Assembly: GCF_016862775.1 (NCBI RefSeq)
Contig: NZ_BONP01000003.1
Coordinates: forward strand, 124,001-188,000
DNA length: 64,000 nt
Origin: Cellulomonas phragmiteti
GTDB taxonomy: Bacteria > Actinomycetota > Actinomycetes > Actinomycetales > Cellulomonadaceae
Direction of reading: 5' to 3'
The translations under genes were made by a program, and so were the position numbers. This document shows positions 1 to 64,000 of the stretch, one piece after another. A model generated the notes under the pieces. That model searched no databases. It saw only the letters and a program-made list of their open reading frames with translations, and had not been told where the DNA came from. The stretch's first letter is position 1. Each line of letters begins with the position of its first letter.

Positions 1-312
1 AAGGACAAGGGTGTCGTGCACACCCTGTTCACGGAGATCGCGCCCGCCGTGGCCGACCGCCAGGGCGGCTACACGCGCATCACCAAGATCGGCCCGCGCA
101 AGGGCGACAACGCCCCCATGGCCGTCATCGAGCTCGTGCTCGAGCCGATGTCGCCCAAGCAGGCCGTCGTCAAGGAGGCCACCAAGGCCACCGAGCGGTC
201 CGCGCCGAAGAAGACGGCTGCCGAGAAGTCGGCGCCCGTCGAGGACGCGCCCGTCGAGGACGCCCCGGTCGAGGACGCCCCCGTCGAGGACGCCGCGGCC
301 GACAAGGCCTGA
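1..312 (+). CDS. rplQ: 50S ribosomal protein L17, C-terminal part (5' end outside window)
   Basis: Structural protein of the large ribosomal subunit. The frame is open from the first base, so the N-terminus lies upstream of the window. The visible part begins in the conserved segment containing [20 protein letters not shown] and continues with a typical [15 protein letters not shown], both diagnostic of L17. The last 40 or so residues are an actinobacterial-type extension rich in Ala, Lys and Glu, ending in four tandem copies of a five-residue APVED-like unit, an acidic low-complexity tail outside the conserved fold. The gene is normally last in the alpha operon (rpsM-rpsK-rpsD-rpoA-rplQ); a strong hairpin just downstream fits an operon end. 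The family call is secure. Confidence 0.97.
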
Positions 313-327
313 TCCACCCCGCACGGC

Positions 328-364
328 ACGAGGCCCGCACACCGTCACGGTGTGCGGGCCTCGT
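328..364 (+). terminator. Terminator after rplQ
   Basis: Perfect GC-rich inverted repeat with arms of about 17 bases around a TCA loop (left arm contains GAGGCCCGCACACCG, right arm CGGTGTGCGGGCCTC). It lies 16 bases after the rplQ stop and also faces the convergent gene ending at 405, so it may work in both directions. Confidence 0.85.
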
Positions 365-404
365 CGTGCGTCTGCGTCGTGCGTCTGGTGCGGGGGCGCC
401 GCGC

Positions 405-869
405 TCAGTCGGACCGGGCGACGGACCGCACGGCGTCGGCACGGACGGCCTGCGCCCGGGTGCCGAGCGCCGGGGTACCGGCGGTGGGGGTGCGGGCGAG
501 CAGCGCCGCCGCGGCCCGGGTGCGTGCGGTGAGGTCCTCGGTGAGGAGGTCCCGCAGCAGCGGGTCCGCGGTGCGTCGGGCCAGGGCCACGTTCCACGCG
601 GCGGGGCCGACCAGGACGGCCACGAGCCCGCCGGGGGTGTGCGAGGCGTACAGGGTCGCCGTGGCGGTCTCGACGATCGCCGCCGTGCGCGAGTCGCCGG
701 CCGCGGCGGCCAGCGCGGTGGCGATGCCACGTGCCGCCGCCAGGACGTGCGCCGGGGCCTGGTCGTCGGTGACGACGGTGCGCTCGCCGGGGTCGAGCAG
801 GAGCACGTGCGCGACGTCCCCGAGCGCGTCGTGCAGGCGCTCGAGGACGTCGCGGACGGGGTCGTCCAT
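405..869 (-). CDS. Hypothetical protein, second gene of a roadblock-type pair
   Basis: About 154 residues, starting MDDPVRDVLERLHDALGD. I do not recognise a named family with certainty. The size, the alternating helix/strand look, the short hydrophobic strands (HVLLLDPGE, GLVAVLVGPAAW) and the position 20 bases after a roadblock/LC7-like gene suggest a second, divergent longin or roadblock-type domain. No signal peptide, membrane segment or catalytic motif is visible. It is probably co-transcribed with the gene at 890-1258. The ATG at 869 was chosen because longer frames run back through the neighbour. The function is unknown. Confidence 0.7.
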   Translation of the reverse strand: MDDPVRDVLERLHDALGDVAHVLLLDPGERTVVTDDQAPAHVLAAARGIATALAAAAGDSRTAAIVETATATLYASHTPGGLVAVLVGPAAWNVALARRTADPLLRDLLTEDLTARTRAAAALLARTPTAGTPALGTRAQAVRADAVRSVARSD

Positions 870-889
870 CTCGCTGGTCGCGGGGTGGC

Positions 890-1258
890 TCAGAGGTCGA
901 TCTCGTCCTCGAGCTGCTTGAGCGCGCGACGCGCGAGCGCCAGGTTGGCCTTGGCACGGTCGAGGACGAGGTACGAGAAGACGCCCGTGAGGCCGGGACG
1001 CGACGCCAGACGGATCAGGTGGTACTGGCCGGTGAGGGTGATGAGGATGTCCTCGATCGTCTCGTCGAGGCCGAGGCTCTCGATGGCCCGCAGCTTGGAG
1101 CGGATGACCTCGGTGTTGACGGCCGCCGCCAGCTCGAGGTCGAAGGGCACGTTGGTGCGGGTGGCGAGGGCCATGCCGCTGCCGTAGTCGACGAGGGCGA
1201 TGGCGAGGGCGCCGTCGAGGTCGAGGGTGCGGGACAGAGCGACGTCGGGGGCAGTCAT
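890..1258 (-). CDS. Roadblock/LC7 domain-like protein
   Basis: A 122-residue protein with a single compact domain: an N-terminal strand and helix around LDLDGALAIALVDYGSG, then ATRTNVPFDLELAAAVNTEV, followed by a pair of strands (DILITLTGQYHLIRLAS) and a C-terminal helix. This order matches bacterial roadblock/LC7 proteins, which often act as regulators or scaffolds of small Ras-like GTPases (MglB is the best known). No GTPase gene is adjacent. AAGGA lies six bases before the ATG. It is the first gene of a two-gene leftward unit. The domain assignment comes from pattern recognition only. Confidence 0.72.
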   Translation of the reverse strand: MTAPDVALSRTLDLDGALAIALVDYGSGMALATRTNVPFDLELAAAVNTEVIRSKLRAIESLGLDETIEDILITLTGQYHLIRLASRPGLTGVFSYLVLDRAKANLALARRALKQLEDEIDL

Positions 1259-1464
1259 GGGGTGTCCTTGGGTGACTCGGGTGACGCGGGGCGTCGGCCC
1301 GCGGATGGGCCTGATCGATGGTCGCCACCGTTAGTTCAATCTGCAACCTATGGATTCGTGCCGAACGCGTCGTACGCGCCGGTTCGCCCCGGCCGTACCG
1401 GACGAGTCGGCAGAGTGCTTTCACCCAGCGACCCGGCCACGCTCACCCGTCCGGCCGTGCGGCG

Positions 1465-1470
1465 GTAGCG
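1465..1470 (+). promoter_or_regulatory. -10 hexamer TAGCGT, leaderless promoter of hydrolase gene
   Basis: TAGCGT ends eight bases before the ATG at 1479 and no Shine-Dalgarno sequence is present, so the transcript probably starts at or next to the start codon. The -35 region is weak. Confidence 0.55.
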
Positions 1471-1478
1471 TCGCGAGC

Positions 1479-2420
1479 ATGGCCGCCCGACCGACGCCCG
1501 TCCTGCTCGTCCACGGCCTGCGCACGTCGCGCACGATGTGGCGCGCGCAGCTCGAGTCCCTCGAGCGCGCGGGGCGCCCCGCGGTCGCGATCGACCTGCC
1601 GGGCCACGGCGAGCGGATCGCCGAGACCTTCATCTGGGACGGGGCGATCGCGGCGGTCCGGGACGCGGTCGACGCCCTGGGTGGACGGGCCGTGGTGGTC
1701 GGGCTGTCGCTCGGGGGCTACGTCGCGATCGCGCACGCCGCGCGCCACCCGGAGCAGGTGGTCGGGCTCGTCGCCGCGGCCTGCAGCACGCGGCCCCGTC
1801 CGGTCGTGGTCCGCGCGTGGGGGGCCCTCGCCGACGGCTTCTTCGCCCGGCTGCCGGACCGTGGCGCGGCGGTCAACCAGGCGCTGGTCGACCGCGTGCT
1901 GCCCCCGCAGGGCGCCCTCGACGTCGCCGCCGGCGGGTTCGCGTACGACGTGGTCGGGCAGGCGATGCGCGCCGTGCGGGCCGCGGACCCGATCGCCGAC
2001 CTGGCACGGGTCGAGGTGCCCGTCTGGCTCGTCAACGGCCGCTACGACCACTTCCGGGGGGACGAGCGGCGGTTCCTCGCGGCCTGCCGTGACGGCCACC
2101 TCGTCGTCGTCCCGGGCGCGACGCACCTCGTGAGCCTGGTCCGGCCCGTGCGCTTCACCCGGGTGCTGCTGGAGGCGCTGGCCGATCTGGACGACCGCGG
2201 GCCGGGGGGCGGCGCGGACCGCTCAGACGTCCCGCGCCGCGAGGGCCCAGGCGCGCACCCCGCCGACGATCCCGGCCTGGTTGGGCACCACGACCACGTC
2301 GTCGCCGAGCCGCTCGAGGGTGGTCGCGGAGACGCGGCGCGAGTTGCCGCCCCCGAGGTAGAGCCGGTCCCAGTGGAAGACGGGACGGAACCCCTCCACG
2401 ACCTTGCGCACCCGACGTGA
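1479..2420 (+). CDS. Alpha/beta-fold hydrolase
   Basis: Predicted cytoplasmic hydrolase of unknown substrate. VLLVHGLRTS is the oxyanion loop, followed by DLPGHGER, then the nucleophile elbow GLSLGGY with its serine. Later come the probable acid in NGRYDHFRGDE and the catalytic histidine in GATHLVSL. The recognisable fold ends near residue 240, the usual family length. The frame has no stop there and stays open for about 70 more residues (2220-2420) opposite the end of the kinase gene on the other strand. That tail is of low complexity and looks like a shadow of the kinase, so the protein may carry an accidental extension. A TAGCGT -10 precedes the start. Confidence 0.83.
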   Translation: MAARPTPVLLVHGLRTSRTMWRAQLESLERAGRPAVAIDLPGHGERIAETFIWDGAIAAVRDAVDALGGRAVVVGLSLGGYVAIAHAARHPEQVVGLVAAACSTRPRPVVVRAWGALADGFFARLPDRGAAVNQALVDRVLPPQGALDVAAGGFAYDVVGQAMRAVRAADPIADLARVEVPVWLVNGRYDHFRGDERRFLAACRDGHLVVVPGATHLVSLVRPVRFTRVLLEALADLDDRGPGGGADRSDVPRREGPGAHPADDPGLVGHHDHVVAEPLEGGRGDAARVAAPEVEPVPVEDGTEPLHDLAHPT

Positions 2421-2996
2421 CCACAGCGCGTCGCCGAGACGTGCGCGCTCGTGCTCGCCGACGTACGCGTCGTACGTCGTGCCCCAGCGCACCGGGGCGT
2501 GCGACAGCTCGAGGTGCGGGGCGGGGCGGCCACCGTCGAACAGGGCCGACCCCAGGCCGGTGCCGAGCGTGAGGACGAGCTCGAGGCCGGTGCCCGACAC
2601 CACGCCGGCGCCGTGCACCTCCGCGTCGTTGAGCACGAGCGTGGGCACCCCGAGCCGGTCGCGCAGCAGGGCCTGCACGTCGCAGCCCGCCCACGCGGCG
2701 CGCAGCTCCGGCAGCACGGCGGTGCGCGGACCCGCACGGGTCACGTAGTGCGGGGTCGCCACGACGACGCCGTGGCGGATCATCCCCGGCACCCCGACCG
2801 TGGCGCGCTGCGCTGCCGGCAGGCCGGCCGCCACCTCGGCGATGGTGTCCGCGAGTCGGTGCGGCGGCAGGGGGTAGGGCGTGGGGACGCGCACCGGCGG
2901 GGCGTGCAGCGTGCCGGCCGCGTCCAGCACGGACGCCTTGATCCCGCTGCCGCCGCAGTCGACGGCCAGGGTGTACGGCTCGGACGCGTGGGGCAC
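2223..2996 (-). CDS. ROK-family kinase, polyphosphate-glucokinase-like
   Basis: A 257-residue sugar kinase. The N-terminal phosphate-1 motif is [26 protein letters not shown] carries the probable catalytic Asp; [15 protein letters not shown] is the phosphate-2 loop; GGGNSRRV lies near the C-terminus. The ROK zinc motif (CxxGC) is absent. Together with ELSH and WSRRV segments this favours the polyphosphate/ATP-glucokinase branch, which phosphorylates glucose using polyphosphate. The exact substrate is inferred. The GTG start at 2996 sits six bases downstream of a TACCGT -10, implying a leaderless mRNA back to back with truA. The 3' end overlaps the reading frame of the opposing hydrolase by about 200 bases. 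Confidence 0.85.
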
Positions 2997-3002
2997 CGTG
3001 CC

Positions 3003-3024
3003 ACGGTAGCGCCACCGTTACGGT
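3003..3024. promoter_or_regulatory. Divergent leaderless promoters for ROK kinase and truA
   Basis: Two -10 hexamers sit back to back. TACCGT on the minus strand (3008 to 3003) is six bases before the kinase GTG at 2996. TACGGT on the plus strand (3019-3024) is seven bases before a GTG at 3032. No Shine-Dalgarno sequence is seen for either gene. Confidence 0.55.
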
Positions 3025-3031
3025 GGGGGCC

Positions 3032-3949
3032 GTGACCGGCGAGCAGACCCCGACCGTCCGGCTGCGCCTGGACCTGGCGTACGACGGCGCAGGGTTCGCC
3101 GGCTGGGCCCGGCAACCGGGCCTGCGGACCGTGCAGGGCGTCGTCGAGGACGCACTGGGCACCGTGCTGCGCTGCGGTCCGCGCGGGGAGCCCGCGCCCC
3201 GCCTGACGGTCGCAGGGCGCACGGACGCCGGCGTGCACGCACGGGGCCAGGTCGCGCACGTCGACGTCGCTCCCGAGGCGCTCGCCGCGGCGCGCGGCCG
3301 GTCGGACCGCGCCGACGTCGTCGCGCTGACGACCCGGCTGGCCGGGGTGCTGCCGCCGGACGTGGTCGTGCACCGTGTCGCGCGCGCCCCCGACGGGTTC
3401 GACGCGCGCTTCTCGGCGTTGCGCCGTCGCTACGCCTACCGGGTGTCCGACGACGACGCGTCGCGCGACCCCCTGCGCCGGGGCTGGGTGCTCTGGCACC
3501 GGCGACCGCTGGACGTCGCGGCGATGGACGCGGCCGCACGCTCGCTCGTCGGCCGCCACGACTTCGCCGCGTACTGCAAGCCGCGTCCCGACGCGACCAC
3601 GATCCGCACCCTGGAGGCGTTCGCCTGGTCGCGGCCCGCGGACGGGCCGGACGCGGGCCTGGTGGTCGCGCACGTGCAGGCCGACGCCTTCTGCCACTCG
3701 ATGGTGCGGGCCCTCGTCGGCGCGAGCCTCGCCGTGGGGGAGGGCCGGCGGCCCCCGTCGTGGCCGCGCGACCTGCTCGACAGCCGCCGGCGCGAGGGCG
3801 GTGCGACGGTCGTCGCGGCGCACGGCCTCACCCTCGAGGAGGTCGGCTACCCGACGGCGCCCGAGCTCGCGCGCCGTGCCGAGCAGACCCGTGCCCGCCG
3901 CCTCCCCGACGACGTCGACCGTCCCGGCGACCCGGGCTGCTGCGGCTGA
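3032..3949 (+). CDS. truA: tRNA pseudouridine(38-40) synthase TruA
   Basis: Converts U38, U39 and U40 of the tRNA anticodon arm to pseudouridine. The N-terminal strand [20 protein letters not shown] and the catalytic motif [16 protein letters not shown], with its nucleophilic Asp, are clear. [12 protein letters not shown] and the C-terminal [19 protein letters not shown] are also typical of the family. About 305 residues from GTG 3032, which is placed seven bases after a TACGGT -10. An in-frame GTG at 3023 would add three residues but overlaps that -10. In many bacteria truA follows rplQ; here it is separated from it by the roadblock, hydrolase and kinase genes. Convergent with the DUF5709 gene. 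Confidence 0.95.
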
Positions 3950-3986
3950 GGCGGACCGCCCGGCGACGCGCACCGGACGGTCCGCC
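3950..3986. terminator. Hairpin between convergent truA and DUF5709 gene
   Basis: Inverted repeat GGCGGACCG ... CGGTCCGCC (3950-3958 and 3978-3986) with a 19-base loop. It starts one base after the truA stop and lies 15 bases beyond the stop of the facing gene; probably a shared terminator. Confidence 0.6.
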
Positions 3987-4001
3987 CGCCGACGACGTCG
4001 G

Positions 4002-4433
4002 TCAGTCGGCGTCCTCGTCCGTGACGTACTCCTCCTCGATGAGGTGGACGGCCGCCTCCTCGGCGCTCGCCGCACCACCCGCGACGCCCGCGTCGATCGC
4101 GAACTCGTCGTTCACGCCCGCGTCGAGCGCGGCGTCGTCGCTCAGGAGGCGACCCGCGCGCAGCTCCTCGCGCTCGCCGGACGGCGTGGGCGTGCGCTCC
4201 CAGACCTCCGGCTCCTCCTCGGCGAGCCGACGGTCCAGGGGCTCGCCGTGGACCTCCTCCCACGCCGTCTCGCCCCAGTGGTTGCTGCGGTCGCGCTCGG
4301 GGACGGTGTAGCCCTCGTCGAGCAGGTCGTCGACGCCGCGCTCCTCGAGGGTGTCCTCCTTGGGGAGCTGGTCGGCGTCGCCCTCCGAGCCGAGGGCGGG
4401 ATCGGTGCTGGTGGCGGGGGTGTCGTCGCTCAT
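4002..4433 (-). CDS. DUF5709 family protein
   Basis: A very acidic 143-residue soluble protein. Near residues 20-50 it has the recognisable block DTLEERGVDDLLDEGYTVPE, followed by GETAWEEVHGEPLDRRLAEEEPEVW. These are typical of DUF5709, found in actinobacteria with no known function. No membrane segment or signal peptide is visible. The ATG at 4433 is preferred; an upstream in-frame start at 4469 would add a basic arginine-rich leader that looks non-coding. Monocistronic, convergent with truA. Confidence 0.82.
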   Translation of the reverse strand: MSDDTPATSTDPALGSEGDADQLPKEDTLEERGVDDLLDEGYTVPERDRSNHWGETAWEEVHGEPLDRRLAEEEPEVWERTPTPSGEREELRAGRLLSDDAALDAGVNDEFAIDAGVAGGAASAEEAAVHLIEEEYVTDEDAD

Positions 4434-4531
4434 GCCACGAGCCAAGCACCGCCCGCGCCCGCCCGCCACAGCACGCCGGGCCCGGCGGAAATCGGCTCGG
4501 GCCGAGGCCGGGGTCGGGGGAGACTGGGGGC

Positions 4532-6208
4532 ATGGGTCATCTCGACGTCGGCGGTGTCGGCTACACGCTCCCCGACGGGCGTCCTCTGCTGCAGGACGTG
4601 ACGTTCCGCGTCGGCGAGGGGGCGCGCGTCGCGCTCGTCGGGCCCAACGGCGTCGGGAAGTCCACGCTGCTGCGCATCGTCACGGGCGACACGGCGCCGC
4701 ACGCGGGGTCCGTGCAGCGCAGCGGCGGCCTGGGCGTCATGCGGCAGGACGTCGGGCGCATCGACGACGAGCGCAGCGTGCGCGACCTGCTCGCCGGCCT
4801 CGCCCCGCCGGCGGTGCGTGCGGCGGCCGGCGAGCTGGCCGCGGCCGAGCTGGCGATGATGGAGGTGGACGACGAGCCCACCCAGATGCGGTACGCGCAG
4901 GCGCTCGCGGACTGGGCCGACGTCGGCGGGTACGAGGCCGAGGTGGGCTGGGACCGCGTGACCGACGCGGTGCTCTCGCTGCCCTTCGAGCGTGCCCAGC
5001 ACCGGTACGTGCGCACGCTGTCCGGCGGTGAGCAGAAGCGGCTCGTGCTCGAGGCCCTGCTGCGCGGGCCGGACGAGGTGCTGCTGCTCGACGAGCCGGA
5101 CAACGCCCTCGACGTGCCGACCAAGCGGTGGCTGGAGGACCGGCTGGTCGCCAGCGGCCGGACCGTGCTGTTCGTCAGCCACGACCGCGAGCTGCTCGCG
5201 CGCGTCGCGACGCACGTCGCGACGCTGGAGCCGACGGCCACGGGCGCACGGGCCTGGGTGCACGGGGGAGGCTTCGCGACGTACGCGCAGGCCCGTGCGG
5301 ACCGGCGTGCCCGCCACGAGGAGCTGCTGCGGCGCTGGGAGGAGGAGCACGCGCAGCTGCGCGAGCTGGTCGTGACCCTCAAGCAGAAGGCCGCGTTCAA
5401 CGACGGCCTGGCGTCGCGGTACCAGGCGGCGCAGACACGTCTGCGCAAGTTCGAGGAGGCGGGGCCGCCGGCAGCCCTCTCCCGGGACCAGCAGGTGAGC
5501 GTGCGGCTGCGCGGGGGACGCACCGCCAAGCGTGCCGTGGTCGCGCAGGGCCTCGAGCTCTCCGGGCTGATGAAGCCGTTCGACCTGGAGGTCTGGTACG
5601 GCGAGCGGGTGGCGGTCCTCGGCTCGAACGGCTCGGGCAAGTCCCACTTCCTGCGGCTGCTCGCGGCGGGCGGCTCGGACCCGGAGCACGCCCCGGCGGG
5701 CGACGTCCCGGTGGCGCCCGTGGCGCACACGGGCGCCGTCGCCCTGGGCTCGCGCGTGCGGCCCGGGTGGTTCGCGCAGAACCACGCGCACCCCGAGCTG
5801 GTGGGGCGCACCCTGCTGGAGGTGCTGCACCGCGGGGACGGGCACCGTGCGGGCCTGGGGCGCGAGGCGGCCAGCCGGGTGCTGGACCGGTACGAGCTGG
5901 TGGCCGCCGCCGAGCAGCCCTACGAGACGCTCTCGGGCGGGCAGCAGGCGCGCCTGCAGATCCTGCTGCTCGAGCTGGGCGGGGCCACGCTCCTGCTCCT
6001 CGACGAGCCCACGGACAACCTCGACCTGCACTCGGCCGAGGCCCTGGAGGCGGGGCTCGCGGCCTTCGACGGCACCGTCCTGGCCGTGACGCACGACCGG
6101 TGGTTCACCCGCACGTTCGACCGGTTCCTCGTGTTCGGTGCCGACGGGTCGGTCGTCGAGACCCCGGAGCCCGTGTGGGACGCGGGACGCGTGCAGCGGG
6201 TGCGCTGA
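4532..6208 (+). CDS. ABC-F family ATPase
   Basis: A 558-residue soluble protein with two ABC ATPase domains and no membrane segments, the layout of ABC-F ribosome-associated proteins. NBD1: Walker [10 protein letters not shown] near residue 35, signature LSGGEQKRL, Walker [13 protein letters not shown] charged, Arg/Glu-rich linker follows at about residues 240-310. NBD2: Walker [10 protein letters not shown], signature LSGGQQARL, Walker [12 protein letters not shown]. Proteins of this class either tune translation (EttA/Uup type) or protect ribosomes from antibiotics; the sequence does not decide which. It stands alone on the plus strand, upstream of the ribosomal protein promoter. The second Walker A ends in His instead of Ser/Thr, a mild oddity. 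Confidence 0.9.
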
Positions 6209-6226
6209 CGCCCGCGACCACGTGTT

Positions 6227-6256
6227 TTGCCGTGGGGGCGTTCCGGCAGGTAGTCT
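6227..6256 (+). promoter_or_regulatory. Promoter of rplM-rpsI with a long leader
   Basis: -35 TTGCCG (6227-6232), 18-base spacer, -10 TAGTCT (6251-6256). Transcription would start near 6263 and leave a leader of about 160 bases before the rplM GTG, long enough for autogenous control. I could not assign it to a known leader family. Confidence 0.6.
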
Positions 6257-6425
6257 GGTGCGTCGTTGTGCGTCCCCTGTCGCGCACCGGTGGCTTCTCA
6301 CCACCGGGTGCCGATGGCCGTCCTGGTGCGATCCCACTCGCCGGGCGGGATGCTCCGGCAGCCATCCTCGGCCGGTCGCCCCTGCGCGCCCGGCCACGAC
6401 ACGTATCACGAGACAGAGGCACCCC

Positions 6426-6869
6426 GTGCGCACGTACACCCCGAAGCCCGGCGACGTCGAGCGGAACTGGTACGTCATCGACGCGACCGACGTCGTGCTC
6501 GGCCGCCTGGCCAGCCACGTGGCCACGCTGCTGCGCGGCAAGCACAAGGCGACCTTCGCTCCCCACGTCGACGGCGGCGACTTCGTCATCGTCATCAACG
6601 CGGAGAAGGTCGCGCTGACCGGCAACAAGCGTGAGACCAAGCTCGCCTACCGCCACTCCGGCTACCCGGGTGGTCTGCGGGCGACCCGTTACGTCGACCT
6701 GCTCGAGAAGCACCCGGAGCGGGCGATCGAGAAGGCCGTCCGCGGCATGCTGCCCCACACGACCCTCGGGCGTGGACAGATCAGCAAGCTCAAGGTCTAC
6801 CGCGGTGCGGAGCACCCGCACGCGGCCCAGCAGCCGAAGCCGTTCGAGCTCACCCAGGTGGCGCAGTAA
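6426..6869 (+). CDS. rplM: 50S ribosomal protein L13
   Basis: Large-subunit protein, 147 residues, the normal length. It starts [20 protein letters not shown], followed by [34 protein letters not shown] and [10 protein letters not shown], all standard L13 segments. The GTG at 6426 gives the expected N-terminus; an open frame extends upstream but has no family match. First gene of the rplM-rpsI pair, a conserved couple in most bacteria, 43 bases upstream of rpsI. Confidence 0.97.
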
Positions 6870-6912
6870 GCCCCCGGCTGCTGCGGCAGAGAAACCAGAA
6901 CGCGAGGATCCC

Positions 6913-7401
6913 GTGGCTCAGACCACCGTCGAGACCGAGTACGAGGGCGACGACACGCCCACCAGCTACACCTCCGAGACCGTCGCCCCCACCGGCCGCG
7001 GACAGTCCCTCACGGCACCGGGCCAGGCGCTCGGGCGTCGCAAGGAGGCCGTCGCCCGCGTCCGCCTGGTGCCCGGCACCGGCACGTGGACGATCAACGG
7101 TCGCGCCCTGGAGGAGTACTTCCCCAACAAGGTGCACCAGCAGCTCGTCAACTCCCCGCTGAAGCTCGTGGACGTCGAGGGTCGTTTCGACGTCGTCGCG
7201 CGCATCACGGGTGGTGGCGTCTCCGGCCAGGCCGGCGCGCTGCGCCTGGGCATCGCCCGCGCGCTCAACGCGATCGACGCGGAGAACAACCGTCCGGCGC
7301 TCAAGAAGGCCGGCTTCCTCACGCGTGACGCGCGTGTGGTCGAGCGCAAGAAGGCGGGTCTGAAGAAGGCCCGCAAGGCGCCGCAGTACTCGAAGCGCTG
7401 A
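6913..7401 (+). CDS. rpsI: 30S ribosomal protein S9
   Basis: Small-subunit protein of 162 residues. The first 35 or so residues are the acidic Thr/Glu-rich extension common in actinobacteria. The core begins at [17 protein letters not shown] and includes [19 protein letters not shown]. The C-terminus is KAPQYSKR, whose final basic residues reach the P-site tRNA. The GTG start at 6913 follows AGGATC. It is co-transcribed with rplM and followed by a strong terminator. Confidence 0.97.
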
Positions 7402-7415
7402 CCCAGCGCTCCGGC

Positions 7416-7455
7416 CCGATGGCCTCGGAGGTCCACCGACCTCCGGGGCCATCGG
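7416..7455 (+). terminator. Terminator after rpsI
   Basis: Long inverted repeat: left arm CCGATGGCCTCGGAGGTC (7416-7433), CACC loop, right arm GACCTCCGGGGCCATCGG (7438-7455). It begins 14 bases after the rpsI stop. Confidence 0.85.
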
Positions 7456-7573
7456 CATGCCGGGGGACGGGGCGGCGCCGCGCACCACGCGACGCCGGGA
7501 TCGGATCAGGCACGGCGCCGGACGCGCACCCCCGCGGAGGTGGGTGCGCCCGGCAGGACGAAGGAGTCGGGTG

Positions 7574-8920
7574 ATGGGTCGTCTGTTCGGGACCGACGGG
7601 GTGCGCGGTCTGGCCAACCGGGACGTCACGGCGGAGGTCGCGCTCGACGCGTCCGTCGCCGCAGCGCACGTGCTGGCCTCCCGGGGCGCCTTCGCCGGGC
7701 ACCGTCCCCGGGCGCTGATCGGGCGCGACCCGCGCGCGTCGGGGGAGTTCCTCTCGGCGGCGGTCGCCGCGGGCCTGGCGTCCGCGGGCGTCGACGTCGA
7801 CAACGTCGGCGTGCTGCCGACCCCGGCCGTGGCCTACCTGACGGCGGCGCGCGGCGTCGACCTGGGCGTGGTCCTGTCCGCCTCGCACAACCCGATGCCC
7901 GACAACGGCATCAAGTTCCTCGCGCGCGGCGGGCAGAAGCTCGACGACGAGGTCGAGGCGGCCATCGAGGCGCGCATGGGCGAGGACTGGGACCGGCCGC
8001 TCGGTGCCGACGTCGGTCGCATCCGCACCGACGTGAGCCTGGCCGGCCAGCAGTACGTGGACCACCTGGTCGGGACCGTGCCGACCCGGCTCGAGGGGCT
8101 GCGGATCGTCGTCGACTGCGCCAACGGCGCAGCGAGCGAGGTCGGTCCCGTCGCGCTGCGCGAGGCCGGCGCCGACGTCGTCGTGATCAACGCGTCGCCC
8201 GACGGCCGCAACATCAACGAGGCGTGCGGCTCCACCCACCCCGAGCAGCTGCAGGCCGCGGTCGTGGCGGCCCACGCCGACCTCGGCGTGGCGCTCGACG
8301 GCGACGCCGACCGCTGCCTCGCCGTCGACGCCTCCGGCACGCTCGTCGACGGCGACCAGATCATGGGCGTCCTCGCGGTCGCGCTGCACGAGCGCGGCGA
8401 CCTGCCGCACGACACGCTGGTCACCACCGTGATGAGCAACCTCGGCCTGCGGATCGCCATGCGTGACGCCGGGATCGCGACCGTCGAGACGGGTGTCGGC
8501 GACCGGTACGTGCTCGAGGCGATGCGCGCCGGCGGCTACGGCCTGGGCGGTGAGCAGTCCGGCCACATCATCCTGGCGGCCCACGCCACGACCGGCGACG
8601 GCCTGCTGACCGCGCTGCAGCTCGCGGCCCGCGTGGTCGGGACCGGTCGTCCGCTCGCGGAGCTGGCGGGCGTCGTCCGGCGCCTGCCCCAGATCCTCGT
8701 CAACGTCCCCGGGGTCGACCGCACGCGCACCGACGACGAGGTGCTGGCGGCCGCGGTCGCGGACGCCACGGCGGCGCTCGGCGACACCGGCCGCGTCCTG
8801 CTGCGCCCCTCGGGCACGGAGCCGCTGGTCCGTGTCATGGTGGAGGCGGCCACGCAGCAGGAGGCCGAGCGCGTCGCGCACGAGCTGGCCGACGTGGTCC
8901 GCGACCGGCTGGCGCTGTGA
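7574..8920 (+). CDS. glmM: Phosphoglucosamine mutase GlmM
   Basis: Interconverts glucosamine-6-P and glucosamine-1-P on the way to UDP-GlcNAc and peptidoglycan. About 448 residues, family length. N-terminus [15 protein letters not shown]; the active-site phosphoserine loop is [15 protein letters not shown]; the metal site is [13 protein letters not shown]; the sugar-binding loop is GGEQSGHI; the C-terminal phosphate loop is [18 protein letters not shown] lies seven bases before the ATG at 7574; a GTG three bases upstream is less well spaced. The partner glmS is 5.5 kb downstream. Confidence 0.97.
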
Positions 8921-8971
8921 CGGCGTTCGCTCGTCACTGACCACCACCGGCCGCGAGCGGGAGGAGCAGCG

Positions 8972-9664
8972 ATGACGGGGCGTGACCGGGTCGTGCGCGA
9001 GCTCGTGCGCCGCACCCTCGACGCGGCACGTGCCGCCGGACCCGACGCCGTCGCGCCGATCGTCCAGGCCGGCCACCCCGTGCTGCGCACGGTCGCGTCG
9101 CCGTACGACGGGCAGGTCGACGCCGCCGAGCTGGCCGAGCTCCTCACGCTCATGCACCGCACCATGCGGGCAGCACCCGGCGTCGGCCTGGCGGCCCCGC
9201 AGATCGGGCTGCCGCTGGCGGTCGCCGTCGTCGAGGACCCGGGCACGGGCGACGACGAGGTCGCACGGGTCCGGGAGCGGACCGCGGTGCCCTACCGCGT
9301 CCTGGTGAACCCGGCGTACACGCCGGTCGGCGACGGCACCGCGGCGTTCTACGAGGGATGTCTCAGCGTCGTCGGGTACCAGGCGGTGGTCCCGCGGCCG
9401 CGCGTCGTCCACCTCACGGGCCACGACGAGACGGGCGCCGCGCTCGACGAGACCGTCGCCGGCTGGCCCGCCCGCATCGTGCAGCACGAGACCGACCACC
9501 TGCGGGGCACCCTGTACGTCGACCGTGCCCTGACCCGGTCGCTGTCCGCGACGGACGCCTGGGGGGCACACTGGGGGGTGGAGCCGGAGCCGCGCGAGGC
9601 CGCACGCGCTCTCGGCTTCGATCTGCCGCGCACGGCACGACGGGGTGCCGGGGAGGAGTCGTGA
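8972..9664 (+). CDS. def: Peptide deformylase
   Basis: Removes the N-formyl group from new proteins; metal-dependent. The three family motifs are present: GVGLAAPQIG near residue 70, EGCLSV with the metal-binding Cys near 129, and QHETDHLRG with the two metal-binding His and catalytic Glu near 170. About 230 residues with N- and C-terminal extensions. The purine-rich GGGAGGAGCAGCG precedes the ATG. The stop overlaps the next start (ATGA at 9664), so def and the amidotransferase gene are translationally coupled. Confidence 0.95.
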   Translation: MTGRDRVVRELVRRTLDAARAAGPDAVAPIVQAGHPVLRTVASPYDGQVDAAELAELLTLMHRTMRAAPGVGLAAPQIGLPLAVAVVEDPGTGDDEVARVRERTAVPYRVLVNPAYTPVGDGTAAFYEGCLSVVGYQAVVPRPRVVHLTGHDETGAALDETVAGWPARIVQHETDHLRGTLYVDRALTRSLSATDAWGAHWGVEPEPREAARALGFDLPRTARRGAGEES

Positions 9665-10458
9665 TGAGGCCGTTCCTGTTCCTGGGGGTGCGCCCCGAGG
9701 ACGCGCCCGCGGACGACGAGTACGCGGCGATGCTGCGCTGCACGGGCCTGGACGAGTCGACCCTGCGTCGCGTGCGCCTGGAGGCGCGCCCGCTGGGTGA
9801 CGTCGACCTGGGAGCGTGGTCCGGCGTCGTGCTCGGCGGCGGGCCCTACTGCGTGAGCGATCCCGAGGACGGCAAGTCGGCCGTGCAGCAGCGCGTCGAG
9901 GCCGACCTGGCGCGGCTGCTGGACGCGGTGGTCGCCGCCGACTTCCCGTTCTTCGGTGCGTGCTACGGCATCGGCACCCTCGGGCGGCACCAGGGCGGCG
10001 TCGTCGACCGCGCGCACCCCGAGCCCGTCGGCGCCGTGACGGTCGAGCTGACCGCGGCCGGGCGTGCCGACCCCGTCCTGGGCGTGGCGCCCCCCACCTT
10101 CGGTGCCTTCGTCGGGCACAAGGAGGCGCTGAGCGTGCTCCCGCCGCACGCGGTGCTGCTCGCCCGCTCCGCCACGGCCCCCGTCCAGGCCTTCCGCGTC
10201 GGCGAGCACGTGTACGCGACGCAGTTCCACCCCGAGCTCGACGCCGACGGGCTCGCGACGCGCGTCGAGGCGTACCGGTTCGACGGGTACTTCGACCCGG
10301 CGCAGGCGTCCCAGGTGGTGGCCGACGCGCGAACGAGCGGGGTGGACGCCGTGCCGCCGGTCCTGCGGGCGTTCGTCGAGCGGTACGTCAGTCCCGGGGA
10401 TGACCCGGTGCGGGGCAGGGGTGTCCTGAGGGACGAGATCCGCGTCCCTCAGGGCTGA
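9664..10458 (+). CDS. Class I glutamine amidotransferase
   Basis: A 264-residue stand-alone glutaminase-type protein related to the GMP synthase amidotransferase domain. The nucleophile Cys is in FFGACYGIGTLG near residue 100, and the His-Glu pair is in TQFHPELD near 193. GVVLGGGPYCV is the oxyanion-side loop. An extra 60-residue C-terminal segment follows the Glu. Such proteins are usually annotated only as glutamine amidotransferase; substrate and partner are unknown. It is coupled to def through ATGA. A terminator hairpin overlaps its last codons. Confidence 0.88.
   Translation: MRPFLFLGVRPEDAPADDEYAAMLRCTGLDESTLRRVRLEARPLGDVDLGAWSGVVLGGGPYCVSDPEDGKSAVQQRVEADLARLLDAVVAADFPFFGACYGIGTLGRHQGGVVDRAHPEPVGAVTVELTAAGRADPVLGVAPPTFGAFVGHKEALSVLPPHAVLLARSATAPVQAFRVGEHVYATQFHPELDADGLATRVEAYRFDGYFDPAQASQVVADARTSGVDAVPPVLRAFVERYVSPGDDPVRGRGVLRDEIRVPQG
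10425..10453 (+). terminator. Terminator overlapping the end of the amidotransferase gene
   Basis: Perfect 11-base inverted repeat CCTGAGGGACG / CGTCCCTCAGG with a seven-base loop. It lies inside the last ten codons of the gene, just before its TGA. Confidence 0.7.
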
Positions 10459-10549
10459 TTGGGGGGCATACCCGATGTGCGTCGGGGTGGTCCGCGCCTA
10501 GCGTGGTCACGTCGGCCCCGTCGGGGTGGGCACGACGAGGGGAGGGCAC

Positions 10550-11269
10550 GTGCTCGAGCAGTGGGCACTCGACCTGGCGGCGTCGCCGTGGGTCTTCGCG
10601 GCGCTGTTCGGGTTCGCGGCGGTCGACGGGTTCTTCCCGCCGGTGCCCAGCGAGTCCCTCGTGATCGCGCTCGCGTCGATGTCGACGTCGACCGGCAGCC
10701 CCGTGCTGTGGGCGGTGGTCGTCGTCGCCGCGGTCGGGGCGTTCGTCGGGGACCAGATCGCCTTCCAGATCGGGCGCGCCGTGGACGTGCGGCACCTGCG
10801 TGGGTTCCGGGGGCGTCGGGGCCGGGCGCTGCTCGACTGGGCCGAGCGGGCGCTGCGGGACCGCGGGGCGGCGTTCATCATCGCGGCGCGCTACATCCCG
10901 GTGGGGCGCGTCGCGGTCAACATGACCGCGGGGGCGCTGGGGTTCCGGCGGCGCCGCTTCGTGCTCCTCACCGCCATCGCCGCGTCCACGTGGGCGGTCT
11001 ACTCGACGCTGATCGGTGTCGGCACCGGTGCGGTGCTGGGCCACTCGCCGCTGGTCGGCGTGGTCGCGGGGGTGCTGGGCGGGTTCGTCATCGGGCTCGG
11101 GGTCGACTGGGCGCTGCGCCGCTGGCTGCGGATCGACACCCCCGCGGTACCCGGGGCGGCCGCGGCCGGCCCCGGCGTCGAGCACGCCGTCATGACACCG
11201 GGCGGTCTCCCGCCGGCAGGTGTCGGGGGCGAGCCGGCCGGGGCCCGCAGCGAGGGCACCGCCGCCTGA
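10550..11269 (+). CDS. DedA family membrane protein
   Basis: A 239-residue polytopic membrane protein of the DedA/SNARE-associated (VTT) family, some members of which flip lipids such as undecaprenyl phosphate. Visible features: FFPPVPSES after the first hydrophobic stretch, GDQIAFQIGR, and the signature AARYIPVGRVAVNMTAGA, followed by further membrane segments. The Pro/Gly/Ala-rich tail is probably disordered. The GTG at 10550 is chosen because AGGGGAGGG lies 4-12 bases upstream; an in-frame GTG at 10526 has no such site. A TAGCGT at 10499-10504 may be the -10. Confidence 0.9.
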   Translation: MLEQWALDLAASPWVFAALFGFAAVDGFFPPVPSESLVIALASMSTSTGSPVLWAVVVVAAVGAFVGDQIAFQIGRAVDVRHLRGFRGRRGRALLDWAERALRDRGAAFIIAARYIPVGRVAVNMTAGALGFRRRRFVLLTAIAASTWAVYSTLIGVGTGAVLGHSPLVGVVAGVLGGFVIGLGVDWALRRWLRIDTPAVPGAAAAGPGVEHAVMTPGGLPPAGVGGEPAGARSEGTAA

Positions 11270-11280
11270 CCGACTTGTCG

Positions 11281-11441
11281 GAGGTCACGATGACCTCACG
11301 ATGTCGGGAGTGTGACAACGATCCGGTATCGACGGTCCGCGTGGGCGCGACCGGCCCCGGTGGGCGTCCTACCCTCGCAGGTAGGGCGACGTCGACGTCG
11401 CTCTCCCCGCCCGTCCGCGAGGCCCCCGCGACCCGCGGGGG
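11281..11441. promoter_or_regulatory. Cluster of palindromes upstream of the lipoprotein gene
   Basis: The 211-base gap before the lipoprotein gene holds four perfect dyads: GAGGTCA-CGA-TGACCTC (11281-11297), CCTACC-6-GGTAGG (11368-11385), the 16-base palindrome GCGACGTCGACGTCGC (11386-11401) and CCCCCGCG-ACC-CGCGGGGG (11423-11441). The first could terminate dedA or bind a regulator. The others would lie in the promoter or leader of the lipoprotein gene. Confidence 0.45.
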
Positions 11442-11480
11442 TCCGGCGTCGTGCGGCCGGGGACGAGACGGCGGAGGACG

Positions 11481-12035
11481 ATGGTGCGGGCAGCAGGACG
11501 CGGCGTGACGGCGGTGCTCGTCGTGCTCGCGCTCGCCGGCTGCGGCCAGACGGTGGCCGCGCCGAGCCCGGTCGTGACGGCCGAGGTCCGCACGGACGCG
11601 AGCTGTCTCGAGCCCGACGTGCTGGACGCCCTGGGGCTCGAGCTCGACGCGTCGCTGCGGACGGCCGCCCCCGAGGCGGCCACGCGCGGTCTGCCGCCGG
11701 AGGACTTCGTCGCCGACACCGCGCTGGTGTGCGACCGCGGCGAGACCCTGCGCGACTCCGCCGGCAGGTGGTGGGCCGTGACGGAGACGCGCCTGGAGGG
11801 CGACCTGTCCCCGCTGGTCGGCGTCGTGACCCGTACCCCGGCCGCGTGCGGCGTCGGGGTCGTCGCCCAGGTGTGGCTCGTCGACGCGATGGGGGCCGCG
11901 GTCCTCCTCCCGCGCGACGCGGTGTGCGCCGGCGAGGAGGTGGAGGTCGCGCTCGGGGACCTCGAGGTCGTGGACCGCACGGAGCGTCCGGTCGCGCTCG
12001 CGCAGCCCGTCACGGCGCAGGCGCCGGGTTCCTGA
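11481..12035 (+). CDS. Putative secreted lipoprotein
   Basis: A 184-residue protein with a lipoprotein signal peptide: basic start MVRAAGRG, hydrophobic core, lipobox LALAGC with the lipid-bearing Cys at residue 21. The mature part has four more Cys (SCLEPD, ALVCDRG, AACGVG and AVCAGEE), which could form two disulfides outside the cell. No known domain recognised. GGAGG sits four bases before the ATG. Convergent with coaA, only 36 bases apart. Exported and membrane-anchored is well supported; the function is unknown. Confidence 0.8.
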   Translation: MVRAAGRGVTAVLVVLALAGCGQTVAAPSPVVTAEVRTDASCLEPDVLDALGLELDASLRTAAPEAATRGLPPEDFVADTALVCDRGETLRDSAGRWWAVTETRLEGDLSPLVGVVTRTPAACGVGVVAQVWLVDAMGAAVLLPRDAVCAGEEVEVALGDLEVVDRTERPVALAQPVTAQAPGS

Positions 12036-12071
12036 GCGCACCGCGGCGGGTGGCCCGTCGGCGCGCGACGG

Positions 12072-13037
12072 TCAGATCTTGCGCAGCCGTACCCGCTGGA
12101 CCGCGTGGTCCGCGCCCTTGGTGAGCACGAGCGTCGCGCGGCTGCGCGTCGGCAGGATGTTCTCCTCGAGGTTGGGGGCGTTGATGCCGTCCCAGATGCT
12201 CTCGGCGCGCGCGACGGCCTCCTCGTCCGTCAGCGAGGCGTACCGGTGGAAGTACGACTCGGGTCGTGCGAACGCTGTCGCGCGCAGCGACAGGAACCGG
12301 TCGACGTACCACTGCTTGACGTCCGACGTGCGCGCGTCGACGTAGATCGAGAAGTCGAAGAAGTCGCTCAGCGCGAGGTTCGAGGTCCCCTCGAGCGTCG
12401 GGCGGGCGGGCTGCAGCACGTTGAGCCCCTCGACGATGAGCACGTCGGGCTGGCGCACCACGACGTGCGCGCCCGGGACGATGTCGTACGTCAGGTGGTC
12501 GTACACCGGCACCGGGACCTCCCGGCGGCCGGCCTTCACCTTGGACACGAAGCGCAGCAGCGCCCGCCGGTCGTACGACTCGGGGAAGCCCTTGCGCTGC
12601 AGCAGCCCACGTCGCTCCAGCTCGGCGTTGGGGTGCAGGAACCCGTCGGTGGTGACGAGCTCGACGTGCGGCGTCGCGGGCCAGCGGGCGACGAGCTCGC
12701 GCAGCAGGCGCGCGGTCGTCGACTTGCCGACCGCGACCGAGCCGGCCACGCCGATGACGAACGGGGTGCGCCCCACGTCCTCGCGCAGGAAGGTGCTGGT
12801 CGCGTGGTGCAGCCCCCGCGTGGCCTGGATGTAGAGGTCCAGCAGGCGCGACAGGGGGCGGTAGATCGCGTCGACCTCGGCGAGGTCGATCGGGTCGCCG
12901 ATGCCGCGCAGCCGGTCGACGTCCGCGTCGGTCAGCGGCAGGGGCGTCGAGGCGGACAACCGGGTCCACGCCTCGCGGTCGAGGTCGACGTAGGGCGTGG
13001 CGGGGACCAGGGACGGCACCCGACGATTGTTCCGCAT
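12072..13037 (-). CDS. coaA: Type I pantothenate kinase
   Basis: First and controlling step of coenzyme A synthesis: phosphorylates pantothenate with ATP. 321 residues. P-loop [12 protein letters not shown] near residue 100, followed by [12 protein letters not shown] (substrate and Mg site), [38 protein letters not shown], and the C-terminal [19 protein letters not shown], all diagnostic of bacterial CoaA. The ATG at 13037 gives [16 protein letters not shown], slightly longer than the E. coli start. Divergent from glmS. Confidence 0.96.
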
Positions 13038-13099
13038 CCCGGGTCGTGCGCCGTCCGGGGCGGGCCGCGGTGCACGCCGGGGTCGGGAGGTTCCCCCGT

Positions 13100-13105
13100 T
13101 AGGAT
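13100..13105 (+). promoter_or_regulatory. -10 hexamer TAGGAT, leaderless promoter of glmS
   Basis: TAGGAT ends seven bases before the glmS ATG. No ribosome-binding sequence can fit, so the mRNA is probably leaderless. Confidence 0.6.
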
Positions 13106-13112
13106 CGTCGGC

Positions 13113-14969
13113 ATGTGCGGAATCGTCGGGTACGTGGGCAGCGCGGGGCCGAGCGGACGTCCGTTGGACGTGGTGCTCGAGGGGTTGCGCCGGTTGGAGT
13201 ACCGCGGGTACGACTCCGCGGGGGTCGCCCTGGTCGTGCCCGGCGGTGAGCTCGCGACGGCCAAGAAGGCCGGCAAGCTCGCCAACCTCGTCGGCGAGGT
13301 GGAGGCGCACCCGCTGCCGCCGGCGACCGCGGCCATCGGGCACACCCGCTGGGCGACGCACGGCGCACCGACCGACGCGAACGCCCACCCGCACGTCTCG
13401 GGCCGCGTCGCCGTGATCCACAACGGCATCGTGGAGAACTACGCCCCGCTGAAGGCCGAGCTCCTGGCCGACGGCGTGGAGTTCCTGTCCGAGACCGACA
13501 CCGAGGTCGTGGCGCACCTGGTGGCGCGCGCGTACGACCAGGTGAAGGACCTCACGGCCGCACTGGCGTCGGTCGCGCGTCGCCTCGAGGGCACGTTCAC
13601 CCTGCTCGCGGTGCACGCCGACGTGCCCGACACGGTCGTCGGCGCACGCCACGACTCGCCGCTCGTCGTCGGGCTGGGTGACGGCGAGAACTTCCTCGGC
13701 TCGGACGTCGCGGCGTTCATCGGCTCCACGCGCGAGGCCCTCGAGCTGGGCCAGGACCAGGTCGTGACGATCACGCCGACCTCGGTGACCGTCACGGACC
13801 TCGCCGGCGTGACTGTGCAGGCCAAGCCCTTCACGGTGGACTGGGACACGAAGGCCGCCGAGAAGGGCGGCTTCCGGTCCTTCATGGACAAGGAGATCAA
13901 CGACCAGCCGCAGGCCGTCGCCGACACCCTCCTGGGCCGGCTGGACCTGTCGGGCCGGCTGGTCCTCGACGAGATGCGCATCGAGGAGTCGGTGCTGCGG
14001 GCGGTCGACAAGATCGTCGTCGTCGCGTGCGGCACGGCCGCCTATGCGGGGCACGTCGCGAAGTACGCGATCGAGCACTGGTGCCGTATCCCGGTCGAGG
14101 TCGAGCTGGCGCACGAGTTCCGGTACCGCGACCCGGTCGTCGACGAGCGCACCCTCGTGGTCGCGGTGTCGCAGTCGGGCGAGACGATGGACACGCTCAT
14201 GGCCGTCCGCCACGCGCGTGAGCAGGGCGCGACGACCCTCGCGATCGTCAACACGCACGGCTCGACGATCCCGCGCGAGGCGGACGCGGTCCTGTACACC
14301 CACGCCGGTCCGGAGGTCGCGGTCGCGTCGACCAAGGCGTTCCTGTCGCAGATCACGGCGGCGTACCTGCTGGGCCTGTACCTGGCGCAGCTGCGCGGCA
14401 ACAAGTTCTCCGACGAGGTCGCCTCGACGCTGGCCGAGCTGCGCGAGATGCCGGACAAGATCCAGGAGGTCCTGGACCGCTCCGACCGGGTCCGGGAGAT
14501 CGCCCGGTGGATGGCCGACACGCCGTCCGTGCTCTTCCTGGGCCGGCACGTGGGCTTCCCGGTGGCCCTGGAGGGCGCGCTGAAGCTCAAGGAGCTCGCG
14601 TACATCCACGCCGAGGGGTTCGCCGCCGGGGAGCTCAAGCACGGCCCGATCGCGCTGATCGAGCCCGGTCAGCCCGTCTTCGTCATCGTGCCCTCGCCGC
14701 GGGGACGGCACTCGCTGCACTCCAAGGTCGTCTCCAACATCCAGGAGATCCGGGCGCGCGGCGCCCGGACCCTCGTGGTGGCCGAGGACGGCGACGACGC
14801 GGTCGTGCCGTACGCCGACGAGGTGTTCTTCGTCCCGCAGACGTCGACGCTGCTGGCGCCGCTGCTGACCGTGGTGCCGCTGCAGGTCTTCGCCTCCGAG
14901 CTGGCGCACGCCAAGGGCCTGGACGTGGACCAGCCGCGCAACCTGGCCAAGTCGGTCACCGTCGAGTGA
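13113..14969 (+). CDS. glmS: Glutamine--fructose-6-phosphate aminotransferase (isomerizing)
   Basis: Makes glucosamine-6-P from fructose-6-P and glutamine, the entry to amino-sugar synthesis. 618 residues. N-terminal Ntn-type glutaminase with nucleophile Cys2 in MCGIVGYVG, then [13 protein letters not shown] and [13 protein letters not shown]. Two SIS sugar-isomerase domains follow: [14 protein letters not shown] near residue 310, and SQSGETMDT. The C-terminus [13 protein letters not shown] is the highly conserved end. Followed 22 bases later by acpS, probably in one transcript. Confidence 0.97.
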
Positions 14970-14991
14970 CCGTGCCCGCGGTCGTCGCGCC

Positions 14992-15348
14992 GTGATCGTC
15001 GGCGTCGGGATCGACGTCGTCGACGTCGCCCGGTTCATGGCGACCGTGGAGCGCGTCCCCGCGCTGCGGGTCCGGCTGTTCACGCCGGACGAGCGCGACC
15101 TGCCCGACGCCTCGCTCGCGGCGCGGTTCGCCGCGAAGGAGGCGATCGCGAAGGCGCTGGGCGCACCGCCGGGCATGAGCTGGCAGGACGCGACGGTGCG
15201 GCGCGTCGCCGGGGCGCAACCCGTGGTCGAGGTGGTCGGCACCGTCCTGGCGCGCGCCCGTGAGCTGGGGGTCGACCGCTTCCACCTGTCGATCTCGCAC
15301 GACGCCGGCATCGCGTCCGCGGTCGTCGTCGCCGAGCGCGACGCCTGA
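14992..15348 (+). CDS. acpS: Holo-[acyl-carrier-protein] synthase
   Basis: Transfers 4'-phosphopantetheine from CoA to the acyl carrier protein. 118 residues, the usual length. The N-terminal metal-site motif is [12 protein letters not shown]. The second motif is [14 protein letters not shown], with the Glu and Lys of the active site. The C-terminal [14 protein letters not shown] is typical. GTG start at 14992, with no in-frame alternative close by. Likely co-transcribed with glmS. In many actinobacteria acpS lies next to nnr; here the repeat array and the LLM gene lie between them. Confidence 0.95.
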
Positions 15349-15386
15349 CACCTCCGGACCGCCTCCCGGCGGCCGAGGTTCGAGCC

Positions 15387-15579
15387 GGATCGCTCTCTCG
15401 CCGGATTGCTCTCTCACCGGGGTGGGTGGGGTGGGGATGGATTGCTCTCTCACCGGGGGGGTGGGCGCGCTCGTGCTGGATTGCTCTCTCACCGGGGGGG
15501 GGTGGGGCGGGATTGCTCTCTCACCGGGGGGTGGGGTGGGCGGGATTGCTCTCTCACTGCCGGTGAGAGAGCAATCCCG
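15387..15579 (+). repeat. G-rich array of an 18-base repeat ending in a 17-bp hairpin
   Basis: The 18-base unit GGATTGCTCTCTCACCGG occurs at 15403, 15439, 15478 and 15510. A degenerate copy lies at about 15387, and a fifth near-exact copy at 15543 forms the left arm of a hairpin. Start-to-start distances are 36, 39, 32 and 33 bases. The spacers are almost pure G runs broken by single T, A or C. One inverted copy (15563-15579) pairs with the last direct copy. The array fills the gap between convergent acpS and the LLM gene. No coding function is credible. Confidence 0.9.
15541..15579. terminator. Terminator hairpin made from the repeat unit
   Basis: Perfect 17-base stem 15541-15557 / 15563-15579 with the loop TGCCG. 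It ends five bases before the stop of the LLM gene on the minus strand and serves acpS on the plus strand. Confidence 0.75.
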
Positions 15580-15583
15580 CACG

Positions 15584-16570
15584 TCAGCGGAGGTGGGGGA
15601 CGACCTCGCGGGCGAAGAGCTCGATGCCCGAGCGGTCGTACGCGGCCTCGGCGAAGTACGTGATCGCGTACGTCATGCCGAGGTCCTGCAGCACGCGCAG
15701 CTTCTCGACGATCTGCTCCGGGGTGCCGACCAGGGGGCCGTGGCGGAAGTCCTCGGCGACCGACGCGGCCTTGTCGGGCACGGTGGTCGCGTAGTGCTCC
15801 TCGACCCAGGCGATGCGGTCGTCGACCTCGGCCTGCGTCGAGCCGATGACGACGTTGTAGTTGGCCGAGCGCGTGATCTCGTCGAACGGGCGGCCGATGG
15901 CCTCGCAGTGCCCGCGCAGCACCTGCGACTTGTGGGCGAAGCCCTCGGGGGAGCCGTCGAAGTTGGTGTACTGCGCGTGCTCGGCGGCGATCCGCAGCGT
16001 CTTCTTCTCGCCCCCGCCGGCGATCCACAGGGGCGGGCCGTCGACCTGCAGCGGCAGCGGCGACAGCTGGGCGCCGTCGACCTGGTAGTACGTGCCGTCG
16101 AGCGTCGCGGTGCCGTTGGTCCACATCTGCTTGAAGATCTGGACGCCCTCGTCGAGCATCGCGATGCGCTCGCCGGCGCGCGGGAACCCGTAGCCGTACG
16201 CGCGCCACTCGTGCTCGTACCAGCCGGCGCCGATGCCCATCTCGACGCGGCCGCCCGAGATGACGTCGGCGGTCGTGGCGACCTTCGCGAGGTAGGCGGG
16301 GTTGCGGTACGCCATGCACGTGCACATCTGGCCGAGGCGCACGCGGCTCGTGGACGCCGCGAACGCGTTGATGAGGCTCCACGCCTCGTGCGTCGCCTCG
16401 CCGTTCGGCTCGGGCACCGCGTGGAAGTGGTCGTACACCCAGATGGACTCGAAGACGTCGCCGTCGTCGGCCCACCGGGCCAGTCCGTGCATGACCTTCC
16501 AGTGGTCGCGGGCCTCGATGCCCGTGAGGTCCTGCCGCCAGCCCTGGGGGATGAAGAGTCCGAATCGCAT
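15584..16570 (-). CDS. LLM class F420-dependent oxidoreductase
   Basis: A 328-residue TIM-barrel protein of the luciferase-like monooxygenase superfamily. It begins MRFGLFIPQGW, with WVYDHFHAVP, RVRLGQMCTCMAYRNPAYLA and GRVEMGIGAGWYEHEWRAYG, the usual cofactor-binding blocks of the F420/FMN-dependent branch. It likely uses F420H2 to oxidise or reduce an unknown small molecule. The ATG at 16570 is seven bases after a minus-strand TAGCGT -10. A GTG three codons upstream would overlap that hexamer. Divergent from nnr and convergent with the repeat array. Confidence 0.9.
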   Translation of the reverse strand: MRFGLFIPQGWRQDLTGIEARDHWKVMHGLARWADDGDVFESIWVYDHFHAVPEPNGEATHEAWSLINAFAASTSRVRLGQMCTCMAYRNPAYLAKVATTADVISGGRVEMGIGAGWYEHEWRAYGYGFPRAGERIAMLDEGVQIFKQMWTNGTATLDGTYYQVDGAQLSPLPLQVDGPPLWIAGGGEKKTLRIAAEHAQYTNFDGSPEGFAHKSQVLRGHCEAIGRPFDEITRSANYNVVIGSTQAEVDDRIAWVEEHYATTVPDKAASVAEDFRHGPLVGTPEQIVEKLRVLQDLGMTYAITYFAEAAYDRSGIELFAREVVPHLR

Positions 16571-16577
16571 GCCTGCC

Positions 16578-16583
16578 ACGCTA
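16578..16583 (-). promoter_or_regulatory. -10 hexamer TAGCGT, leaderless promoter of LLM gene
   Basis: Read on the minus strand, TAGCGT is followed by seven bases and then ATG at 16570. No Shine-Dalgarno sequence. Confidence 0.55.
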
Positions 16584-16613
16584 CCGGCGCTCGCCCCGGC
16601 GCGACCGTCGGGA

Positions 16614-16619
16614 CAGGAT
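16614..16619 (+). promoter_or_regulatory. Possible -10 CAGGAT before nnr
   Basis: CAGGAT ends seven bases before GTG 16627. The first base deviates from TANNNT. It lies back to back with the LLM promoter, 30 bases away. Confidence 0.4.
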
Positions 16620-16626
16620 GGGGCGC

Positions 16627-18123
16627 GTGCTGCACTCGTGGGACGCCGGCGCCGTGCGCGCGGCCGAGGAACCGCTGCTCGCTGCCGGGGAGCCGCTCAT
16701 GGCCCGCGCGTCGTTCGCGCTCGCGACGCGCGTCGCGAGCCTCCTGCGGGAGACCCGGGGACGGGCCGGCGGGTCGCGGGTGGTGCTCCTGGTCGGCTCC
16801 GGCCACAACGGCGGCGACGCGCTGCACGCCGGCGCGCTGCTGGCCCGCCGGGGGGTGGCCGTCAGCGCCGTCCTCACCACCGAGCGCGTCCACGCCGAGG
16901 GGCTCGCGGCGCTGCGCGCGGCGCACGGCCACGTCCTCGCGGTCGACCACGACGACCAGGCCGTTCCCGACGCGGTCGCCGCGGCGCTCGCTACGGCGGA
17001 CGTGGTGCTCGACGGGCTGCTCGGCCTCGGGGGGCGCGGCGGTGTGCGCGGCCCGGCCGCCCGGCTCGTCGCGCACGTCGCGCAGGCCCGGCCCCGGCCC
17101 GTCGTGGTGGCGGTCGACCTGCCGTCCGGCGTCGGCGTGGACGACGGGACGCGCAACGGCGTGGTCCTCGACGCCGACCTCACCGTGACGTTCGGTGCGT
17201 ACAAGCCCGCGCTGCTGCTGCCGCCCGCGGCGGCGGCGGCCGGTCGCGTCGAGCTCGTCGACATCGGCCTGGCGCCCGCCGGCCCGCCCGCCGTCGCGCG
17301 GCTCGAGGCGCACGACGTGGCCGCGCTGTGGCCCGTGCCGGCCCCGGACGCGCACAAGTACGTGCGGGGGGTGCTGGGCGTCGTCACCGGGTCGGCGCGG
17401 TACCCGGGCGCCGCCGTGCTGACCGTGGCCGGGGCGGTGCGTGCCGGCGTCGGCATGGTGCGCTACATCGGGTCCGCCGGTCCGCAGGTGCTCGCCGCGC
17501 ACCCGGAGGTCGTCGTGGGCGACGGGCGCGTGCAGGCGTGGGTCGTGGGCTCCGGGGTGGCGCCCGACGACGACGAGCAGCGCCGACGGGTGCGCGACGC
17601 CCTCGTGCACGCCGTCGGCCACGACGAGCCCGTCGTCGTCGACGCCGGTGCCCTGGACCTGCTGCCGGACGCGGTCCCGGCGCACGTCGTGCTCACCCCG
17701 CACGCGGGCGAGCTGGCGGCGCTGCTGACGGCGCGCGGCGAGCACGTCGCCCGCGCGGACGTCGAGGCAGCGCCGCTGGCGCACGCGCGGCGCGCGCACG
17801 ACCTGACCGGCGCGACCGTCCTGCTCAAGGGCGGCACGACGGTGGTGGCCGGGCCGCACGGCGCCACGTACGCCCAGGCCGACGGCCCGTCGTGGCTCGC
17901 CACCGCGGGCGCGGGCGACGTGCTGGCCGGCGTCGTCGGCGCGCTGCTCGCCGGGCGGGCGGCGGACGCCGTGGCCGATCCGACGCTGCCGGCCGCACTG
18001 GCCGCCGCCGCGGCCCTGGTGCACGGGCGCGCCGCCGGGCACGCGAACCCGGGAGGGCCCGTGACGGCGGGCGACGTCGCGGACGCGCTGCCCGCCGTCG
18101 TCGCCGGGGTGCTGCGCGCGTGA
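16627..18123 (+). CDS. nnr: Bifunctional NAD(P)H-hydrate epimerase / ADP-dependent dehydratase
   Basis: Repairs damaged NAD(P)H hydrates. The N-terminal YjeF_N epimerase domain (about residues 1-210) has LVGSGHNGGDALHAG and VDLPSGVGVDDG. The C-terminal ribokinase-like dehydratase domain has KYVRGVLGVVTGS, VVDAGALDLL, LTPHAGELAALL, LLKGGTTVVAG and the catalytic TAGAGDVLAGVVGALLAG. About 498 residues, normal for the fused form. GTG 16627 gives VLHSWDAGAVRAAE, matching where the family usually starts; an ATG nine bases upstream is in frame but overlaps the possible -10. The stop overlaps the next start (GTGA at 18120). Confidence 0.93.
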   Translation: MLHSWDAGAVRAAEEPLLAAGEPLMARASFALATRVASLLRETRGRAGGSRVVLLVGSGHNGGDALHAGALLARRGVAVSAVLTTERVHAEGLAALRAAHGHVLAVDHDDQAVPDAVAAALATADVVLDGLLGLGGRGGVRGPAARLVAHVAQARPRPVVVAVDLPSGVGVDDGTRNGVVLDADLTVTFGAYKPALLLPPAAAAAGRVELVDIGLAPAGPPAVARLEAHDVAALWPVPAPDAHKYVRGVLGVVTGSARYPGAAVLTVAGAVRAGVGMVRYIGSAGPQVLAAHPEVVVGDGRVQAWVVGSGVAPDDDEQRRRVRDALVHAVGHDEPVVVDAGALDLLPDAVPAHVVLTPHAGELAALLTARGEHVARADVEAAPLAHARRAHDLTGATVLLKGGTTVVAGPHGATYAQADGPSWLATAGAGDVLAGVVGALLAGRAADAVADPTLPAALAAAAALVHGRAAGHANPGGPVTAGDVADALPAVVAGVLRA

Positions 18124-18761
18124 GCGGCACCGCGCCGCTCGCCGGCCCGCTGGTCGAGCGGCTGCACCGGCTGCTCGCGACCAGCGGCCGCCGGGTCCTG
18201 GGGATCGCGGGGGCTCCCGGCGCGGGCAAGTCGACGCTCGCGGCGCAGGTGGCCGCGGAGCTCGGCGACCGGTGCGTGGTCGTCCCGATGGACGGGTTCC
18301 ACCTCGCGCAGACCGAGCTCGAGCGCATCGGACGCGCCGACCGCAAGGGAGCGCCCGACACGTTCGACGCCGACGGCTACGTCGCACTGCTGCGGCGCCT
18401 GCGCGCACCGCGGCCCGGGCACGTGGTGTACGCACCCGAGTACCGCCGCGACCTGCGCAACCCGGTCGCCGGCGCGGTCGCCGTCCCGGCCGAGGTGCCG
18501 CTCGTGGTGACGGAGGGCAACTACCTGCTGCTCGACGGGCACGGGTTCGCGCCGGTCGCCGGGTTGCTCGACGAGGCGTGGTTCGTCGCGCCCGACGACG
18601 ACGTCCGGCTGGCGCGGCTCGTCGCCCGCCACGAGCGGTTCGGCAAGCCGCCCGCGGCGGCACGGGCGTGGTCGACCGGGCCGGACGCGGCGAACGCCCG
18701 GCTCGTCGCCCCGACCGCCGTCCGCGCCGACGTCGTCGTGGGCCCCGACCTCCTGGCATGA
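18120..18761 (+). CDS. P-loop nucleoside/nucleotide kinase family protein
   Basis: A 213-residue small-molecule kinase related to the uridine kinase/phosphoribulokinase group. Walker A GIAGAPGAGKST is near residue 30. VVVPMDGFHLAQ carries the Asp of the substrate site, GAPDTFDADGY follows, then VVTEGNYLLLD, and the lid segment VARHERFGKP. Such proteins are often annotated as nucleoside/nucleotide or fructose-transport-system kinases; the true substrate is unknown. It starts with a GTG overlapping the nnr stop, and its own stop overlaps a possible upstream start of alr. This places it in the nnr-alr-tsaEB chain. Confidence 0.85.
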   Translation: MSGTAPLAGPLVERLHRLLATSGRRVLGIAGAPGAGKSTLAAQVAAELGDRCVVVPMDGFHLAQTELERIGRADRKGAPDTFDADGYVALLRRLRAPRPGHVVYAPEYRRDLRNPVAGAVAVPAEVPLVVTEGNYLLLDGHGFAPVAGLLDEAWFVAPDDDVRLARLVARHERFGKPPAAARAWSTGPDAANARLVAPTAVRADVVVGPDLLA

Positions 18762-18798
18762 CGCGCCCCGTCGCGTCGGCCACGGGCGTGCGCGGTGA

Positions 18799-18804
18799 GA
18801 CACT
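18799..18804 (+). promoter_or_regulatory. Possible -10 GACACT, internal promoter for alr
   Basis: GACACT ends seven bases before the alr GTG at 18812 and lies 38 bases after the kinase stop. The first base is not T, so support is modest. Confidence 0.35.
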
Positions 18805-18811
18805 GGCGGGC

Positions 18812-20008
18812 GTGAACGACTTCCCGGCACGCGCGGTCGTCGACCTGGGGGCGGTGCGCGGCAACGTCCGCGCGCTCGCGGCCCACGCCCCGACGGCCCA
18901 GGTCATGGCCGTGGTGAAGGCCGACGCGTACGGGCACGGCCTGGTGCCGGCCGCGCTCGCCGCCCTCGAGGGCGGCGCCACCTGGCTCGGCACGGCGCAG
19001 GTCGCCGAGGCGCTGCACCTGCGCCGCGCGGGCGTCACGGGCGCCCGCGTCCTGACGTGGCTGTACGCGCCGGGTGCGCCGCTGCGCGAGGCGGTCGAGG
19101 CGGACGTGGACCTCTCGGTCGCCTCCCGCTGGGCCCTGGACGACGTGGTCGCGGCGGCGCGTGCGGCGGGGCGGACCGCCCGGGTGCACCTCAAGGTCGA
19201 CACGGGCCTCGGACGCAACGGCCTGGTGCCCGCGCAGCTGCCCGACGTGCTCACCGCCGCGCTCGGCGCGGAGGCGGAGGGGCTCGTGCGCGTCGTCGGC
19301 GTGTGGTCGCACCTCGCGTTCGCCGACGCGCCGGACCACCCGGTCGTCGTCCGGCAGGCGGCGACGTTCGCGGACGCCGTCGCCGCGGTGGAGGCGGCGG
19401 GTGCGCGCCTCGAGGTCCGGCACCTGGCCAACTCCGCCGCCACGCTGACGTCCCCGGCGCTGCACTGGGACCTCGTGCGCCCGGGCATCGCCGTGTACGG
19501 CGTGACGCCCGTGCCGGACCTCGGCGGGCCCGAGCGGTTCGGGCTGGTGCCGGCGATGACGCTGGAGGCGGAGCTCGCGACGGTCAAGCCCGTGCCGGCC
19601 GGGTCCGGGGTGTCCTACGGGCACGAGTACGTCGTCCCGCACGACACCGTGCTGGGCGTGGTGCCGCTCGGCTACTCCGACGGCATCCCGCGGCACGCGT
19701 CCGGCACGGCGGACCGGTGGGGCGGGCCGGTGCAGGTCGCGGGTCGGCGGCTGGGCATCGCGGGGCGCGTGTGCATGGACCAGGTGGTCCTCGACCTGGG
19801 CCCGGGTGCGCAGGAGGTCGCCGGTGACCGCGTCGTGCTGTGGGGCGACGGCCGCGACGGCGGGCCGACCGCGCAGGACTGGGCCGACGTCGCCGGCACG
19901 ATCGCGTACGAGATCGTGACCCGCCTCGGTGCGCGGGTGCCGCGCACGTACGTCGACTCCGAGCGCGGCGACGCGCTGGTGTCCTCCTCGACCGTCGGGG
20001 GTGCGTGA
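18812..20008 (+). CDS. alr: Alanine racemase
   Basis: PLP enzyme that makes D-alanine for peptidoglycan. 398 residues. The PLP lysine lies in VMAVVKADAYGHGLVP near residue 38. HLKVDTGLGRNGL follows, with HLANSAATL and RPGIAVYGVTP, and the catalytic tyrosine region is GVSYGHEYV. GRVCMDQVVLDLG is the C-terminal domain signature. GTG 18812 gives VNDFPARAVVDLGAVR, the usual N-terminus. An ATG at 18758 is in frame, overlaps the previous stop and would add 18 residues, so it cannot be excluded. The stop overlaps tsaE (ATGA). Confidence 0.95.
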   Translation: MNDFPARAVVDLGAVRGNVRALAAHAPTAQVMAVVKADAYGHGLVPAALAALEGGATWLGTAQVAEALHLRRAGVTGARVLTWLYAPGAPLREAVEADVDLSVASRWALDDVVAAARAAGRTARVHLKVDTGLGRNGLVPAQLPDVLTAALGAEAEGLVRVVGVWSHLAFADAPDHPVVVRQAATFADAVAAVEAAGARLEVRHLANSAATLTSPALHWDLVRPGIAVYGVTPVPDLGGPERFGLVPAMTLEAELATVKPVPAGSGVSYGHEYVVPHDTVLGVVPLGYSDGIPRHASGTADRWGGPVQVAGRRLGIAGRVCMDQVVLDLGPGAQEVAGDRVVLWGDGRDGGPTAQDWADVAGTIAYEIVTRLGARVPRTYVDSERGDALVSSSTVGGA

Positions 20009-20571
20009 TGACGGCCGTGGTCCGGCTCCCGGACGCCGACGCCACCCGCGCCTGGGGGCGGGCGCTCGCGGGCGTGCTGCGCGCCGGTGACCTGGTCGTG
20101 CTCACCGGCGACCTCGGGGCGGGCAAGACGACGCTGACGCAGGGCCTCGGTGAGGGGCTGGGCGTGCGCGGACAGGTCGCGTCCCCGACGTTCGTCATCG
20201 CCCGGGAGCACCCGCCGCTGCCGCGCGCCGACGGCTCGCGCGGCCCTGCGCTCGTGCACGTCGACGCGTACCGGCTGGGCTCGCTGGACGAGGTCGAGGC
20301 GCTCGACCTGGACGCGGCGCTCGACGAGGCCGTCACGGTCGTCGAGTGGGGCGCCGGCTGGGTCGAGGGGCTGACCGACGACCGCCTCGAGCTGGCCCTG
20401 CAGCGCCCGCACGGCGGTGTCGTCGACGACGTCGAGGACGCCGCCGCGGGAGAGCGGGTGCTCACCGCGCGCGGCGTGGGGCCGCGGTGGGCGGGCGTCG
20501 TGCTGCCCGCGGAGCCCGCGAGCGGGCCGGACGCGAGAGGTGCGGGCGACCGCACGGAGGAGGGGTCCTGA
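20008..20571 (+). CDS. tsaE: tRNA threonylcarbamoyladenosine biosynthesis ATPase TsaE
   Basis: ATPase of the t6A complex that modifies A37 of ANN-decoding tRNAs. 187 residues. Walker A TGDLGAGKTTLTQGLG is near residue 40. SPTFVIAREH, HVDAYRLGSLDEVEALDLD and VVEWGAGW are all standard TsaE blocks. The C-terminal 50 residues are a weakly conserved extension. ATGA overlaps link it to alr before and tsaB after. TsaB is immediately downstream and TsaD about 2.7 kb downstream, so all three partners of the complex are in this region. Confidence 0.95.
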   Translation: MTAVVRLPDADATRAWGRALAGVLRAGDLVVLTGDLGAGKTTLTQGLGEGLGVRGQVASPTFVIAREHPPLPRADGSRGPALVHVDAYRLGSLDEVEALDLDAALDEAVTVVEWGAGWVEGLTDDRLELALQRPHGGVVDDVEDAAAGERVLTARGVGPRWAGVVLPAEPASGPDARGAGDRTEEGS

Positions 20572-21257
20572 TGCACCTGGGGATCGACACGTCGGGTGAG
20601 GTCGCGGCGTCGCTGGTGCTCGACGCCGACCGGGCCGAGACGCTCTCCGACGACGAGCCGCGCCGGCACGCGGAGCTGCTGACCCCGCTGATCACCGAGC
20701 TGCTCGCGCGGCACGGGCGGACCGTGCAGGACGTCGAGAGCGTCGTGGTGGGCACCGGGCCCGCACCGTTCACCGGTCTGCGCGTCGGGCTGGTGACCGC
20801 GCGCGTCCTGGGCCTGGCGCTCGGGGTGCCCGTGCACGGCGTCCCGAGCCTGGACGCCCTGGCCGAGGCTGCGGCCTGGTCGGGCCTCGACGACGGCACG
20901 CCGCTGCTCGTCGTGACGGACGCCCGGCGCCGGGAGGTGTACTGGGCCCGCTACGAGGTGCGCGACGGCGTGGCGGTACCGACGGCGGGCCCGGAGGTGG
21001 GCGCGCCCGCCGACGTCCCCCGGACGCCCGACGAGGTCGTGCTGGGGGCGGGGCGTGACCTCTACCCGCAGGTGTTCGGCGCCGCCGATCCGCGGCTGAC
21101 CCCCGAGGTCCCGATGCTGCGCCGGCCGGACCCGACGCTCCTCGTGCGCATCGCGCAGCGGCGCCTGGCGGCGGGGGCGGAGCTGCCCGCGGACCCCCTG
21201 TACCTGCGGCGTCCCGACGCCGTGCCGCCGGCGGCGGGCAAGCGGGTCCTGGCGTGA
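20571..21257 (+). CDS. tsaB: tRNA threonylcarbamoyladenosine biosynthesis protein TsaB
   Basis: Scaffold partner of TsaD in t6A formation, with an ASKHA fold but no catalytic site of its own. 228 residues. The N-terminus is MHLGIDTSGEVAASLV. RRHAELLTPLI matches the family H-E/S motif. GTGPAPFTGLRVGLVTARVLGLALG is the strongest signature. ARRREVYWARYEV follows. GGAGGAGGGG precedes the ATG, which overlaps the tsaE stop. The next gene, rimI, overlaps by four bases. The order tsaE-tsaB-rimI is a common bacterial arrangement. Confidence 0.95.
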   Translation: MHLGIDTSGEVAASLVLDADRAETLSDDEPRRHAELLTPLITELLARHGRTVQDVESVVVGTGPAPFTGLRVGLVTARVLGLALGVPVHGVPSLDALAEAAAWSGLDDGTPLLVVTDARRREVYWARYEVRDGVAVPTAGPEVGAPADVPRTPDEVVLGAGRDLYPQVFGAADPRLTPEVPMLRRPDPTLLVRIAQRRLAAGAELPADPLYLRRPDAVPPAAGKRVLA

Positions 21258-21745
21258 GCACCGCCGTCGTCGACGTCACCGTGCGGCCGCTGGTCGCCGG
21301 CGACCTGGCCGCGCTGGACCGCATGGAGCGCACGCTGTTCGGCATCAGCGCGTGGTCGCGCCAGATGCTCGCCGACGAGCTCGTCGGTCCGGGACGGACG
21401 TACGTCGGTGCGACGCTGCCCGGCGGGTCGCTCGTCGGGTACGCCGGCATCTGGTTCGACGGGCGCGACGCGCAGGTCATGACGGTCGCCACGGACCCCG
21501 GCTACCAGGGACGCGGGATCGCGCGGCGCATGCTGGGCGTCCTGCTCGAGCGGGCGCGCGACCTGCGGGCCGAGTCCGTGCTGCTGGAGGTCCGGGTCGA
21601 CAACGCGCCCGCGATCCACCTGTACGAGAGCCTGGGCTTCACGCAGCTGGGCCGCCGCCGGGGCTACTACCAGCCGGAGAACGTCGACGCCTGGACGATG
21701 CAGCTGCTGCTGCCCCGCCCGGCCGCGGACGAGGGGGAGCGATGA
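21254..21745 (+). CDS. rimI: Ribosomal-protein-alanine N-acetyltransferase RimI-like (GNAT)
   Basis: GNAT-fold acetyltransferase, 163 residues. The acetyl-CoA loop is VATDPGYQGRGIARRML, and the C-terminal RVDNAPAIHLYESLGF followed by RRRGYYQ is typical of RimI, which acetylates the N-terminus of ribosomal protein S18. Targets in actinobacteria are less certain. GTG start inside a GTGA overlap with tsaB. The stop overlaps the rhodanese start. Position between tsaB and a later tsaD is usual for rimI. Confidence 0.92.
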   Translation: MSTAVVDVTVRPLVAGDLAALDRMERTLFGISAWSRQMLADELVGPGRTYVGATLPGGSLVGYAGIWFDGRDAQVMTVATDPGYQGRGIARRMLGVLLERARDLRAESVLLEVRVDNAPAIHLYESLGFTQLGRRRGYYQPENVDAWTMQLLLPRPAADEGER

Positions 21746-22602
21746 GGACCGACGACGCGGCGCGGCGGGACGTCCTGGTGGACGTCGACGAGCTCGCGCG
21801 GCTGCTGGCCGACGACGAGACCCCGACCCTCCTCGACGTCCGGTGGGTGCTGGGCCGCACCGACGGCCACGAGCAGTACCTCGCGGGGCACCTGCCCGGC
21901 GCCGTCCACGTCGACCTCGACACCGAGCTGGCCGCGCCGCCCTCCCCGGCCGCCGGTCGGCACCCGCTGCCGGACGTCGCCGACCTCGAGCGCGCGGCGC
22001 GGCGCTGGGGCGTGCGCGAGGGCGGTGCCGTGGTGGTGTACGACGACGCGGGCGGCATGTCGGCGGCCCGCGCGTGGTGGCTGCTGCGCTGGGCGGGGGT
22101 GCGGGACGTGCGGATCCTCGACGGCGGCCTCGGAGCCTGGGCGCAGGCCGGGTACGAGGTCGAGCCCGGTGACGTCGTTCCCGAGCCGGGCGACGTGGTC
22201 CTCGTGCCCGGTGCGTTGACGACGGTCGACGCCGACGGCGCCGCGGCCCTCGCGACGGACGGCGTGCTGCTCGACGCGCGCGCCCCCGAGCGGTACGCGG
22301 GCCAGGTCGAGCCGGTCGACCCGCGCGCCGGGCACGTCCCGGGGGCCTGCAGCGCGCCGACGTCCGCGAACCTGGGGCCTGACGGCCGGTTCCTCGACGG
22401 GGAGTCCCTGGCAGCGCGGTTCGCGGCGGTCGGCGTCCCGGCGGGCGGCGACGGCCCGCCGGTCGCGGTCTACTGCGGCTCCGGGGTGACGGCGGCGCAC
22501 CAGGTCGCGGCGCTCGCGGTGATCGGGGTCGACGCCGCCCTGTACCCGGGCTCGTGGTCGCAGTGGGCGCACGACCCCGACCGGCCGGTCGCCACCGGCT
22601 GA
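21742..22602 (+). CDS. Sulfurtransferase with two rhodanese domains
   Basis: A 286-residue thiosulfate or 3-mercaptopyruvate sulfurtransferase type protein. The N-terminal inactive rhodanese domain includes LLDVRWVLG, HLPGAVHVDLDTEL and VVVYDDAGGMSAARAWWLL. The C-terminal catalytic domain includes LLDARAPERYAG, DPRAGHVPGACSAP and the active-site loop VYCGSGVTAAH with the persulfide-forming Cys. CGSGVTA resembles mercaptopyruvate/thiosulfate sulfurtransferases (SseA). It overlaps the rimI stop through ATGA and is the last gene of the chain. Convergent with the nitroreductase gene. Confidence 0.92.
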   Translation: MRTDDAARRDVLVDVDELARLLADDETPTLLDVRWVLGRTDGHEQYLAGHLPGAVHVDLDTELAAPPSPAAGRHPLPDVADLERAARRWGVREGGAVVVYDDAGGMSAARAWWLLRWAGVRDVRILDGGLGAWAQAGYEVEPGDVVPEPGDVVLVPGALTTVDADGAAALATDGVLLDARAPERYAGQVEPVDPRAGHVPGACSAPTSANLGPDGRFLDGESLAARFAAVGVPAGGDGPPVAVYCGSGVTAAHQVAALAVIGVDAALYPGSWSQWAHDPDRPVATG

Positions 22603-22605
22603 CGG

Positions 22606-23238
22606 TCAGACCTCGCGCGCGACCTCGTCCCAGGACAGGCGCGGCGCGCGGGGCCGGTCGGTGCCCTCCCCGTCGGGCCAGCCGACGTTGAGGACGGACA
22701 GCGTTCGCCACCCGGTGCCGGTGAGGAACTCGGCGTCGACGCCGTCCGCGTCGATGCCCGTCATCGGACCGACGCCGAGTCCGGCGGCCCGCAGCCCCAC
22801 CACGAGGTACCCGGTCTGCAGCCACGCGTTCTCGCGCGCCATGCGCTCGCGGACCTCGGGCACGCCGGCGAGGCGGTCGCCCGCCGTCGGTGCGTGCGGT
22901 GCGAGCGTCGGCAGGTGGAGGTGGAAGTCCGTGTCCGCGGCGACGACGAGGGTGACGGGGGCCGCCAGCACGCGCTCGCGGTTGAACTCGGCCACGTGGG
23001 CGGCCAGCCGCTCGCGCGCCTCGCGGCTGCGCACGACGAGCAGCCGCAGGGGCGTCGAGTTGTTCGCGGTCGGTCCCCAGCGCACGGTGTCGTGGACGGC
23101 GCGCAGCAGGTCCTCGGGCACGGTGTCGTCGACGAACCGGCTCACGGTCCGCGCGCCGGTGAACACGAGGTCCGCGAGGGCGGTGTCGTCGGACGGCAGC
23201 AGGGTGGACGTCTCGTCGATCAGGTCGGTGGTCGCCAT
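22606..23238 (-). CDS. Nitroreductase family protein, malonic-semialdehyde-reductase-like
   Basis: A 210-residue FMN-dependent oxidoreductase. [39 protein letters not shown] (FMN phosphate-binding segment) and [25 protein letters not shown] resemble RutE/HadB-type malonic semialdehyde reductases more than broad nitroreductases. The last 15 residues end in [13 protein letters not shown], also typical. No other pyrimidine-degradation (rut) gene is nearby, so the physiological substrate is open. Divergent from tsaD, with which it shares an 87-base gap. Confidence 0.88.
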
Positions 23239-23313
23239 GCCGCCTGCAACGTCCGTGCCCGCGCCCCGATGCCCCGGGGCAGCCGTGAGGCGTGCCACAC
23301 CGGGTGCGCCGCC

Positions 23314-23319
23314 TATCCT
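23314..23319 (+). promoter_or_regulatory. -10 hexamer TATCCT, leaderless promoter of tsaD
   Basis: TATCCT is followed by GAGGGG and then the GTG start at 23326. The six-base gap leaves no room for a leader; the purine run may be incidental. Confidence 0.6.
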
Positions 23320-23325
23320 GAGGGG

Positions 23326-24366
23326 GTGAGCGCGCCCCTCGTCCTCGGGATCGAGACCTCCTGCGACGAGACCGGCGTCGGCCTCGTGCGCGGCTACGAC
23401 CTCCTCGTCGACGCGGTCGCCAGCTCGGTCGACGAGCACGCGCGGTTCGGGGGGATCATCCCCGAGATCGCGGCGCGGGCCCACCTCGAGGCGATGGTCC
23501 CGACCATCGAGCGGGCGCTCGCCACGGCGCAGGTCACGCTCGACGAGGTGGACGCGATCGCCGTGACCGCCGGGCCGGGGCTGGTCGGGCCGCTGACCAC
23601 CGGTGCGGCCGCGGCCAAGGCGCTCGCCCTGGGGCTCGGCAAGCCGCTGTACGGCGTCAACCACGTCATCGGCCACGCGGTCGTCGACGAGCTCGTCGAC
23701 GGGCCCTTCCCGGAGCGCGTCATGGCGCTCGTCGTGTCCGGCGGGCACTCCTCGTTGCTGCTGGTCGACGACACCGTGCACGTCACCGAGCTCGGCTCGA
23801 CGCTCGACGACGCGGCGGGGGAGGCGTTCGACAAGGTCGGCCGCCTGCTCGGCCTGCCGTACCCCGGCGGCCCGCACATCGACCGGCTGGCGCGCGAGGG
23901 CGACCCGGCGGCGATCCGCTTCCCGCGGGGTCTGACCGCGCCCAAGGACCAGGCGCGGCACGCCACCGACTTCTCGTTCTCCGGGCTCAAGACCGCGGTC
24001 GCCCGGTGGGTCGAGTCGCGTCGGGACGCGGGCGAGGAGATCCCGCTCGAGGACGTCGCCGCGTCGTTCGCCGCGGCGGTCGCCGACGTGCTCACGGCGA
24101 AGACGATCGCGGCGTGCCGGCGCGAGGGCGTGTCGACGCTCGTCGTCGGCGGCGGGTTCTCGGCCAACTCCCAGCTGCGGGACATGGCGGCGGAGCGCTG
24201 TGCGCAGGCGGGCATCGAGCTGCGGATCCCGCCGATCCGCTACTGCACCGACAACGGCGCGATGATCGCGGCGCTCGGGTCGGCGGTCGTGCGCCGTGGG
24301 ATGCCGGCGTCACCGCTCGACCTGCCGGTCGACTCGACCATGCCGCTCACGCAGGTGCTCGTCTGA
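23326..24366 (+). CDS. tsaD: tRNA threonylcarbamoyladenosine transferase TsaD
   Basis: Catalytic subunit that transfers the threonylcarbamoyl group to A37 of tRNA. 346 residues. The N-terminus is [17 protein letters not shown]. The metal-binding pair HxxxH lies in [11 protein letters not shown] near residues 108-112, with [12 protein letters not shown] just after. [10 protein letters not shown] and [13 protein letters not shown] lie in the C-terminal half, and [13 protein letters not shown] near the end carries the conserved Asp. Separated from tsaE-tsaB-rimI by the rhodanese and the divergent nitroreductase, and probably transcribed from its own TATCCT promoter. Confidence 0.97.
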
Positions 24367-24388
24367 GTCCGGCACCGCACGGACCGCA

Positions 24389-24407
24389 CGGCCCCGGACG
24401 GGGGCCG
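24389..24407 (+). terminator. Hairpin after tsaD
   Basis: CGGCCCC-GGACG-GGGGCCG, a seven-base GC stem 22 bases after the tsaD stop and 28 bases before the stop of the convergent small gene. Confidence 0.55.
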
Positions 24408-24435
24408 ATGGGCTGCTTCGACGCGGTCCGACGGG

Positions 24436-24678
24436 TCAGGCGGGGGTGCTCCACAGGCGCCAGATGCGCGAGCCGAGCCCGAACGCGACGGCGCACAGGA
24501 CGGCCGACAGCAGGACGGGCCCCCATCCGACGCTCGTGTGCATCGACAGCACCTCGTCGGTCCGGGTGAGCGTCACCGGGCTGCCCAGCCAGCTCAGCTC
24601 GATGACGCCGCCACCCATCTCCGCGACCGCGTCGAGGGCCCCCATCTGCCACGCGAGCCACATGTAGGCGGGCAGCAC
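24436..24678 (-). CDS. Small membrane protein, start uncertain
   Basis: From GTG 24678 the product is 80 residues with a hydrophobic start (MLPAYMWLAWQ) and a clear C-terminal membrane helix (VLLSAVLCAVAFGLGSRIW). The same frame stays open and protein-like upstream to about 24801, adding GLAAAYFADLEHERPRWTDG and another hydrophobic run. That would give a tidy protein with two membrane helices of about 121 residues, but the only start there is a CTG two bases after the previous stop. It probably belongs to the leftward operon with the ligase gene. The family is not recognised. Confidence 0.55.
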   Translation of the reverse strand: MLPAYMWLAWQMGALDAVAEMGGGVIELSWLGSPVTLTRTDEVLSMHTSVGWGPVLLSAVLCAVAFGLGSRIWRLWSTPA

Positions 24679-24802
24679 GAGACCGACGAGCCCGGCGAGG
24701 ACGGCGCCGTCCGTCCAGCGGGGGCGCTCGTGCTCGAGGTCGGCGAAGTAGGCGGCCGCGAGCCCCGAGCGTCCGACGCGCAGGCCGCCGGTCTCACGCA
24801 GG

Positions 24803-25951
24803 TCAGAGCGGCCGGCCCGCGGCCATCTCCGCGAGCAGCGAGCGGACCACGGGCTCGAGCTCGCCCGCGTGCCGCCGCGCGACCGCGCGCTGCCGCTGGT
24901 ACGACGCCCCGCGGCGCAGGATCACCCGCACCTGCTCGAGCTCCGCGGCGCAGCCGAGCCGCTCGGCGACCGGGGCCAGCTCGGCCAGCCACCGGCCGAC
25001 GGAGTCCGTCACCAGCTCCTCGTCGCCGGCCGCGTCGGTGATGACGATCGCGTCCATGCCGTAGCGCGCCGAGCGCCACTTGTTCTCCTGGACGAACCAC
25101 GGCGGCAGCGTCGGCAGCGGCTCGCCCGCGTCGAGCATCGAGGAGAAGTGCTCCACGAGGCAGTGCGTGAACGCGCTGATCGCCGTCACCTCGAGCAGGT
25201 TCGCCGCGCCGTCGGCGATGCGCATCTCCAGGGTGCCGAAGTGCGGCGCGGGCCGGATGTCCCAGCGGACCTCGTTCATCTCGTCGATGACGCCGGTGTG
25301 CCGCATGTCGCCGACGTACTGCTCGAGCTGCTCCCAGCGCTCGAACTGCGGGGGCAGCCCCGCGGTCGGCAGCTGCTGGAACAGCAGCGCGCGGTTCGAC
25401 GCGTACCCCGTGTCCTTGCCGCCCCAGAACGGCGACGACGCCGACAGGGACTGGATGTGCGGGAACACGGTGAGCATCGCCCGGCTCAGCGGCAGCACCT
25501 TGTCGCGGTCCTCGATGCCCACGTGCACGTGCACGCCGTAGATGAGCATCTGCCGACCCCACCACTGCGTGCGGTCGATGAGGGTCGCGTAGCGCTGCTT
25601 GTCGGTCACGCGCTGCGTCGCCCAGCTCGCGAACGGGTGCGTGCCGGCCCCCATGAGCTCGATGCGCAGCGGCCGCGCGGCGGCGGCGACCTCGTCGAGC
25701 GCCCGCTGCAGGTCCGCGCCGGCCTCGCCGACCGTGCGGCACTTGCCCGACGAGACCTCGACGGTGTTGAGCAGCAGCTCCGAGGTGATGTGCGGGTGGT
25801 CGCGGCCGTCGGCGGGGCGCACGGCCTCGAAGATCGCCTGGGCGGCCTGCCGCAGGTCCCCGGAGTCGGCGTCGACGAGCGCCACCTCCCACTCGATGCC
25901 GACCGTCGAGCGCTCGGAGCGCGCGAACGGCAGCGCGACCGGCGCCGCCAT
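24803..25951 (-). CDS. Glutamate--cysteine ligase type 2 / YbdK-like carboxylate-amine ligase
   Basis: A 382-residue ATP-dependent ligase of the GCS2 family. STVGIEWEVALVD has the metal-binding Glu pair. Further blocks are ITSELLLNTVEVSSG, FASWATQRVTDKQRY and QMLIYGVHVHVGIEDRDK, plus RPAPHFGTLEMRIADG near residue 240. Family members make gamma-glutamyl-cysteine weakly or join other acids and amines; in actinobacteria that use mycothiol the role is unclear. The start overlaps the stop of the upstream methyltransferase (ATGA), so the two are coupled. Confidence 0.9.
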   Translation of the reverse strand: MAAPVALPFARSERSTVGIEWEVALVDADSGDLRQAAQAIFEAVRPADGRDHPHITSELLLNTVEVSSGKCRTVGEAGADLQRALDEVAAAARPLRIELMGAGTHPFASWATQRVTDKQRYATLIDRTQWWGRQMLIYGVHVHVGIEDRDKVLPLSRAMLTVFPHIQSLSASSPFWGGKDTGYASNRALLFQQLPTAGLPPQFERWEQLEQYVGDMRHTGVIDEMNEVRWDIRPAPHFGTLEMRIADGAANLLEVTAISAFTHCLVEHFSSMLDAGEPLPTLPPWFVQENKWRSARYGMDAIVITDAAGDEELVTDSVGRWLAELAPVAERLGCAAELEQVRVILRRGASYQRQRAVARRHAGELEPVVRSLLAEMAAGRPL

Positions 25952-27153
25952 CAGACGGGCTCCACGACGAGCACGCGCTGCTGCCCGGCGACGCGGGTGA
26001 GCACGACCGTGCCCTCGGACGGCCCCCGCAGGTCCAGCTGGCGGCGCAGCGTCTCGGGGACGACCGCGGTGCCGCGCTTCTTGATCGTCAGGCGTCCGAC
26101 CCCGCGCTCGCGCAGGTACGTGCGCAGGCGCTTGAGTCCGAACGGCAGGTCGTCGAGCACCCGGTACGCGGTGGCCAGGGGCTGCCAGGCGGTGCGGTCG
26201 GCGAGGGCGTCGGAGGTCACGTAGGCGATCGTGGGGTCCACGAGGCGTCCGCGCACGCGGTGGGCGATCGTCCCGACCAGGCCGGCGCGGATCACGGCAC
26301 CGTCGGGCTCGTACAGGTAGCCGCCGACGGGCCCGACGGGCGGGGCGTCGTCCTCGCCGTCCGGGTCGGCGCGCAGCGCGGACGCGCTGCCGGCGCGCAG
26401 GACGAGGGCCGAGCGACCCGGCCCGTCGGGCGCGAGCGGCCCGAACCACAGGCCGAGCTCGACGACCTCGCCGTCGGAGGAGACCCACTGCGCCTCGGCG
26501 TCGTGGGGCAGGTCGCGGTGCGCGATGCCGGGGCCGAGCTTGAGGCCGAGCGCGGGCACCGTCGCCCGCACCGCCAGCACCTCGTCGAGCGGCGGGGAGT
26601 AGGCGCGGGGGTCGAACACCCGCCGCCCCGTGCCGGTCCGGCGTGCGGGGTCGGCGTACACGCCGTCCACGCCCTCGGCGGCCAGGTCCAGCGCGAGGCC
26701 GTCGCCCATGCGTACCTGGACCTCGGGGAACGCGCGCAGGTTCACGGTCGCGAGCGCGGCCGTCGTCTCGTCGACGTCCGTCGCGAGCACCCGCAGGCCG
26801 ACGCCGGCCATCGCGAGGGCGTCCGCGCCCAGGCCGCACGTCAGGTCCGCCACGTAGCCGCAGCCGGCGTCGCGGTACCGGCGGGCGTGGTGCGCGGCGA
26901 CCTCCAGGCGGGTGGCCTGCTCGAGCCCGGCCACGGTGAAGAGCATCCCCTCGGCGAAGTCGCCGAGCTTGCCGCGCGCCTTGGCGCGCAGTCGCGACTG
27001 CGTGAGCGCGGCGGCCACCAGGCCGGCGTCGAACCCGTCCTTCTGCAGCCGCTCGGCGAGCGGGAGCGCGAACCGCTCGTCGTACGGCGGCAGCGCCTGC
27101 AGCAGCGCCCAGCCGTCGGGACTGAGCAGCTTGACCAGTCCGGCGTCGTCCAC
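25951..27153 (-). CDS. Class I SAM-dependent methyltransferase with THUMP-like domain
   Basis: About 400 residues. The N-terminal helical part is followed by the Rossmann methyltransferase core: motif I VADLTCGLGADALAMA near residue 95, then VLATDVDE, and VDGVYADPARRTGTGRR where the DP motif replaces the usual NPPY. The C-terminal part, with RLTIKKRGTAVVPETLRR, matches the THUMP-like domain of actinobacterial putative tRNA or RNA methyltransferases. The exact target is unknown. GTG 27153 follows GGGAGGGTGGGA. Divergent from groES and first in a three-gene leftward unit. Confidence 0.87.
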   Translation of the reverse strand: MDDAGLVKLLSPDGWALLQALPPYDERFALPLAERLQKDGFDAGLVAAALTQSRLRAKARGKLGDFAEGMLFTVAGLEQATRLEVAAHHARRYRDAGCGYVADLTCGLGADALAMAGVGLRVLATDVDETTAALATVNLRAFPEVQVRMGDGLALDLAAEGVDGVYADPARRTGTGRRVFDPRAYSPPLDEVLAVRATVPALGLKLGPGIAHRDLPHDAEAQWVSSDGEVVELGLWFGPLAPDGPGRSALVLRAGSASALRADPDGEDDAPPVGPVGGYLYEPDGAVIRAGLVGTIAHRVRGRLVDPTIAYVTSDALADRTAWQPLATAYRVLDDLPFGLKRLRTYLRERGVGRLTIKKRGTAVVPETLRRQLDLRGPSEGTVVLTRVAGQQRVLVVEPV

Positions 27154-27248
27154 GGTCCCACCCTCCCACGTCGTGCCCGTCGGCCTCGCGCGCCGACACG
27201 CCCCGGCCCCGTCCCGCGTCCCCGGGAGCAGCGCGGACGCGCCGGATC

Positions 27249-27275
27249 CTGGCACTCGGGTTGACCGAGTGCTAA
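27249..27275. promoter_or_regulatory. CIRCE element (HrcA operator)
   Basis: Inverted repeat CTGGCACTC-N9-GAGTGCTAA, the classical CIRCE layout, with the right arm matching the consensus and the left arm differing at its outer two bases. The spacer contains the -35 box of the groES promoter, so HrcA binding would block RNA polymerase. Confidence 0.85.
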
Positions 27276-27289
27276 CGCGTTCCTAGAGT
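27261..27289 (+). promoter_or_regulatory. groES promoter
   Basis: -35 TTGACC (27261-27266), 17-base spacer, -10 TAGAGT (27284-27289), a near-consensus vegetative promoter embedded in the CIRCE element. The leader is about 115 bases. Confidence 0.8.
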
Positions 27290-27296
27290 GAGGAAC

Positions 27297-27321
27297 TGGC
27301 ACTCTCCCCGTGAGGGTGCCA
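27297..27321. promoter_or_regulatory. Second, imperfect CIRCE-like dyad
   Basis: TGGCACTC-N7-GAGGGTGCCA, just downstream of the transcription start. The outer six bases pair perfectly and CTC/GAG is conserved, but the spacer is short and the right arm has an extra G pair. Possibly a secondary HrcA site. Confidence 0.45.
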
Positions 27322-27411
27322 ACCGCTCCCGTGGCCCGGCTCCCGCGACGACGGCGCGACGGTGCGGCGCAGACACGCCTGAACTACTCACACGCGAAGG
27401 GGAGGTCCGCT

Positions 27412-27705
27412 GTGTCGGTCTCCATCAAGCCCCTCGAGGACCGCATCGTCGTCAAGGCCCTCGAGGCCGAGACGACGACCGCGTCTGGTCTCGTCATCCC
27501 GGACAGCGCCAAGGAGAAGCCCCAGGAGGGCGAGGTCCTGGCGGTGGGCCCGGGTCGCATCGACGACAAGGGCAACCGCGTGCCGCTGGACGTGGCCGTG
27601 GGCGACAAGGTCATCTACTCCAAGTACGGCGGCACCGAGGTGAAGTACAACGGCGAGGAGTACCTCATCCTCTCCGCCCGCGACATCCTCGCGGTCGTCG
27701 CCTGA
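27412..27705 (+). CDS. groES: Co-chaperonin GroES
   Basis: Forms the heptameric lid of the GroEL folding chamber. 97 residues, normal length. It begins [20 protein letters not shown]; the mobile loop is [19 protein letters not shown]; then [15 protein letters not shown] and [24 protein letters not shown] lies six bases before the GTG at 27412. Under a CIRCE-type promoter, so likely heat-induced through HrcA. groEL does not follow; the next gene is the convergent whiB, so this copy is monocistronic. Confidence 0.97.
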
Positions 27706-27736
27706 CGACAGCTCTGCTGACGGGGACCCGTCCCCG

Positions 27737-27780
27737 GCACGACGAAGGCCCCCTCCCGCGGGAGGGGGCCTTCGTCGTGC
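27737..27780. terminator. Bidirectional terminator between groES and whiD
   Basis: A perfect 44-base palindrome: a 20-base stem (outer bases GCACGACGAAGGCC) around a CGCG loop. It lies between the convergent groES and WhiB-family genes and can terminate both. Confidence 0.9.
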
Positions 27781-27802
27781 CAGGAGGTGTGGTCGGCAGG
27801 AG

Positions 27803-28099
27803 TCAGGCGGTGACGCGGCGACCGGCGCGCTCGGCGAGGACCGCGGCGCGCTCCTCCTCCGACAGCCCGCCCCACACGCCGTAGGGCTCGCGGACGGCCA
27901 GCGACTGCTCGCGGCACTCGTTCAGCACGGGGCACGAGGCGCAGATGGCCTTGGCAGCCTCGGCGCGGCGGCGACGCGCCGAGCCGCGCTCGCCCTCGGG
28001 GTGGAAGAAGAGGTCCTGGTCGGCATCGCGGCACGCGCCGTCGAACTGCCACTCCCACAGGTCCATCACCGGTCCGGGGAGACGCGAGATCTCGGCCAT
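27803..28099 (-). CDS. whiD: WhiB-family transcriptional regulator, WhiD/WhiB3 type
   Basis: A 98-residue iron-sulfur regulator. Four cluster cysteines: DGACRDAD, and CASCPVLNEC with CxxC followed by a Cys five residues on. The turn motif GVWGGLSEEER follows, then a basic tail RAGRR for DNA contact. MAEISRLPGP, FFHPEGERG and REPYGVWGGL match the WhiD (Streptomyces) / WhiB3 (mycobacteria) subgroup better than WhiB1 or WhmD; the call is from memory of those sequences. AGGAGG lies seven bases before the ATG. A strong promoter lies at 28191-28219. Confidence 0.9.
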   Translation of the reverse strand: MAEISRLPGPVMDLWEWQFDGACRDADQDLFFHPEGERGSARRRRAEAAKAICASCPVLNECREQSLAVREPYGVWGGLSEEERAAVLAERAGRRVTA

Positions 28100-28190
28100 G
28101 TGTTCCTCCTTGGCTCCTGCGTGGTCGTCCTGCGGCACCGGCCGGGACGAAAGTCGGTGGTCGTCGCGGTTTCCCGTGTCGACTGCCGTA

Positions 28191-28219
28191 ACCGTACAAC
28201 CGCTTCAGAAGTTGTTCAA
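28191..28219 (-). promoter_or_regulatory. Promoter of whiD
   Basis: On the minus strand: -35 TTGAAC (28219 to 28214), 17-base spacer, -10 TACGGT (28196 to 28191). The leader to the whiD ATG is about 85 bases and carries a full AGGAGG site. Confidence 0.7.
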
Positions 28220-28345
28220 GACCCAGTTTGTGGCGCGATCATGCGCAACGGTGCGTGACGCGATCTGGACGCGGGTGCAGGACGGATGTCCGGCCGCCCG
28301 GCGTCGTCCGACGAGGTCCGCGTCGAAGCGCGCCACCACGGCTGG

Positions 28346-28351
28346 CACAAT
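28346..28351 (+). promoter_or_regulatory. Possible -10 CACAAT, leaderless promoter of the MerR gene
   Basis: CACAAT ends six bases before the ATG at 28358, the same spacing as the other leaderless-type promoters in this window. No Shine-Dalgarno sequence. Confidence 0.4.
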
Positions 28352-28357
28352 CGCGTC

Positions 28358-29440
28358 ATGGTCCCTGCCGCAGACGAGACCTCGACGGGTCCGCAGGACG
28401 CCGCGCCCGCCGACGCGGAGCGCTCCGGTGCCGCCGACCTGCCCGAGGTCGAGCCGCCGGGTGCGAGCGGGCCCGCGCTGACCGTCGCCGCGGTCGCGCG
28501 CCGCCTCGGCGTCGCGCCGGCGACGCTGCGGACCTGGGACCGTCGCTACGGCCTCGGCCCCTCCGAGCACTCGGCGGGCGCCCACCGGCGCTACACGGCG
28601 CACGACCTCGAGCGGCTGCTCGTCATGCGGCGCCTCACCATCGACGGCGTCGCCCCGGCCGAGGCGGCGCGGCTGGCGCTGGCGTCGGAGGTCCACGACG
28701 TCGCCCCGGCCCCCGCCGGCAGCGACGACCTCACCGGCATGCTCCCGCCGGCCCGCACGACCGGCCCGCCGGCGGCCCGGCGCGGCCCCACCGGCCCGAC
28801 GACGACCGGGGTGCCGACCGGTGGGCCGAGCGACGTGGCCGCGCTCGTCGACGCCGCGCTCACCGGACGCGCCGACCGCTGCGCCGCCCTGCTCGACACA
28901 GGGGGGCACGACCTCACGCGGTGGTGGTCGGACCGGGTGCAGCCCGCCCTCGCCGCGCTCGCGCGCCGCACCGTCGTCGAGCGGCCCGGGGTCGACGCGC
29001 GCGAGACGCTCGTCGCCGCCGTGCTCGCGGCGCTGCGCGCCCGCACCTCCGCACCGCCCCCGACCGGCGCCCCGGTCGTCCTGCTGCTGCCCGTGCCCGG
29101 CGAGCCCCGGCCCGTCCTCGCGCACGTGCTCGCGGCCGCACTGGTCGACGGCGGCGTCGACGCAAGGCTCGTCGCGGGGCCCGTCTCGACCCGCCATGCC
29201 GGAGAGCTCGCGCTCATGACGCGGGCGCGCGCCGTCGTGACCCTCTCCGAGTCCGCGACGCCCGACCTGTCCGTGGTCGCCAGCCTGGCGCAGGAGCGCA
29301 CCGACCTGCCGCAGTTCGTCATGGTCGCCGAGACGGCCGGGTCCCACGTGCCGCTCGACCGCTCCGTGCACCGTTCCCGCACCCTCCCGGGCCTCATCCA
29401 CGAGGCGCTCGCAGCCGTCGCGCAGTCTGCATCGCTGTGA
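28358..29440 (+). CDS. MerR-family regulator with a CarH/LitR-like C-terminal region
   Basis: A 360-residue regulator. After an acidic, disordered N-terminus of about 45 residues comes a MerR winged helix: TVAAVARRLGVAPATLRTWDRRYGLGPSEHSAGAHRRYTAHDLERL. The remaining 200 or so residues resemble the helical plus Rossmann B12-binding unit of CarH/LitR photoreceptors (VVLLLPVPGEPRPVLAHVLAAAL and later FVMVAETAG). The DxHxxG cobalamin-binding motif is missing, so the ligand site is probably lost or changed. An in-frame ATG at 28286 lies upstream; 28358 was preferred because of its position after CACAAT. Confidence 0.8.
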   Translation: MVPAADETSTGPQDAAPADAERSGAADLPEVEPPGASGPALTVAAVARRLGVAPATLRTWDRRYGLGPSEHSAGAHRRYTAHDLERLLVMRRLTIDGVAPAEAARLALASEVHDVAPAPAGSDDLTGMLPPARTTGPPAARRGPTGPTTTGVPTGGPSDVAALVDAALTGRADRCAALLDTGGHDLTRWWSDRVQPALAALARRTVVERPGVDARETLVAAVLAALRARTSAPPPTGAPVVLLLPVPGEPRPVLAHVLAAALVDGGVDARLVAGPVSTRHAGELALMTRARAVVTLSESATPDLSVVASLAQERTDLPQFVMVAETAGSHVPLDRSVHRSRTLPGLIHEALAAVAQSASL

Positions 29441-29634
29441 CGCGGTGTCATCCGGCCACGACGGTGACCCGTTCGCGTGACGGCATTCCACGTGTCCGCC
29501 CGCAACCGTGAGGAAACGGCGCGTTCGATTCTCGACGGTCGGTCACGAGGGCTAACGTGACGCACCGGTAACGCCGATGCAGGCATGGACCCGTGCACGC
29601 ATGTGGTGTCGGGATCGGCGGAGGAGGAACCCCC

Positions 29635-30309
29635 ATGGCTGGAGTCGTGGTGTGTCACGGCTCGGCGACCGTTCGTGAGCGGCTCGTCGTCACATCGATC
29701 GGCGTGCCCTCGTTGGCGCCCGTGCGCGCAGCGGCGACGGCGGACGAGCTGCTCGCGCTCGCGCGGCGCATCGCCCCCACGGTGGTGCTGCTCGACGCGC
29801 ACCTGCCCGGGGCAGGACCGGCGGAGGCGATCCGACGACTGCGCGCCGTCGCGCCCTCGGCCGCGGTCGTGCTGCTCGCCGGCCCCGAGGACGGCGAGGC
29901 CCTCGACCGCGCGCTCGCCCTGGGCGCCCGCGGGTTCCTCGCGCCCGACGTCGGCCGCGCCGAGCTCGCGGCGGTCGCCGCGCACGTCCAGGCGAGCCCG
30001 GTCTCGTCCGCGCCGCCCGGCTCCCCGGCCGTGCCGCACCCGGCGTCGCCCCTGCAGGAGAACCACGGGGCGCGCGCCGACGCCGGTGTCGCCGCACGCC
30101 CGGCGGACGCCACGCCCGTGCTGACCAAGCGGGAGATCGAGGTGCTCGTCGGCATGAGCCACGGGCGGTCGAACGCGCAGATCGGGCAGGAGCTCTTCCT
30201 CTCGGAGGACACCGTCAAGACCCACGCGCGCCGGCTCTTCCGCAAGCTCGGTGCGTCGGACCGGGCCCAGGCCGTCGCCATCGGCCTGCGGCGGGGGATC
30301 ATCGACTGA
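29635..30309 (+). CDS. bldM: BldM-like atypical response regulator
   Basis: A 224-residue protein: a receiver-like domain (residues 1-120), a Pro/Ala linker and a LuxR-type HTH. The HTH LTKREIEVLVGMSHGRSNAQ, followed by LFLSEDTVKTHARRLFRKLG and ASDRAQAVAIG, closely matches Streptomyces BldM as I remember it. The receiver keeps an Asp in VVLLDAHLPG but lacks the acidic pair at its start (VVVCHGSATVRERL) and the conserved Lys (GARGFLAPD), so ordinary phosphorylation is unlikely. GGAGGAGGAAC lies just upstream of the ATG. Located next to guaB, as in Streptomyces. Confidence 0.85.
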   Translation: MAGVVVCHGSATVRERLVVTSIGVPSLAPVRAAATADELLALARRIAPTVVLLDAHLPGAGPAEAIRRLRAVAPSAAVVLLAGPEDGEALDRALALGARGFLAPDVGRAELAAVAAHVQASPVSSAPPGSPAVPHPASPLQENHGARADAGVAARPADATPVLTKREIEVLVGMSHGRSNAQIGQELFLSEDTVKTHARRLFRKLGASDRAQAVAIGLRRGIID

Positions 30310-31875
<1,566 letters not shown>

Positions 31876-31916
31876 CGCGCGCCGGGCCGCGGCGCCGACC
31901 GGTGCACCCGCGCCGG

Positions 31917-31922
31917 TAGGCT
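31917..31922 (+). promoter_or_regulatory. -10 hexamer TAGGCT, leaderless promoter of guaB3
   Basis: TAGGCT, six bases, then the GTG start at 31929. Confidence 0.55.
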
Positions 31923-31928
31923 CGTCGG

Positions 31929-33053
31929 GTGACCAGCGACATCGAGATCGGTAGGGGCAAGCGAGGACGCCGGGCGTACTCCTTCGACGACATCGCGGTG
32001 GTGCCCTCACGGCGCACGCGCGACCCGGAGGAGGTCTCGGTCGGCTGGCAGATCGACGCCTACCACTTCGACCTGCCGGTGCTCGCGGCCCCCATGGACT
32101 CGGTGGTGAGCCCCGCGACCGCGGTCGCGCTGGGACGCGCCGGCGGGCTGGGCGTGCTGGACCTCGAGGGGCTGTGGACGCGCTACGAGGACCCGACAGC
32201 CCTGCTCGAGGAGATCGCCGGGCTCGACGCCCCCCGCGCGACGGCCCGCATGCAAGAGATCTACGCCGCCCCGATCCGGCCGGAGCTGATCCGCGCGCGC
32301 CTGCAGGAGATCCGGGACGCGGGCGTCGTCGTCGCCGGCGCCCTGAGCCCGCAGCGCACGCAGGAGCACTGGCGGGCGGTCGTCGACGCCGGCGTCGACC
32401 TCTTCCTCATCCGGGGCACGACCGTGTCCGCCGAGCACGTCTCCGGCCGGGCCGAGCCGCTCAACCTCAAGCGCTTCATCTACGAGCTCGACGTCCCGGT
32501 GATCGTCGGCGGTGCGTCGACGTACACCGCGGCGCTGCACCTCATGCGCACCGGTGCCGCCGGCGTCCTCGTCGGGTTCGGCGGGGGAGCGGCGCACACC
32601 ACCCGCGTGTCACTCGGCATCCACGCGCCCATGGCCTCGGCGGTGGCCGACGTGGCCGCGGCGCGCCGCGACTACCTCGACGAGTCGGGCGGCCGGTACG
32701 TGCACGTCATCGCCGACGGCGGGGTCGGGCGCTCGGGCGACCTGGTCAAGGCGGTCGCGTGCGGCGCGGACGCGGTGATGCTCGGTGCGGCGCTGGCGCG
32801 CGCGACGGACGCCCCGGGCCGCGGGTTCCACTGGGGCCCCGAGGCGCACCACCCGCAGCTGCCGCGCGGGGAGCGCGTCGAGGTCGGCACCGTCGGCACG
32901 CTCGAGCAGATCCTGTTCGGCCCCGGTCACACGGCCGACGGCACGCTCAACCTCATCGGGGCGCTGCGGCGCGCGATGGCCACCACCGGCTACTCCGACC
33001 TCAAGGAGTTCCAGCGCATCGAGGTCGTCGTCTCGCCGTACCAGCCGCACTGA
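31929..33053 (+). CDS. GuaB3-family IMP dehydrogenase-related protein
   Basis: A 374-residue TIM-barrel paralogue of GuaB without CBS domains. It starts EIGRGKRGRRAYSFDDIAVVPS; contains DLPVLAAPMDSVVSPATAVAL, PVIVGGASTYTAALHLMRTGAAG and VIADGGVGRSGDLVKAVACGADAVML. The catalytic Cys loop of IMPDH (GPGSICTT) is replaced by GFGGGAAHTT, so normal IMPDH activity is unlikely. This subgroup is widespread in actinobacteria. It sits directly after guaB, as in mycobacteria and Streptomyces. Four bases separate its stop from the convergent transporter gene. Confidence 0.93.
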   Translation: MTSDIEIGRGKRGRRAYSFDDIAVVPSRRTRDPEEVSVGWQIDAYHFDLPVLAAPMDSVVSPATAVALGRAGGLGVLDLEGLWTRYEDPTALLEEIAGLDAPRATARMQEIYAAPIRPELIRARLQEIRDAGVVVAGALSPQRTQEHWRAVVDAGVDLFLIRGTTVSAEHVSGRAEPLNLKRFIYELDVPVIVGGASTYTAALHLMRTGAAGVLVGFGGGAAHTTRVSLGIHAPMASAVADVAAARRDYLDESGGRYVHVIADGGVGRSGDLVKAVACGADAVMLGAALARATDAPGRGFHWGPEAHHPQLPRGERVEVGTVGTLEQILFGPGHTADGTLNLIGALRRAMATTGYSDLKEFQRIEVVVSPYQPH

Positions 33054-33057
33054 GGCG

Positions 33058-33936
33058 TCACGGGACGGGCTGCGCCGCCGGGAGCTCGACGGGCGGCACG
33101 GTGGCCCCGGCGTCGTCGGTGCGCTGCGCACCTCGTCCCGTGCGGTGCCGGCCCATCGGCAGCACCAGGGGGGTGCCGCTGACCGGGTCGGGGACGACGC
33201 GGGCGGCCATGCCGAACACGTCGCGCACCATCTGCTCGGTGACGACGTCCGACGGGTCGCCCTGCGCGTAGAGGCGTCCGTCGGTCAGCGCGACCAGCTG
33301 GTCCGCGTACCGGGCCGCGAGGTTGAGGTCGTGCAGGACCATGACGATCGTCGTGCCCCGGTCGCGGTTGAGGTCGACCAGCAGGTCGAGCACGTCGACC
33401 TGGTGCGCCACGTCGAGGAAGGTCGTGGGCTCGTCCAGCAGCAGCACGTCGGTCTGCTGCGCGAGCGCCATGGCGATCCACACCCGCTGGCGCTGCCCGC
33501 CGGACAGCTCGTCGACGGGGCGGTCCGCGAGGTCGAGGATGTCGGTGGCCACCAGGGCCTGCTCGACGACGGCGTCGTCCTGGGCGGTCCACCGCCGGAA
33601 CCAGCCCTGGTGCGGGTACCGCCCGCGCCCGACGAGGTCGGCCACGGCGATGCCCTCGGGGCACACGGGCGCCTGCGGCAGCAGGCCCAGCACGGTGGCG
33701 ACCTCGCGCGACGGCATCGCGTCGATCGGGGTGCCGTCCAGCAGGACACGGCCCGTGCGTGCACGCAGCAGGCGGGCCATCGCGCGCAGCAGGGTGGACT
33801 TGCCGCAGCCGTTGGCGCCGACGATCGCGGTGACCGCGCCCGGGGCGATCTCGAGCGTCATGTCGTGCACGACGACCCGGTCGTCGTACCCGACGGTGAT
33901 GCCCTCGACCGCGAGCGTGTGGACGGGGTCGGTCAC
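33058..33936 (-). CDS. Iron-siderophore ABC transporter ATP-binding protein
   Basis: A 292-residue ATPase of the FecE/FepC type powering siderophore uptake. Walker A VGANGCGKST near residue 40; Q-loop LLPQAPVCPEG; signature LSGGQRQRVWIAMAL; Walker B VLLLDEPTTFLD; switch His in MVLHDLNLAARYAD. A 40-residue low-complexity tail follows PLVLPMGRH. The GTG start overlaps the upstream permease stop (GTGA) and follows GGAGG. Last gene of a four-gene leftward operon with an IdeR-type box upstream of the first gene. Confidence 0.94.
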   Translation of the reverse strand: MTDPVHTLAVEGITVGYDDRVVVHDMTLEIAPGAVTAIVGANGCGKSTLLRAMARLLRARTGRVLLDGTPIDAMPSREVATVLGLLPQAPVCPEGIAVADLVGRGRYPHQGWFRRWTAQDDAVVEQALVATDILDLADRPVDELSGGQRQRVWIAMALAQQTDVLLLDEPTTFLDVAHQVDVLDLLVDLNRDRGTTIVMVLHDLNLAARYADQLVALTDGRLYAQGDPSDVVTEQMVRDVFGMAARVVPDPVSGTPLVLPMGRHRTGRGAQRTDDAGATVPPVELPAAQPVP

Positions 33937-34985
33937 AGGGAACCTCCGGATCGGTTGGTCCTGGCCAGCAGCCAGAGCAGGTAGGGCGCGCCCAGCACGC
34001 CGGTGACGACGCCGACGGGGAACCGGTGCACCAGCAGGTGCTGCCCCACGAGGTCGGCGGTGAGGACCAGGAGCGCGCCCACGAGCGCCGCGGGGACGAG
34101 CAGCGTGCCCGTGCCGCGCAGCAGCCGGTGGGCGATGGGACCGGAGAGGAACGCGACGAACGCGATGGGCCCGGTGGCGGCCGTCGCGACGGCGATCGCG
34201 GCCACGGCCACGAGCAGCAGCGCGAGCCGGGAGCGGTCGGGCGACACCCCGAGGCCGGCCGCGGCGTCGTCCCCGAGCTGCAGCGCGGGCAGCCGCCGGG
34301 CGAGCAGCAGGAGCGCGGGCAGGAGCAGGGCGAGGGCCGCCGCGAGCGGGCCGACCCCCAGCCAGAACGCGGAGTTGAGGGACCCGGTGAGCCAGCGCAG
34401 GGCCTCGTTCGCGTCGTAGATGCCCGCGCGGGTCATCGCGTACCCGATGACGGAGTCGAGCATGGCGCCGACGGCGATCCCGATGAGGACGAGCCGCGCG
34501 CCCTGCACGCCGCTGCGCCACGACAGCGCGTAGATCGCGCCCGCCACGCCGAGCCCGGCGACGACCGCGACGAGCGACAGCGCCGCACCGGACAGGCCGA
34601 ACATCGTGATCGCCACGACGGCGGCCGCGCTGGACCCCGCGCTGACGCCGATGATGTCCGGGCTCGCCAGGGGGTTGCGCAGCATCGTCTGGAACACGAC
34701 GCCCCCCATGCCGAAGGCGAGGCCCACGAGCACGCCCGTGAGGACGCGCGGCGCACGCAGGACCCCGACGTTGAAGGAGGCACCGGGCACCTGCTCGCCG
34801 AGCAGCACGCGCAGCACCTGCGTCGGCGCGTACGTGCGCTCGCCGACGCACAGCGCGACGACGGCGACGACGACGACCGCGAGGACGAGGACGAGCAGCA
34901 CCGCGCGCCGGCGCCGCGCACGCGCACGTCGGCCACGGGCGACGACCGCCCCGGTGCCGGGCGCGGCGTCCAGCACCGCGGTCAC
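33933..34985 (-). CDS. Iron-siderophore ABC transporter permease (FecCD family), second subunit
   Basis: A 350-residue membrane protein of the FecCD/BtuC family with about nine or ten membrane segments. Family landmarks: LRAPRVLTGVLVGLAFGMGGVVFQTMLRNPLASPDIIGVSAGSS; the coupling-loop region GDDAAAGLGVSPDR; and GPIAFVAFLSGPIAHRLL near the end. It pairs with the other permease to form the channel. GTG start overlapping the upstream stop (GTGA) and its own stop overlapping the ATPase start indicate tight translational coupling. Confidence 0.92.
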   Translation of the reverse strand: MTAVLDAAPGTGAVVARGRRARARRRRAVLLVLVLAVVVVAVVALCVGERTYAPTQVLRVLLGEQVPGASFNVGVLRAPRVLTGVLVGLAFGMGGVVFQTMLRNPLASPDIIGVSAGSSAAAVVAITMFGLSGAALSLVAVVAGLGVAGAIYALSWRSGVQGARLVLIGIAVGAMLDSVIGYAMTRAGIYDANEALRWLTGSLNSAFWLGVGPLAAALALLLPALLLLARRLPALQLGDDAAAGLGVSPDRSRLALLLVAVAAIAVATAATGPIAFVAFLSGPIAHRLLRGTGTLLVPAALVGALLVLTADLVGQHLLVHRFPVGVVTGVLGAPYLLWLLARTNRSGGSL

Positions 34986-36037
34986 AGCGTGGCCACCTTG
35001 TGCCGGCGGATGATCGCGATGAAGACGGGGGCGCCGAGCACGGCGGTGACGATCCCGACCTCGACCTCCTGGGGGCGGGCGACGACCCGGCCGACCACGT
35101 CGGCGGCCAGCAGGAGCGCCGCCCCGAGCGCGGCCGACGCGGGCAGCAGCCAGCGGTGGCTCGGGCCGGTGAACGTGCGGGCGAGGTGGGGGATGACGAG
35201 CCCGACGAACCCGATGGGGCCGGCGACGGCGACCGCGGTCCCGCACAGCAGCACGGCGGCGGCCCCGCCGACGGCCCGGATCGCACCGACCCGCTGGCCG
35301 AGACCGACGGCGACGTCGTCGCCGAGGGCGATGGCGTCCATGCCGCGGGCGCAGCCGACGGCCAGCACGGCGCCCACGGCGAGGAACGGCAGGACCTGGC
35401 CGATCTCCGCGAACGACGCGCGGCCCAGCGACCCGACCTGCCAGAACCGGAAGGTGTCCAGCACGTCGGTGCGCGACAGCAGCACCATGGACACGCCGGA
35501 GCCGAGCGCCGCGGTCGTGGCCGCGCCGGCGAGGGCGAGCTTGAGGGGGGTGGCGCCCTCGCGGCCGAGCGACCCGATCGCGTAGACGAGCACCGAGGCG
35601 AGCGCGGCGCCGGCGAACGCCATCCACACGTACTGCGTCAGCGTGGACATGCCGAGCAGCATGATGCCGAGGACGACGGCGAGCGAGGCTCCGGAGCTGA
35701 TGCCCAGCAGCGCGGGGTCCGCCAGCGGGTTGCGCGTGAGGCCCTGCAGGACGGCTCCGCCGACGCCGAGGGCGGCCCCGACGAGCAGCCCGAGCACGGT
35801 CCGCGCGACGCGGGAGCGCACGGCGGCCTGCGCGATGTCCGACGTCTCGGGGTGCAGGACGCCCGCCACGACGTCGGACCAGCCGACGACCCGGGACCCG
35901 AACGCCAGCGACGCCACGACCGCGAGCAGCACGCCGAGGACGCAGACCGCCAGCCCGAGCACGCGACGGCGGCGCAGGGACGCCGGCCCCACCCCGAGGG
36001 GGGAGGCCGGCGTCCCGGTCGTGGCGGTGAGGGTCAT
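34982..36037 (-). CDS. Iron-siderophore ABC transporter permease (FecCD family), first subunit
   Basis: A 351-residue polytopic protein of the FecCD family. Landmarks: RVARTVLGLLVGAALGVGGAVLQGLTRNPLADPALLGISSGAS; LGDDVAVGLGQRVG as the ATPase-coupling region; GPIGFVGLVIPHLARTFTGP. The ATG at 36037 overlaps the substrate-binding protein stop (ATGA). An in-frame upstream start at 36091 is rejected because it lies inside that gene. Works with the gene at 33933 as a heterodimeric channel. Confidence 0.92.
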   Translation of the reverse strand: MTLTATTGTPASPLGVGPASLRRRRVLGLAVCVLGVLLAVVASLAFGSRVVGWSDVVAGVLHPETSDIAQAAVRSRVARTVLGLLVGAALGVGGAVLQGLTRNPLADPALLGISSGASLAVVLGIMLLGMSTLTQYVWMAFAGAALASVLVYAIGSLGREGATPLKLALAGAATTAALGSGVSMVLLSRTDVLDTFRFWQVGSLGRASFAEIGQVLPFLAVGAVLAVGCARGMDAIALGDDVAVGLGQRVGAIRAVGGAAAVLLCGTAVAVAGPIGFVGLVIPHLARTFTGPSHRWLLPASAALGAALLLAADVVGRVVARPQEVEVGIVTAVLGAPVFIAIIRRHKVATL

Positions 36038-37101
36038 CCGACCTGGGCGGCCGCGGCCTGGAACAGGTCGAGGTACGCGTCGAGCGCCCACGGCACGGAC
36101 AGGACCGTCGGTCCCGACGTGGCCGAGGAGATCGGGTCGCCGTCGGGGACGACGACGACGGAGCCGCGTGCCACGGCGGGGATCTTGCTCAGCAGCGGGT
36201 CGGCCTGCAGCGCCGCGAGGGTGCTGTCGTCGCCGTAGGTGACGAGCACGTCGACGTCGGCGAGCGTGTCGGCCTGCTCCGCGGAGAGGTTGACGAAGAA
36301 CTGGTCGGTGTCACCGGCGAGATCGACGACCGAGGGCGCGTTGACCAGGCCGAGGTCCTCGACCAGCTGCACGCGGGCGTCGAGCGGGGTGTACACGCCG
36401 ATCGTGCTCGGGTCGGCCGGGTCGATCCACGTGTAGGCGAAGGTCTTGCCCTCGACGTCGGGGCGCTCGGCGAGCGCGTCGTCGATGTCGGCGAGGACGT
36501 CGTCGATCAGCGCCTGCGCCTCGGCCTTGCGGCCGAGGGCCTCGCCGTTGACCAGCGCCATGTCCTTCCAGTTGGTGCCCCAGGCGAACTCGGGGAACGA
36601 CACGGTGGGCGCGATCTGGGACAGGGTCGTGTAGTCGTCCTCGGTGAGCCCGGAGTAGGCGGCGAGCACGACGTCCGGGGACGTGTTGTTCACGGCCTCG
36701 AACGGGATGCCGTCGGTCTCGTCGAACAGCACGGGCAGGTCGTCACCGGTCGCGCCGAGGCCCTCGAGCGCCTCGTACGTCCAGGGGTGCACGCCGTCGG
36801 TGTCGTCGTCGCCGTAGGTGGCCTTGGCGAACCCGACGGGCACGACGCCCAGCGCGATCGGCACGTCGTGGTTGCCCCAGTTGACGGTGGCGACGGCCGT
36901 GGGCTGCGCCTCGACGGTCGTCTCGCCGAACGTGTTCTCCAGCGTGACGGGGAACGCGTCCGACCCGGCGGAGGTCGCGTCGGGCGTCGCGCCGTCGGTC
37001 GGGTCGGCGGCGCCGCCGGCGGCGCAGGCGGCCAGGAGGAGCGAGGCGGCGGTGGCGGCGACCAGGGGTCGCAAGGCGCGGCGGGAGGGCGCAGTGCGCA
37101 T
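36034..37101 (-). CDS. Iron-siderophore ABC transporter substrate-binding lipoprotein
   Basis: A 355-residue extracellular lipoprotein: signal peptide with RRALRP, hydrophobic core and lipobox LLAAC with Cys at residue 26. A short Gly/Asp/Thr-rich linker is followed by a periplasmic-binding (FecB/FepB-type) fold: NTFGETTVEAQPTAVATVNWGN, the helical-backbone region around residues 190-215, and the second lobe with DVLVTYGDDSTL. AAGGACACC precedes the ATG. First gene of the uptake operon; an IdeR box lies 72-90 bases upstream. The exact siderophore cannot be read from the sequence. Confidence 0.93.
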   Translation of the reverse strand: MRTAPSRRALRPLVAATAASLLLAACAAGGAADPTDGATPDATSAGSDAFPVTLENTFGETTVEAQPTAVATVNWGNHDVPIALGVVPVGFAKATYGDDDTDGVHPWTYEALEGLGATGDDLPVLFDETDGIPFEAVNNTSPDVVLAAYSGLTEDDYTTLSQIAPTVSFPEFAWGTNWKDMALVNGEALGRKAEAQALIDDVLADIDDALAERPDVEGKTFAYTWIDPADPSTIGVYTPLDARVQLVEDLGLVNAPSVVDLAGDTDQFFVNLSAEQADTLADVDVLVTYGDDSTLAALQADPLLSKIPAVARGSVVVVPDGDPISSATSGPTVLSVPWALDAYLDLFQAAAAQVG

Positions 37102-37172
37102 GGTGTCCTTCGCAGAGGGTCGCTGTCGTCGCTGGGCAGGGAGCCCGCGACGGGCCCGCGGGTGCGGGCTCA

Positions 37173-37191
37173 GTAGGTGAGCCTTACCTTA
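37173..37191 (-). promoter_or_regulatory. IdeR/DtxR-type iron box
   Basis: On the minus strand TAAGGTAAGGCTCACCTAC matches the 19-base IdeR/DtxR consensus TTAGGTTAGGCTAACCTAA at nearly all positions. It lies upstream of the siderophore-binding protein gene, so the operon should be repressed by the metallo-regulator when iron is plentiful. An eight-base stem (GAGCCCGC / GCGGGCTC, 37141-37171) lies between the box and the gene. Confidence 0.85.
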
Positions 37192-37358
37192 CGGCACGCG
37201 CTCGGCGTAGGGGAGTGACGTCCGCGACACCGCGCCGGGTACGCCCGTTCGTGCCCGCTTGGGCTCCGCGCGGGCGGCTGGGCCACGTGGCTTCGGCGTT
37301 CTGCGCTGATTCGGGCGAAAGAGTGACGCCCGTTTGCCGCCGAAGATGTGGGGATTGG
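37192..37358. other. Upstream part of the 336-base divergent gap before the dehydrogenase gene
   Basis: The stretch between the siderophore operon and the zinc dehydrogenase (37102-37437) holds the IdeR box at its left end and a promoter at its right end. The middle has no credible gene. It contains GATTCGGGC at 37308-37316, the reverse complement of GCCCGAATC in front of the deoR-fru operon, a possible shared operator half-site. Confidence 0.5.
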
Positions 37359-37387
37359 TTGACATCGCGCCTGCGGGCGGTGATTCT
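37359..37387 (+). promoter_or_regulatory. Promoter of the zinc dehydrogenase gene
   Basis: -35 TTGACA (37359-37364), 17-base spacer, -10 GATTCT (37382-37387). The leader is about 45 bases with GAGGAGAG before the ATG. Confidence 0.65.
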
Positions 37388-37437
37388 TGTCCCGGACGCG
37401 GAGCGACGCAGCTCCGCACGTGCCCGCGAGGAGAGCG

Positions 37438-38478
37438 ATGAAGGTCTTCCGTTTCTACGCCCCCGGTGACGTCCGTCTCGAGGACGCGCCCGAGCCCGAG
37501 GCCGCGGCGGGGGAGGTCAAGATCCGGGTCCGCGCCTGCTCGATGTGCGGCACCGACGTCAAGATCTCGACCTCCGGGCACCAGCGCATCGTCCCGCCCC
37601 GCGTCATGGGGCACGAGATCGCCGGCGAGATCGTCCAGGTCGGCGAGGGCGTCCAGGGGTGGGAGCCGGGCGACCGCGTGCAGGTCATCGCCGCGATCCC
37701 GTGCGGGACGTGCGACTGGTGCGCCCGCGGCCTGCAGACCATCTGCCCGCACCAGGTCTCCATGGGCTACGACTACGACGGGGGCTTCGCGCCGTCCATG
37801 GTCGTGCCCGCCACGGTGCTCGCGGTCGACGGCCTCAACCGCATCCCCGACGGCGTCGGCTACGCCGAGGCCTCGGTCGCCGAGCCGTTCGCGTGCGCGA
37901 TCAACGCCCAGGAGATCGCGGACGTGCACGACGGCGACACGGTGGTGGTCGTCGGCTCCGGTCCCATCGGCTGCCTGCACGTGCGGCTCGCCCGGGCCCG
38001 CGGCGCGACCGCGGTCTACCTCGTCGAGCTCAGCCGCGAGCGGCTCGACATGGCCGCCGCCGTCGTCGGCCCTGACGCCGCGATCTGCGCGTCCGAGGTC
38101 GACCCGGTCGAGGAGGTCCTCGCGCTGACGGGCGGTCGGGGTGCCGACGTCGTCATCACGGCGGCGGCGTCGGGTGCCGCCCAGGAGCAGGCGCTGCGCA
38201 TGGTCGCGCCGCGCGGCCGGATCAGCTTCTTCGGCGGGCTGCCGAAGGACCGGCCGACCATCACGCTCGACTCCAACCTCGTCCACTACAAGGAGCTGAC
38301 CATCGTCGGCGCCAACGGCTCGAGCCCGGAGCACAACCGCAAGGCGCTCGCGATGATCGCGGACGGCTCGGTGCCCGTCGCCGACCTCATCACCCACCGG
38401 CTCCCGCTCGAGCGGGTCGCCGAGGGCATCGACGTCGTGCGCTCCGGCGCCGGCATCAAGGTGACCATCGAGCCCTGA
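37438..38478 (+). CDS. Zinc-binding medium-chain dehydrogenase (sugar-alcohol type)
   Basis: A 346-residue NAD(P)-dependent alcohol dehydrogenase of the MDR family. Catalytic zinc: Cys in ACSMCGTDVKIS and His-Glu in VMGHEIAGEI. Structural zinc: four Cys in IPCGTCDWCARGLQTIC. The nucleotide-binding fold is VVVVGSGPIGCLHVRLARA. The overall pattern fits sorbitol/xylitol/sugar-phosphate dehydrogenases. It lies just before a mannitol-type PTS, and no long-chain MtlD is present in this window. It may therefore oxidise the imported hexitol phosphate; that is inference from position. Confidence 0.87.
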   Translation: MKVFRFYAPGDVRLEDAPEPEAAAGEVKIRVRACSMCGTDVKISTSGHQRIVPPRVMGHEIAGEIVQVGEGVQGWEPGDRVQVIAAIPCGTCDWCARGLQTICPHQVSMGYDYDGGFAPSMVVPATVLAVDGLNRIPDGVGYAEASVAEPFACAINAQEIADVHDGDTVVVVGSGPIGCLHVRLARARGATAVYLVELSRERLDMAAAVVGPDAAICASEVDPVEEVLALTGGRGADVVITAAASGAAQEQALRMVAPRGRISFFGGLPKDRPTITLDSNLVHYKELTIVGANGSSPEHNRKALAMIADGSVPVADLITHRLPLERVAEGIDVVRSGAGIKVTIEP

Positions 38479-38484
38479 CGGACC

Positions 38485-38524
38485 CGACCCGGCCGGCCAC
38501 GCCCCCCTCCGGCCGGCCGGGTCG
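38485..38524 (+). terminator. Hairpin between dehydrogenase and mtlA
   Basis: Perfect 14-base inverted repeat (outer CGACCC / GGGTCG) with a 12-base C-rich loop, seven bases after the dehydrogenase stop. Termination or attenuation would lower expression of the downstream PTS genes. A second hairpin with a GGCCGGGG / CCCCGGCC stem lies at about 38593-38615. Confidence 0.6.
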
Positions 38525-38638
38525 CAGCACGGCAGCACGGCACCACCCGTCGTGGGCAGCGGCGGCGCAGGACCCGATCAACGACGATCACCGGCCGGGG
38601 GCCACGGCCCCGGCCCGACCCAGCGGAGTGTGAACGGC

Positions 38639-40237
38639 ATGACGACCACCGCACCTGCCGCGCCGACGCTCGCCCGGGGACGGACCGCTCAGGTCCGTCT
38701 CCAGCGGTTCGGCGCCTTCCTCACGGGCATGATCATGCCCAACCTCCCGGCCTTCCTGGCCTGGGGCCTCATCACCGCCCTGTTCATCTCCGTCGGGTGG
38801 CTGCCCAACGGCGTGCTCGGCGGGTTCGGCAACGCCGACCTGCCCGGTGCGTGGCAGGGTGCCGCGACGCAGCTCGTCGTGGCCGAGGACGGGACCACGT
38901 TCCGTCAGTACCTCGGCCTCGTCGGCCCGATGGTGACGTTCCTGCTGCCCCTGCTCATCGCGAACGCCGGCGGCCGGATGGTGCACGGCGAGCGTGGCGG
39001 CGTCGTCGCCACGATCGCGACGCTCGGCATCATCGTCGGCAGCACCGTGCCGATGTTCCTCGGCGCGATGCTCATGGGCCCGCTCGCCGCGTGGGTGATG
39101 AAGAAGGTCGACGCGCTGTGGGACGGGCGCATCCGTCCCGGCTTCGAGATGCTCGTCAACATGTTCTCCGCCGCGATCGTCGGCGGGGCGCTCTCGGTCG
39201 GCGCGTTCTTCGGGATCGCGCCGCTGGTCACCCAGATCAGCGGCTGGCTGGGCGACCTGGTCGGCTGGCTGGCGGACAACCACCTGCTCCCGCTCATGAG
39301 CGTGATCGTCGAGCCGGCCAAGGTGCTGTTCCTCAACAACGCGATCGGCAACGGCGTGCTCGTGCCGCTCGGCGCGCAGCAGGTCGTCACGGACGGCAAG
39401 TCGCTGCTGTACCTCGTCGAGGCGAACCCCGGCCCCGGCCTGGGCATCCTGCTGGCGTACACGCTGCTCGGCGTGGGCGTCGCGCGCTCGACCGCCCCGG
39501 GGGCGATCGTCGTGCAGTTCTTCGGCGGGATCCACGAGGTGTACTTCCCGTTCGTGCTCATGAAGCCGGCGCTCATCGTGGCGGCGATCGCGGGCGGGGC
39601 GACCGGTGTCGCGACCAACGCGGTGTTCGGCAGCGGCCTGGTCGGACCGGCCTCGCCGGGGAGCATCTTCGCGGTGTACGCGCAGACGGCGCGGGACAGC
39701 TACCTGGGTGTCACGCTGTCGGTGCTGCTGTCCGCCGTCGTGTCGTTCCTCGTCGCCGCCGTGATCCTGCGCGCCACGCGGGCGCGTGACCTGGCCGCGG
39801 GCAGCAGCGGCGACCTCGCCGCGGCCGTGGCGCAGACCGAGGCCAACAAGGGTAGGTCGAGCGCGGCGCTGTCGGCCCTGGTGGCGTCCGACGGCGCCGA
39901 GGAGCCGGCGACCGGTGACGCGGTCGCCGGGCCGGTGCGGCTCGTCGTGTTCGCGTGCGACGCGGGCATGGGGTCCTCCGTCATGGGGGCGGCCGTGCTG
40001 CGCGACAAGCTGCGCAAGGCCGGCGTCGAGGGCGTCGAGGTCGTCAACAAGGCGGTCGCGAACCTCGACGACGGCGCCGACCTCGTCATCAGCCAGCGCG
40101 AGCTCACCCACCGCGCGCGGCTCCAGGCGCCGACGACGCGGCACGTGTCGGTCGACAACTTCATGAACAGCCCGGTGTACGACGAGGTCGTCGCCGAGGT
40201 CGTCGCGGCGCAGGCCGCCCGGCCCGGGGCGTCCTGA
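38639..40237 (+). CDS. mtlA: PTS mannitol-type transporter, EIICB
   Basis: A 532-residue membrane permease fused to its phosphorylation domain. The EIIC part (residues 15-350) has the start RFGAFLTGMIMPNLPAFLAWG, LLIANAGGRMVHGERGG and the substrate motif GGIHEVYFPFVLMKP. A linker follows. The EIIB domain begins near residue 435 with the phospho-Cys loop VVFACDAGMGSSVMGAAVLR. These are the features of mannitol transporters. The EIIA is a separate gene immediately downstream (ATGA overlap). Imports the hexitol as its phosphate. Confidence 0.93.
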   Translation: MTTTAPAAPTLARGRTAQVRLQRFGAFLTGMIMPNLPAFLAWGLITALFISVGWLPNGVLGGFGNADLPGAWQGAATQLVVAEDGTTFRQYLGLVGPMVTFLLPLLIANAGGRMVHGERGGVVATIATLGIIVGSTVPMFLGAMLMGPLAAWVMKKVDALWDGRIRPGFEMLVNMFSAAIVGGALSVGAFFGIAPLVTQISGWLGDLVGWLADNHLLPLMSVIVEPAKVLFLNNAIGNGVLVPLGAQQVVTDGKSLLYLVEANPGPGLGILLAYTLLGVGVARSTAPGAIVVQFFGGIHEVYFPFVLMKPALIVAAIAGGATGVATNAVFGSGLVGPASPGSIFAVYAQTARDSYLGVTLSVLLSAVVSFLVAAVILRATRARDLAAGSSGDLAAAVAQTEANKGRSSAALSALVASDGAEEPATGDAVAGPVRLVVFACDAGMGSSVMGAAVLRDKLRKAGVEGVEVVNKAVANLDDGADLVISQRELTHRARLQAPTTRHVSVDNFMNSPVYDEVVAEVVAAQAARPGAS

Positions 40238-40674
40238 TGGGCGAGGTCCTCACGCGCGAGCTGTGCGTGGCCGACGGCCGGGCCCGGACGTACGAGGAGG
40301 CGGTCCGCGAGGCGGGTGCGCTGCTCGTGTCGTCCGGGGCGGTCGAGCCCGGGTACGTCGACGGCATGCTCGAGCGCGAGCGGACCATGACGACGGCGAT
40401 GGGCAACGGCCTGGCGATCCCGCACGGGACGCTCGACGCGACGCCGTTCATCCACCGGTCGGCCGTCTGCGTCGTGCGCTACGCGGAGCCGATCGACTGG
40501 AAGGGCGTGCCGGTGCGCGTGGTCGTGGGGATCGCGGGCGCCGGTGGTGAGCACCTCGAGGTGCTGTCCCGCATCGCGCTCGTCTTCGTCGACCCCGAGC
40601 AGGCGGCGGCGGTGGCGGCGGCGCAGACGCCCGACGAGCTGTACGCGGCGCTGGGCAGGGTCAACGACGCCTGA
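40237..40674 (+). CDS. mtlF: PTS mannitol/fructose-type EIIA
   Basis: A 145-residue phosphocarrier. The phospho-His is in GNGLAIPHGTLDA near residue 64. MTTAMGNG and the later VGIAGAGGEHLEVLSRIA complete the EIIA(Mtl/Fru) pattern. It accepts phosphate from HPr (encoded at 44611) and passes it to the EIIB of the upstream EIICB. The start overlaps the mtlA stop. Followed by a strong terminator, so this is the end of the hexitol unit. Confidence 0.92.
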   Translation: MGEVLTRELCVADGRARTYEEAVREAGALLVSSGAVEPGYVDGMLERERTMTTAMGNGLAIPHGTLDATPFIHRSAVCVVRYAEPIDWKGVPVRVVVGIAGAGGEHLEVLSRIALVFVDPEQAAAVAAAQTPDELYAALGRVNDA

Positions 40675-40683
40675 GCGACCACG

Positions 40684-40716
40684 GTGCGGCCCGGCGCGTC
40701 GCGCGCCGGGCCGCAC
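40684..40716 (+). terminator. Terminator after the mannitol PTS genes
   Basis: Perfect 15-base stem GTGCGGCCCGGCGCG / CGCGCCGGGCCGCAC with a TCG loop, ten bases after the EIIA stop. Confidence 0.85.
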
Positions 40717-40767
40717 CCGCGTCGGGCGATCCGTGCCGGATGCCCGATGCCACACAAACGGGCGTCT

Positions 40768-40824
40768 GTTCATGTCCGAACGTGCCCGAATCGCCTTGAC
40801 AGACCGTTCGCCCCGGGTGATGCT
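40768..40824 (+). promoter_or_regulatory. Promoter and candidate operator of the deoR-fru operon
   Basis: -35 TTGACA (40796-40801), 17-base spacer, -10 GATGCT (40819-40824). Just upstream are GTTC-ATGTCC-GAAC (40768-40781) and a 10-base-spaced direct repeat of CCGAA ending at 40780 and 40790. These are good candidates for autoregulation by the DeoR-type repressor. Confidence 0.6.
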
Positions 40825-40866
40825 GGACTCAGTCGCCACTCGGGGCGGCGCCGGACGACGGAGTCG

Positions 40867-41631
40867 ATGTTGTACGCACCGGAGCGACACCAGCAGATCC
40901 TCACCCGGGCGCGCGCCGACGGTCGCGTCGACGTGACGGGCCTGGCCGCCGAGCTGGACGTGACCGCCGAGACCATCCGGCGCGACCTCACCGCGCTCGA
41001 GCGCCACGGCCTGGTCCGCCGGGTCCACGGCGGCGCGATCCCCGTCGAGCGCCTCGGCTTCGAGCCCGGCCTCGCCGACCGCGAGGGCCTGCTCTCGGGG
41101 GAGAAGGAGCGCATCGCCAAGGCGGCGCTCGACGAGCTGCCCGACGGCGGAGCCGTGATCCTCGACGCCGGCACCACCACCGTCCGGCTCGCCGAGCTGC
41201 TCCCGACCGACCGCGAGCTCACCGTCGTCACGCACGCCCTGCCCGTCGCGACCGTGCTCGCCACGCGCCCCGGGACCACGCTGCACCTCGTCGGCGGGAC
41301 CGTCCGCGGTCGCACGCTGGCGGCCGTCGGGACCTGGGCGCTGCGGGACCTCGCCGAGATCCACGTCGACGTCGCCTTCCTCGGTGCCAACGGCATCACC
41401 GCCGACCACGGCGTGACCACCCCCGACCTCGCCGAGGCCGCCGTCAAGCGCGCCCTGGTGACCGCCGCCCGCCGCACCGTCGTGCTCGCCGACCACACCA
41501 AGGTCGGCCGCGTCGACCTCGCCCGCGTCGCCGCGCTCGCGGACGTCGACACCCTCATCACCGACTCCGACGTGCAGCCCGAGCTCGCCGACGAGATCGA
41601 GGCCGCCGGCACCCGGGTGGTGCGCGCATGA
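40867..41631 (+). CDS. DeoR-family transcriptional regulator (FruR-like)
   Basis: A 254-residue repressor. DeoR-type HTH at residues 5-55: RHQQILTRARADGRVDVTGL, then AAELDVTAETIRRDLTALER and GLVRRVHGGAI. The C-terminal sugar-phosphate sensor (DeoRC, ISOCOT fold) includes ILDAGTTTVRLAELL, LVGGTVRGRTLAAVG, DVAFLGANGI and VVLADHTKVG. Such regulators sense fructose-1-P or a related sugar phosphate. First gene of the fructose operon; its stop overlaps fruK by ATGA, so the regulator is made together with the genes it probably controls. Confidence 0.92.
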   Translation: MLYAPERHQQILTRARADGRVDVTGLAAELDVTAETIRRDLTALERHGLVRRVHGGAIPVERLGFEPGLADREGLLSGEKERIAKAALDELPDGGAVILDAGTTTVRLAELLPTDRELTVVTHALPVATVLATRPGTTLHLVGGTVRGRTLAAVGTWALRDLAEIHVDVAFLGANGITADHGVTTPDLAEAAVKRALVTAARRTVVLADHTKVGRVDLARVAALADVDTLITDSDVQPELADEIEAAGTRVVRA

Positions 41632-42575
41632 TCGTCACGGTCACCCCCAACCCCAGCCTCGACCGCGCGCTCGACGTCGACCGGCTCGAGGTCGGCGAGG
41701 TCAACCGCGCGCACGCGGCCCACGTCCACCCCGGGGGCAAGGGCATCAACGTCGCGCGCGCCCTCGTGCGGCACGGCGAGGCGTCCGTCGCCGTCGTGCC
41801 GGTGGGCGGCGCCGACGGCGCGCGGCTCGTCGGGCTGCTCGCCGAGCACGGCGTCCCCGCCGTCCCGGTGGCCGTGGCGGGGGACACCCGCACCAACATC
41901 ACGCTCGTCGAGTCCGACGGCGCCACCACCAAGGTGAACGCCCCCGGCCCCCGGCTGTCCGACGCCGAGGTCGACGCGCTGCTCGCGGCGGTCGAGGACG
42001 AGCTCACGCACGGCCCGCGGGTCGTCGTCGCCGCCGGCTCGCTGCCCGCAGGGGCGGGCGACGCGTTCTTCGTCCGGCTCGCCGGCCTGGCCGGCCGGCA
42101 CAACGTGCCGGTCGCGCTCGACACCTCCGGCGCGCCGCTCGCCCGCGCCGTCCGCTCGGGCGGGCTCAGCCTCGTCAAGCCGAACGACGACGAGCTCGCC
42201 GAGCTCGTCGGTCGCGAGCTGCGCACCGTGGGCGACGTCGTCGGTGCCGCGCGCGAGGTGATCGCGCAGGGCACGTCGGCCGTGCTCGTCAGCCTCGGCG
42301 CGCACGGCGCGATGCTGGTGCGTGCCGACGGCACCTGGTGGGCCGGGGGCCCGCCGCTCGTGCCGCTGTCGACCGTCGGCGCCGGCGACTCCACGCTCGC
42401 CGGGTTCCTCGCCGGGACCGGCACGTGCGCCGACAAGCTGCGCACCGCCGTGGCGTGGGGGCGCGCCGCCGTGCTCCTGCCCGGCACTGAGGTGCCGTCC
42501 CCCGCCCACCTCGACCTCGACGCCGTCCGGGTCGTCGAGGAGCCCGACCCCGACCTCCCGCTGAAGGAGCTGTGA
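41628..42575 (+). CDS. fruK: 1-phosphofructokinase
   Basis: Phosphorylates fructose-1-P to fructose-1,6-bisphosphate with ATP. 315 residues of the PfkB/ribokinase fold. N-terminus IVTVTPNPSLDRALDVDRL; HVHPGGKGINVARALVRHG is the substrate site; LVKPNDDELAELVG in the middle; the C-terminal PfkB signature STVGAGDSTLAGFLAGTG holds the catalytic Asp. Located between the regulator and the fructose-specific PTS genes, which deliver fructose-1-P. Confidence 0.95.
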   Translation: MIVTVTPNPSLDRALDVDRLEVGEVNRAHAAHVHPGGKGINVARALVRHGEASVAVVPVGGADGARLVGLLAEHGVPAVPVAVAGDTRTNITLVESDGATTKVNAPGPRLSDAEVDALLAAVEDELTHGPRVVVAAGSLPAGAGDAFFVRLAGLAGRHNVPVALDTSGAPLARAVRSGGLSLVKPNDDELAELVGRELRTVGDVVGAAREVIAQGTSAVLVSLGAHGAMLVRADGTWWAGGPPLVPLSTVGAGDSTLAGFLAGTGTCADKLRTAVAWGRAAVLLPGTEVPSPAHLDLDAVRVVEEPDPDLPLKEL

Positions 42576-42576
42576 C

Positions 42577-43038
42577 ATGAGCACCACCACCCCGCTCATC
42601 ACCGCCGACCTGGTCGCCGTCGACCTCGCGGCGACCGAGCGCACCGACGTGACGCGCCGCCTGATCGAGCTGCTCGTCGCCGCCGGTCGCGTCACCGACG
42701 GCGACGGCTTCGCGGCCGACGTCGCCGCGCGCGAGGCGCAGATGGCCACCGGCATGCCCGGAGGCATCGGCCTGCCGCACGCCCGCTCGGAGCACGTCGT
42801 CGTCCCGAGCCTCGCGGTCGGCAAGCTCGCCCAGGGCGTCGACTGGGGCGCCCCCGACGGGCCCGCGCGGCTCGTCTTCCTCATCGCCGCGCCCGCGTCG
42901 GGCGACGCCGACCACCTGCAGATCCTCGCCGCGCTCGCGCGACGCCTCGTGCACGAGTCGTTCCGCACGTCGCTGCTCGAGGCCCCCGACGCGGCGACCG
43001 TCGCCGAGATCGTCACCCGAGAGGTCGTGCCGTCATGA
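42577..43038 (+). CDS. PTS fructose EIIA
   Basis: A 153-residue phosphocarrier of the EIIA(Fru) family. The phospho-His is in GGIGLPHARSEHV near residue 68. ITADLVAVDLAATERTDV precedes it and VFLIAAPASGDADHLQILAALARRL follows, the usual pattern. AAGGAG before the ATG lies inside the end of fruK. The stop overlaps the EIIBC start by four bases. Confidence 0.93.
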   Translation: MSTTTPLITADLVAVDLAATERTDVTRRLIELLVAAGRVTDGDGFAADVAAREAQMATGMPGGIGLPHARSEHVVVPSLAVGKLAQGVDWGAPDGPARLVFLIAAPASGDADHLQILAALARRLVHESFRTSLLEAPDAATVAEIVTREVVPS

Positions 43039-44573
43039 AGCTCGTCGCCGTGTCCTCGTGCCCCACGGGGATCGCCCACACCTACATGGCCGCGGAGGCG
43101 CTCGAGCAGGCCGGGAAGGCGGCCGGCCACGAGGTCCACGTCGAGACCCAGGGCGCGGCCGGCTCGACCCCGCTCGACCCCGCGCTCATCGCCGCGGCGG
43201 ACGGCGTCATCTACGCGGCCGACCTCGAGGTCAAGGACAAGCAGCGGTTCGCTGGCAAGCCGTTCGTCGACGTCGGCGTCAAGAAGGCCGTGCACGACGC
43301 GCCGGGCGTCATTGCCGCGGCCGTCGCGGCCGTCGAGGCGGGGGTGCCGGCCGGCGCGGGGGAGACGCCGGCCGCCGCTCCCGCCGCCGCCGGCCCGCGC
43401 GCCGCCGACCGGAACGCCGGCGCCGGCACGAACGTCCGCAAGTGGCTCATGACGGGCGTGTCCTACATGATCCCGTTCGTCGCCGCGGGCGGGATCCTCA
43501 TCGCGCTGTCGTTCATGCTCGCGCAGGTCGCCTGGGGTGGCGCCGAGGGCGCCATCGAGGTGACCGGGGTCGACCAGGCGCAGGTTGTCGCAGCGTTCGA
43601 CCCGCTGTCGCTGCAGCACTGGGCGGTCGTGCTGCTCGCGACGGGCCAGCTCGCGTTCGGCTTCCTCGTGCCGGTGCTGTCCGGGTTCATCGCCTACGCG
43701 ATCGCCGACCGGCCGGGCCTGGTGCCCGGGTTCCTCGGCGGGGCCGCCGCCGGGTTCGTCGGCGCCGGGTTCCTCGGAGGCCTGGTCACCGGCTTCCTCG
43801 CCGGTGGTGTGGCCCTGTGGATCAGCCGCTGGAACGTCCCCAAGGGCGTGCGCGGCATCATGCCCGTCGTCGTGATCCCGCTGCTGTCCTCCGCGGTCGT
43901 CGGCGTCGTGATGCTCGTGCTCATCGGCCGGCCCATCGCCGCGGCCATGGACGGGCTGACGGGCTGGCTCGACGGCCTGTCCGGGTCCAGCGTGGTGCTG
44001 CTGGGCGTCCTGCTGGGCGCCATGATGGGCTTCGACCTCGGGGGTCCGGTCAACAAGGTCGCCTACACGTTCGCCGTCACCGGCCTGGCCACGCAGGGGC
44101 TGGCCTCCGACGCGACGCAGTACCGCATCATGGCCGCCGTGATGGCGGCCGGCATGGTCGCACCGCTGGCGATGGCGCTGGCCACGACCGTCCGCAAGCG
44201 ACTGTTCACGCACGCCGAGCAGGAGAACGGCAAGGCCGCGTGGCTGCTCGGGGCGTCGTTCATCTCCGAGGGCGCCATCCCGTTCGCGGCCGCCGACCCG
44301 TGGCGCGTCATCGTCTCCTCGGTCGTCGGCTCCAGCGTCACCGGTGCCCTCGTGATGGCGTCCGGCTCGACCCTCGTCGCCCCGCACGGCGGCGTGTGGG
44401 TCCTGCCGCTCATCGGCAACCCGCTCGGCTTCCTGGCCGCCGTCGTCGTCGGGACGCTCGTCACCGCGGCCGTCGTGGTCCTGCTCAAGACGCTCGCGCA
44501 CGACCCTGTCGTGAGCGCCGAGCGCGCCGCCGAGGAGCAGCGCGACCCCGCGCTGGTCGCACCGTCCGCCTGA
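43035..44573 (+). CDS. fruA: PTS fructose transporter EIIBC
   Basis: A 512-residue fusion. N-terminal EIIB domain (residues 1-100) with the phospho-Cys in VSSCPTGIAHTYMAAEAL. An Ala/Pro linker is followed by the EIIC membrane domain from about residue 135: LMTGVSYMIPFVAAGGILIAL, GFLVPVLSGFIAYAIADRPG, LGAMMGFDLGGPVNKVAYTF and ISEGAIPFAAADP. Takes up fructose as fructose-1-P, the substrate of FruK encoded two genes upstream. ATGA overlap with EIIA. Confidence 0.95.
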   Translation: MKLVAVSSCPTGIAHTYMAAEALEQAGKAAGHEVHVETQGAAGSTPLDPALIAAADGVIYAADLEVKDKQRFAGKPFVDVGVKKAVHDAPGVIAAAVAAVEAGVPAGAGETPAAAPAAAGPRAADRNAGAGTNVRKWLMTGVSYMIPFVAAGGILIALSFMLAQVAWGGAEGAIEVTGVDQAQVVAAFDPLSLQHWAVVLLATGQLAFGFLVPVLSGFIAYAIADRPGLVPGFLGGAAAGFVGAGFLGGLVTGFLAGGVALWISRWNVPKGVRGIMPVVVIPLLSSAVVGVVMLVLIGRPIAAAMDGLTGWLDGLSGSSVVLLGVLLGAMMGFDLGGPVNKVAYTFAVTGLATQGLASDATQYRIMAAVMAAGMVAPLAMALATTVRKRLFTHAEQENGKAAWLLGASFISEGAIPFAAADPWRVIVSSVVGSSVTGALVMASGSTLVAPHGGVWVLPLIGNPLGFLAAVVVGTLVTAAVVVLLKTLAHDPVVSAERAAEEQRDPALVAPSA

Positions 44574-44610
44574 CGCCCCCCGCACCCGCCCGTCTCGAAG
44601 GAGAGAACCC

Positions 44611-44910
44611 ATGACCGAGCGCACCGTCGTCGTCGCGTCCCGCGTCGGGCTGCACGCCCGCCCCGCGATGCTGTTCACCCAGGCCGTGGCCGCCAGCGGC
44701 GTCCCTGTGACCATCGCGAGGTCCGGCGGCGCGCCCGTCGACGCGTCGAGCATCCTGTTCGTCATGTCGCTGGGCGTCCCGCACGGCGAGGAGGTCACGC
44801 TCGCGGCCGACGGCCCGCAGGCCGACCGCGTCCTCGACGAGCTGGTCGAGCTGTTGGCGACCGACCTCGACGCGGAGCCGTCCGGGGACGCGACGCAGGC
44901 CGGCTCGTGA
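44611..44910 (+). CDS. ptsH: Phosphocarrier protein HPr
   Basis: A 99-residue general PTS carrier. The phospho-His lies in VGLHARPAMLFTQAV at residue 14 or so. The Ser-46 region VDASSILFVMSLGV retains a serine, the site used by HPr kinase in low-GC Gram-positives; that kinase is not visible here. AAGGAGA lies before the ATG. The last ten residues are an extra tail. It ends in a GTGA overlap with ptsI. It serves both the fructose and the mannitol systems of this region. Confidence 0.94.
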   Translation: MTERTVVVASRVGLHARPAMLFTQAVAASGVPVTIARSGGAPVDASSILFVMSLGVPHGEEVTLAADGPQADRVLDELVELLATDLDAEPSGDATQAGS

Positions 44911-46619
44911 CGACGGCGCAGCCCGGGCCGCCCGGGGTGCTGCAGGGCGTGGGGGTCGGGCGCCTGGCCGTCGTCGGGCCGGTCGCGTGCGTGCGTCCCG
45001 CCCCCGCCCTGCCGCCCGACGCCCCGCTCCTCGTCGACGGCGAGCCCGCCGGGCCGGAGCAGGTCCACGAGGTCGTCGAGCGCGCGTTCACCGAGGTCGC
45101 CGCGGCGCTGCGGGAGCAGTCCGCGGGGGCGACCGGCACGGTCCGCGACGTGCTCGCCGCCACCGCGCAGATGGCGGACGACGCCGCGCTGCGCAGCCAG
45201 GTCCTCGCGCGCGTCGACGCGGGCGAGCCGCCGGTCGGGGCGATCGACGCCGTCGTGCAGATGTTCGCCGGCATGTTCGAGCAGGCCGGCGGGTACCTGG
45301 CCGAGCGCGTCACGGACCTGCGCTCCGTGCGCGACCGCGTCGTGGCCCGGGCCATGGGCCTGCCGGACCCCGGCGTGCCGCACCTCGAGCGACCGTCGGT
45401 CGTGGTGGCCCGCGACCTCGCACCCGCGGACACCGCCGCGCTCGACCTCACCCACGTGCTGGCCATCGTGACCGAGCTCGGGGGCCCGACCGGTCACACC
45501 GCGATCATCGCCGGTCAGCTGGGGCTGCCGTGCGTCGTGCGGGTGGCCGGCGTGACGGACCTCGAGGACGGCACGGTCGTGGCCGTCGACGCGGCTGCGG
45601 GCACGGTGCTGCCGCACCCGGACGACGCGGTGCGCGACGCGTACGAGCGCCGCCGCACGGCGCAGGCCGCGCTTGCCGAGGACACGTCGCCCGGGGCCAC
45701 GTCGGACGGGCACGCCGTCGCGCTGCTCGCCAACATCGGGACCGCGGCGGACGCGGAGCGGGTCGGGGCGGGCGCCGAGGGGGTCGGGCTGTTCCGCACC
45801 GAGGTGCTGTTCCTCGAGCGGGTGCAGGCGCCGACCGTCGAGGAGCAGGCCGACGCCTACGCGGCGGCCCTGCGCGCGGCCGGCGGACGCAAGGTCGTCG
45901 TGCGCACGCTCGACGCGGGCGCCGACAAGCCCTTGGCGTTCGCGACGTTCCCGGACGAGGAGAACCCGGCGCTCGGGGTGCGCGGCTACCGGCTCGTGCG
46001 CTCGCACCCCGAGCTGCTCGACACCCAGCTCGCGGCGCTGGTCCGGGCGCAGGCCGCCACGGGCGCGACGCCGTGGGTGATGGCCCCGATGATCGCGACG
46101 CCCGACGAGGCGCGTGCCTTCGCGCAGCGCGCCCGCGCCGCGGGCGTCGCGACCGTGGGCGTCATGGTCGAGGTGCCCGCGGCGGCGCTGCGGGCCGCCG
46201 ACATCCTGGCGGAGGTCGACTTCGTCTCGATCGGCACCAACGACCTCGCGCAGTACACGATGGCGACCGACCGGCTGCGCGGCGAGCTGGCCGACCTGCT
46301 CGACGTGTGGCAGCCCGCGGTGCTCGACCTGGTCGCCGCGACGGCTCGCGCCGGGCGAGCCACTCGCAAGCCCGTCGGCGTGTGCGGCGAGTCCGCCGCC
46401 GACCCGCTCATGGCGCTCGTGCTCGTCGGGCTGGGGGTCACCAGCCTGTCGGCGGCCCCCGGTGCGCTGCCCGCCGTGCGGCACGCGCTGCGCCGGCACA
46501 CCCAGCAGCGCTGCGAGGAGATCGCCGACGCCGCGCTGGGGGCGCGCACCGCGCCCGAGGCGCGGGCGGCGGCGCTGGCCCTGGTCGACGCGGACGTCCG
46601 GGCGACGCTCGCGCTGTGA
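44907..46619 (+). CDS. ptsI: Phosphoenolpyruvate--protein phosphotransferase (enzyme I)
   Basis: Starts the PTS cascade by moving phosphate from PEP to HPr. 570 residues. N-terminal HPr-binding and phospho-His domain with ELGGPTGHTAIIAGQLG (active His near residue 200). C-terminal PEP-binding barrel: GVGLFRTEVLFLER, TLDAGADKPL, NPALGVRGYR, VGVMVEVPAAAL, FVSIGTNDLAQYTMATDR and CGESAADP with the catalytic Cys. GTG start overlapping the ptsH stop. Last gene of a six-gene unit. Confidence 0.96.
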   Translation: MTTAQPGPPGVLQGVGVGRLAVVGPVACVRPAPALPPDAPLLVDGEPAGPEQVHEVVERAFTEVAAALREQSAGATGTVRDVLAATAQMADDAALRSQVLARVDAGEPPVGAIDAVVQMFAGMFEQAGGYLAERVTDLRSVRDRVVARAMGLPDPGVPHLERPSVVVARDLAPADTAALDLTHVLAIVTELGGPTGHTAIIAGQLGLPCVVRVAGVTDLEDGTVVAVDAAAGTVLPHPDDAVRDAYERRRTAQAALAEDTSPGATSDGHAVALLANIGTAADAERVGAGAEGVGLFRTEVLFLERVQAPTVEEQADAYAAALRAAGGRKVVVRTLDAGADKPLAFATFPDEENPALGVRGYRLVRSHPELLDTQLAALVRAQAATGATPWVMAPMIATPDEARAFAQRARAAGVATVGVMVEVPAAALRAADILAEVDFVSIGTNDLAQYTMATDRLRGELADLLDVWQPAVLDLVAATARAGRATRKPVGVCGESAADPLMALVLVGLGVTSLSAAPGALPAVRHALRRHTQQRCEEIADAALGARTAPEARAAALALVDADVRATLAL

Positions 46620-46620
46620 C

Positions 46621-46678
46621 GCCGCCCGGCCGGGCGCACCGTGGGTGGGCCCGGCCGTGCGGCGTGCGTGCGTGCGTG
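46621..46678 (+). other. GC-rich spacer with small hairpin and GCGT repeats after ptsI
   Basis: Contains CGCCCGGCCGGGCG (46623-46636), a probable weak terminator between convergent genes, and a short GCGTGCGTGCGTGCGTG tandem repeat near 46662-46678. Confidence 0.45.
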
Positions 46679-46688
46679 GCGTGCGCGG

Positions 46689-47513
46689 TCAGCGGCGCTC
46701 GCGGCGGTACAGGGTCCGGGACCAGGCGTAGCCGACCGCGGCGACGGCGACGCACCACCCCACGGCCAGGAGCGCCGTCGCGCCGTCCGGCGTGGTGCCG
46801 GCCAGCAGCGCGCGGGTCGTCTCGACGACGGGGGTGAACGGCTGGTGCTCGGCGAAGGCGCGCACCGGCGCCGGCATGGTCGCCACGGGAACGAGCCCGC
46901 TGCTGAGGAACGGCAGGGCCGTCAGCAGCATCGGCGTGTTCGACGCGGTCTCCACCGACGGTGCGGCCAGCCCCATCGCGACGCAGAGCCAGGTCGTCGC
47001 GAACGTCACCAGCGCGACCAGGCCGACGAGCGCGAGCCACCCCGGCACCCCGGCGCCGGGCCGGAAGCCGAGCGCGACCGCCACCGTGAGCACGACCGCG
47101 ACCGCGACCAGGCCCTGGACCACGGTGCCGAGCACCGGGCCACCGAGCACCGACCCGGGCGAGATCGCCATGGTCCGGAAGCGCGCCATGATCCCGCTGT
47201 GCGCGTCCATCGCCGCGGTGATCGCCACGCTCTGCGCCGCGCCGACCACCGCGAACAGCAGGATCGCGGGGGTGATGTAGTCGAGGTACGCCGCGCGGCC
47301 CTCGGCGCCGGGGGCGGCGCCCGGGGTGACCCCCGCGCCGATCGCCCCGCCGAACACGAACACGAACAGCAGGAGCAGCAGCACGGGGATCACGACCGTG
47401 AAGCTCGTCAGGGCGGGGTAGCGCACGGCGCGCAGCAGGTTGCGCCGCAGCATGGTGAGCAGGTCGGCCAGCGGGCGCGCGCCGGCGGTGGGGTGGAGCG
47501 TCGCGGTGGTCAT
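46689..47513 (-). CDS. ABC transporter permease, DrrB/ABC-2 type
   Basis: A 274-residue membrane protein with six predicted helices. It begins with a cytoplasmic segment and MLRRNLLRAVRYPALTSFTVVIPVLLLLLFV. The middle has DYITPAILLFAVVGAAQSVAITAAMDAHSGIMARFRTM, the conserved loop of DrrB-like exporters. FLSSGLVPVATMPAPVRAFAEHQPFTPVVE near the C-terminus is also typical. Such proteins export hydrophobic drugs or lipids with a DrrA-type ATPase, encoded immediately upstream with an ATGA overlap. The substrate is unknown. Confidence 0.9.
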   Translation of the reverse strand: MTTATLHPTAGARPLADLLTMLRRNLLRAVRYPALTSFTVVIPVLLLLLFVFVFGGAIGAGVTPGAAPGAEGRAAYLDYITPAILLFAVVGAAQSVAITAAMDAHSGIMARFRTMAISPGSVLGGPVLGTVVQGLVAVAVVLTVAVALGFRPGAGVPGWLALVGLVALVTFATTWLCVAMGLAAPSVETASNTPMLLTALPFLSSGLVPVATMPAPVRAFAEHQPFTPVVETTRALLAGTTPDGATALLAVGWCVAVAAVGYAWSRTLYRRERR

Positions 47514-48286
47514 CAGGCCACCTCCCTCGTGGTCGGTGCGGACGGGGCGTCGGGCGTGGGCTCGGTGAGGCGCAGGAAGACGTCGTCGAGGGAGCCGGCG
47601 TCGTGCGCCGACTTCAGCTCGGCCGCGGTGCCCTCGGCCACGATGCGGCCGCGGTCCAGCACGGCGACGCGGTCCGCGAGGTGGTCGGCCTCCTCGAGGT
47701 ACTGCGTCGTGAGCAGCACGGTCGTGCCGGCCGCCACCAGGGCGCGCACCTCGTCCCACAGCGTGCGGCGGCTGCGCGGGTCCAGGCCCGTCGTCGGCTC
47801 GTCGAGGAAGACCACGGCGGGCGACCCGACGAGCGTCATCGCCAGGTCCAGCTTGCGGCGCATGCCGCCGGACCACGTCGAGACCGGCTTGCGGGCGGCC
47901 TCCGTCAGGCCGAACTGCGTGAGCAGCGCGTCGACGCGCTCGCGGCCCGCGCGCCGGCCGAGGTGGTGCAGCGCCGTCATGAGGCGCAGGTTCTCGACGC
48001 CCGTGAGCAGGTCGTCGACGGCGGACACCTGCCCGGTGACGCCGATGGCGCGGCGCACCGCGTCGCCCTGCGTGACGACGTCGTGCCCCGCGACACGGGC
48101 GCTGCCGCCGTCGGGGGACAGCAGGGTGGACAGGATGCCCACGATCGTCGTCTTGCCGGCGCCGTTGGGGCCGAGCAGCGCGGTGACGGTGCCGGCGGCG
48201 ACGGTCAGGTCGACCCCGTCGAGCACGGTCAGGTCGCCGTAGGACTTGCGCAGGCCGCGGACGTCCACGGCGGGTTCGCTGGTCAT
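47513..48286 (-). CDS. ABC transporter ATP-binding protein, DrrA type
   Basis: A 257-residue ATPase of the daunorubicin-resistance group. Walker A LLGPNGAGKTT near residue 38; GVTGQVSAVDDLLTGVENL, the DrrA-type Q-loop; signature STWSGGMRRKLDLAMTL; Walker B VVFLDEPTTGLDP; switch region TTQYLEEADHLADRV. The C-terminal GSLDDVFLRLTEP is the DrrA end motif. AGGAGGACCACC precedes the ATG. Third gene of the operon after the RHH protein and the DUF4097 protein. Confidence 0.92.
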   Translation of the reverse strand: MTSEPAVDVRGLRKSYGDLTVLDGVDLTVAAGTVTALLGPNGAGKTTIVGILSTLLSPDGGSARVAGHDVVTQGDAVRRAIGVTGQVSAVDDLLTGVENLRLMTALHHLGRRAGRERVDALLTQFGLTEAARKPVSTWSGGMRRKLDLAMTLVGSPAVVFLDEPTTGLDPRSRRTLWDEVRALVAAGTTVLLTTQYLEEADHLADRVAVLDRGRIVAEGTAAELKSAHDAGSLDDVFLRLTEPTPDAPSAPTTREVA

Positions 48287-48326
48287 GGTGGTCCTCCTGG
48301 TGCGTCGGGTCGCGTGGTGGGACGGG

Positions 48327-49169
48327 TCAGGGGCGGCGGACGAGGACGTGGCCGTAGCCGGTGCCGGCGTGGATCTCGACGGTCGCGTCGTCGTCGACCG
48401 GTCCGTCCCCGGGGGTCAGGTCGGTGCGGACCGTGCCGTGCTTCGAGGCGACGTCGAGCCAGGCGGCCGTGCCCGGCGGGACGCCCACCTCGATCGAGCC
48501 GTACGACGTGGTGAGGGTCAGCGCGCCGGACTCGACGCGCTCGACGCGGATGCCGCCCGACGCGGCCTTGGCCGTGAGGGTGCCGCGCACGGTGCCGACC
48601 ACGACGTCGCCGTGCACCCCGGAGACCCGCAGGGTCCCGGTGAGCGCGCCGACGGTCGTGCCGCCGTTGCGGGCGTGGATCTCGCCGTCACCCGTGAGCT
48701 CGGCGATGCGGACGCTCCCGGCGCCGGCACGCACGTGGGCGCACGCGGTGACGCGCCCGGCGACGACCGAGCCCGCGCTCACGACGAGGTCCAGGCGGTC
48801 GACCTCCTCGACCCGGGCGTCCCCGCCGTTGAGGGTCAGGTCGACGGTGCCGAGCCGGCCCTCCGCGAACAGCGTGCCGGCCTTGCCGCGCAGGTCCGAG
48901 CCGGCGGGCAGCTCGATCGTCACCGTCGCACCGCCGGCGGAGAAGGGCAGGACGTACTGCCGCCACGCGGCCGGGTACACGATCGTGACGGCATCGCCGT
49001 CGCGCCGGACCCGGGTCTCGTCGGCGGCCCGCACGGCGCCGGGCTTGGTCGGGTCGGCGGGCAGGACCGTGACGACGACGTCGTCGCGCTCGCCGGCGAC
49101 CACGTGCAGGTTGCCGAACGGGACGTCCACGACGACCGGGACCGGCGCAGGGGCGGGGAACGTGGGCAT
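48327..49169 (-). CDS. DUF4097 family beta-strand repeat protein
   Basis: A 280-residue protein with a repetitive right-handed beta pattern: short strands such as LDLVVSAGSVVAGRVT, HVRAGAGSVRIAEL, LRVSGVHGDVVVGTV, LTAKAASGGIRVERV and LTLTTSYGSIEVGVPPG repeat about every 20 residues. This is the DUF4097 (adhesin-like) fold. No signal peptide or membrane helix is seen, so it is probably cytoplasmic. Such proteins often occur in operons with regulators and transporters; the role is unknown. It lies 40 bases upstream of the DrrA gene and 62 after the RHH gene. Confidence 0.88.
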   Translation of the reverse strand: MPTFPAPAPVPVVVDVPFGNLHVVAGERDDVVVTVLPADPTKPGAVRAADETRVRRDGDAVTIVYPAAWRQYVLPFSAGGATVTIELPAGSDLRGKAGTLFAEGRLGTVDLTLNGGDARVEEVDRLDLVVSAGSVVAGRVTACAHVRAGAGSVRIAELTGDGEIHARNGGTTVGALTGTLRVSGVHGDVVVGTVRGTLTAKAASGGIRVERVESGALTLTTSYGSIEVGVPPGTAAWLDVASKHGTVRTDLTPGDGPVDDDATVEIHAGTGYGHVLVRRP

Positions 49170-49231
49170 GCGGGCTCCAGGGGGTTCGTGGTGGTCGTGG
49201 GTGAGCGCGGTGCTCGTGGTGCTCGTGGTGC

Positions 49232-49765
49232 TCAGCGCACCCAGCCCGTGAGACGGTTCGTGGCGCGCGGGTCGGTACGCGGCTGCGGGTCCGGCCGGCC
49301 GCCGACGGGGTGCTCGAGGGCGCCGGCGACGGCGCGGACGAGCCAGGAGTTGACGGACACGCCGTCGCGCGCGGCCGCCACCTCGACCTGTGCCTTGAGG
49401 TGGTCGGGCAGGCGCAGCGTGGTGCGGGTGGTCGTGCCCTCGTCGTCGGGTGCCGGGAGCGTCGAGGGTGGGGTGGCGACGGCCGGGCGGGGCGCCGCGG
49501 GGGTGCCGGTCGGGTCCGTGCGGGCTCCCGCGTCGACCACGAACTCCGGGAGTCCAGCGCGCAGCCGGACGTCGACGGAGCCGGGGGCCAGCTCGGCCGA
49601 GATCTCGCCGGCGGCCTCCGTCAGCGCGTCGAGCAGGACGAGCCGGACGGCGGCGTCGAGCGGCGTGGTGAGCCGCTGGGCGAGCTGCCGAGCCTCGTCG
49701 CCGCCGATGGCGGCGGCTGCCGTCAGCCGCTCCTGCAGGTCGTCGACGTAGCGCGTGAGATCCAT
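49232..49765 (-). CDS. Ribbon-helix-helix / HicB-antitoxin-like regulator
   Basis: A 177-residue protein. N-terminal helical part (DLTRYVDDLQERLTAAAAIG) and a central segment with VDVRLRAGLPEFVVDAG. A Pro/Thr-rich linker leads to a C-terminal RHH motif TTLRLPDHLKAQVEVAAARD, then GVSVNSWLVRAVAGAL, where TTLRLP is the DNA-contact strand. The same motif occurs in HicB antitoxins, but no HicA-like toxin is adjacent. As first gene of an operon with a DrrAB exporter, and with two TGACGTCA palindromes over its promoter and start, it is likely an autorepressor. The ATG at 49765 was chosen over a GTG at 49798, which lies inside the operator. Confidence 0.8.
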   Translation of the reverse strand: MDLTRYVDDLQERLTAAAAIGGDEARQLAQRLTTPLDAAVRLVLLDALTEAAGEISAELAPGSVDVRLRAGLPEFVVDAGARTDPTGTPAAPRPAVATPPSTLPAPDDEGTTTRTTLRLPDHLKAQVEVAAARDGVSVNSWLVRAVAGALEHPVGGRPDPQPRTDPRATNRLTGWVR

Positions 49766-49816
49766 GACGTCATCATGACACCACAGTGACGTCACCACAA
49801 GCCTGTGGTGGTGTCA
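49765..49816 (-). promoter_or_regulatory. Promoter with two TGACGTCA palindromes
   Basis: On the minus strand: -35 TTGTGG (49800 to 49795), 17-base spacer, -10 CATGAT (49777 to 49772), six bases, then ATG 49765. TGACGTCA overlaps the start point (49765-49772) and GTGACGTCAC lies inside the spacer (49786-49795). Their centres are 22 bases apart, two helical turns. TGACACC / GGTGTCA (49776-49782, 49810-49816) forms an outer dyad. Likely operator of the RHH protein. Confidence 0.65.
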
Positions 49817-49869
49817 CCTGCGGCGTGGCGTTCGGCGGCGCGCCGCCCGCAGCCCCCGGATGCGCGGCG

Positions 49870-49875
49870 TACGCT
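49870..49875 (+). promoter_or_regulatory. -10 hexamer TACGCT, leaderless promoter of aldehyde dehydrogenase gene
   Basis: TACGCT, six bases, then ATG 49882. Divergent from the RHH operon; the operators are 54 bases or more away. Confidence 0.55.
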
Positions 49876-49881
49876 GACGCG

Positions 49882-51495
49882 ATGGCGCACGAGCATGCCG
49901 ACCTGCACGACCCGGAGACCGACCCGCTCGCCACGTACGTGCTCGAGCCGGACGACGTGCGCCCGCTCCTGGCACGCGTCGTCGCCGGCCCGGGGCACGC
50001 GACGTCGACCGCGGTCGCCCCCTTCACGGGAGCGCCCATCGCGGCCGTGCCGCTGACCGCACCCGACGACCTGCCGGACGCCGCGCGCCGGGCCCGTGCC
50101 GCGCACCGCCTGTGGGCGGCCCGACCCGTGGCCGAGCGCGCCGCGGTGCTGCTGCGGGCCCACGACCTGCTGCTCGAGCGGCAGTCCGACGTCCTCGACC
50201 TGCTGCAGGTCGAGACCGGCAAGGCCCGCGCGCACGCGTGGGAGGAGCTCGGCGACGTCGCCAACGCCGCGCGCTACTACGCGCTGCGGGCGCGTCGCCT
50301 GCTCGCACCCCGGACGGTCCGCGGACTCATGGGCCCCCTGACCTCGGCCCGCGTGCTGCGGCACCCGCTCGGCGTGGTCGGCGTCGTCACACCGTGGAAC
50401 TACCCCCTGTCGCTCGGCCTCGGGGACGCGCTGCCCGCGCTCGTCGCCGGCAACGCCGTGCTCCTGCGCGCCGACCCCCAGACGGCCCTGACGCTCCTGT
50501 GGTGCGCCGAGCTGCTCGAGGACGCCGGCCTGCCGGCCGACCTGCTGCAGGTCGTCGTCGGGGGCCCGGCGGTGGGCATGGCCCTCCTCGAGCACGTCGA
50601 CCACGCGGGCTTCACCGGGTCGACCCGCGCCGGCCGGGTGTTCGCGGCGCGCGCCGGGGAGCTCGGCGTCCCCGTCACCCTCGAGCTGGGCGGCAAGAAC
50701 CCGATGTACGTGGCCGCCGACGTCGACGTCGAGGCCGCCGCCGAGGGCGCCGTGCGCGCGTGCTTCGGGTCCGCGGGCCAGCTGTGCGCGAGCATCGAGC
50801 GGATCTACGTGCACGAGGACGTGCACGACCGGTTCGTCTCCGCCCTCGTGCGGCGCACGGCCGCGCTGCGCCTCGGGGTCGGGCTGGACTACCGCGCCGA
50901 CCTGGGCTCGCTGGTCGGCCCCGACCAGCTGGCCCGCGTCGTCGAGCACGTCGAGGACGCCGTGGGGCACGGCGCGACCGTCCTCGTGGGCGGCGAGCAG
51001 CGCCCCGACGTCGGGCCGTACGTCTACGAGCCCACGGTCCTGGCCGACGTGCCCCCGGTGGCCCGCGCGTACCGCGAGGAGACGTTCGGGCCCGTCGTGG
51101 CCGTCTCCCCGGTGGCGTCGGACGACGAGGCCGTGGCCGCCATGAACGACTCCGAGCTGGGCCTCGTCGCTGCCGTGTGGACCCGGTCGGCGGCGCGCGG
51201 CGCGGCGCTCGCCGCGCGGGTGCGCGCCGGTGCCGTCATGGTCAACGACACGCACCACCTGCTGTGGGGGAGCGTCGGCGCCCCCATCGGCGGTGTCGGC
51301 GCGTCCGGCCACGGCCGCCGCCACGGTCGCGAGGGCCTGTGGGAGACGACGTGGACGCAGACCGTCGTCGCCCAGCGCGGCGTGCACACGGGGCGGGGGC
51401 TCGGCATGCGCGAGATCCACGAGCTCGGGCCCGAGGTCTGGCCCCGCGTGCTCACCCGCCTGCTGCGCCTCGAGCGCGCGCTGCGCCTGCCCTGA
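49882..51495 (+). CDS. Succinic-semialdehyde-dehydrogenase-type aldehyde dehydrogenase
   Basis: A 537-residue NAD(P)-dependent aldehyde dehydrogenase. GVVGVVTPWNYPLSLGLGD and GNAVLLRADPQTAL form the cofactor site. FTGSTRAGRVFAARAG is next. The general base Glu lies in VTLELGGKNPMYV and the nucleophile Cys in FGSAGQLCASIERIYV near residue 300. REETFGPVVAVSPV closes the active site. GQLCASIERIYV matches the subgroup annotated as succinate-semialdehyde dehydrogenase (GabD2-like) in actinobacteria. No GABA genes are adjacent, so the substrate is tentative. Confidence 0.9.
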   Translation: MAHEHADLHDPETDPLATYVLEPDDVRPLLARVVAGPGHATSTAVAPFTGAPIAAVPLTAPDDLPDAARRARAAHRLWAARPVAERAAVLLRAHDLLLERQSDVLDLLQVETGKARAHAWEELGDVANAARYYALRARRLLAPRTVRGLMGPLTSARVLRHPLGVVGVVTPWNYPLSLGLGDALPALVAGNAVLLRADPQTALTLLWCAELLEDAGLPADLLQVVVGGPAVGMALLEHVDHAGFTGSTRAGRVFAARAGELGVPVTLELGGKNPMYVAADVDVEAAAEGAVRACFGSAGQLCASIERIYVHEDVHDRFVSALVRRTAALRLGVGLDYRADLGSLVGPDQLARVVEHVEDAVGHGATVLVGGEQRPDVGPYVYEPTVLADVPPVARAYREETFGPVVAVSPVASDDEAVAAMNDSELGLVAAVWTRSAARGAALAARVRAGAVMVNDTHHLLWGSVGAPIGGVGASGHGRRHGREGLWETTWTQTVVAQRGVHTGRGLGMREIHELGPEVWPRVLTRLLRLERALRLP

Positions 51496-51513
51496 GGACG
51501 CCGGCCGGCCCGC

Positions 51514-52730
<1,217 letters not shown>

Positions 52731-52734
<4 letters not shown>

Positions 52735-54851
52735 CGTGCAGGTGCCTCCGGTGTGGTGACGGTGCCGGCCTCGCCGGCCGCGGCAGCGGCCTGGTCGAGC
52801 GCCTGCGCCTGGATCGCGGTGATCGCGACGGTGTTGACGATGTCCTGGACCAGCGCGCCGCGCGACAGGTCGTTGACGGGCTTGCGCAGCCCCTGCAGGA
52901 CCGGGCCGATGGCCACGGCACCGGCCGAGCGCTGCACGGCCTTGTACGTGTTGTTGCCCGTGTTGAGGTCGGGGAAGACGAAGACGGTCGCGCGCCCCGC
53001 GACGGCGGAGTCCGGCATCTTCGTCTTCGCGACCGACGCGTCGACGGCCGCGTCGTACTGGATCGGTCCCTCGACGGACAGGTCCGGCCGGCGCTCGCGG
53101 ACCAGCCGCGTCGCCTCGCGGACCTTCTCGACGTCCGCTCCGGACCCGGACTCGCCGGTCGAGTAGGACAGCATCGCGATGAGCGGCTCGATGCCGAACT
53201 GCACGGCCGTCTCCGCCGAGGAGATCGCGATGTCGGCGAGCTGCTCGGCGGTGGGGTCCGGGATGACGGCGCAGTCGGCGTACACGAGCACGCGGTCCTC
53301 GAGGCACATGAGGAAGCAGCTGGACACGCTGCCGACCCCCGGCGTCGTCTTGATGATCTCGAACGCCGGCTTGATGGTGTGGGCGGTCGTGTGGACGGCG
53401 CCGGAGACCATGCCGTCCGCCATGCCCAGCTGGACCATGAGGGTGCCGAAGTACGACACGGACGACACGATCTCGCGGGCACGCTCGGTCGTCATGCCCT
53501 TGTGGCGCCGCAGGTCCGTGTAGATCTCCGCGAACCGCTCGAGCGTCTCCCCGTTCTTGGGGTCGATCACCTGGGCCCCCTCGAGGTCGAGGCCGAGCTC
53601 GGTCGCACGCGCGCGGATCGCCGCCTCCTCGCCGAGGATCGTGAGGTCGGCGACCTGGCGCTGCAGCAGCGTCGAGGCCGCGCGCAGGATGCGGTCGTCG
53701 TTGCCCTCGGGCAGCACCACGTGCTTGCGGTCGGCACGGGCCCGGTCCAGCAGCGCGTACTCGAACATCAGGGGCGTCACGACGCCGGGGCGCGGGACGT
53801 CCAGCATCGCCAGGAGCTCGGAGCCGTCGACGTGCTGCTCGAACAGCGCGAGGGCGGTGTCGACCTTGCGCTGGGCGCCGTGGGTGAGTCGACCCCGGGT
53901 CGCCGCCGCGGCGCTCGCCGAGCGGAACGTGCCCAGGGACGTCGTGATCAGCGGCAGGCGGGACCCGAGCCCCTCGACCAGGCGCTGGATCGTGGGGGCC
54001 GGCGTGAGCCCGCCGTTGAGGATGAGGCCCGCCAGCGACGGGAAGCCGTCCGCCTGGTGCGCCATCAGCAGGCCGAGCAGCACGTCCGCGCGGTCGCCGG
54101 GGGTGATGACGACGGCGCCGTCCTGCAGGCGGTCCAGGAGGTGCTCGATCGACATGGCGCCGACGAGCACGTCGAGCACCTCGCGACCCAGCAGCTCCTC
54201 GTCGCCGCCGGCCAGCGTGCCGCCGACCGCGTGCATCAGCTGACGCAGCGTGGGCGCGTACAGCAGGGGCGAGTCCGGCAGCGCCCACACGGCGACCTCG
54301 CCGGCCAGGGCCGACCGCACCTCCTCGAGCGACGACGGCGCGCAGCGGTTGGCGATGACCGAGACGACCTGGGCGTGGTTCGCGACGATCTCCGTGGTGG
54401 CCACGTCGACGGCGTGGTGCACGTCCTCGGGGGAGCGGTGCGCGCCGTTGACGACGAGCACGACCGGGGCCCCCAGGTTGGCGGCGATCCGGGCGTTGTA
54501 CGCGAGCTCGGTGGGCCCGGCGACGTCCGTGTAGTCGGTGCCGACGACCACGACGGCGTCGCAGCGCCGCTCCACGTCGTGGAACCGCGACACGATCCGC
54601 GACAGCGCGGCCTCGGGGTCCTCGATCACGTCGTCGTACGTCGCGCCGACGGCCTCCTCGTAGGCGATGTCGACGCCGTCGTGCTCGAGCAGCAGCTCGA
54701 GGACGTAGTCGCGCTCGTCCGTCGAGCGTGCCACGGGGCGGAAGACGCCGACACGCTGCACGGTGCGCGTCAGCAGGTCGACGAGGCCCAGGGCGACGAC
54801 GGACTTGCCCGTGTCTCCCTCGGCCGACATGACGTAGATCGTCCTGGCCAC
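52731..54851 (-). CDS. pta: Phosphate acetyltransferase
   Basis: Interconverts acetyl-CoA and acetyl phosphate. About 706 residues, the long form. The N-terminal DRTGG/BioD-like domain has a P-loop-like YVMSAEGDTGKSVVALGL. A central DRTGG domain follows at about 215-330 (VLVGAMSIEHLLDRLQDGAV). The C-terminal catalytic PTA domain starts near 380: HVVLPEGNDDRILRAA, SYFGTLMVQLGMADGMVSGA, GIEPLIAMLSYSTGESGSG and FPDLNTGNNTYKAVQRS. The GTG at 54851 gives VARTIYVMSAEG, the usual family start, 11 bases after AGGAG. A GTG at 54863 overlaps that site. A hairpin separates it from xfp. Confidence 0.94.
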
Positions 54852-54897
54852 TGTGCTGCTCACTCCTCGTCCCCCGGGTGGGGGGTGGTGGTCGTCC

Positions 54898-54931
54898 GGT
54901 CGCGTCCGGGCCGGTGGGCCCGGACGCGACC
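54898..54931. terminator. Hairpin between xfp and pta
   Basis: Perfect 15-base inverted repeat GGTCGCGTCCGGGCC / GGCCCGGACGCGACC with a GGTG loop, 14 bases after the xfp stop on the minus strand and 47 bases before the pta start. It could be a partial terminator setting the ratio of Xfp to Pta-Ack, or a mRNA-stabilising hairpin. Confidence 0.7.
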
Positions 54932-54944
54932 GCGAACGGTCGGA

Positions 54945-57479
54945 CTACTCGTTGTCACCGCCGGTCGACAGGGACGCCGCGATCTCCGTGGTGGAGGCCG
55001 CGTCGCCCGCGTCGGGCCACACCCAGTCCCGCACCTCGGGGATGTCCTCGCCGTGCGTCCGCGTGTACTGCCGGGCGCGGATGCGCTCGTCGACCATGCG
55101 CTGGCGCAGCCCTGCCTGCGAGGCGCGCAGCCAGTGGACGTGGTCGATGACGTCGATGACCAGGTGGAACCGGTCCAGGTCGTTGAGCATCACCATGTCG
55201 AAGGGCGTCGTTGTGGTGCCCTCCTCCTTGTACCCGCGCACGTGCAGGTTGGCGTGCCCGTTGCGACGATACGTCAGCCGGTGGATGAGCCACGGGTAGC
55301 CGTGGTACGCGAACACGATCGGGCGGTCGGCCGTGAAGATCGTGTCGAACTCGCGGTCCGACAGGCCGTGCGGGTGCTCGCGCTCGTCCTGCAGCCGCAT
55401 GAGGTCCACGACGTTGACGACGCGCACCTTGAGCTGCGGCAGCTCGCGCCGCAGGATGTCGGCGGCCGCCAGCACCTCGAGCGTCGGCACGTCGCCCGCG
55501 CACGCGAGGACCACGTCCGGCTCCTCGTCCTGCGCCTCCGACCCCGCCCACTCCCAGATGCCCAGGCCGCGCGTGCAGTGCGCGACGGCCTGCTCCATCG
55601 TGAGGAAGTTCGGCGCCGGCTGCTTGCCGGACACGACGACGTTGACGTACTGCCGGCTGCGCAGGCAGTGGTCGTACGTGCTCAGCAGCGTGTTGGCGTC
55701 CGGCGGCAGGTACACCCGCACGACCTCGGCCTTCTTGTTGACCACGTGGTCGATGAAGCCCGGGTCCTGGTGGCTGAAGCCGTTGTGGTCCTGACGCCAC
55801 ACGTGGCTCGACAGCAGGTAGTTGAGGCTCGCGATCGGCCGGCGCCACGGGATGTGGTTGGTGACCTTGAGCCACTTCGCGTGCTGGTTGAACATCGAGT
55901 CGACGATGTGGATGAACGCCTCGTACGACGTGAACAGGCCGTGGCGACCGGTCAGCAGGTAGCCCTCGAGCCAGCCCTGGCACTGGTGCTCCGACAGCAT
56001 CTCCATGACGCGGCCGGCGCGCTCGAGGTGGTCGTCGACCTCGGGCCCCTCGAAGTCGGCGTTCCACTGCTTGGCCGTGACGTCGTACACGGCCTGCAGC
56101 CGGTTCGACGCCGTCTCGTCGGGCCCGAAGATCCGGAAGTTGTCCGGGTTGCGGCGGATGACCTCGGTGAGGAACTCGCCCAGCACCCGCGGTGCCTCGG
56201 CGAACGTCGCGCCGGGAGCCGGCACGTCCTGCGCGTAGTCGCGGAAGTCCGGCAGGCGCAGGTCGCGCAGCAGCTGGCCGCCGTTGGCGTGCGGGTTGGC
56301 GCTCATCCGCAGGTCGCCCGCGGGTGCGAGCGCGGAGATCTCGGCGTCGGCGCGCCCGGTGGCGTCGAACAGCTCCTCGGGGCGGTACGACTGCAGCCAC
56401 TCCTCGAGCACCGCGAGGTGCTCGGGGGTGTCGCGCGCGCTGGCCAGCGGTACCTGGTGCGCACGCCAGGAGCCGGTCGTCTTCTTGCCGTCGATCTGCG
56501 CCGGACCCGTCCAGCCCTTGGGCGTGCGGAACACGATCATCGGGTACATCGGACGCGTGAGGTCGCCCTGCGCGGCCCGCGCCTTGATGTCGGCGATCTC
56601 GTCGAGGACCTCGTCGAGGAGGACGGCGAAGCGGCGGTGGATCGACAGGTCGTCCTCGTCGTCGAAGCCGGCGACGAACAGGTGGGGCGTGTGCCCGTAG
56701 CCCCGCATGAGGTCCGCCAGCTCGTCGGCGGGGATGCGGTCGAGGATGGTCGGGTTCGCGATCTTGTACCCGTTGAGGTGCAGGATCGGCAGGACGATGC
56801 CGTCCTGCGCCGGGTTGACGAACTTGTTCGAGTGCCAGCTCGTCGCCAGCGGGCCCGTCTCGGCCTCGCCGTCGCCGACGACCGCGGCGACCAGCAGGTG
56901 CGGGTTGTCGAACGCCGCGCCGTACGCGTGGCTCAGGGCGTACCCGAGCTCGCCGCCCTCGTGGATCGAGCCCGGGGTCTCGGGTGCGACGTGCGAGGGG
57001 ATGCCCCCGGGGAAGGAGAACTGCCGGAACAGCCGGCGCAGCCCCTCCTCGTCCTCGGTGATGTCGGAGTAGACCTCCGAGTACGTGCCGTCGAGGTACG
57101 CGCTCGCGACGAGGCCGGGACCGCCGTGACCGGGGCCGGTGATGTAGATCGTCGACTGCTCGCGCTCGGCGACGGCCCGGTTGAGGTGCGCGTACAGGAA
57201 GTTCAGGCCGGGCGTCGTGCCCCAGTGGCCGAGCAGGCGCGGCTTGACGTCGTCGCGGTGCAGCGGACGACGCAGCAGCGGGTTGTCGAGGAGGTAGATC
57301 TGCCCGACCGACAGGTAGTTGGCAGCGCGCCAGTACTTCTCGATGCGCTGCAGCGTGGCGTCGTCGACCTGGCCCGCGCCCTTGCGCCAGGCGGTGCGCG
57401 CCTCGGCGGCGGCGAACAGCCCCGGGGCGATGGGACCGGCACCCGCGTGGGGCTGCGGGTCCGAGGTGGTGGAAGTCAT
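54945..57479 (-). CDS. xfp: Xylulose-5-phosphate/fructose-6-phosphate phosphoketolase
   Basis: Thiamine-diphosphate enzyme that cleaves Xu5P or F6P with phosphate to acetyl phosphate plus GAP or E4P. 844 residues. [21 protein letters not shown] near residue 50; [65 protein letters not shown]; and [21 protein letters not shown] carrying the ThDP site. Later [20 protein letters not shown] is the family signature. GGGAGGGACAC precedes the ATG. First of xfp-pta-ackA, the complete shunt from sugar phosphate to acetate and ATP. Confidence 0.97.
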
Positions 57480-57536
57480 GTGTCCCTCCCGAGGGAAAGT
57501 GCCGTCCGGCTGCGTCGATCCCCAGCCTTGCGTGAG

Positions 57537-57566
57537 GTCCGGCCCAGAGGTGGGACGTCCGGCCCA
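57537..57566. promoter_or_regulatory. Direct repeat upstream of xfp
   Basis: GTCCGGCCCA occurs at 57537-57546 and 57557-57566, exactly 20 bases apart, with GGGACGTCC between. It lies about 60-90 bases before the xfp start and could be a regulator site. No clear -35/-10 pair was found on the minus strand here. Confidence 0.35.
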
Positions 57567-57693
57567 CGTGGCCTGTGCTCCTGACCACAGCCATACAAGC
57601 GCACCTGAGGCACCCCCGCAGGATCACCGGACGGACCACCGGGTGAACGCTCGTGCCTCACCCGGCGGACCGGGACGAGCCTGTCACGCCGGG

Positions 57694-57699
57694 TACCGT
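57694..57699 (+). promoter_or_regulatory. -10 hexamer TACCGT, leaderless promoter of the SURF1 gene
   Basis: TACCGT, five bases, then the GTG start at 57705. Confidence 0.5.
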
Positions 57700-57704
57700 G
57701 AGGT

Positions 57705-58601
57705 GTGGCCGACACCCCCACCACCCTGTGGCGCGCCGCGGTCCGGCCGCGGATGCTCGGCCTGCTCGTGGTCCTGCTCGCGGCGGCTGCGGTGTGCGCC
57801 CGCCTCGGCGTGTGGCAGCTCGAGCGCGCCGAGGTCCGGGGCGCCGCGTCGGCCGAGCGCGAGGCCGCGCGCGTGCTGACCGCGCAGCCCGAGCCGCTGG
57901 CCGACCTGCTCGCCCCGGGGCAGACGTTCGTCGGGGACCTCGTCGCCCGCAAGGCCGTCGTGACCGGCACCTACGACGACGGCTCGACGCTCCTGGTCAC
58001 CGGCCGCGCGCACGACGGCCGCACCGACGGCTACCTCGTGCTGACGCCCCTGCGCGTGCCCACCGCCGCGGGGGACGCGGTCCTGCCCGTGGTGCGCGGC
58101 TGGTCGCCGACCTCGGACGTGGCCGGCGCGCCGACGGGCGAGGTGGAGGTCGTCGGGTGGCTCCAGGTGGGGGAGGAGGCCGGCGCGCCGATCGTCGACG
58201 GGCGCACCGACGCGATCAGCGCCGCGCAGCTGCTGGCGGCCTGGGGTGGCCCGGTGTACACCGGCTACCTCGTCGTGCAGACCAGCGACCCCGCCGACCC
58301 CGCCGCCGCCGGCGGGCTCGTGGGCCTCGACCCGCCGACGCGCGCGGGCTCGGGTCTCAACGTCCAGAACCTCGCGTACGCGGCGCAGTGGTGGATCTTC
58401 GGGCTGTTCGCCGCCGGGCTGTGGTGGCGGCTGGTCCGCGACGAGGCGGCCGGCCGGCCGCCGCTGCCCGGCGACGACGCACCGGTCCTGCCGGGCGACG
58501 ACGCACCGGTCCCGCCGGGCGACGACGCACCGGTCCCGCCGGGCGACGACGCACCGGCCGCGCCGCGCGACCGGGACCCGGCCGCCGCGTCCTCGGGGTG
58601 A
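57705..58601 (+). CDS. SURF1 family cytochrome oxidase assembly protein
   Basis: A 298-residue membrane protein. First helix MLGLLVVLLAAAAVCARLGVWQLERAE with the conserved WQLERAE. A large extracytoplasmic domain contains AVVTGTYDDGSTLLVTGRAHDG and VVRGWSPTSD. QNLAYAAQWWIFGLFAAGLWW, the second helix, carries the conserved NxxYxxQW motif. This is the SURF1/SHY1 layout, which helps assemble aa3-type cytochrome c oxidase. The C-terminus is a tandem repeat tail of GDDAPVPP-like units encoded by 24-base DNA repeats (about 58467-58560). GTG start after a TACCGT -10. Confidence 0.92.
   Translation: MADTPTTLWRAAVRPRMLGLLVVLLAAAAVCARLGVWQLERAEVRGAASAEREAARVLTAQPEPLADLLAPGQTFVGDLVARKAVVTGTYDDGSTLLVTGRAHDGRTDGYLVLTPLRVPTAAGDAVLPVVRGWSPTSDVAGAPTGEVEVVGWLQVGEEAGAPIVDGRTDAISAAQLLAAWGGPVYTGYLVVQTSDPADPAAAGGLVGLDPPTRAGSGLNVQNLAYAAQWWIFGLFAAGLWWRLVRDEAAGRPPLPGDDAPVLPGDDAPVPPGDDAPVPPGDDAPAAPRDRDPAAASSG
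58467..58560 (+). repeat. 24-base tandem repeat in the SURF1 tail
   Basis: Four consecutive units of CGGGCGACGACGCACCGGTC plus four more bases, encoding GDDAPVLP and GDDAPVPP. Units are nearly identical in DNA, suggesting recent expansion by slippage. Copy number probably varies between strains. Confidence 0.8.
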
Positions 58602-58610
58602 CGCGCGCGC

Positions 58611-60347
58611 TCAGGACTCGTGCTGCCAGGACCGCCACAGGGCCGCGTACTCGCCGCCCGCCGCGACGAGCTCGTCGTGCGGGCCGATCTCGCTGATGCG
58701 CCCGGAGTCGACCACGGCGACACGGTCCGCGTCGTGCGCGGTGTGCAGGCGGTGCGCGATCGCGACGACCGTGCGGCCGGCGAGCACCGCGGAGAGCGAG
58801 CGCTCGAGGTGCCGCGCGGCGCGCGGGTCCAGCAGCGACGTCGCCTCGTCCAGCACGAGCGTGTGCGGGTCGAGCAGCACGAGGCGTGCGAGCGCGAGCT
58901 GCTGGGCCTGGGCGGGCGTCAGCGCGGTCCCGCCGGAGCCGACCTCGGTGGCCAGGCCGTCGGGGAGCCCCTGCACCCACTCCCACGCGTCGACCGCGCG
59001 CAGGGCGTGCTCGATCTCGGCGTCGTCGGCCTCGACCTTCGCCAGGCGCAGGTTGTCCGCCACCGTGCCGACGAACACGTGGTGCTCCTGCGTGACGAGG
59101 GCCACGTGGCCGCGCAGCTCGTCGAGCGGCAGGTCGACCAGCGGCACCCCGCCGACCGTCGCCGTGCCCCCCGTGGGCGGGTGGATGCCCGCGAGCATGC
59201 GCCCGAGCGTCGACTTGCCCGCCCCCGACGGCCCCACGACGGCGAGGCGCTCGCCCGGTGCCAGGTCGAGGTCGATCCCGTGCAGCACGTCGTGGCCCTC
59301 GCGGTAGGCGTACCGCAGCCCGTGCGTCGCGATGCGCTCGTCGGTGGGCCGCGCGTCGCCCGCCTCGCGGTCGGGGTCGACGAGCCGCACGCCCACGATC
59401 CGCGCGAGGGCCGTGGCGGCGACCTGGATCTCGTCGACCCAGTAGATGAGCTCCCACACCGGACCGGTCACCTGGTACGCGTACAGCACGATCGTCGTGA
59501 CGGCGCCGAGGGTGACGTGACCCGTCGACGCGAGGTACCCGCCCCACACCAGCACGGCCACCGGCGCCAGCACGAACGCGAGGTCGACCCCGGGGAACAG
59601 GATCGTGCGCAGCCGCAGCGTCGCGCGCTCGGCGGCGAACGCCTCGCGCAGGTCCTCCTCGACGCGGCGCTCGCGCGCGTCGGCCAGGCTCAGCGCGTCG
59701 ACCGTGCGCGCGCCCTCGACGGTCTCGGTGATGGTCCCGTTGAGCACCGCGTAGGACGCGGACTCGCGGATGTAGGCCGGCGTCGCGCGCCGCAGGTACC
59801 ACCGCACCACCAGGACCATCGACGGCACGCCGACGAAGAGCCCGAGGGACACGAGCGGGTCGACGACCAGGCACGCCGTGACCGTCAGCGTGACCGTCAC
59901 GACCGCGACGATCACCCGGGGCACGCCGAACCGGACCGCGTGCTGCAGCTTGTTGACGTCGTTGGTCGTGCGGGCGACCAGGTCGCCGGTGCCGGCACGC
60001 TCCACCACCGACAGCGGCAGCGACGTCACGGTCTCGAGGAACTCCTCGCGCAGCTCGGCGAAGACCTTCTCGCCGAACAGCATGGACGCGCGCTGCGCGT
60101 ACCGGATGAGGCCCGTCTGCGTGAGCACGGCGAGCGCACCGATGCCGACGAGCGTGTTGACGTACGTCGCGTCGGTGCCGCGCGTGACCGCGTCGACGAG
60201 CCGGCCCAGCAGCAGCGGCCCCGTCAGACCGGCGACGGCCGCGAGCGTGTGCAGCACGGCGAGGCGGCTCAGCGGCCGGCGGTGCCGGCCGAGGAGCGCG
60301 CCCGCGTAGGCACGCACCGTCGCCGCGTCGGCGATGGGCAGCTTCAT
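58611..60347 (-). CDS. ABC exporter half-transporter, catalytically competent Walker sites
   Basis: A 578-residue fusion of a six-helix transmembrane domain (residues 20-310) and an ABC ATPase. The ATPase has intact Walker A VGPSGAGKST, Q-loop ALVTQEHHVF, Walker B TLVLDEATSLLD and switch IAHRLHTAHDAD. Its signature, however, is not LSGGQ but LTPAQAQQLAL. The partner at 60344-62167 has the opposite defects, so the two should form a heterodimer with one working ATP site. ATGA overlap with the partner. Exported substrate unknown (drug or lipid class). Confidence 0.92.
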   Translation of the reverse strand: MKLPIADAATVRAYAGALLGRHRRPLSRLAVLHTLAAVAGLTGPLLLGRLVDAVTRGTDATYVNTLVGIGALAVLTQTGLIRYAQRASMLFGEKVFAELREEFLETVTSLPLSVVERAGTGDLVARTTNDVNKLQHAVRFGVPRVIVAVVTVTLTVTACLVVDPLVSLGLFVGVPSMVLVVRWYLRRATPAYIRESASYAVLNGTITETVEGARTVDALSLADARERRVEEDLREAFAAERATLRLRTILFPGVDLAFVLAPVAVLVWGGYLASTGHVTLGAVTTIVLYAYQVTGPVWELIYWVDEIQVAATALARIVGVRLVDPDREAGDARPTDERIATHGLRYAYREGHDVLHGIDLDLAPGERLAVVGPSGAGKSTLGRMLAGIHPPTGGTATVGGVPLVDLPLDELRGHVALVTQEHHVFVGTVADNLRLAKVEADDAEIEHALRAVDAWEWVQGLPDGLATEVGSGGTALTPAQAQQLALARLVLLDPHTLVLDEATSLLDPRAARHLERSLSAVLAGRTVVAIAHRLHTAHDADRVAVVDSGRISEIGPHDELVAAGGEYAALWRSWQHES

Positions 60348-62167
60348 GCGGCACCTCCGGTGGACAGGTCCGCGGGGGACAGGGGGGAGTCCTGCGCGTC
60401 GTCGAAGGACTGCTCGACCGGCAGGTCGTCGTCGAGACGGCGTCCGACGACGTCGCGGTAGGTCGCGGCGACCTGCGGGCCTGCGACGCCGTCGAGCAGG
60501 CCCGCGTGCGTCCCGCGGGCCACGAGCGCGCCGTCCTGCACGAGCTGCACCTCGTCGACGTGGTCGAGCACGAGCGGGCTGGCCGTCACGACGAGCGTCG
60601 TGCGACCGCGGCGCGCGTCGGCCAGCCGTGCCGCGATGCGGGCCTCGGTGTGGGCGTCGACCGCGCTCGTGGGCTCCACCAGCACGAGGATCTCGGCGTC
60701 GGTGAGCAGGGCGCGGGCCAGCGCGACGCGCTGGCGCTGGCCGCCGGACAGCGAGCGGCCCTTCTCGGGCAGCTCGCCGTCGAGGCCGTCGGGCACCGAG
60801 TCGAGCACGTCCTGCGCGTCCGCCAGCCCGATCGCGGCCAGCAGGTCCTCGCGGGCGGCGCGCCCCCGCACGTCGAGCCCGGAGGCGAGCGTCCCGGAGA
60901 ACAGCTGCGGCATCGCCTCGGCGACGACGACCCGACGACGCACCTCGGCCAGGGGCAGGTCGGTCAGCCGCACCCCGCCGAGGCGCACCGGGGTCCCGGC
61001 CTCCGCGGCGTCGTCGAACCGCCCGAGCCGGGTCGCGATGCGGGCGGACTCGTCCGGGTCGGCCGACACGAGCGCGACGACGCGGCCCGTCTCGAGGGTG
61101 ACGCCGCTGGCCTCGTCGACCAGCGGGGACCCCGCGGGCGGCATCGCGACCGTGGCGCCGGGCGCGGCGCCGGCCGCCGGCACGACCCGCAGGACGGCGA
61201 GCACCTTGCGCGTCCCGACGACGGCACGCGTGGTGGCCTGCAGGAACTCGGTGGCGTTCTGCACCGGCCAGGCCAGGAACGCCGCGTACCCGTACGTGGT
61301 GACGAGCTGGCCGGGGGTGATCGTGCCGGCCAGGGCCATGTGCGCGCCCATCCAGACGAGTGCCGCGACGAACATGCCCGGCAGCAGCACCTGCAGCGCG
61401 TCGAGCCACGACTGCGTGACGGCCACGTGCTCACCGCGCTCGCGGACCAGCTGCGACTGCCGGCGGTAGCGCCCGGTGAAGACCGACTCCCCGCCGATGC
61501 CGCGCAGCACGCGCAGCCCCGACACGGTGTCGGCACCGAGCGTCGTCAGGCGCCCCGACGCCTCGCGCTGCGCCGACTGCCGGCGCTGCAGCGGCCGGAC
61601 CAGCAGCCCGAGCGCGGCGGCGACGGTCGGCAGGCCCAGCAGGACGACCAGACCCAGCGGGACGGAGACCCGCAGCATGAGAACCGCCACCGCGCCGTAC
61701 GCGGTCAGCGACCCGACGAACCGGGCCATCACCGCGAACACCTCACCGACGCGCAGCGCGTCGTTCGCGACGGCCGAGACGACCTCGCCCGTGGGCAGCT
61801 CGGCGGTGATCGCGTGGCCCGAGCGGGCCGAGGTGCGCCCCACCAGCTGGGAGGTGGTGAACGCGGCGCGCAACCAGTTGGCGATGTCGAACCGGTGGCC
61901 GAGCGCCGACGCCCCGGCGCTGACCAGGCCCAGCGTCAGCAGCATGCCCGCGGCGCGCAGCAGGTCCGGCCCGAAGCCCTGCTCGAGCCCGTCGTCGATC
62001 GCGCGACCCGTCAGGTAGGGCAGGAAGGCCTGGCAGGCGAACTGCACGACGCCGCACGCGACGGCGGCGAGCAGGATGCCCCACTGGCGCCGGGCCATCC
62101 ACCACAGGTAGGTGGCGGGTCCGCGCAGCGGTGGGGTGCCGGGATCGGCCAGGGGGAGGGAACGCAC
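60344..62167 (-). CDS. ABC exporter half-transporter with degenerate ATPase site
   Basis: A 607-residue transmembrane-plus-ATPase protein. The transmembrane part spans about residues 20-330 (ILLAAVACGVVQFACQAFLPYLTGRAID and others). In the ATPase the Walker A region reads VVALVSADPDESARIA, without any P-loop GxxGxGK. Walker B is ILVLVEPTSAVDA, with Val in place of Asp. Yet the signature LSGGQRQRVALARALL is perfect. It therefore supplies the signature to the partner's Walker site. GTG 62167 is chosen because TAACGT lies eight bases upstream; the longer frame has no family match. Confidence 0.9.
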   Translation of the reverse strand: MRSLPLADPGTPPLRGPATYLWWMARRQWGILLAAVACGVVQFACQAFLPYLTGRAIDDGLEQGFGPDLLRAAGMLLTLGLVSAGASALGHRFDIANWLRAAFTTSQLVGRTSARSGHAITAELPTGEVVSAVANDALRVGEVFAVMARFVGSLTAYGAVAVLMLRVSVPLGLVVLLGLPTVAAALGLLVRPLQRRQSAQREASGRLTTLGADTVSGLRVLRGIGGESVFTGRYRRQSQLVRERGEHVAVTQSWLDALQVLLPGMFVAALVWMGAHMALAGTITPGQLVTTYGYAAFLAWPVQNATEFLQATTRAVVGTRKVLAVLRVVPAAGAAPGATVAMPPAGSPLVDEASGVTLETGRVVALVSADPDESARIATRLGRFDDAAEAGTPVRLGGVRLTDLPLAEVRRRVVVAEAMPQLFSGTLASGLDVRGRAAREDLLAAIGLADAQDVLDSVPDGLDGELPEKGRSLSGGQRQRVALARALLTDAEILVLVEPTSAVDAHTEARIAARLADARRGRTTLVVTASPLVLDHVDEVQLVQDGALVARGTHAGLLDGVAGPQVAATYRDVVGRRLDDDLPVEQSFDDAQDSPLSPADLSTGGAA

Positions 62168-62175
62168 GTCGGGCA

Positions 62176-62181
62176 ACGTTA
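62176..62181 (-). promoter_or_regulatory. -10 hexamer TAACGT, leaderless promoter of the ABC exporter operon
   Basis: On the minus strand TAACGT is followed by eight bases and GTG 62167. No Shine-Dalgarno sequence. Confidence 0.5.
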
Positions 62182-62411
62182 CGGGGGGCCACCGACACCC
62201 ACGAAGGCGTTTTCCCGGGCGGCGGCGCAGGGCGGCAGGAGCGCGCTCACCTGCCCCGGCGGAGGTGTGCACGGCGCACCCGCAGGGGGTGAACTCCGGC
62301 GACTGGGCCCGTGGGCCCTGGCCGCCCGGGTCGTCCCCCCACGGCCGGGCCCACGGTGAGCCGGGGGGCCCTGCCCAGGGGCCCCGCCGACCGGGACGAT
62401 CGGTGGGTGCC
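62182..62411. other. Intergenic region with GC-rich hairpins
   Basis: 230 bases between the exporter operon and the DUF192 gene, both leftward. Contains imperfect inverted repeats (GTGGGCCC near 62307-62318 with GGGCCCAC near 62346-62353, and GGGGCCCT / AGGGGCCCC near 62365-62385), probably a terminator for the DUF192 transcript. No gene seen. Confidence 0.45.
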
Positions 62412-62765
62412 TCAGTCTCCCGAGCCCGGACGGGTGCCCTCGACGCGTGCCACGACGCTGCCCGGGCGCAGGTCCCAGCGCCGGAAGCTGCCGGTCGGGG
62501 CCTCGAGCACGTCCACGGCGCCGGCGCGGGGCACGACCAGGCCGAACGGCCGCAGCACGTGCACCGCGACGACGACGCCGGCGCGGTCGAGCTGCGCGAC
62601 GTCGAGCGACCGGGTCATCCCGACGCCGTGCACGGAGGGCTCGTCGACGAACCACATCGCCTCGGGCAGGCGCCGACGCCCGAGCATCCCCCGCGCGCGC
62701 AGCGCCCAGGTGTCGGCCAGCATGAGCGCGGCCACGTCGCGACCGTCGACCAGGAGTCGGTGCAC
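62412..62765 (-). CDS. DUF192 family protein
   Basis: A 117-residue single-domain protein. ADTWALRARGMLGRRRLPEAMWF and GVGMTRSLDVAQLDRAGVVVAV match the DUF192 pattern (RxxGLMgR...MLFVF...fwMknt...lDvvFld). GAVDVLEAPTGSFRRWDLRPGS follows. The domain is often near pilus, secretion or surface genes, and here it faces a Flp pilus locus. No signal peptide is visible from the chosen GTG 62765, which is six bases after a CACACT -10-like hexamer. Function unknown. Confidence 0.82.
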   Translation of the reverse strand: MHRLLVDGRDVAALMLADTWALRARGMLGRRRLPEAMWFVDEPSVHGVGMTRSLDVAQLDRAGVVVAVHVLRPFGLVVPRAGAVDVLEAPTGSFRRWDLRPGSVVARVEGTRPGSGD

Positions 62766-62975
62766 GGGGCCAGTGTGCCCGTGCGGAGCGGGGACCGACG
62801 ACGCGGATGGGATGATCCGGACGATATCCTCCGGGCGCCCCCTCGCGCTGCCGGACCGCCACGCGGCCGGACGGGTGAACACGACAATCCGGACGTGCTT
62901 CCGTCAGGGGCGTGGGGCACTCTCGACGTGCCGCAGCTGCGGAACCGACCATCGAGCAGACCGAGGAGGGTGGAC

Positions 62976-63749
62976 GTGACGGTCCTGGCGCTGAGCCCTG
63001 CGAGTCAGGTGCCCGAGGGCACGGTCGTCGCCGCACCGGACGTCGAGTCCGTCGTCGAGCGGCTCCTCGAGCTGGGCGACACCGAGCACGTGCTGGTCGT
63101 CGCGGCGGACCGTGCCGGGCACGAGGCCGCCCGGGCCGCGCGCCTGGTGCTCGGCGAGAGCCGGCTCGGCGTCCTGCGCCACGAGGCCCCGCCCACCGCG
63201 TGGTTCGTCGCCGTCGCGGCCCTGCGCATGCTGCCGCCCGTCGCGCTCGGCCTCGCCCCGGCGCTGCTCGAGGCGGTGGCACGGGACTCCCGGACGGCCG
63301 CCCTGCTCTCCTCGGTGACCGGGCTCGAGCGCCCGCGCCCGTCGATGGGCCTCGACCTGGCCAGCCGCATGCCGGGCTCCGTCTTCCGGGTCGACTGGAG
63401 CGCCCAGACGGTGGCGCGCGGCGACGCCCTCGACCTGCCCGCCGGGCTCGCCGCGATCACGGCGGCCTCGGAGCGGCCCGTGCGCGAGCTCGACGACACC
63501 GCCTGGGGCCCGACCCGGATCGAGCTGTCGGTCGACGGCACCTTCTGGGGCGCGAAGCGGTGGTTCGAGGCGACCGTGCTGCTGCGCCCGCTCGAGGAGA
63601 CCGTGGACGGGCTCCTGCGTCACGACGTCGTCGCCGCCGCGGAGAGGTGCGTCTCCTGCGCGCGGCACGTCGCCGGCGACCTCTGCGTCTTCTGCCAGAT
63701 CCCGGTGCCCTCCGGCGCCGTCCCCGCCCACTCAGGAGGACACGTATGA
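62976..63749 (+). CDS. Hypothetical protein with C-terminal zinc ribbon, before Flp pilus genes
   Basis: A 257-residue soluble protein. The N-terminal 100 residues look Rossmann-like (EHVLVVAADRAGHEAARAARLVLGE). The middle contains a conserved-looking WSAQTVARGDALDLP and ELSVDGTFWGAKRWFEATVLL. The C-terminus has four Cys as CVSCARHVAGDLCVFC, a zinc ribbon. I do not recognise the family. GAGGAGGG lies a few bases before GTG 62976; GTG 62970 is in frame but too close to that site. ATGA overlap with the next gene places it first in a probable tad/flp pilus operon. Confidence 0.72.
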   Translation: MTVLALSPASQVPEGTVVAAPDVESVVERLLELGDTEHVLVVAADRAGHEAARAARLVLGESRLGVLRHEAPPTAWFVAVAALRMLPPVALGLAPALLEAVARDSRTAALLSSVTGLERPRPSMGLDLASRMPGSVFRVDWSAQTVARGDALDLPAGLAAITAASERPVRELDDTAWGPTRIELSVDGTFWGAKRWFEATVLLRPLEETVDGLLRHDVVAAAERCVSCARHVAGDLCVFCQIPVPSGAVPAHSGGHV

Positions 63750-64000
63750 ACCCGCGCCAGCGGCGAGGGGCGCTCTTGCTCGTCGTCACGGCCCTCGGCG
63801 CGATCGCGGTCTTCCTCGCGGTCGTCGTCTACGTCGGTGACGTGAGCTCACGCGTCGGACCCATGACGCAGGCCCTCCAGCTCACCCGCGCGGTGGACGC
63901 CTACGAGCCCATCGAGCCCGACATGCTCGAGGTCGTCGAGGTGCCCGAGCGCTGGGTCCCGCCGACCGCGGTCCGTGACGCCCAGGCGACGAGCGGCCTG
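63746..64000 (+). CDS. CpaB/RcpC-type Flp pilus assembly protein, SAF domain (3' end outside window)
   Basis: The first 85 codons are present. A short basic start (MNPRQRRGA) leads into a single N-terminal membrane helix LLLVVTALGAIAVFLAVVVY. The start of a SAF-like domain follows: TRAVDAYEPIEPDMLEVVEVPERWVPPTAVRD, matching CpaB/RcpC openings where residues after 'pi' define the beta-clip. AGGAGGA lies just before the ATG. Suggests that a tad/flp pilus cluster continues beyond the window. Confidence 0.75.
   Translation, partial: MNPRQRRGALLLVVTALGAIAVFLAVVVYVGDVSSRVGPMTQALQLTRAVDAYEPIEPDMLEVVEVPERWVPPTAVRDAQATSGL

Follow-up and report, generated by a model that had tools for sequence, protein, structure and literature searches.

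A REP/BIME-like stem-loop family behind genes of related Cellulomonas species and its putative role at transcript 3' ends

Related repeat families and the Cellulomonas unit

Much is known about REP-like repeats that occur together with a RAYT enzyme. The REP unit is a palindrome of 20-40 bp, and the GTAG REPs are tagged by GTAG or GT[AG]G at the foot of the hairpin and mobilised by RAYT. In the actinobacterium Mycobacterium tuberculosis, the TRIT element of the RNIE paper is reportedly a repeated hairpin that serves as a terminator. The family described here is likewise a repeated hairpin in an actinobacterium. A TRIT model is mentioned in the available part of PMC3526491. In Streptomyces intrinsic terminators, 3-4 of the first 10 nt are U, according to the sections of PMC12207403 that were accessible. 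For the CGTC-tagged REPs, the accessible sections of the REP survey name no dedicated transposase and list the repeats in five phyla, Actinobacteria not among them (PMC3733652); the word Actinobacteria is absent from the main text of that survey.

We analysed an array of short repeats between two convergent genes of Cellulomonas phragmiteti. It is best read, at a probability of about 0.58, as a site of a clade-specific REP/BIME-like stem-loop family whose hairpin is kept for a putative 3'-end role. The unit is dispersed, restricted to one clade, placed behind genes and found at sites shared between species; its close inverted pairs covary, a U-tract is missing beside the hairpins and no RAYT gene is detectable in the carriers. 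The likeness to REPs, BIMEs and REPINs lies in short extragenic repeats that occur in many copies (31-274 in 10 genomes, with 3 of 94 clusters in called genes), as singles, inverted pairs and mosaics, mostly behind genes. As in BIMEs, clusters hold repeats in both orientations (77 of 117). Unlike the GTAG REPs, the unit has no tag at its foot: in an alignment of 299 units, positions -8 to -5 are G-rich and show no GTAG-like tetranucleotide. Nor was a RAYT gene detected in its carriers. The REP unit is a palindrome; the 18-nt Cellulomonas core hardly folds alone, and core plus tail folds a little better than shuffled sequence. The family and the CGTC REPs are alike in having no dedicated transposase known, as far as the accessible part of PMC3733652 goes, but the CGTC tag is missing from the Cellulomonas units over positions -30 to +63. 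Since neither tag is present and no RAYT gene was found, the family is REP/BIME-like in working but stands outside the GTAG and CGTC families as these are defined in the available sections of PMC3733652. No description of a CTGGATYGCNCTCTCRC repeat was found in the literature searched, most subscription papers lying outside our reach, and six sequence words returned an unrelated match only.

The unit is about 18-22 nt long, (R)CTGGATYGCNCTCTCRC, usually with a G-rich tail of about 10 nt. Alignment of 299 units gave RCTGGATYGCNCTCTCRC, followed in part of them by GCCC and then by about nine positions at 57-80% G; position -4 is R and positions -3 to -1 are CTG. The 18-nt core alone folds at a mean of -0.99 kcal/mol and core plus tail (38 nt) at -13.2 kcal/mol, compared with -11.2 kcal/mol for mononucleotide shuffles. 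Two inverted units are needed for a long hairpin of about 15-18 bp.

With a weight matrix we collected 437 units in 117 clusters (reversed control 0); these counts refer to the copies listed, up to 100 per genome. In the window's genome (G000), seven clusters or copies that adjoin contig ends lie outside the cluster analyses, as do 1 of 23 listed G079 clusters and five listed G068 clusters. Neighbouring units stand head-to-tail 207 times, 101 of these at 30-33 bp with a mode of 31 bp, while inverted neighbours face each other with their CTGG ends 62 times and with their CTCTC ends 51 times. By their end units, the 77 clusters with both orientations divide into 40 -+, 29 +-, 4 -- and 4 ++. A single orientation was found in 22 clusters of two or more units, and 18 clusters are single units; no inverted pair within 120 bp is present in 41 clusters, 18 of them the single units.

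The array between acpS and the LLM gene

The array (15385-15580) lies in the window, that is, the whole stretch of 64,000 nucleotides that was analysed, in whose numbering coordinates are given. It consists of six direct units and one inverted unit, the inverted one next to the gene for a luciferase-like monooxygenase (LLM), and is bounded by the acpS stop (15348) and the stop of the convergent LLM gene (15584). The original prediction had placed a hairpin between convergent genes, and both neighbours are called genes with Pfam support: acpS (14992-15348, + strand), encoding a 4'-phosphopantetheinyl transferase (PF01648), and the LLM gene (15584-16570, - strand; PF00296), whose start codon is uncertain, an alternative start extending it to 16579. 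The weight matrix gave 7 sites in the 64-kb window versus 0 in the reversed window at thresholds of 10 to 16, and 7 versus 1 at a threshold of 8; the seven sites are exactly the seven units of the array.

Reading along the + strand, a diverged unit CCGGATCGCTCTCTCGC (15385-15401, score 25.6) is followed by unit 1, CCGGATTGCTCTCTCAC (15401-15417, score 30.5, exact 18-mer at 15403-15420), and a G-rich spacer (15418-15436) with a G-quadruplex motif at 15419-15436. Unit 2 (15437-15453, score 28.8, exact 18-mer at 15439-15456) and a partly G-rich spacer (15454-15475) lead to unit 3, CTGGATTGCTCTCTCAC, which is nearest to the family consensus (15476-15492, score 34.9, exact 18-mer at 15478-15495). 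A G-rich spacer (15493-15507, motif from 15494), unit 4 (15508-15524), a further G-rich spacer (15525-15540, motif from 15526) and unit 5 (15541-15557) complete the direct series. Unit 5 and the inverted unit (15563-15579, - strand), both located by weight matrix and pairing, are the left and right arms of a hairpin (15540-15580) that was also found by covariance model R1. Its stem is a perfect 18 bp (15540-15557 with 15563-15580) with a loop of 5 nt, instead of the 17 bp originally given. The inverted arm does pair with the last direct copy, as had been proposed, yet it pairs for longer with the fourth: the surroundings of unit 4 (15507-15527; likewise placed by weight matrix and pairing) match 15560-15580 over 21 bp.

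The repeat pattern first reported was confirmed, with some corrections. Exact copies of GGATTGCTCTCTCACCGG begin at four positions, 15403, 15439, 15478 and 15510, and its reverse complement lies at 15560-15577. Two further direct copies agree with it at 16 of 18 positions each, namely the near-exact fifth one (15543-15560) and the degenerate one (15387-15404). The proposed spacing of 32-39 bases holds for the five direct copies (36, 39, 32 and 33 from start to start) but not for the degenerate copy, which lies 16 bases before the first. To call the spacers almost pure G runs was an overstatement, as GCGCGCTCGTGCT occurs within one of them and G accounts for 84 of the 194 bases of 15387-15580. 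The expected G-quadruplex pattern is present, with three motif matches on the + strand and none on the - strand. Alternative hairpins had also been suggested, and the minimum-energy folds of both strands indeed join the inverted arm to a copy other than its neighbour. The array folds better than dinucleotide shuffles on both strands (z -4.18 and -5.08). An Rfam scan of 14900-16700 gave only two sub-threshold microRNA matches, which we took as chance.

Copy number, clade and position behind genes

The original prediction proposed a search for the unit in the whole genome and in related Cellulomonadaceae, and it was found in both. The window's genome holds 28 exact copies of GATTGCTCTCTCAC (0 for the reversed control), 136 when two mismatches are allowed (reversed control 1) and 123 copies of the degenerate core GATYGCNCTCTCRC. 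This core is present at 31-274 copies in 10 of the 81 genus genomes, the window's genome included (G000 123, G003 136, G010 59, G018 31, G026 57, G044 51, G059 274, G068 190, G078 146, G079 196), and at 0-4 copies in the other 211 of the 221 family genomes searched; the reversed pattern gave 0 in all ten carriers. A covariance model built from 32 hairpins matched 12 of the 81 genus genomes at E<=0.001 and none of the remaining 69, with 7-59 matches per positive genome (both strands counted). The acpS-gap hairpins of the window and of G068 stood outside its training set, and the model found the former on either strand at 15541-15579, scoring 47.7 and 46.9 bits, and the latter at 47.7 bits.

The repeat family occurs in about a dozen related Cellulomonas species. 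In a tree of the LLM gene, the 12 hairpin genomes fall in a 14-row group (90/95 support, drawn open) that also includes G029 and G048, both without the hairpin. This tree comprises 30 rows: the start motif missed G047, so that one of the 30 loci was lost, and G018 was added. Cellulomonas iranensis and Cellulomonas sp. N5CT are named relatives with several unit matches, among the matches listed. A wider species scan yielded, among 80 loci listed (112 stretches), 73 non-Cellulomonas loci with one match each and six loci with 2-4 matches, all of them Cellulomonas. A phage origin of the unit was considered and rejected: 42 viral-contig stretches had one match each, which we took as chance given the 2.9 million contigs.

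In the window's genome, a unit lies within about 100 bases of the start (C7, C15, C24, C30, C35, C42) or end (C2, C16, C18, C23) of ten contigs. The arrays thus break this assembly, so that copy numbers are probably undercounted, and the tendency of carrier assemblies to break at arrays is a warning for users of these genomes.

A word so strongly fixed, with near strand-symmetric placement, might serve as a recognition word for a DNA-level process, such as an uptake sequence or a nucleoid or gyrase site. An apparent scarcity of copies near the terminus of two complete chromosomes would fit: among the copies listed, 33 of 196 lie between 1.05 and 3.06 Mb in G079 and 38 of 190 between 1.13 and 3.11 Mb in G068, the first gene of both chromosome records presumably being dnaA. 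However, the copies are few (tens to hundreds), clustered in arrays and nearly absent from genes (3 of 94 clusters), and we consider such a function improbable. We know of no protein that binds the unit word.

The location of 94 clusters was determined in 81 stretches of five genomes, which were picked for holding copies and represent part of all copies. Genes were called by a simple codon-usage caller, and called genes shorter than 900 nt with two or more units were dropped as spurious. We found 54 clusters in tandem gaps, 28 in convergent and 5 in divergent gaps, with 3 in called genes and 4 unassigned; for comparison, the same stretches contain 166 tandem, 36 convergent and 91 divergent element-free gaps of 60 bp or more. 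Divergent gaps are thereby poor in clusters (Fisher p 2.4e-7). Within tandem gaps, 45 of the 54 clusters are nearer the upstream stop (median 28.5 nt, versus 91 nt to the next start). The orientation of units relative to transcription is near random, which does not favour a general mechanism based on strand-specific G-rich or C-rich RNA. A strand-specific RNA mechanism as a general rule was rejected on these orientations, which divide 106 to 80 in tandem gaps and 51 to 48 in convergent ones.

The family is terminator-like in placing a stable hairpin just behind a gene, although the inverted pair is missing in some clusters. Streptomyces terminators are likewise long, stable, covarying hairpins behind genes of GC-rich actinobacteria, but the accessible part of PMC12207403 does not describe them as one repeated sequence family, and their 3-4 U of 10 contrast with a mean of 1.34 T in Cellulomonas. 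This value comes from 22 tight hairpins with 44 flanks, in which no U-tract was found (1.34 T per 10 nt, longest run 2) and whose T content resembles the background of 0.127. Without a U-tract, the hairpin is not a canonical intrinsic terminator. The G-quadruplex motif (four runs of at least three G with 1-7 nt between) was present in 52 of 117 clusters, versus 30 of 209 element-free gaps, and is not a constant feature of the family.

These results bear on the idea from which the work started, a terminator grown locally from its own left arm and flank, with G-quadruplex spacers and control of read-through. At the acpS/LLM gap the direct copies, the similar spacers, the hairpin at one end, the convergent genes and the + strand G-quadruplex motifs all agree with it. 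But the unit, with more than 100 copies in the window's genome, recurs at many other loci and at array-level copy number in nine further genomes, and this dispersal contradicts a local origin. The tight hairpins of the family have no U-tract and fewer than half of the clusters contain the G-quadruplex motif, so we regard local growth of a terminator as very unlikely. Of the proposed growth by duplication, the local expansion of units did stand: units of one cluster are more alike (identity 0.847) than units from different clusters of the same genome (0.782).

Pairing, shared sites and spread

The hairpin search matched 21 of the 81 genomes; 62 hairpins from 12 family genomes were used and ten hairpins from nine other genomes were omitted as their interior looked unrelated. 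Two of the 62, one of them the sole G010 hairpin, were too short for the stem-position test, which was run on the other 60 (11 genomes). The arms agreed at stem positions 7, 9 and 10 in 150 of 180 cases, compared with 110.5 when arms were shuffled within genomes (0 of 2000 shuffles as high), while positions 12-15, which vary little, matched no better than shuffled arms in the same 60 hairpins. A set of 32 hairpins had 97.3% of its cells paired, a figure that is biased upward because the rows were picked by eye from the 62 and are mostly well paired. It contained 29 double-changed cells versus 10.5 after shuffling (0 of 500 as high), and the number of its pairs changed on both sides was not above the shuffles (3 versus 2.2, 169 of 500). 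A hairpin that is orthologous in five genomes has 17 pairs, with 98.8% of its cells paired and both sides changed at three pairs; it gave 5 double-changed cells versus 2.2 (2 of 500 as high); here too, the count of both-side-changed pairs did not exceed the shuffles (3 versus 1.8, 60 of 500).

Close pairs with facing CTGG ends had the variable base N in common in 9 of 9 cases, but those with facing CTCTC ends in only 8 of 13. Within clusters, the same N was found for 0.45 of unit pairs in opposite orientation versus 0.72 in the same orientation, and all three variable positions were alike for 0.24 versus 0.52. Since opposite-orientation units are less alike and only some of the CTCTC-facing pairs share N, pairing is not strictly kept in arrays; it seems to be kept in close inverted pairs and not across whole arrays. 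Arm-to-arm correction of the palindrome, instead of selection, could be the source of the covariation.

Both flanks are orthologous to those of a cluster in another analysed genome for 62 of the 117 clusters (70 pairs), and the contents of such shared sites change. The acpS gap is occupied in 7 of the 10 array carriers, in differing arrangements: arrays of 140-228 bp with other arrangements in G003, G010, G078 and G079, an array of at least 350 bp in G059 and one hairpin with an altered stem in G068, besides the window's own array. No unit was found in this gap in G026 and G044 (23 bp) or in G018 (105 bp), showing that the unit is dispensable at that site; the gap is only 3-4 bp in G014, G042, G024 and G025. 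Compared with the array-free G077 and G014, the carrier gap is longer in 9 of 12 comparisons (median 286 versus 113.5 bp), some gaps being counted more than once. In G077, two gaps that correspond by orthology to carrier clusters are occupied by single hairpins whose stem base is the same.

With regard to spread, units resemble others in their own genome slightly more than those in another genome (an excess identity of 0.022, reached by none of 500 label shuffles). For orthologous clusters the excess over matched non-orthologous clusters was 0.013, with a positive difference in only 40 of 70 pairs. The sequence of a unit therefore depends on its genome no less than on its site, and this suggests that units are copied between sites. 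No RAYT gene (Y1_Tnp, PF01797) was detected in the 10 array carriers; among the 81 genus genomes the only one was in the non-carrier G052. The control for this search was positive in 5 of 14 known genomes, and a very divergent HUH enzyme would escape it. Genes within 800 nt of units, searched for a partner, included only one weak within-genome paralogue pair (34% identical), and no recurrent gene family was found beside the analysed arrays.

A classical REP/REPIN mobilised by a RAYT transposase would account for many extragenic copies and for BIME-like inverted pairs and mosaics. The distribution of Y1_Tnp, whose control was positive in 5 of 14 known genomes, speaks against this, as do the missing GTAG-like tetranucleotide before the unit and a core that barely folds, although core plus tail does so somewhat better than shuffles. 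We give RAYT mobilisation very little credence.

A stronger competitor is a purely selfish or neutral repeat that spreads and expands by copying and replication slippage and survives behind genes only because it is least harmful there, with hairpin pairing the outcome of arm-to-arm correction or of an inverted duplication in the recent past. Orthologous gaps vary in copy number, order and orientation, identity is higher within clusters and within genomes, 3 of 10 carriers lack the unit in the acpS gap, orientation is near random with respect to transcription, and similarity is lower between opposite-orientation than between same-orientation units; all of this would follow from such behaviour. 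It sits less well with the double-sided changes at the orthologous hairpin in five genomes, with the orthologous occupied sites of 62 of 117 clusters, and with the single hairpins that array-free G077 keeps at gaps orthologous to carrier clusters. On balance we judge a selfish or neutral origin of the whole pattern possible but less likely than a 3'-end role.

The most likely of these readings is a strand-symmetric 3'-end hairpin, with the selfish or neutral repeat as a strong rival. On the 3'-end reading, units would be copied into new 3' gaps, would then multiply in place by tandem duplication, with a commonest step of 31 bp, and would be partly homogenised within each genome. The hairpin would be kept as a putative strand-symmetric 3'-end structure behind both convergent genes, where it may protect mRNA 3' ends, or else pause or terminate transcription in a U-tract-free manner, perhaps together with Rho. 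The LLM-strand RNA of the array is C-rich (49% C and 22% G over 137 nt), which would suit Rho.

Dispersal, arrays and some within-genome homogenisation without a detectable RAYT gene make the family a clean setting for testing how such repeats spread. Its natural variation, from none to seven or more units in one gap, offers a test of what arrays do to convergent transcription. It also belongs to a phylum that the available sections of REP survey PMC3733652 do not name.

More tentatively, and with slightly less confidence than we attach to the selfish alternative, actinobacteria might harbour clade-specific 3'-end hairpin families that spread and become homogenised within genomes without RAYT, the 3' gaps of genes being homes that are colonised successively and used as terminators. 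A view of gaps as repeat homes is prompted by unrelated families behind the same gene in sister lineages: of the 10 carriers, 7 have the present family after the LLM gene, and G057 and G062 have a second one, GAGAGTCCAGGACACG, there. The latter is a dispersed hairpin word with 15, 23 and 26 copies in G056, G057 and G062 and 0 in the other 78 genomes. In both G057 and G062, one GAGAGTCCAGGACACG hairpin comes immediately after the LLM gene; there a further gene is called ahead of acpS, so that this gap is not the acpS gap.

Two further hairpins were seen in genomes without arrays. The acpS/LLM gap of G072 and G077 contains an unrelated hairpin, gggtcgcccc with ggggcgaccc. On contig C1 of G077 (about 106757-106940), a single CTGGATCG hairpin followed by CCCTTT occupies a gap in which carriers have units, with about four tandem copies of gcgcggcgcgcgggatgggtca, a word of about 22 bp, behind it.
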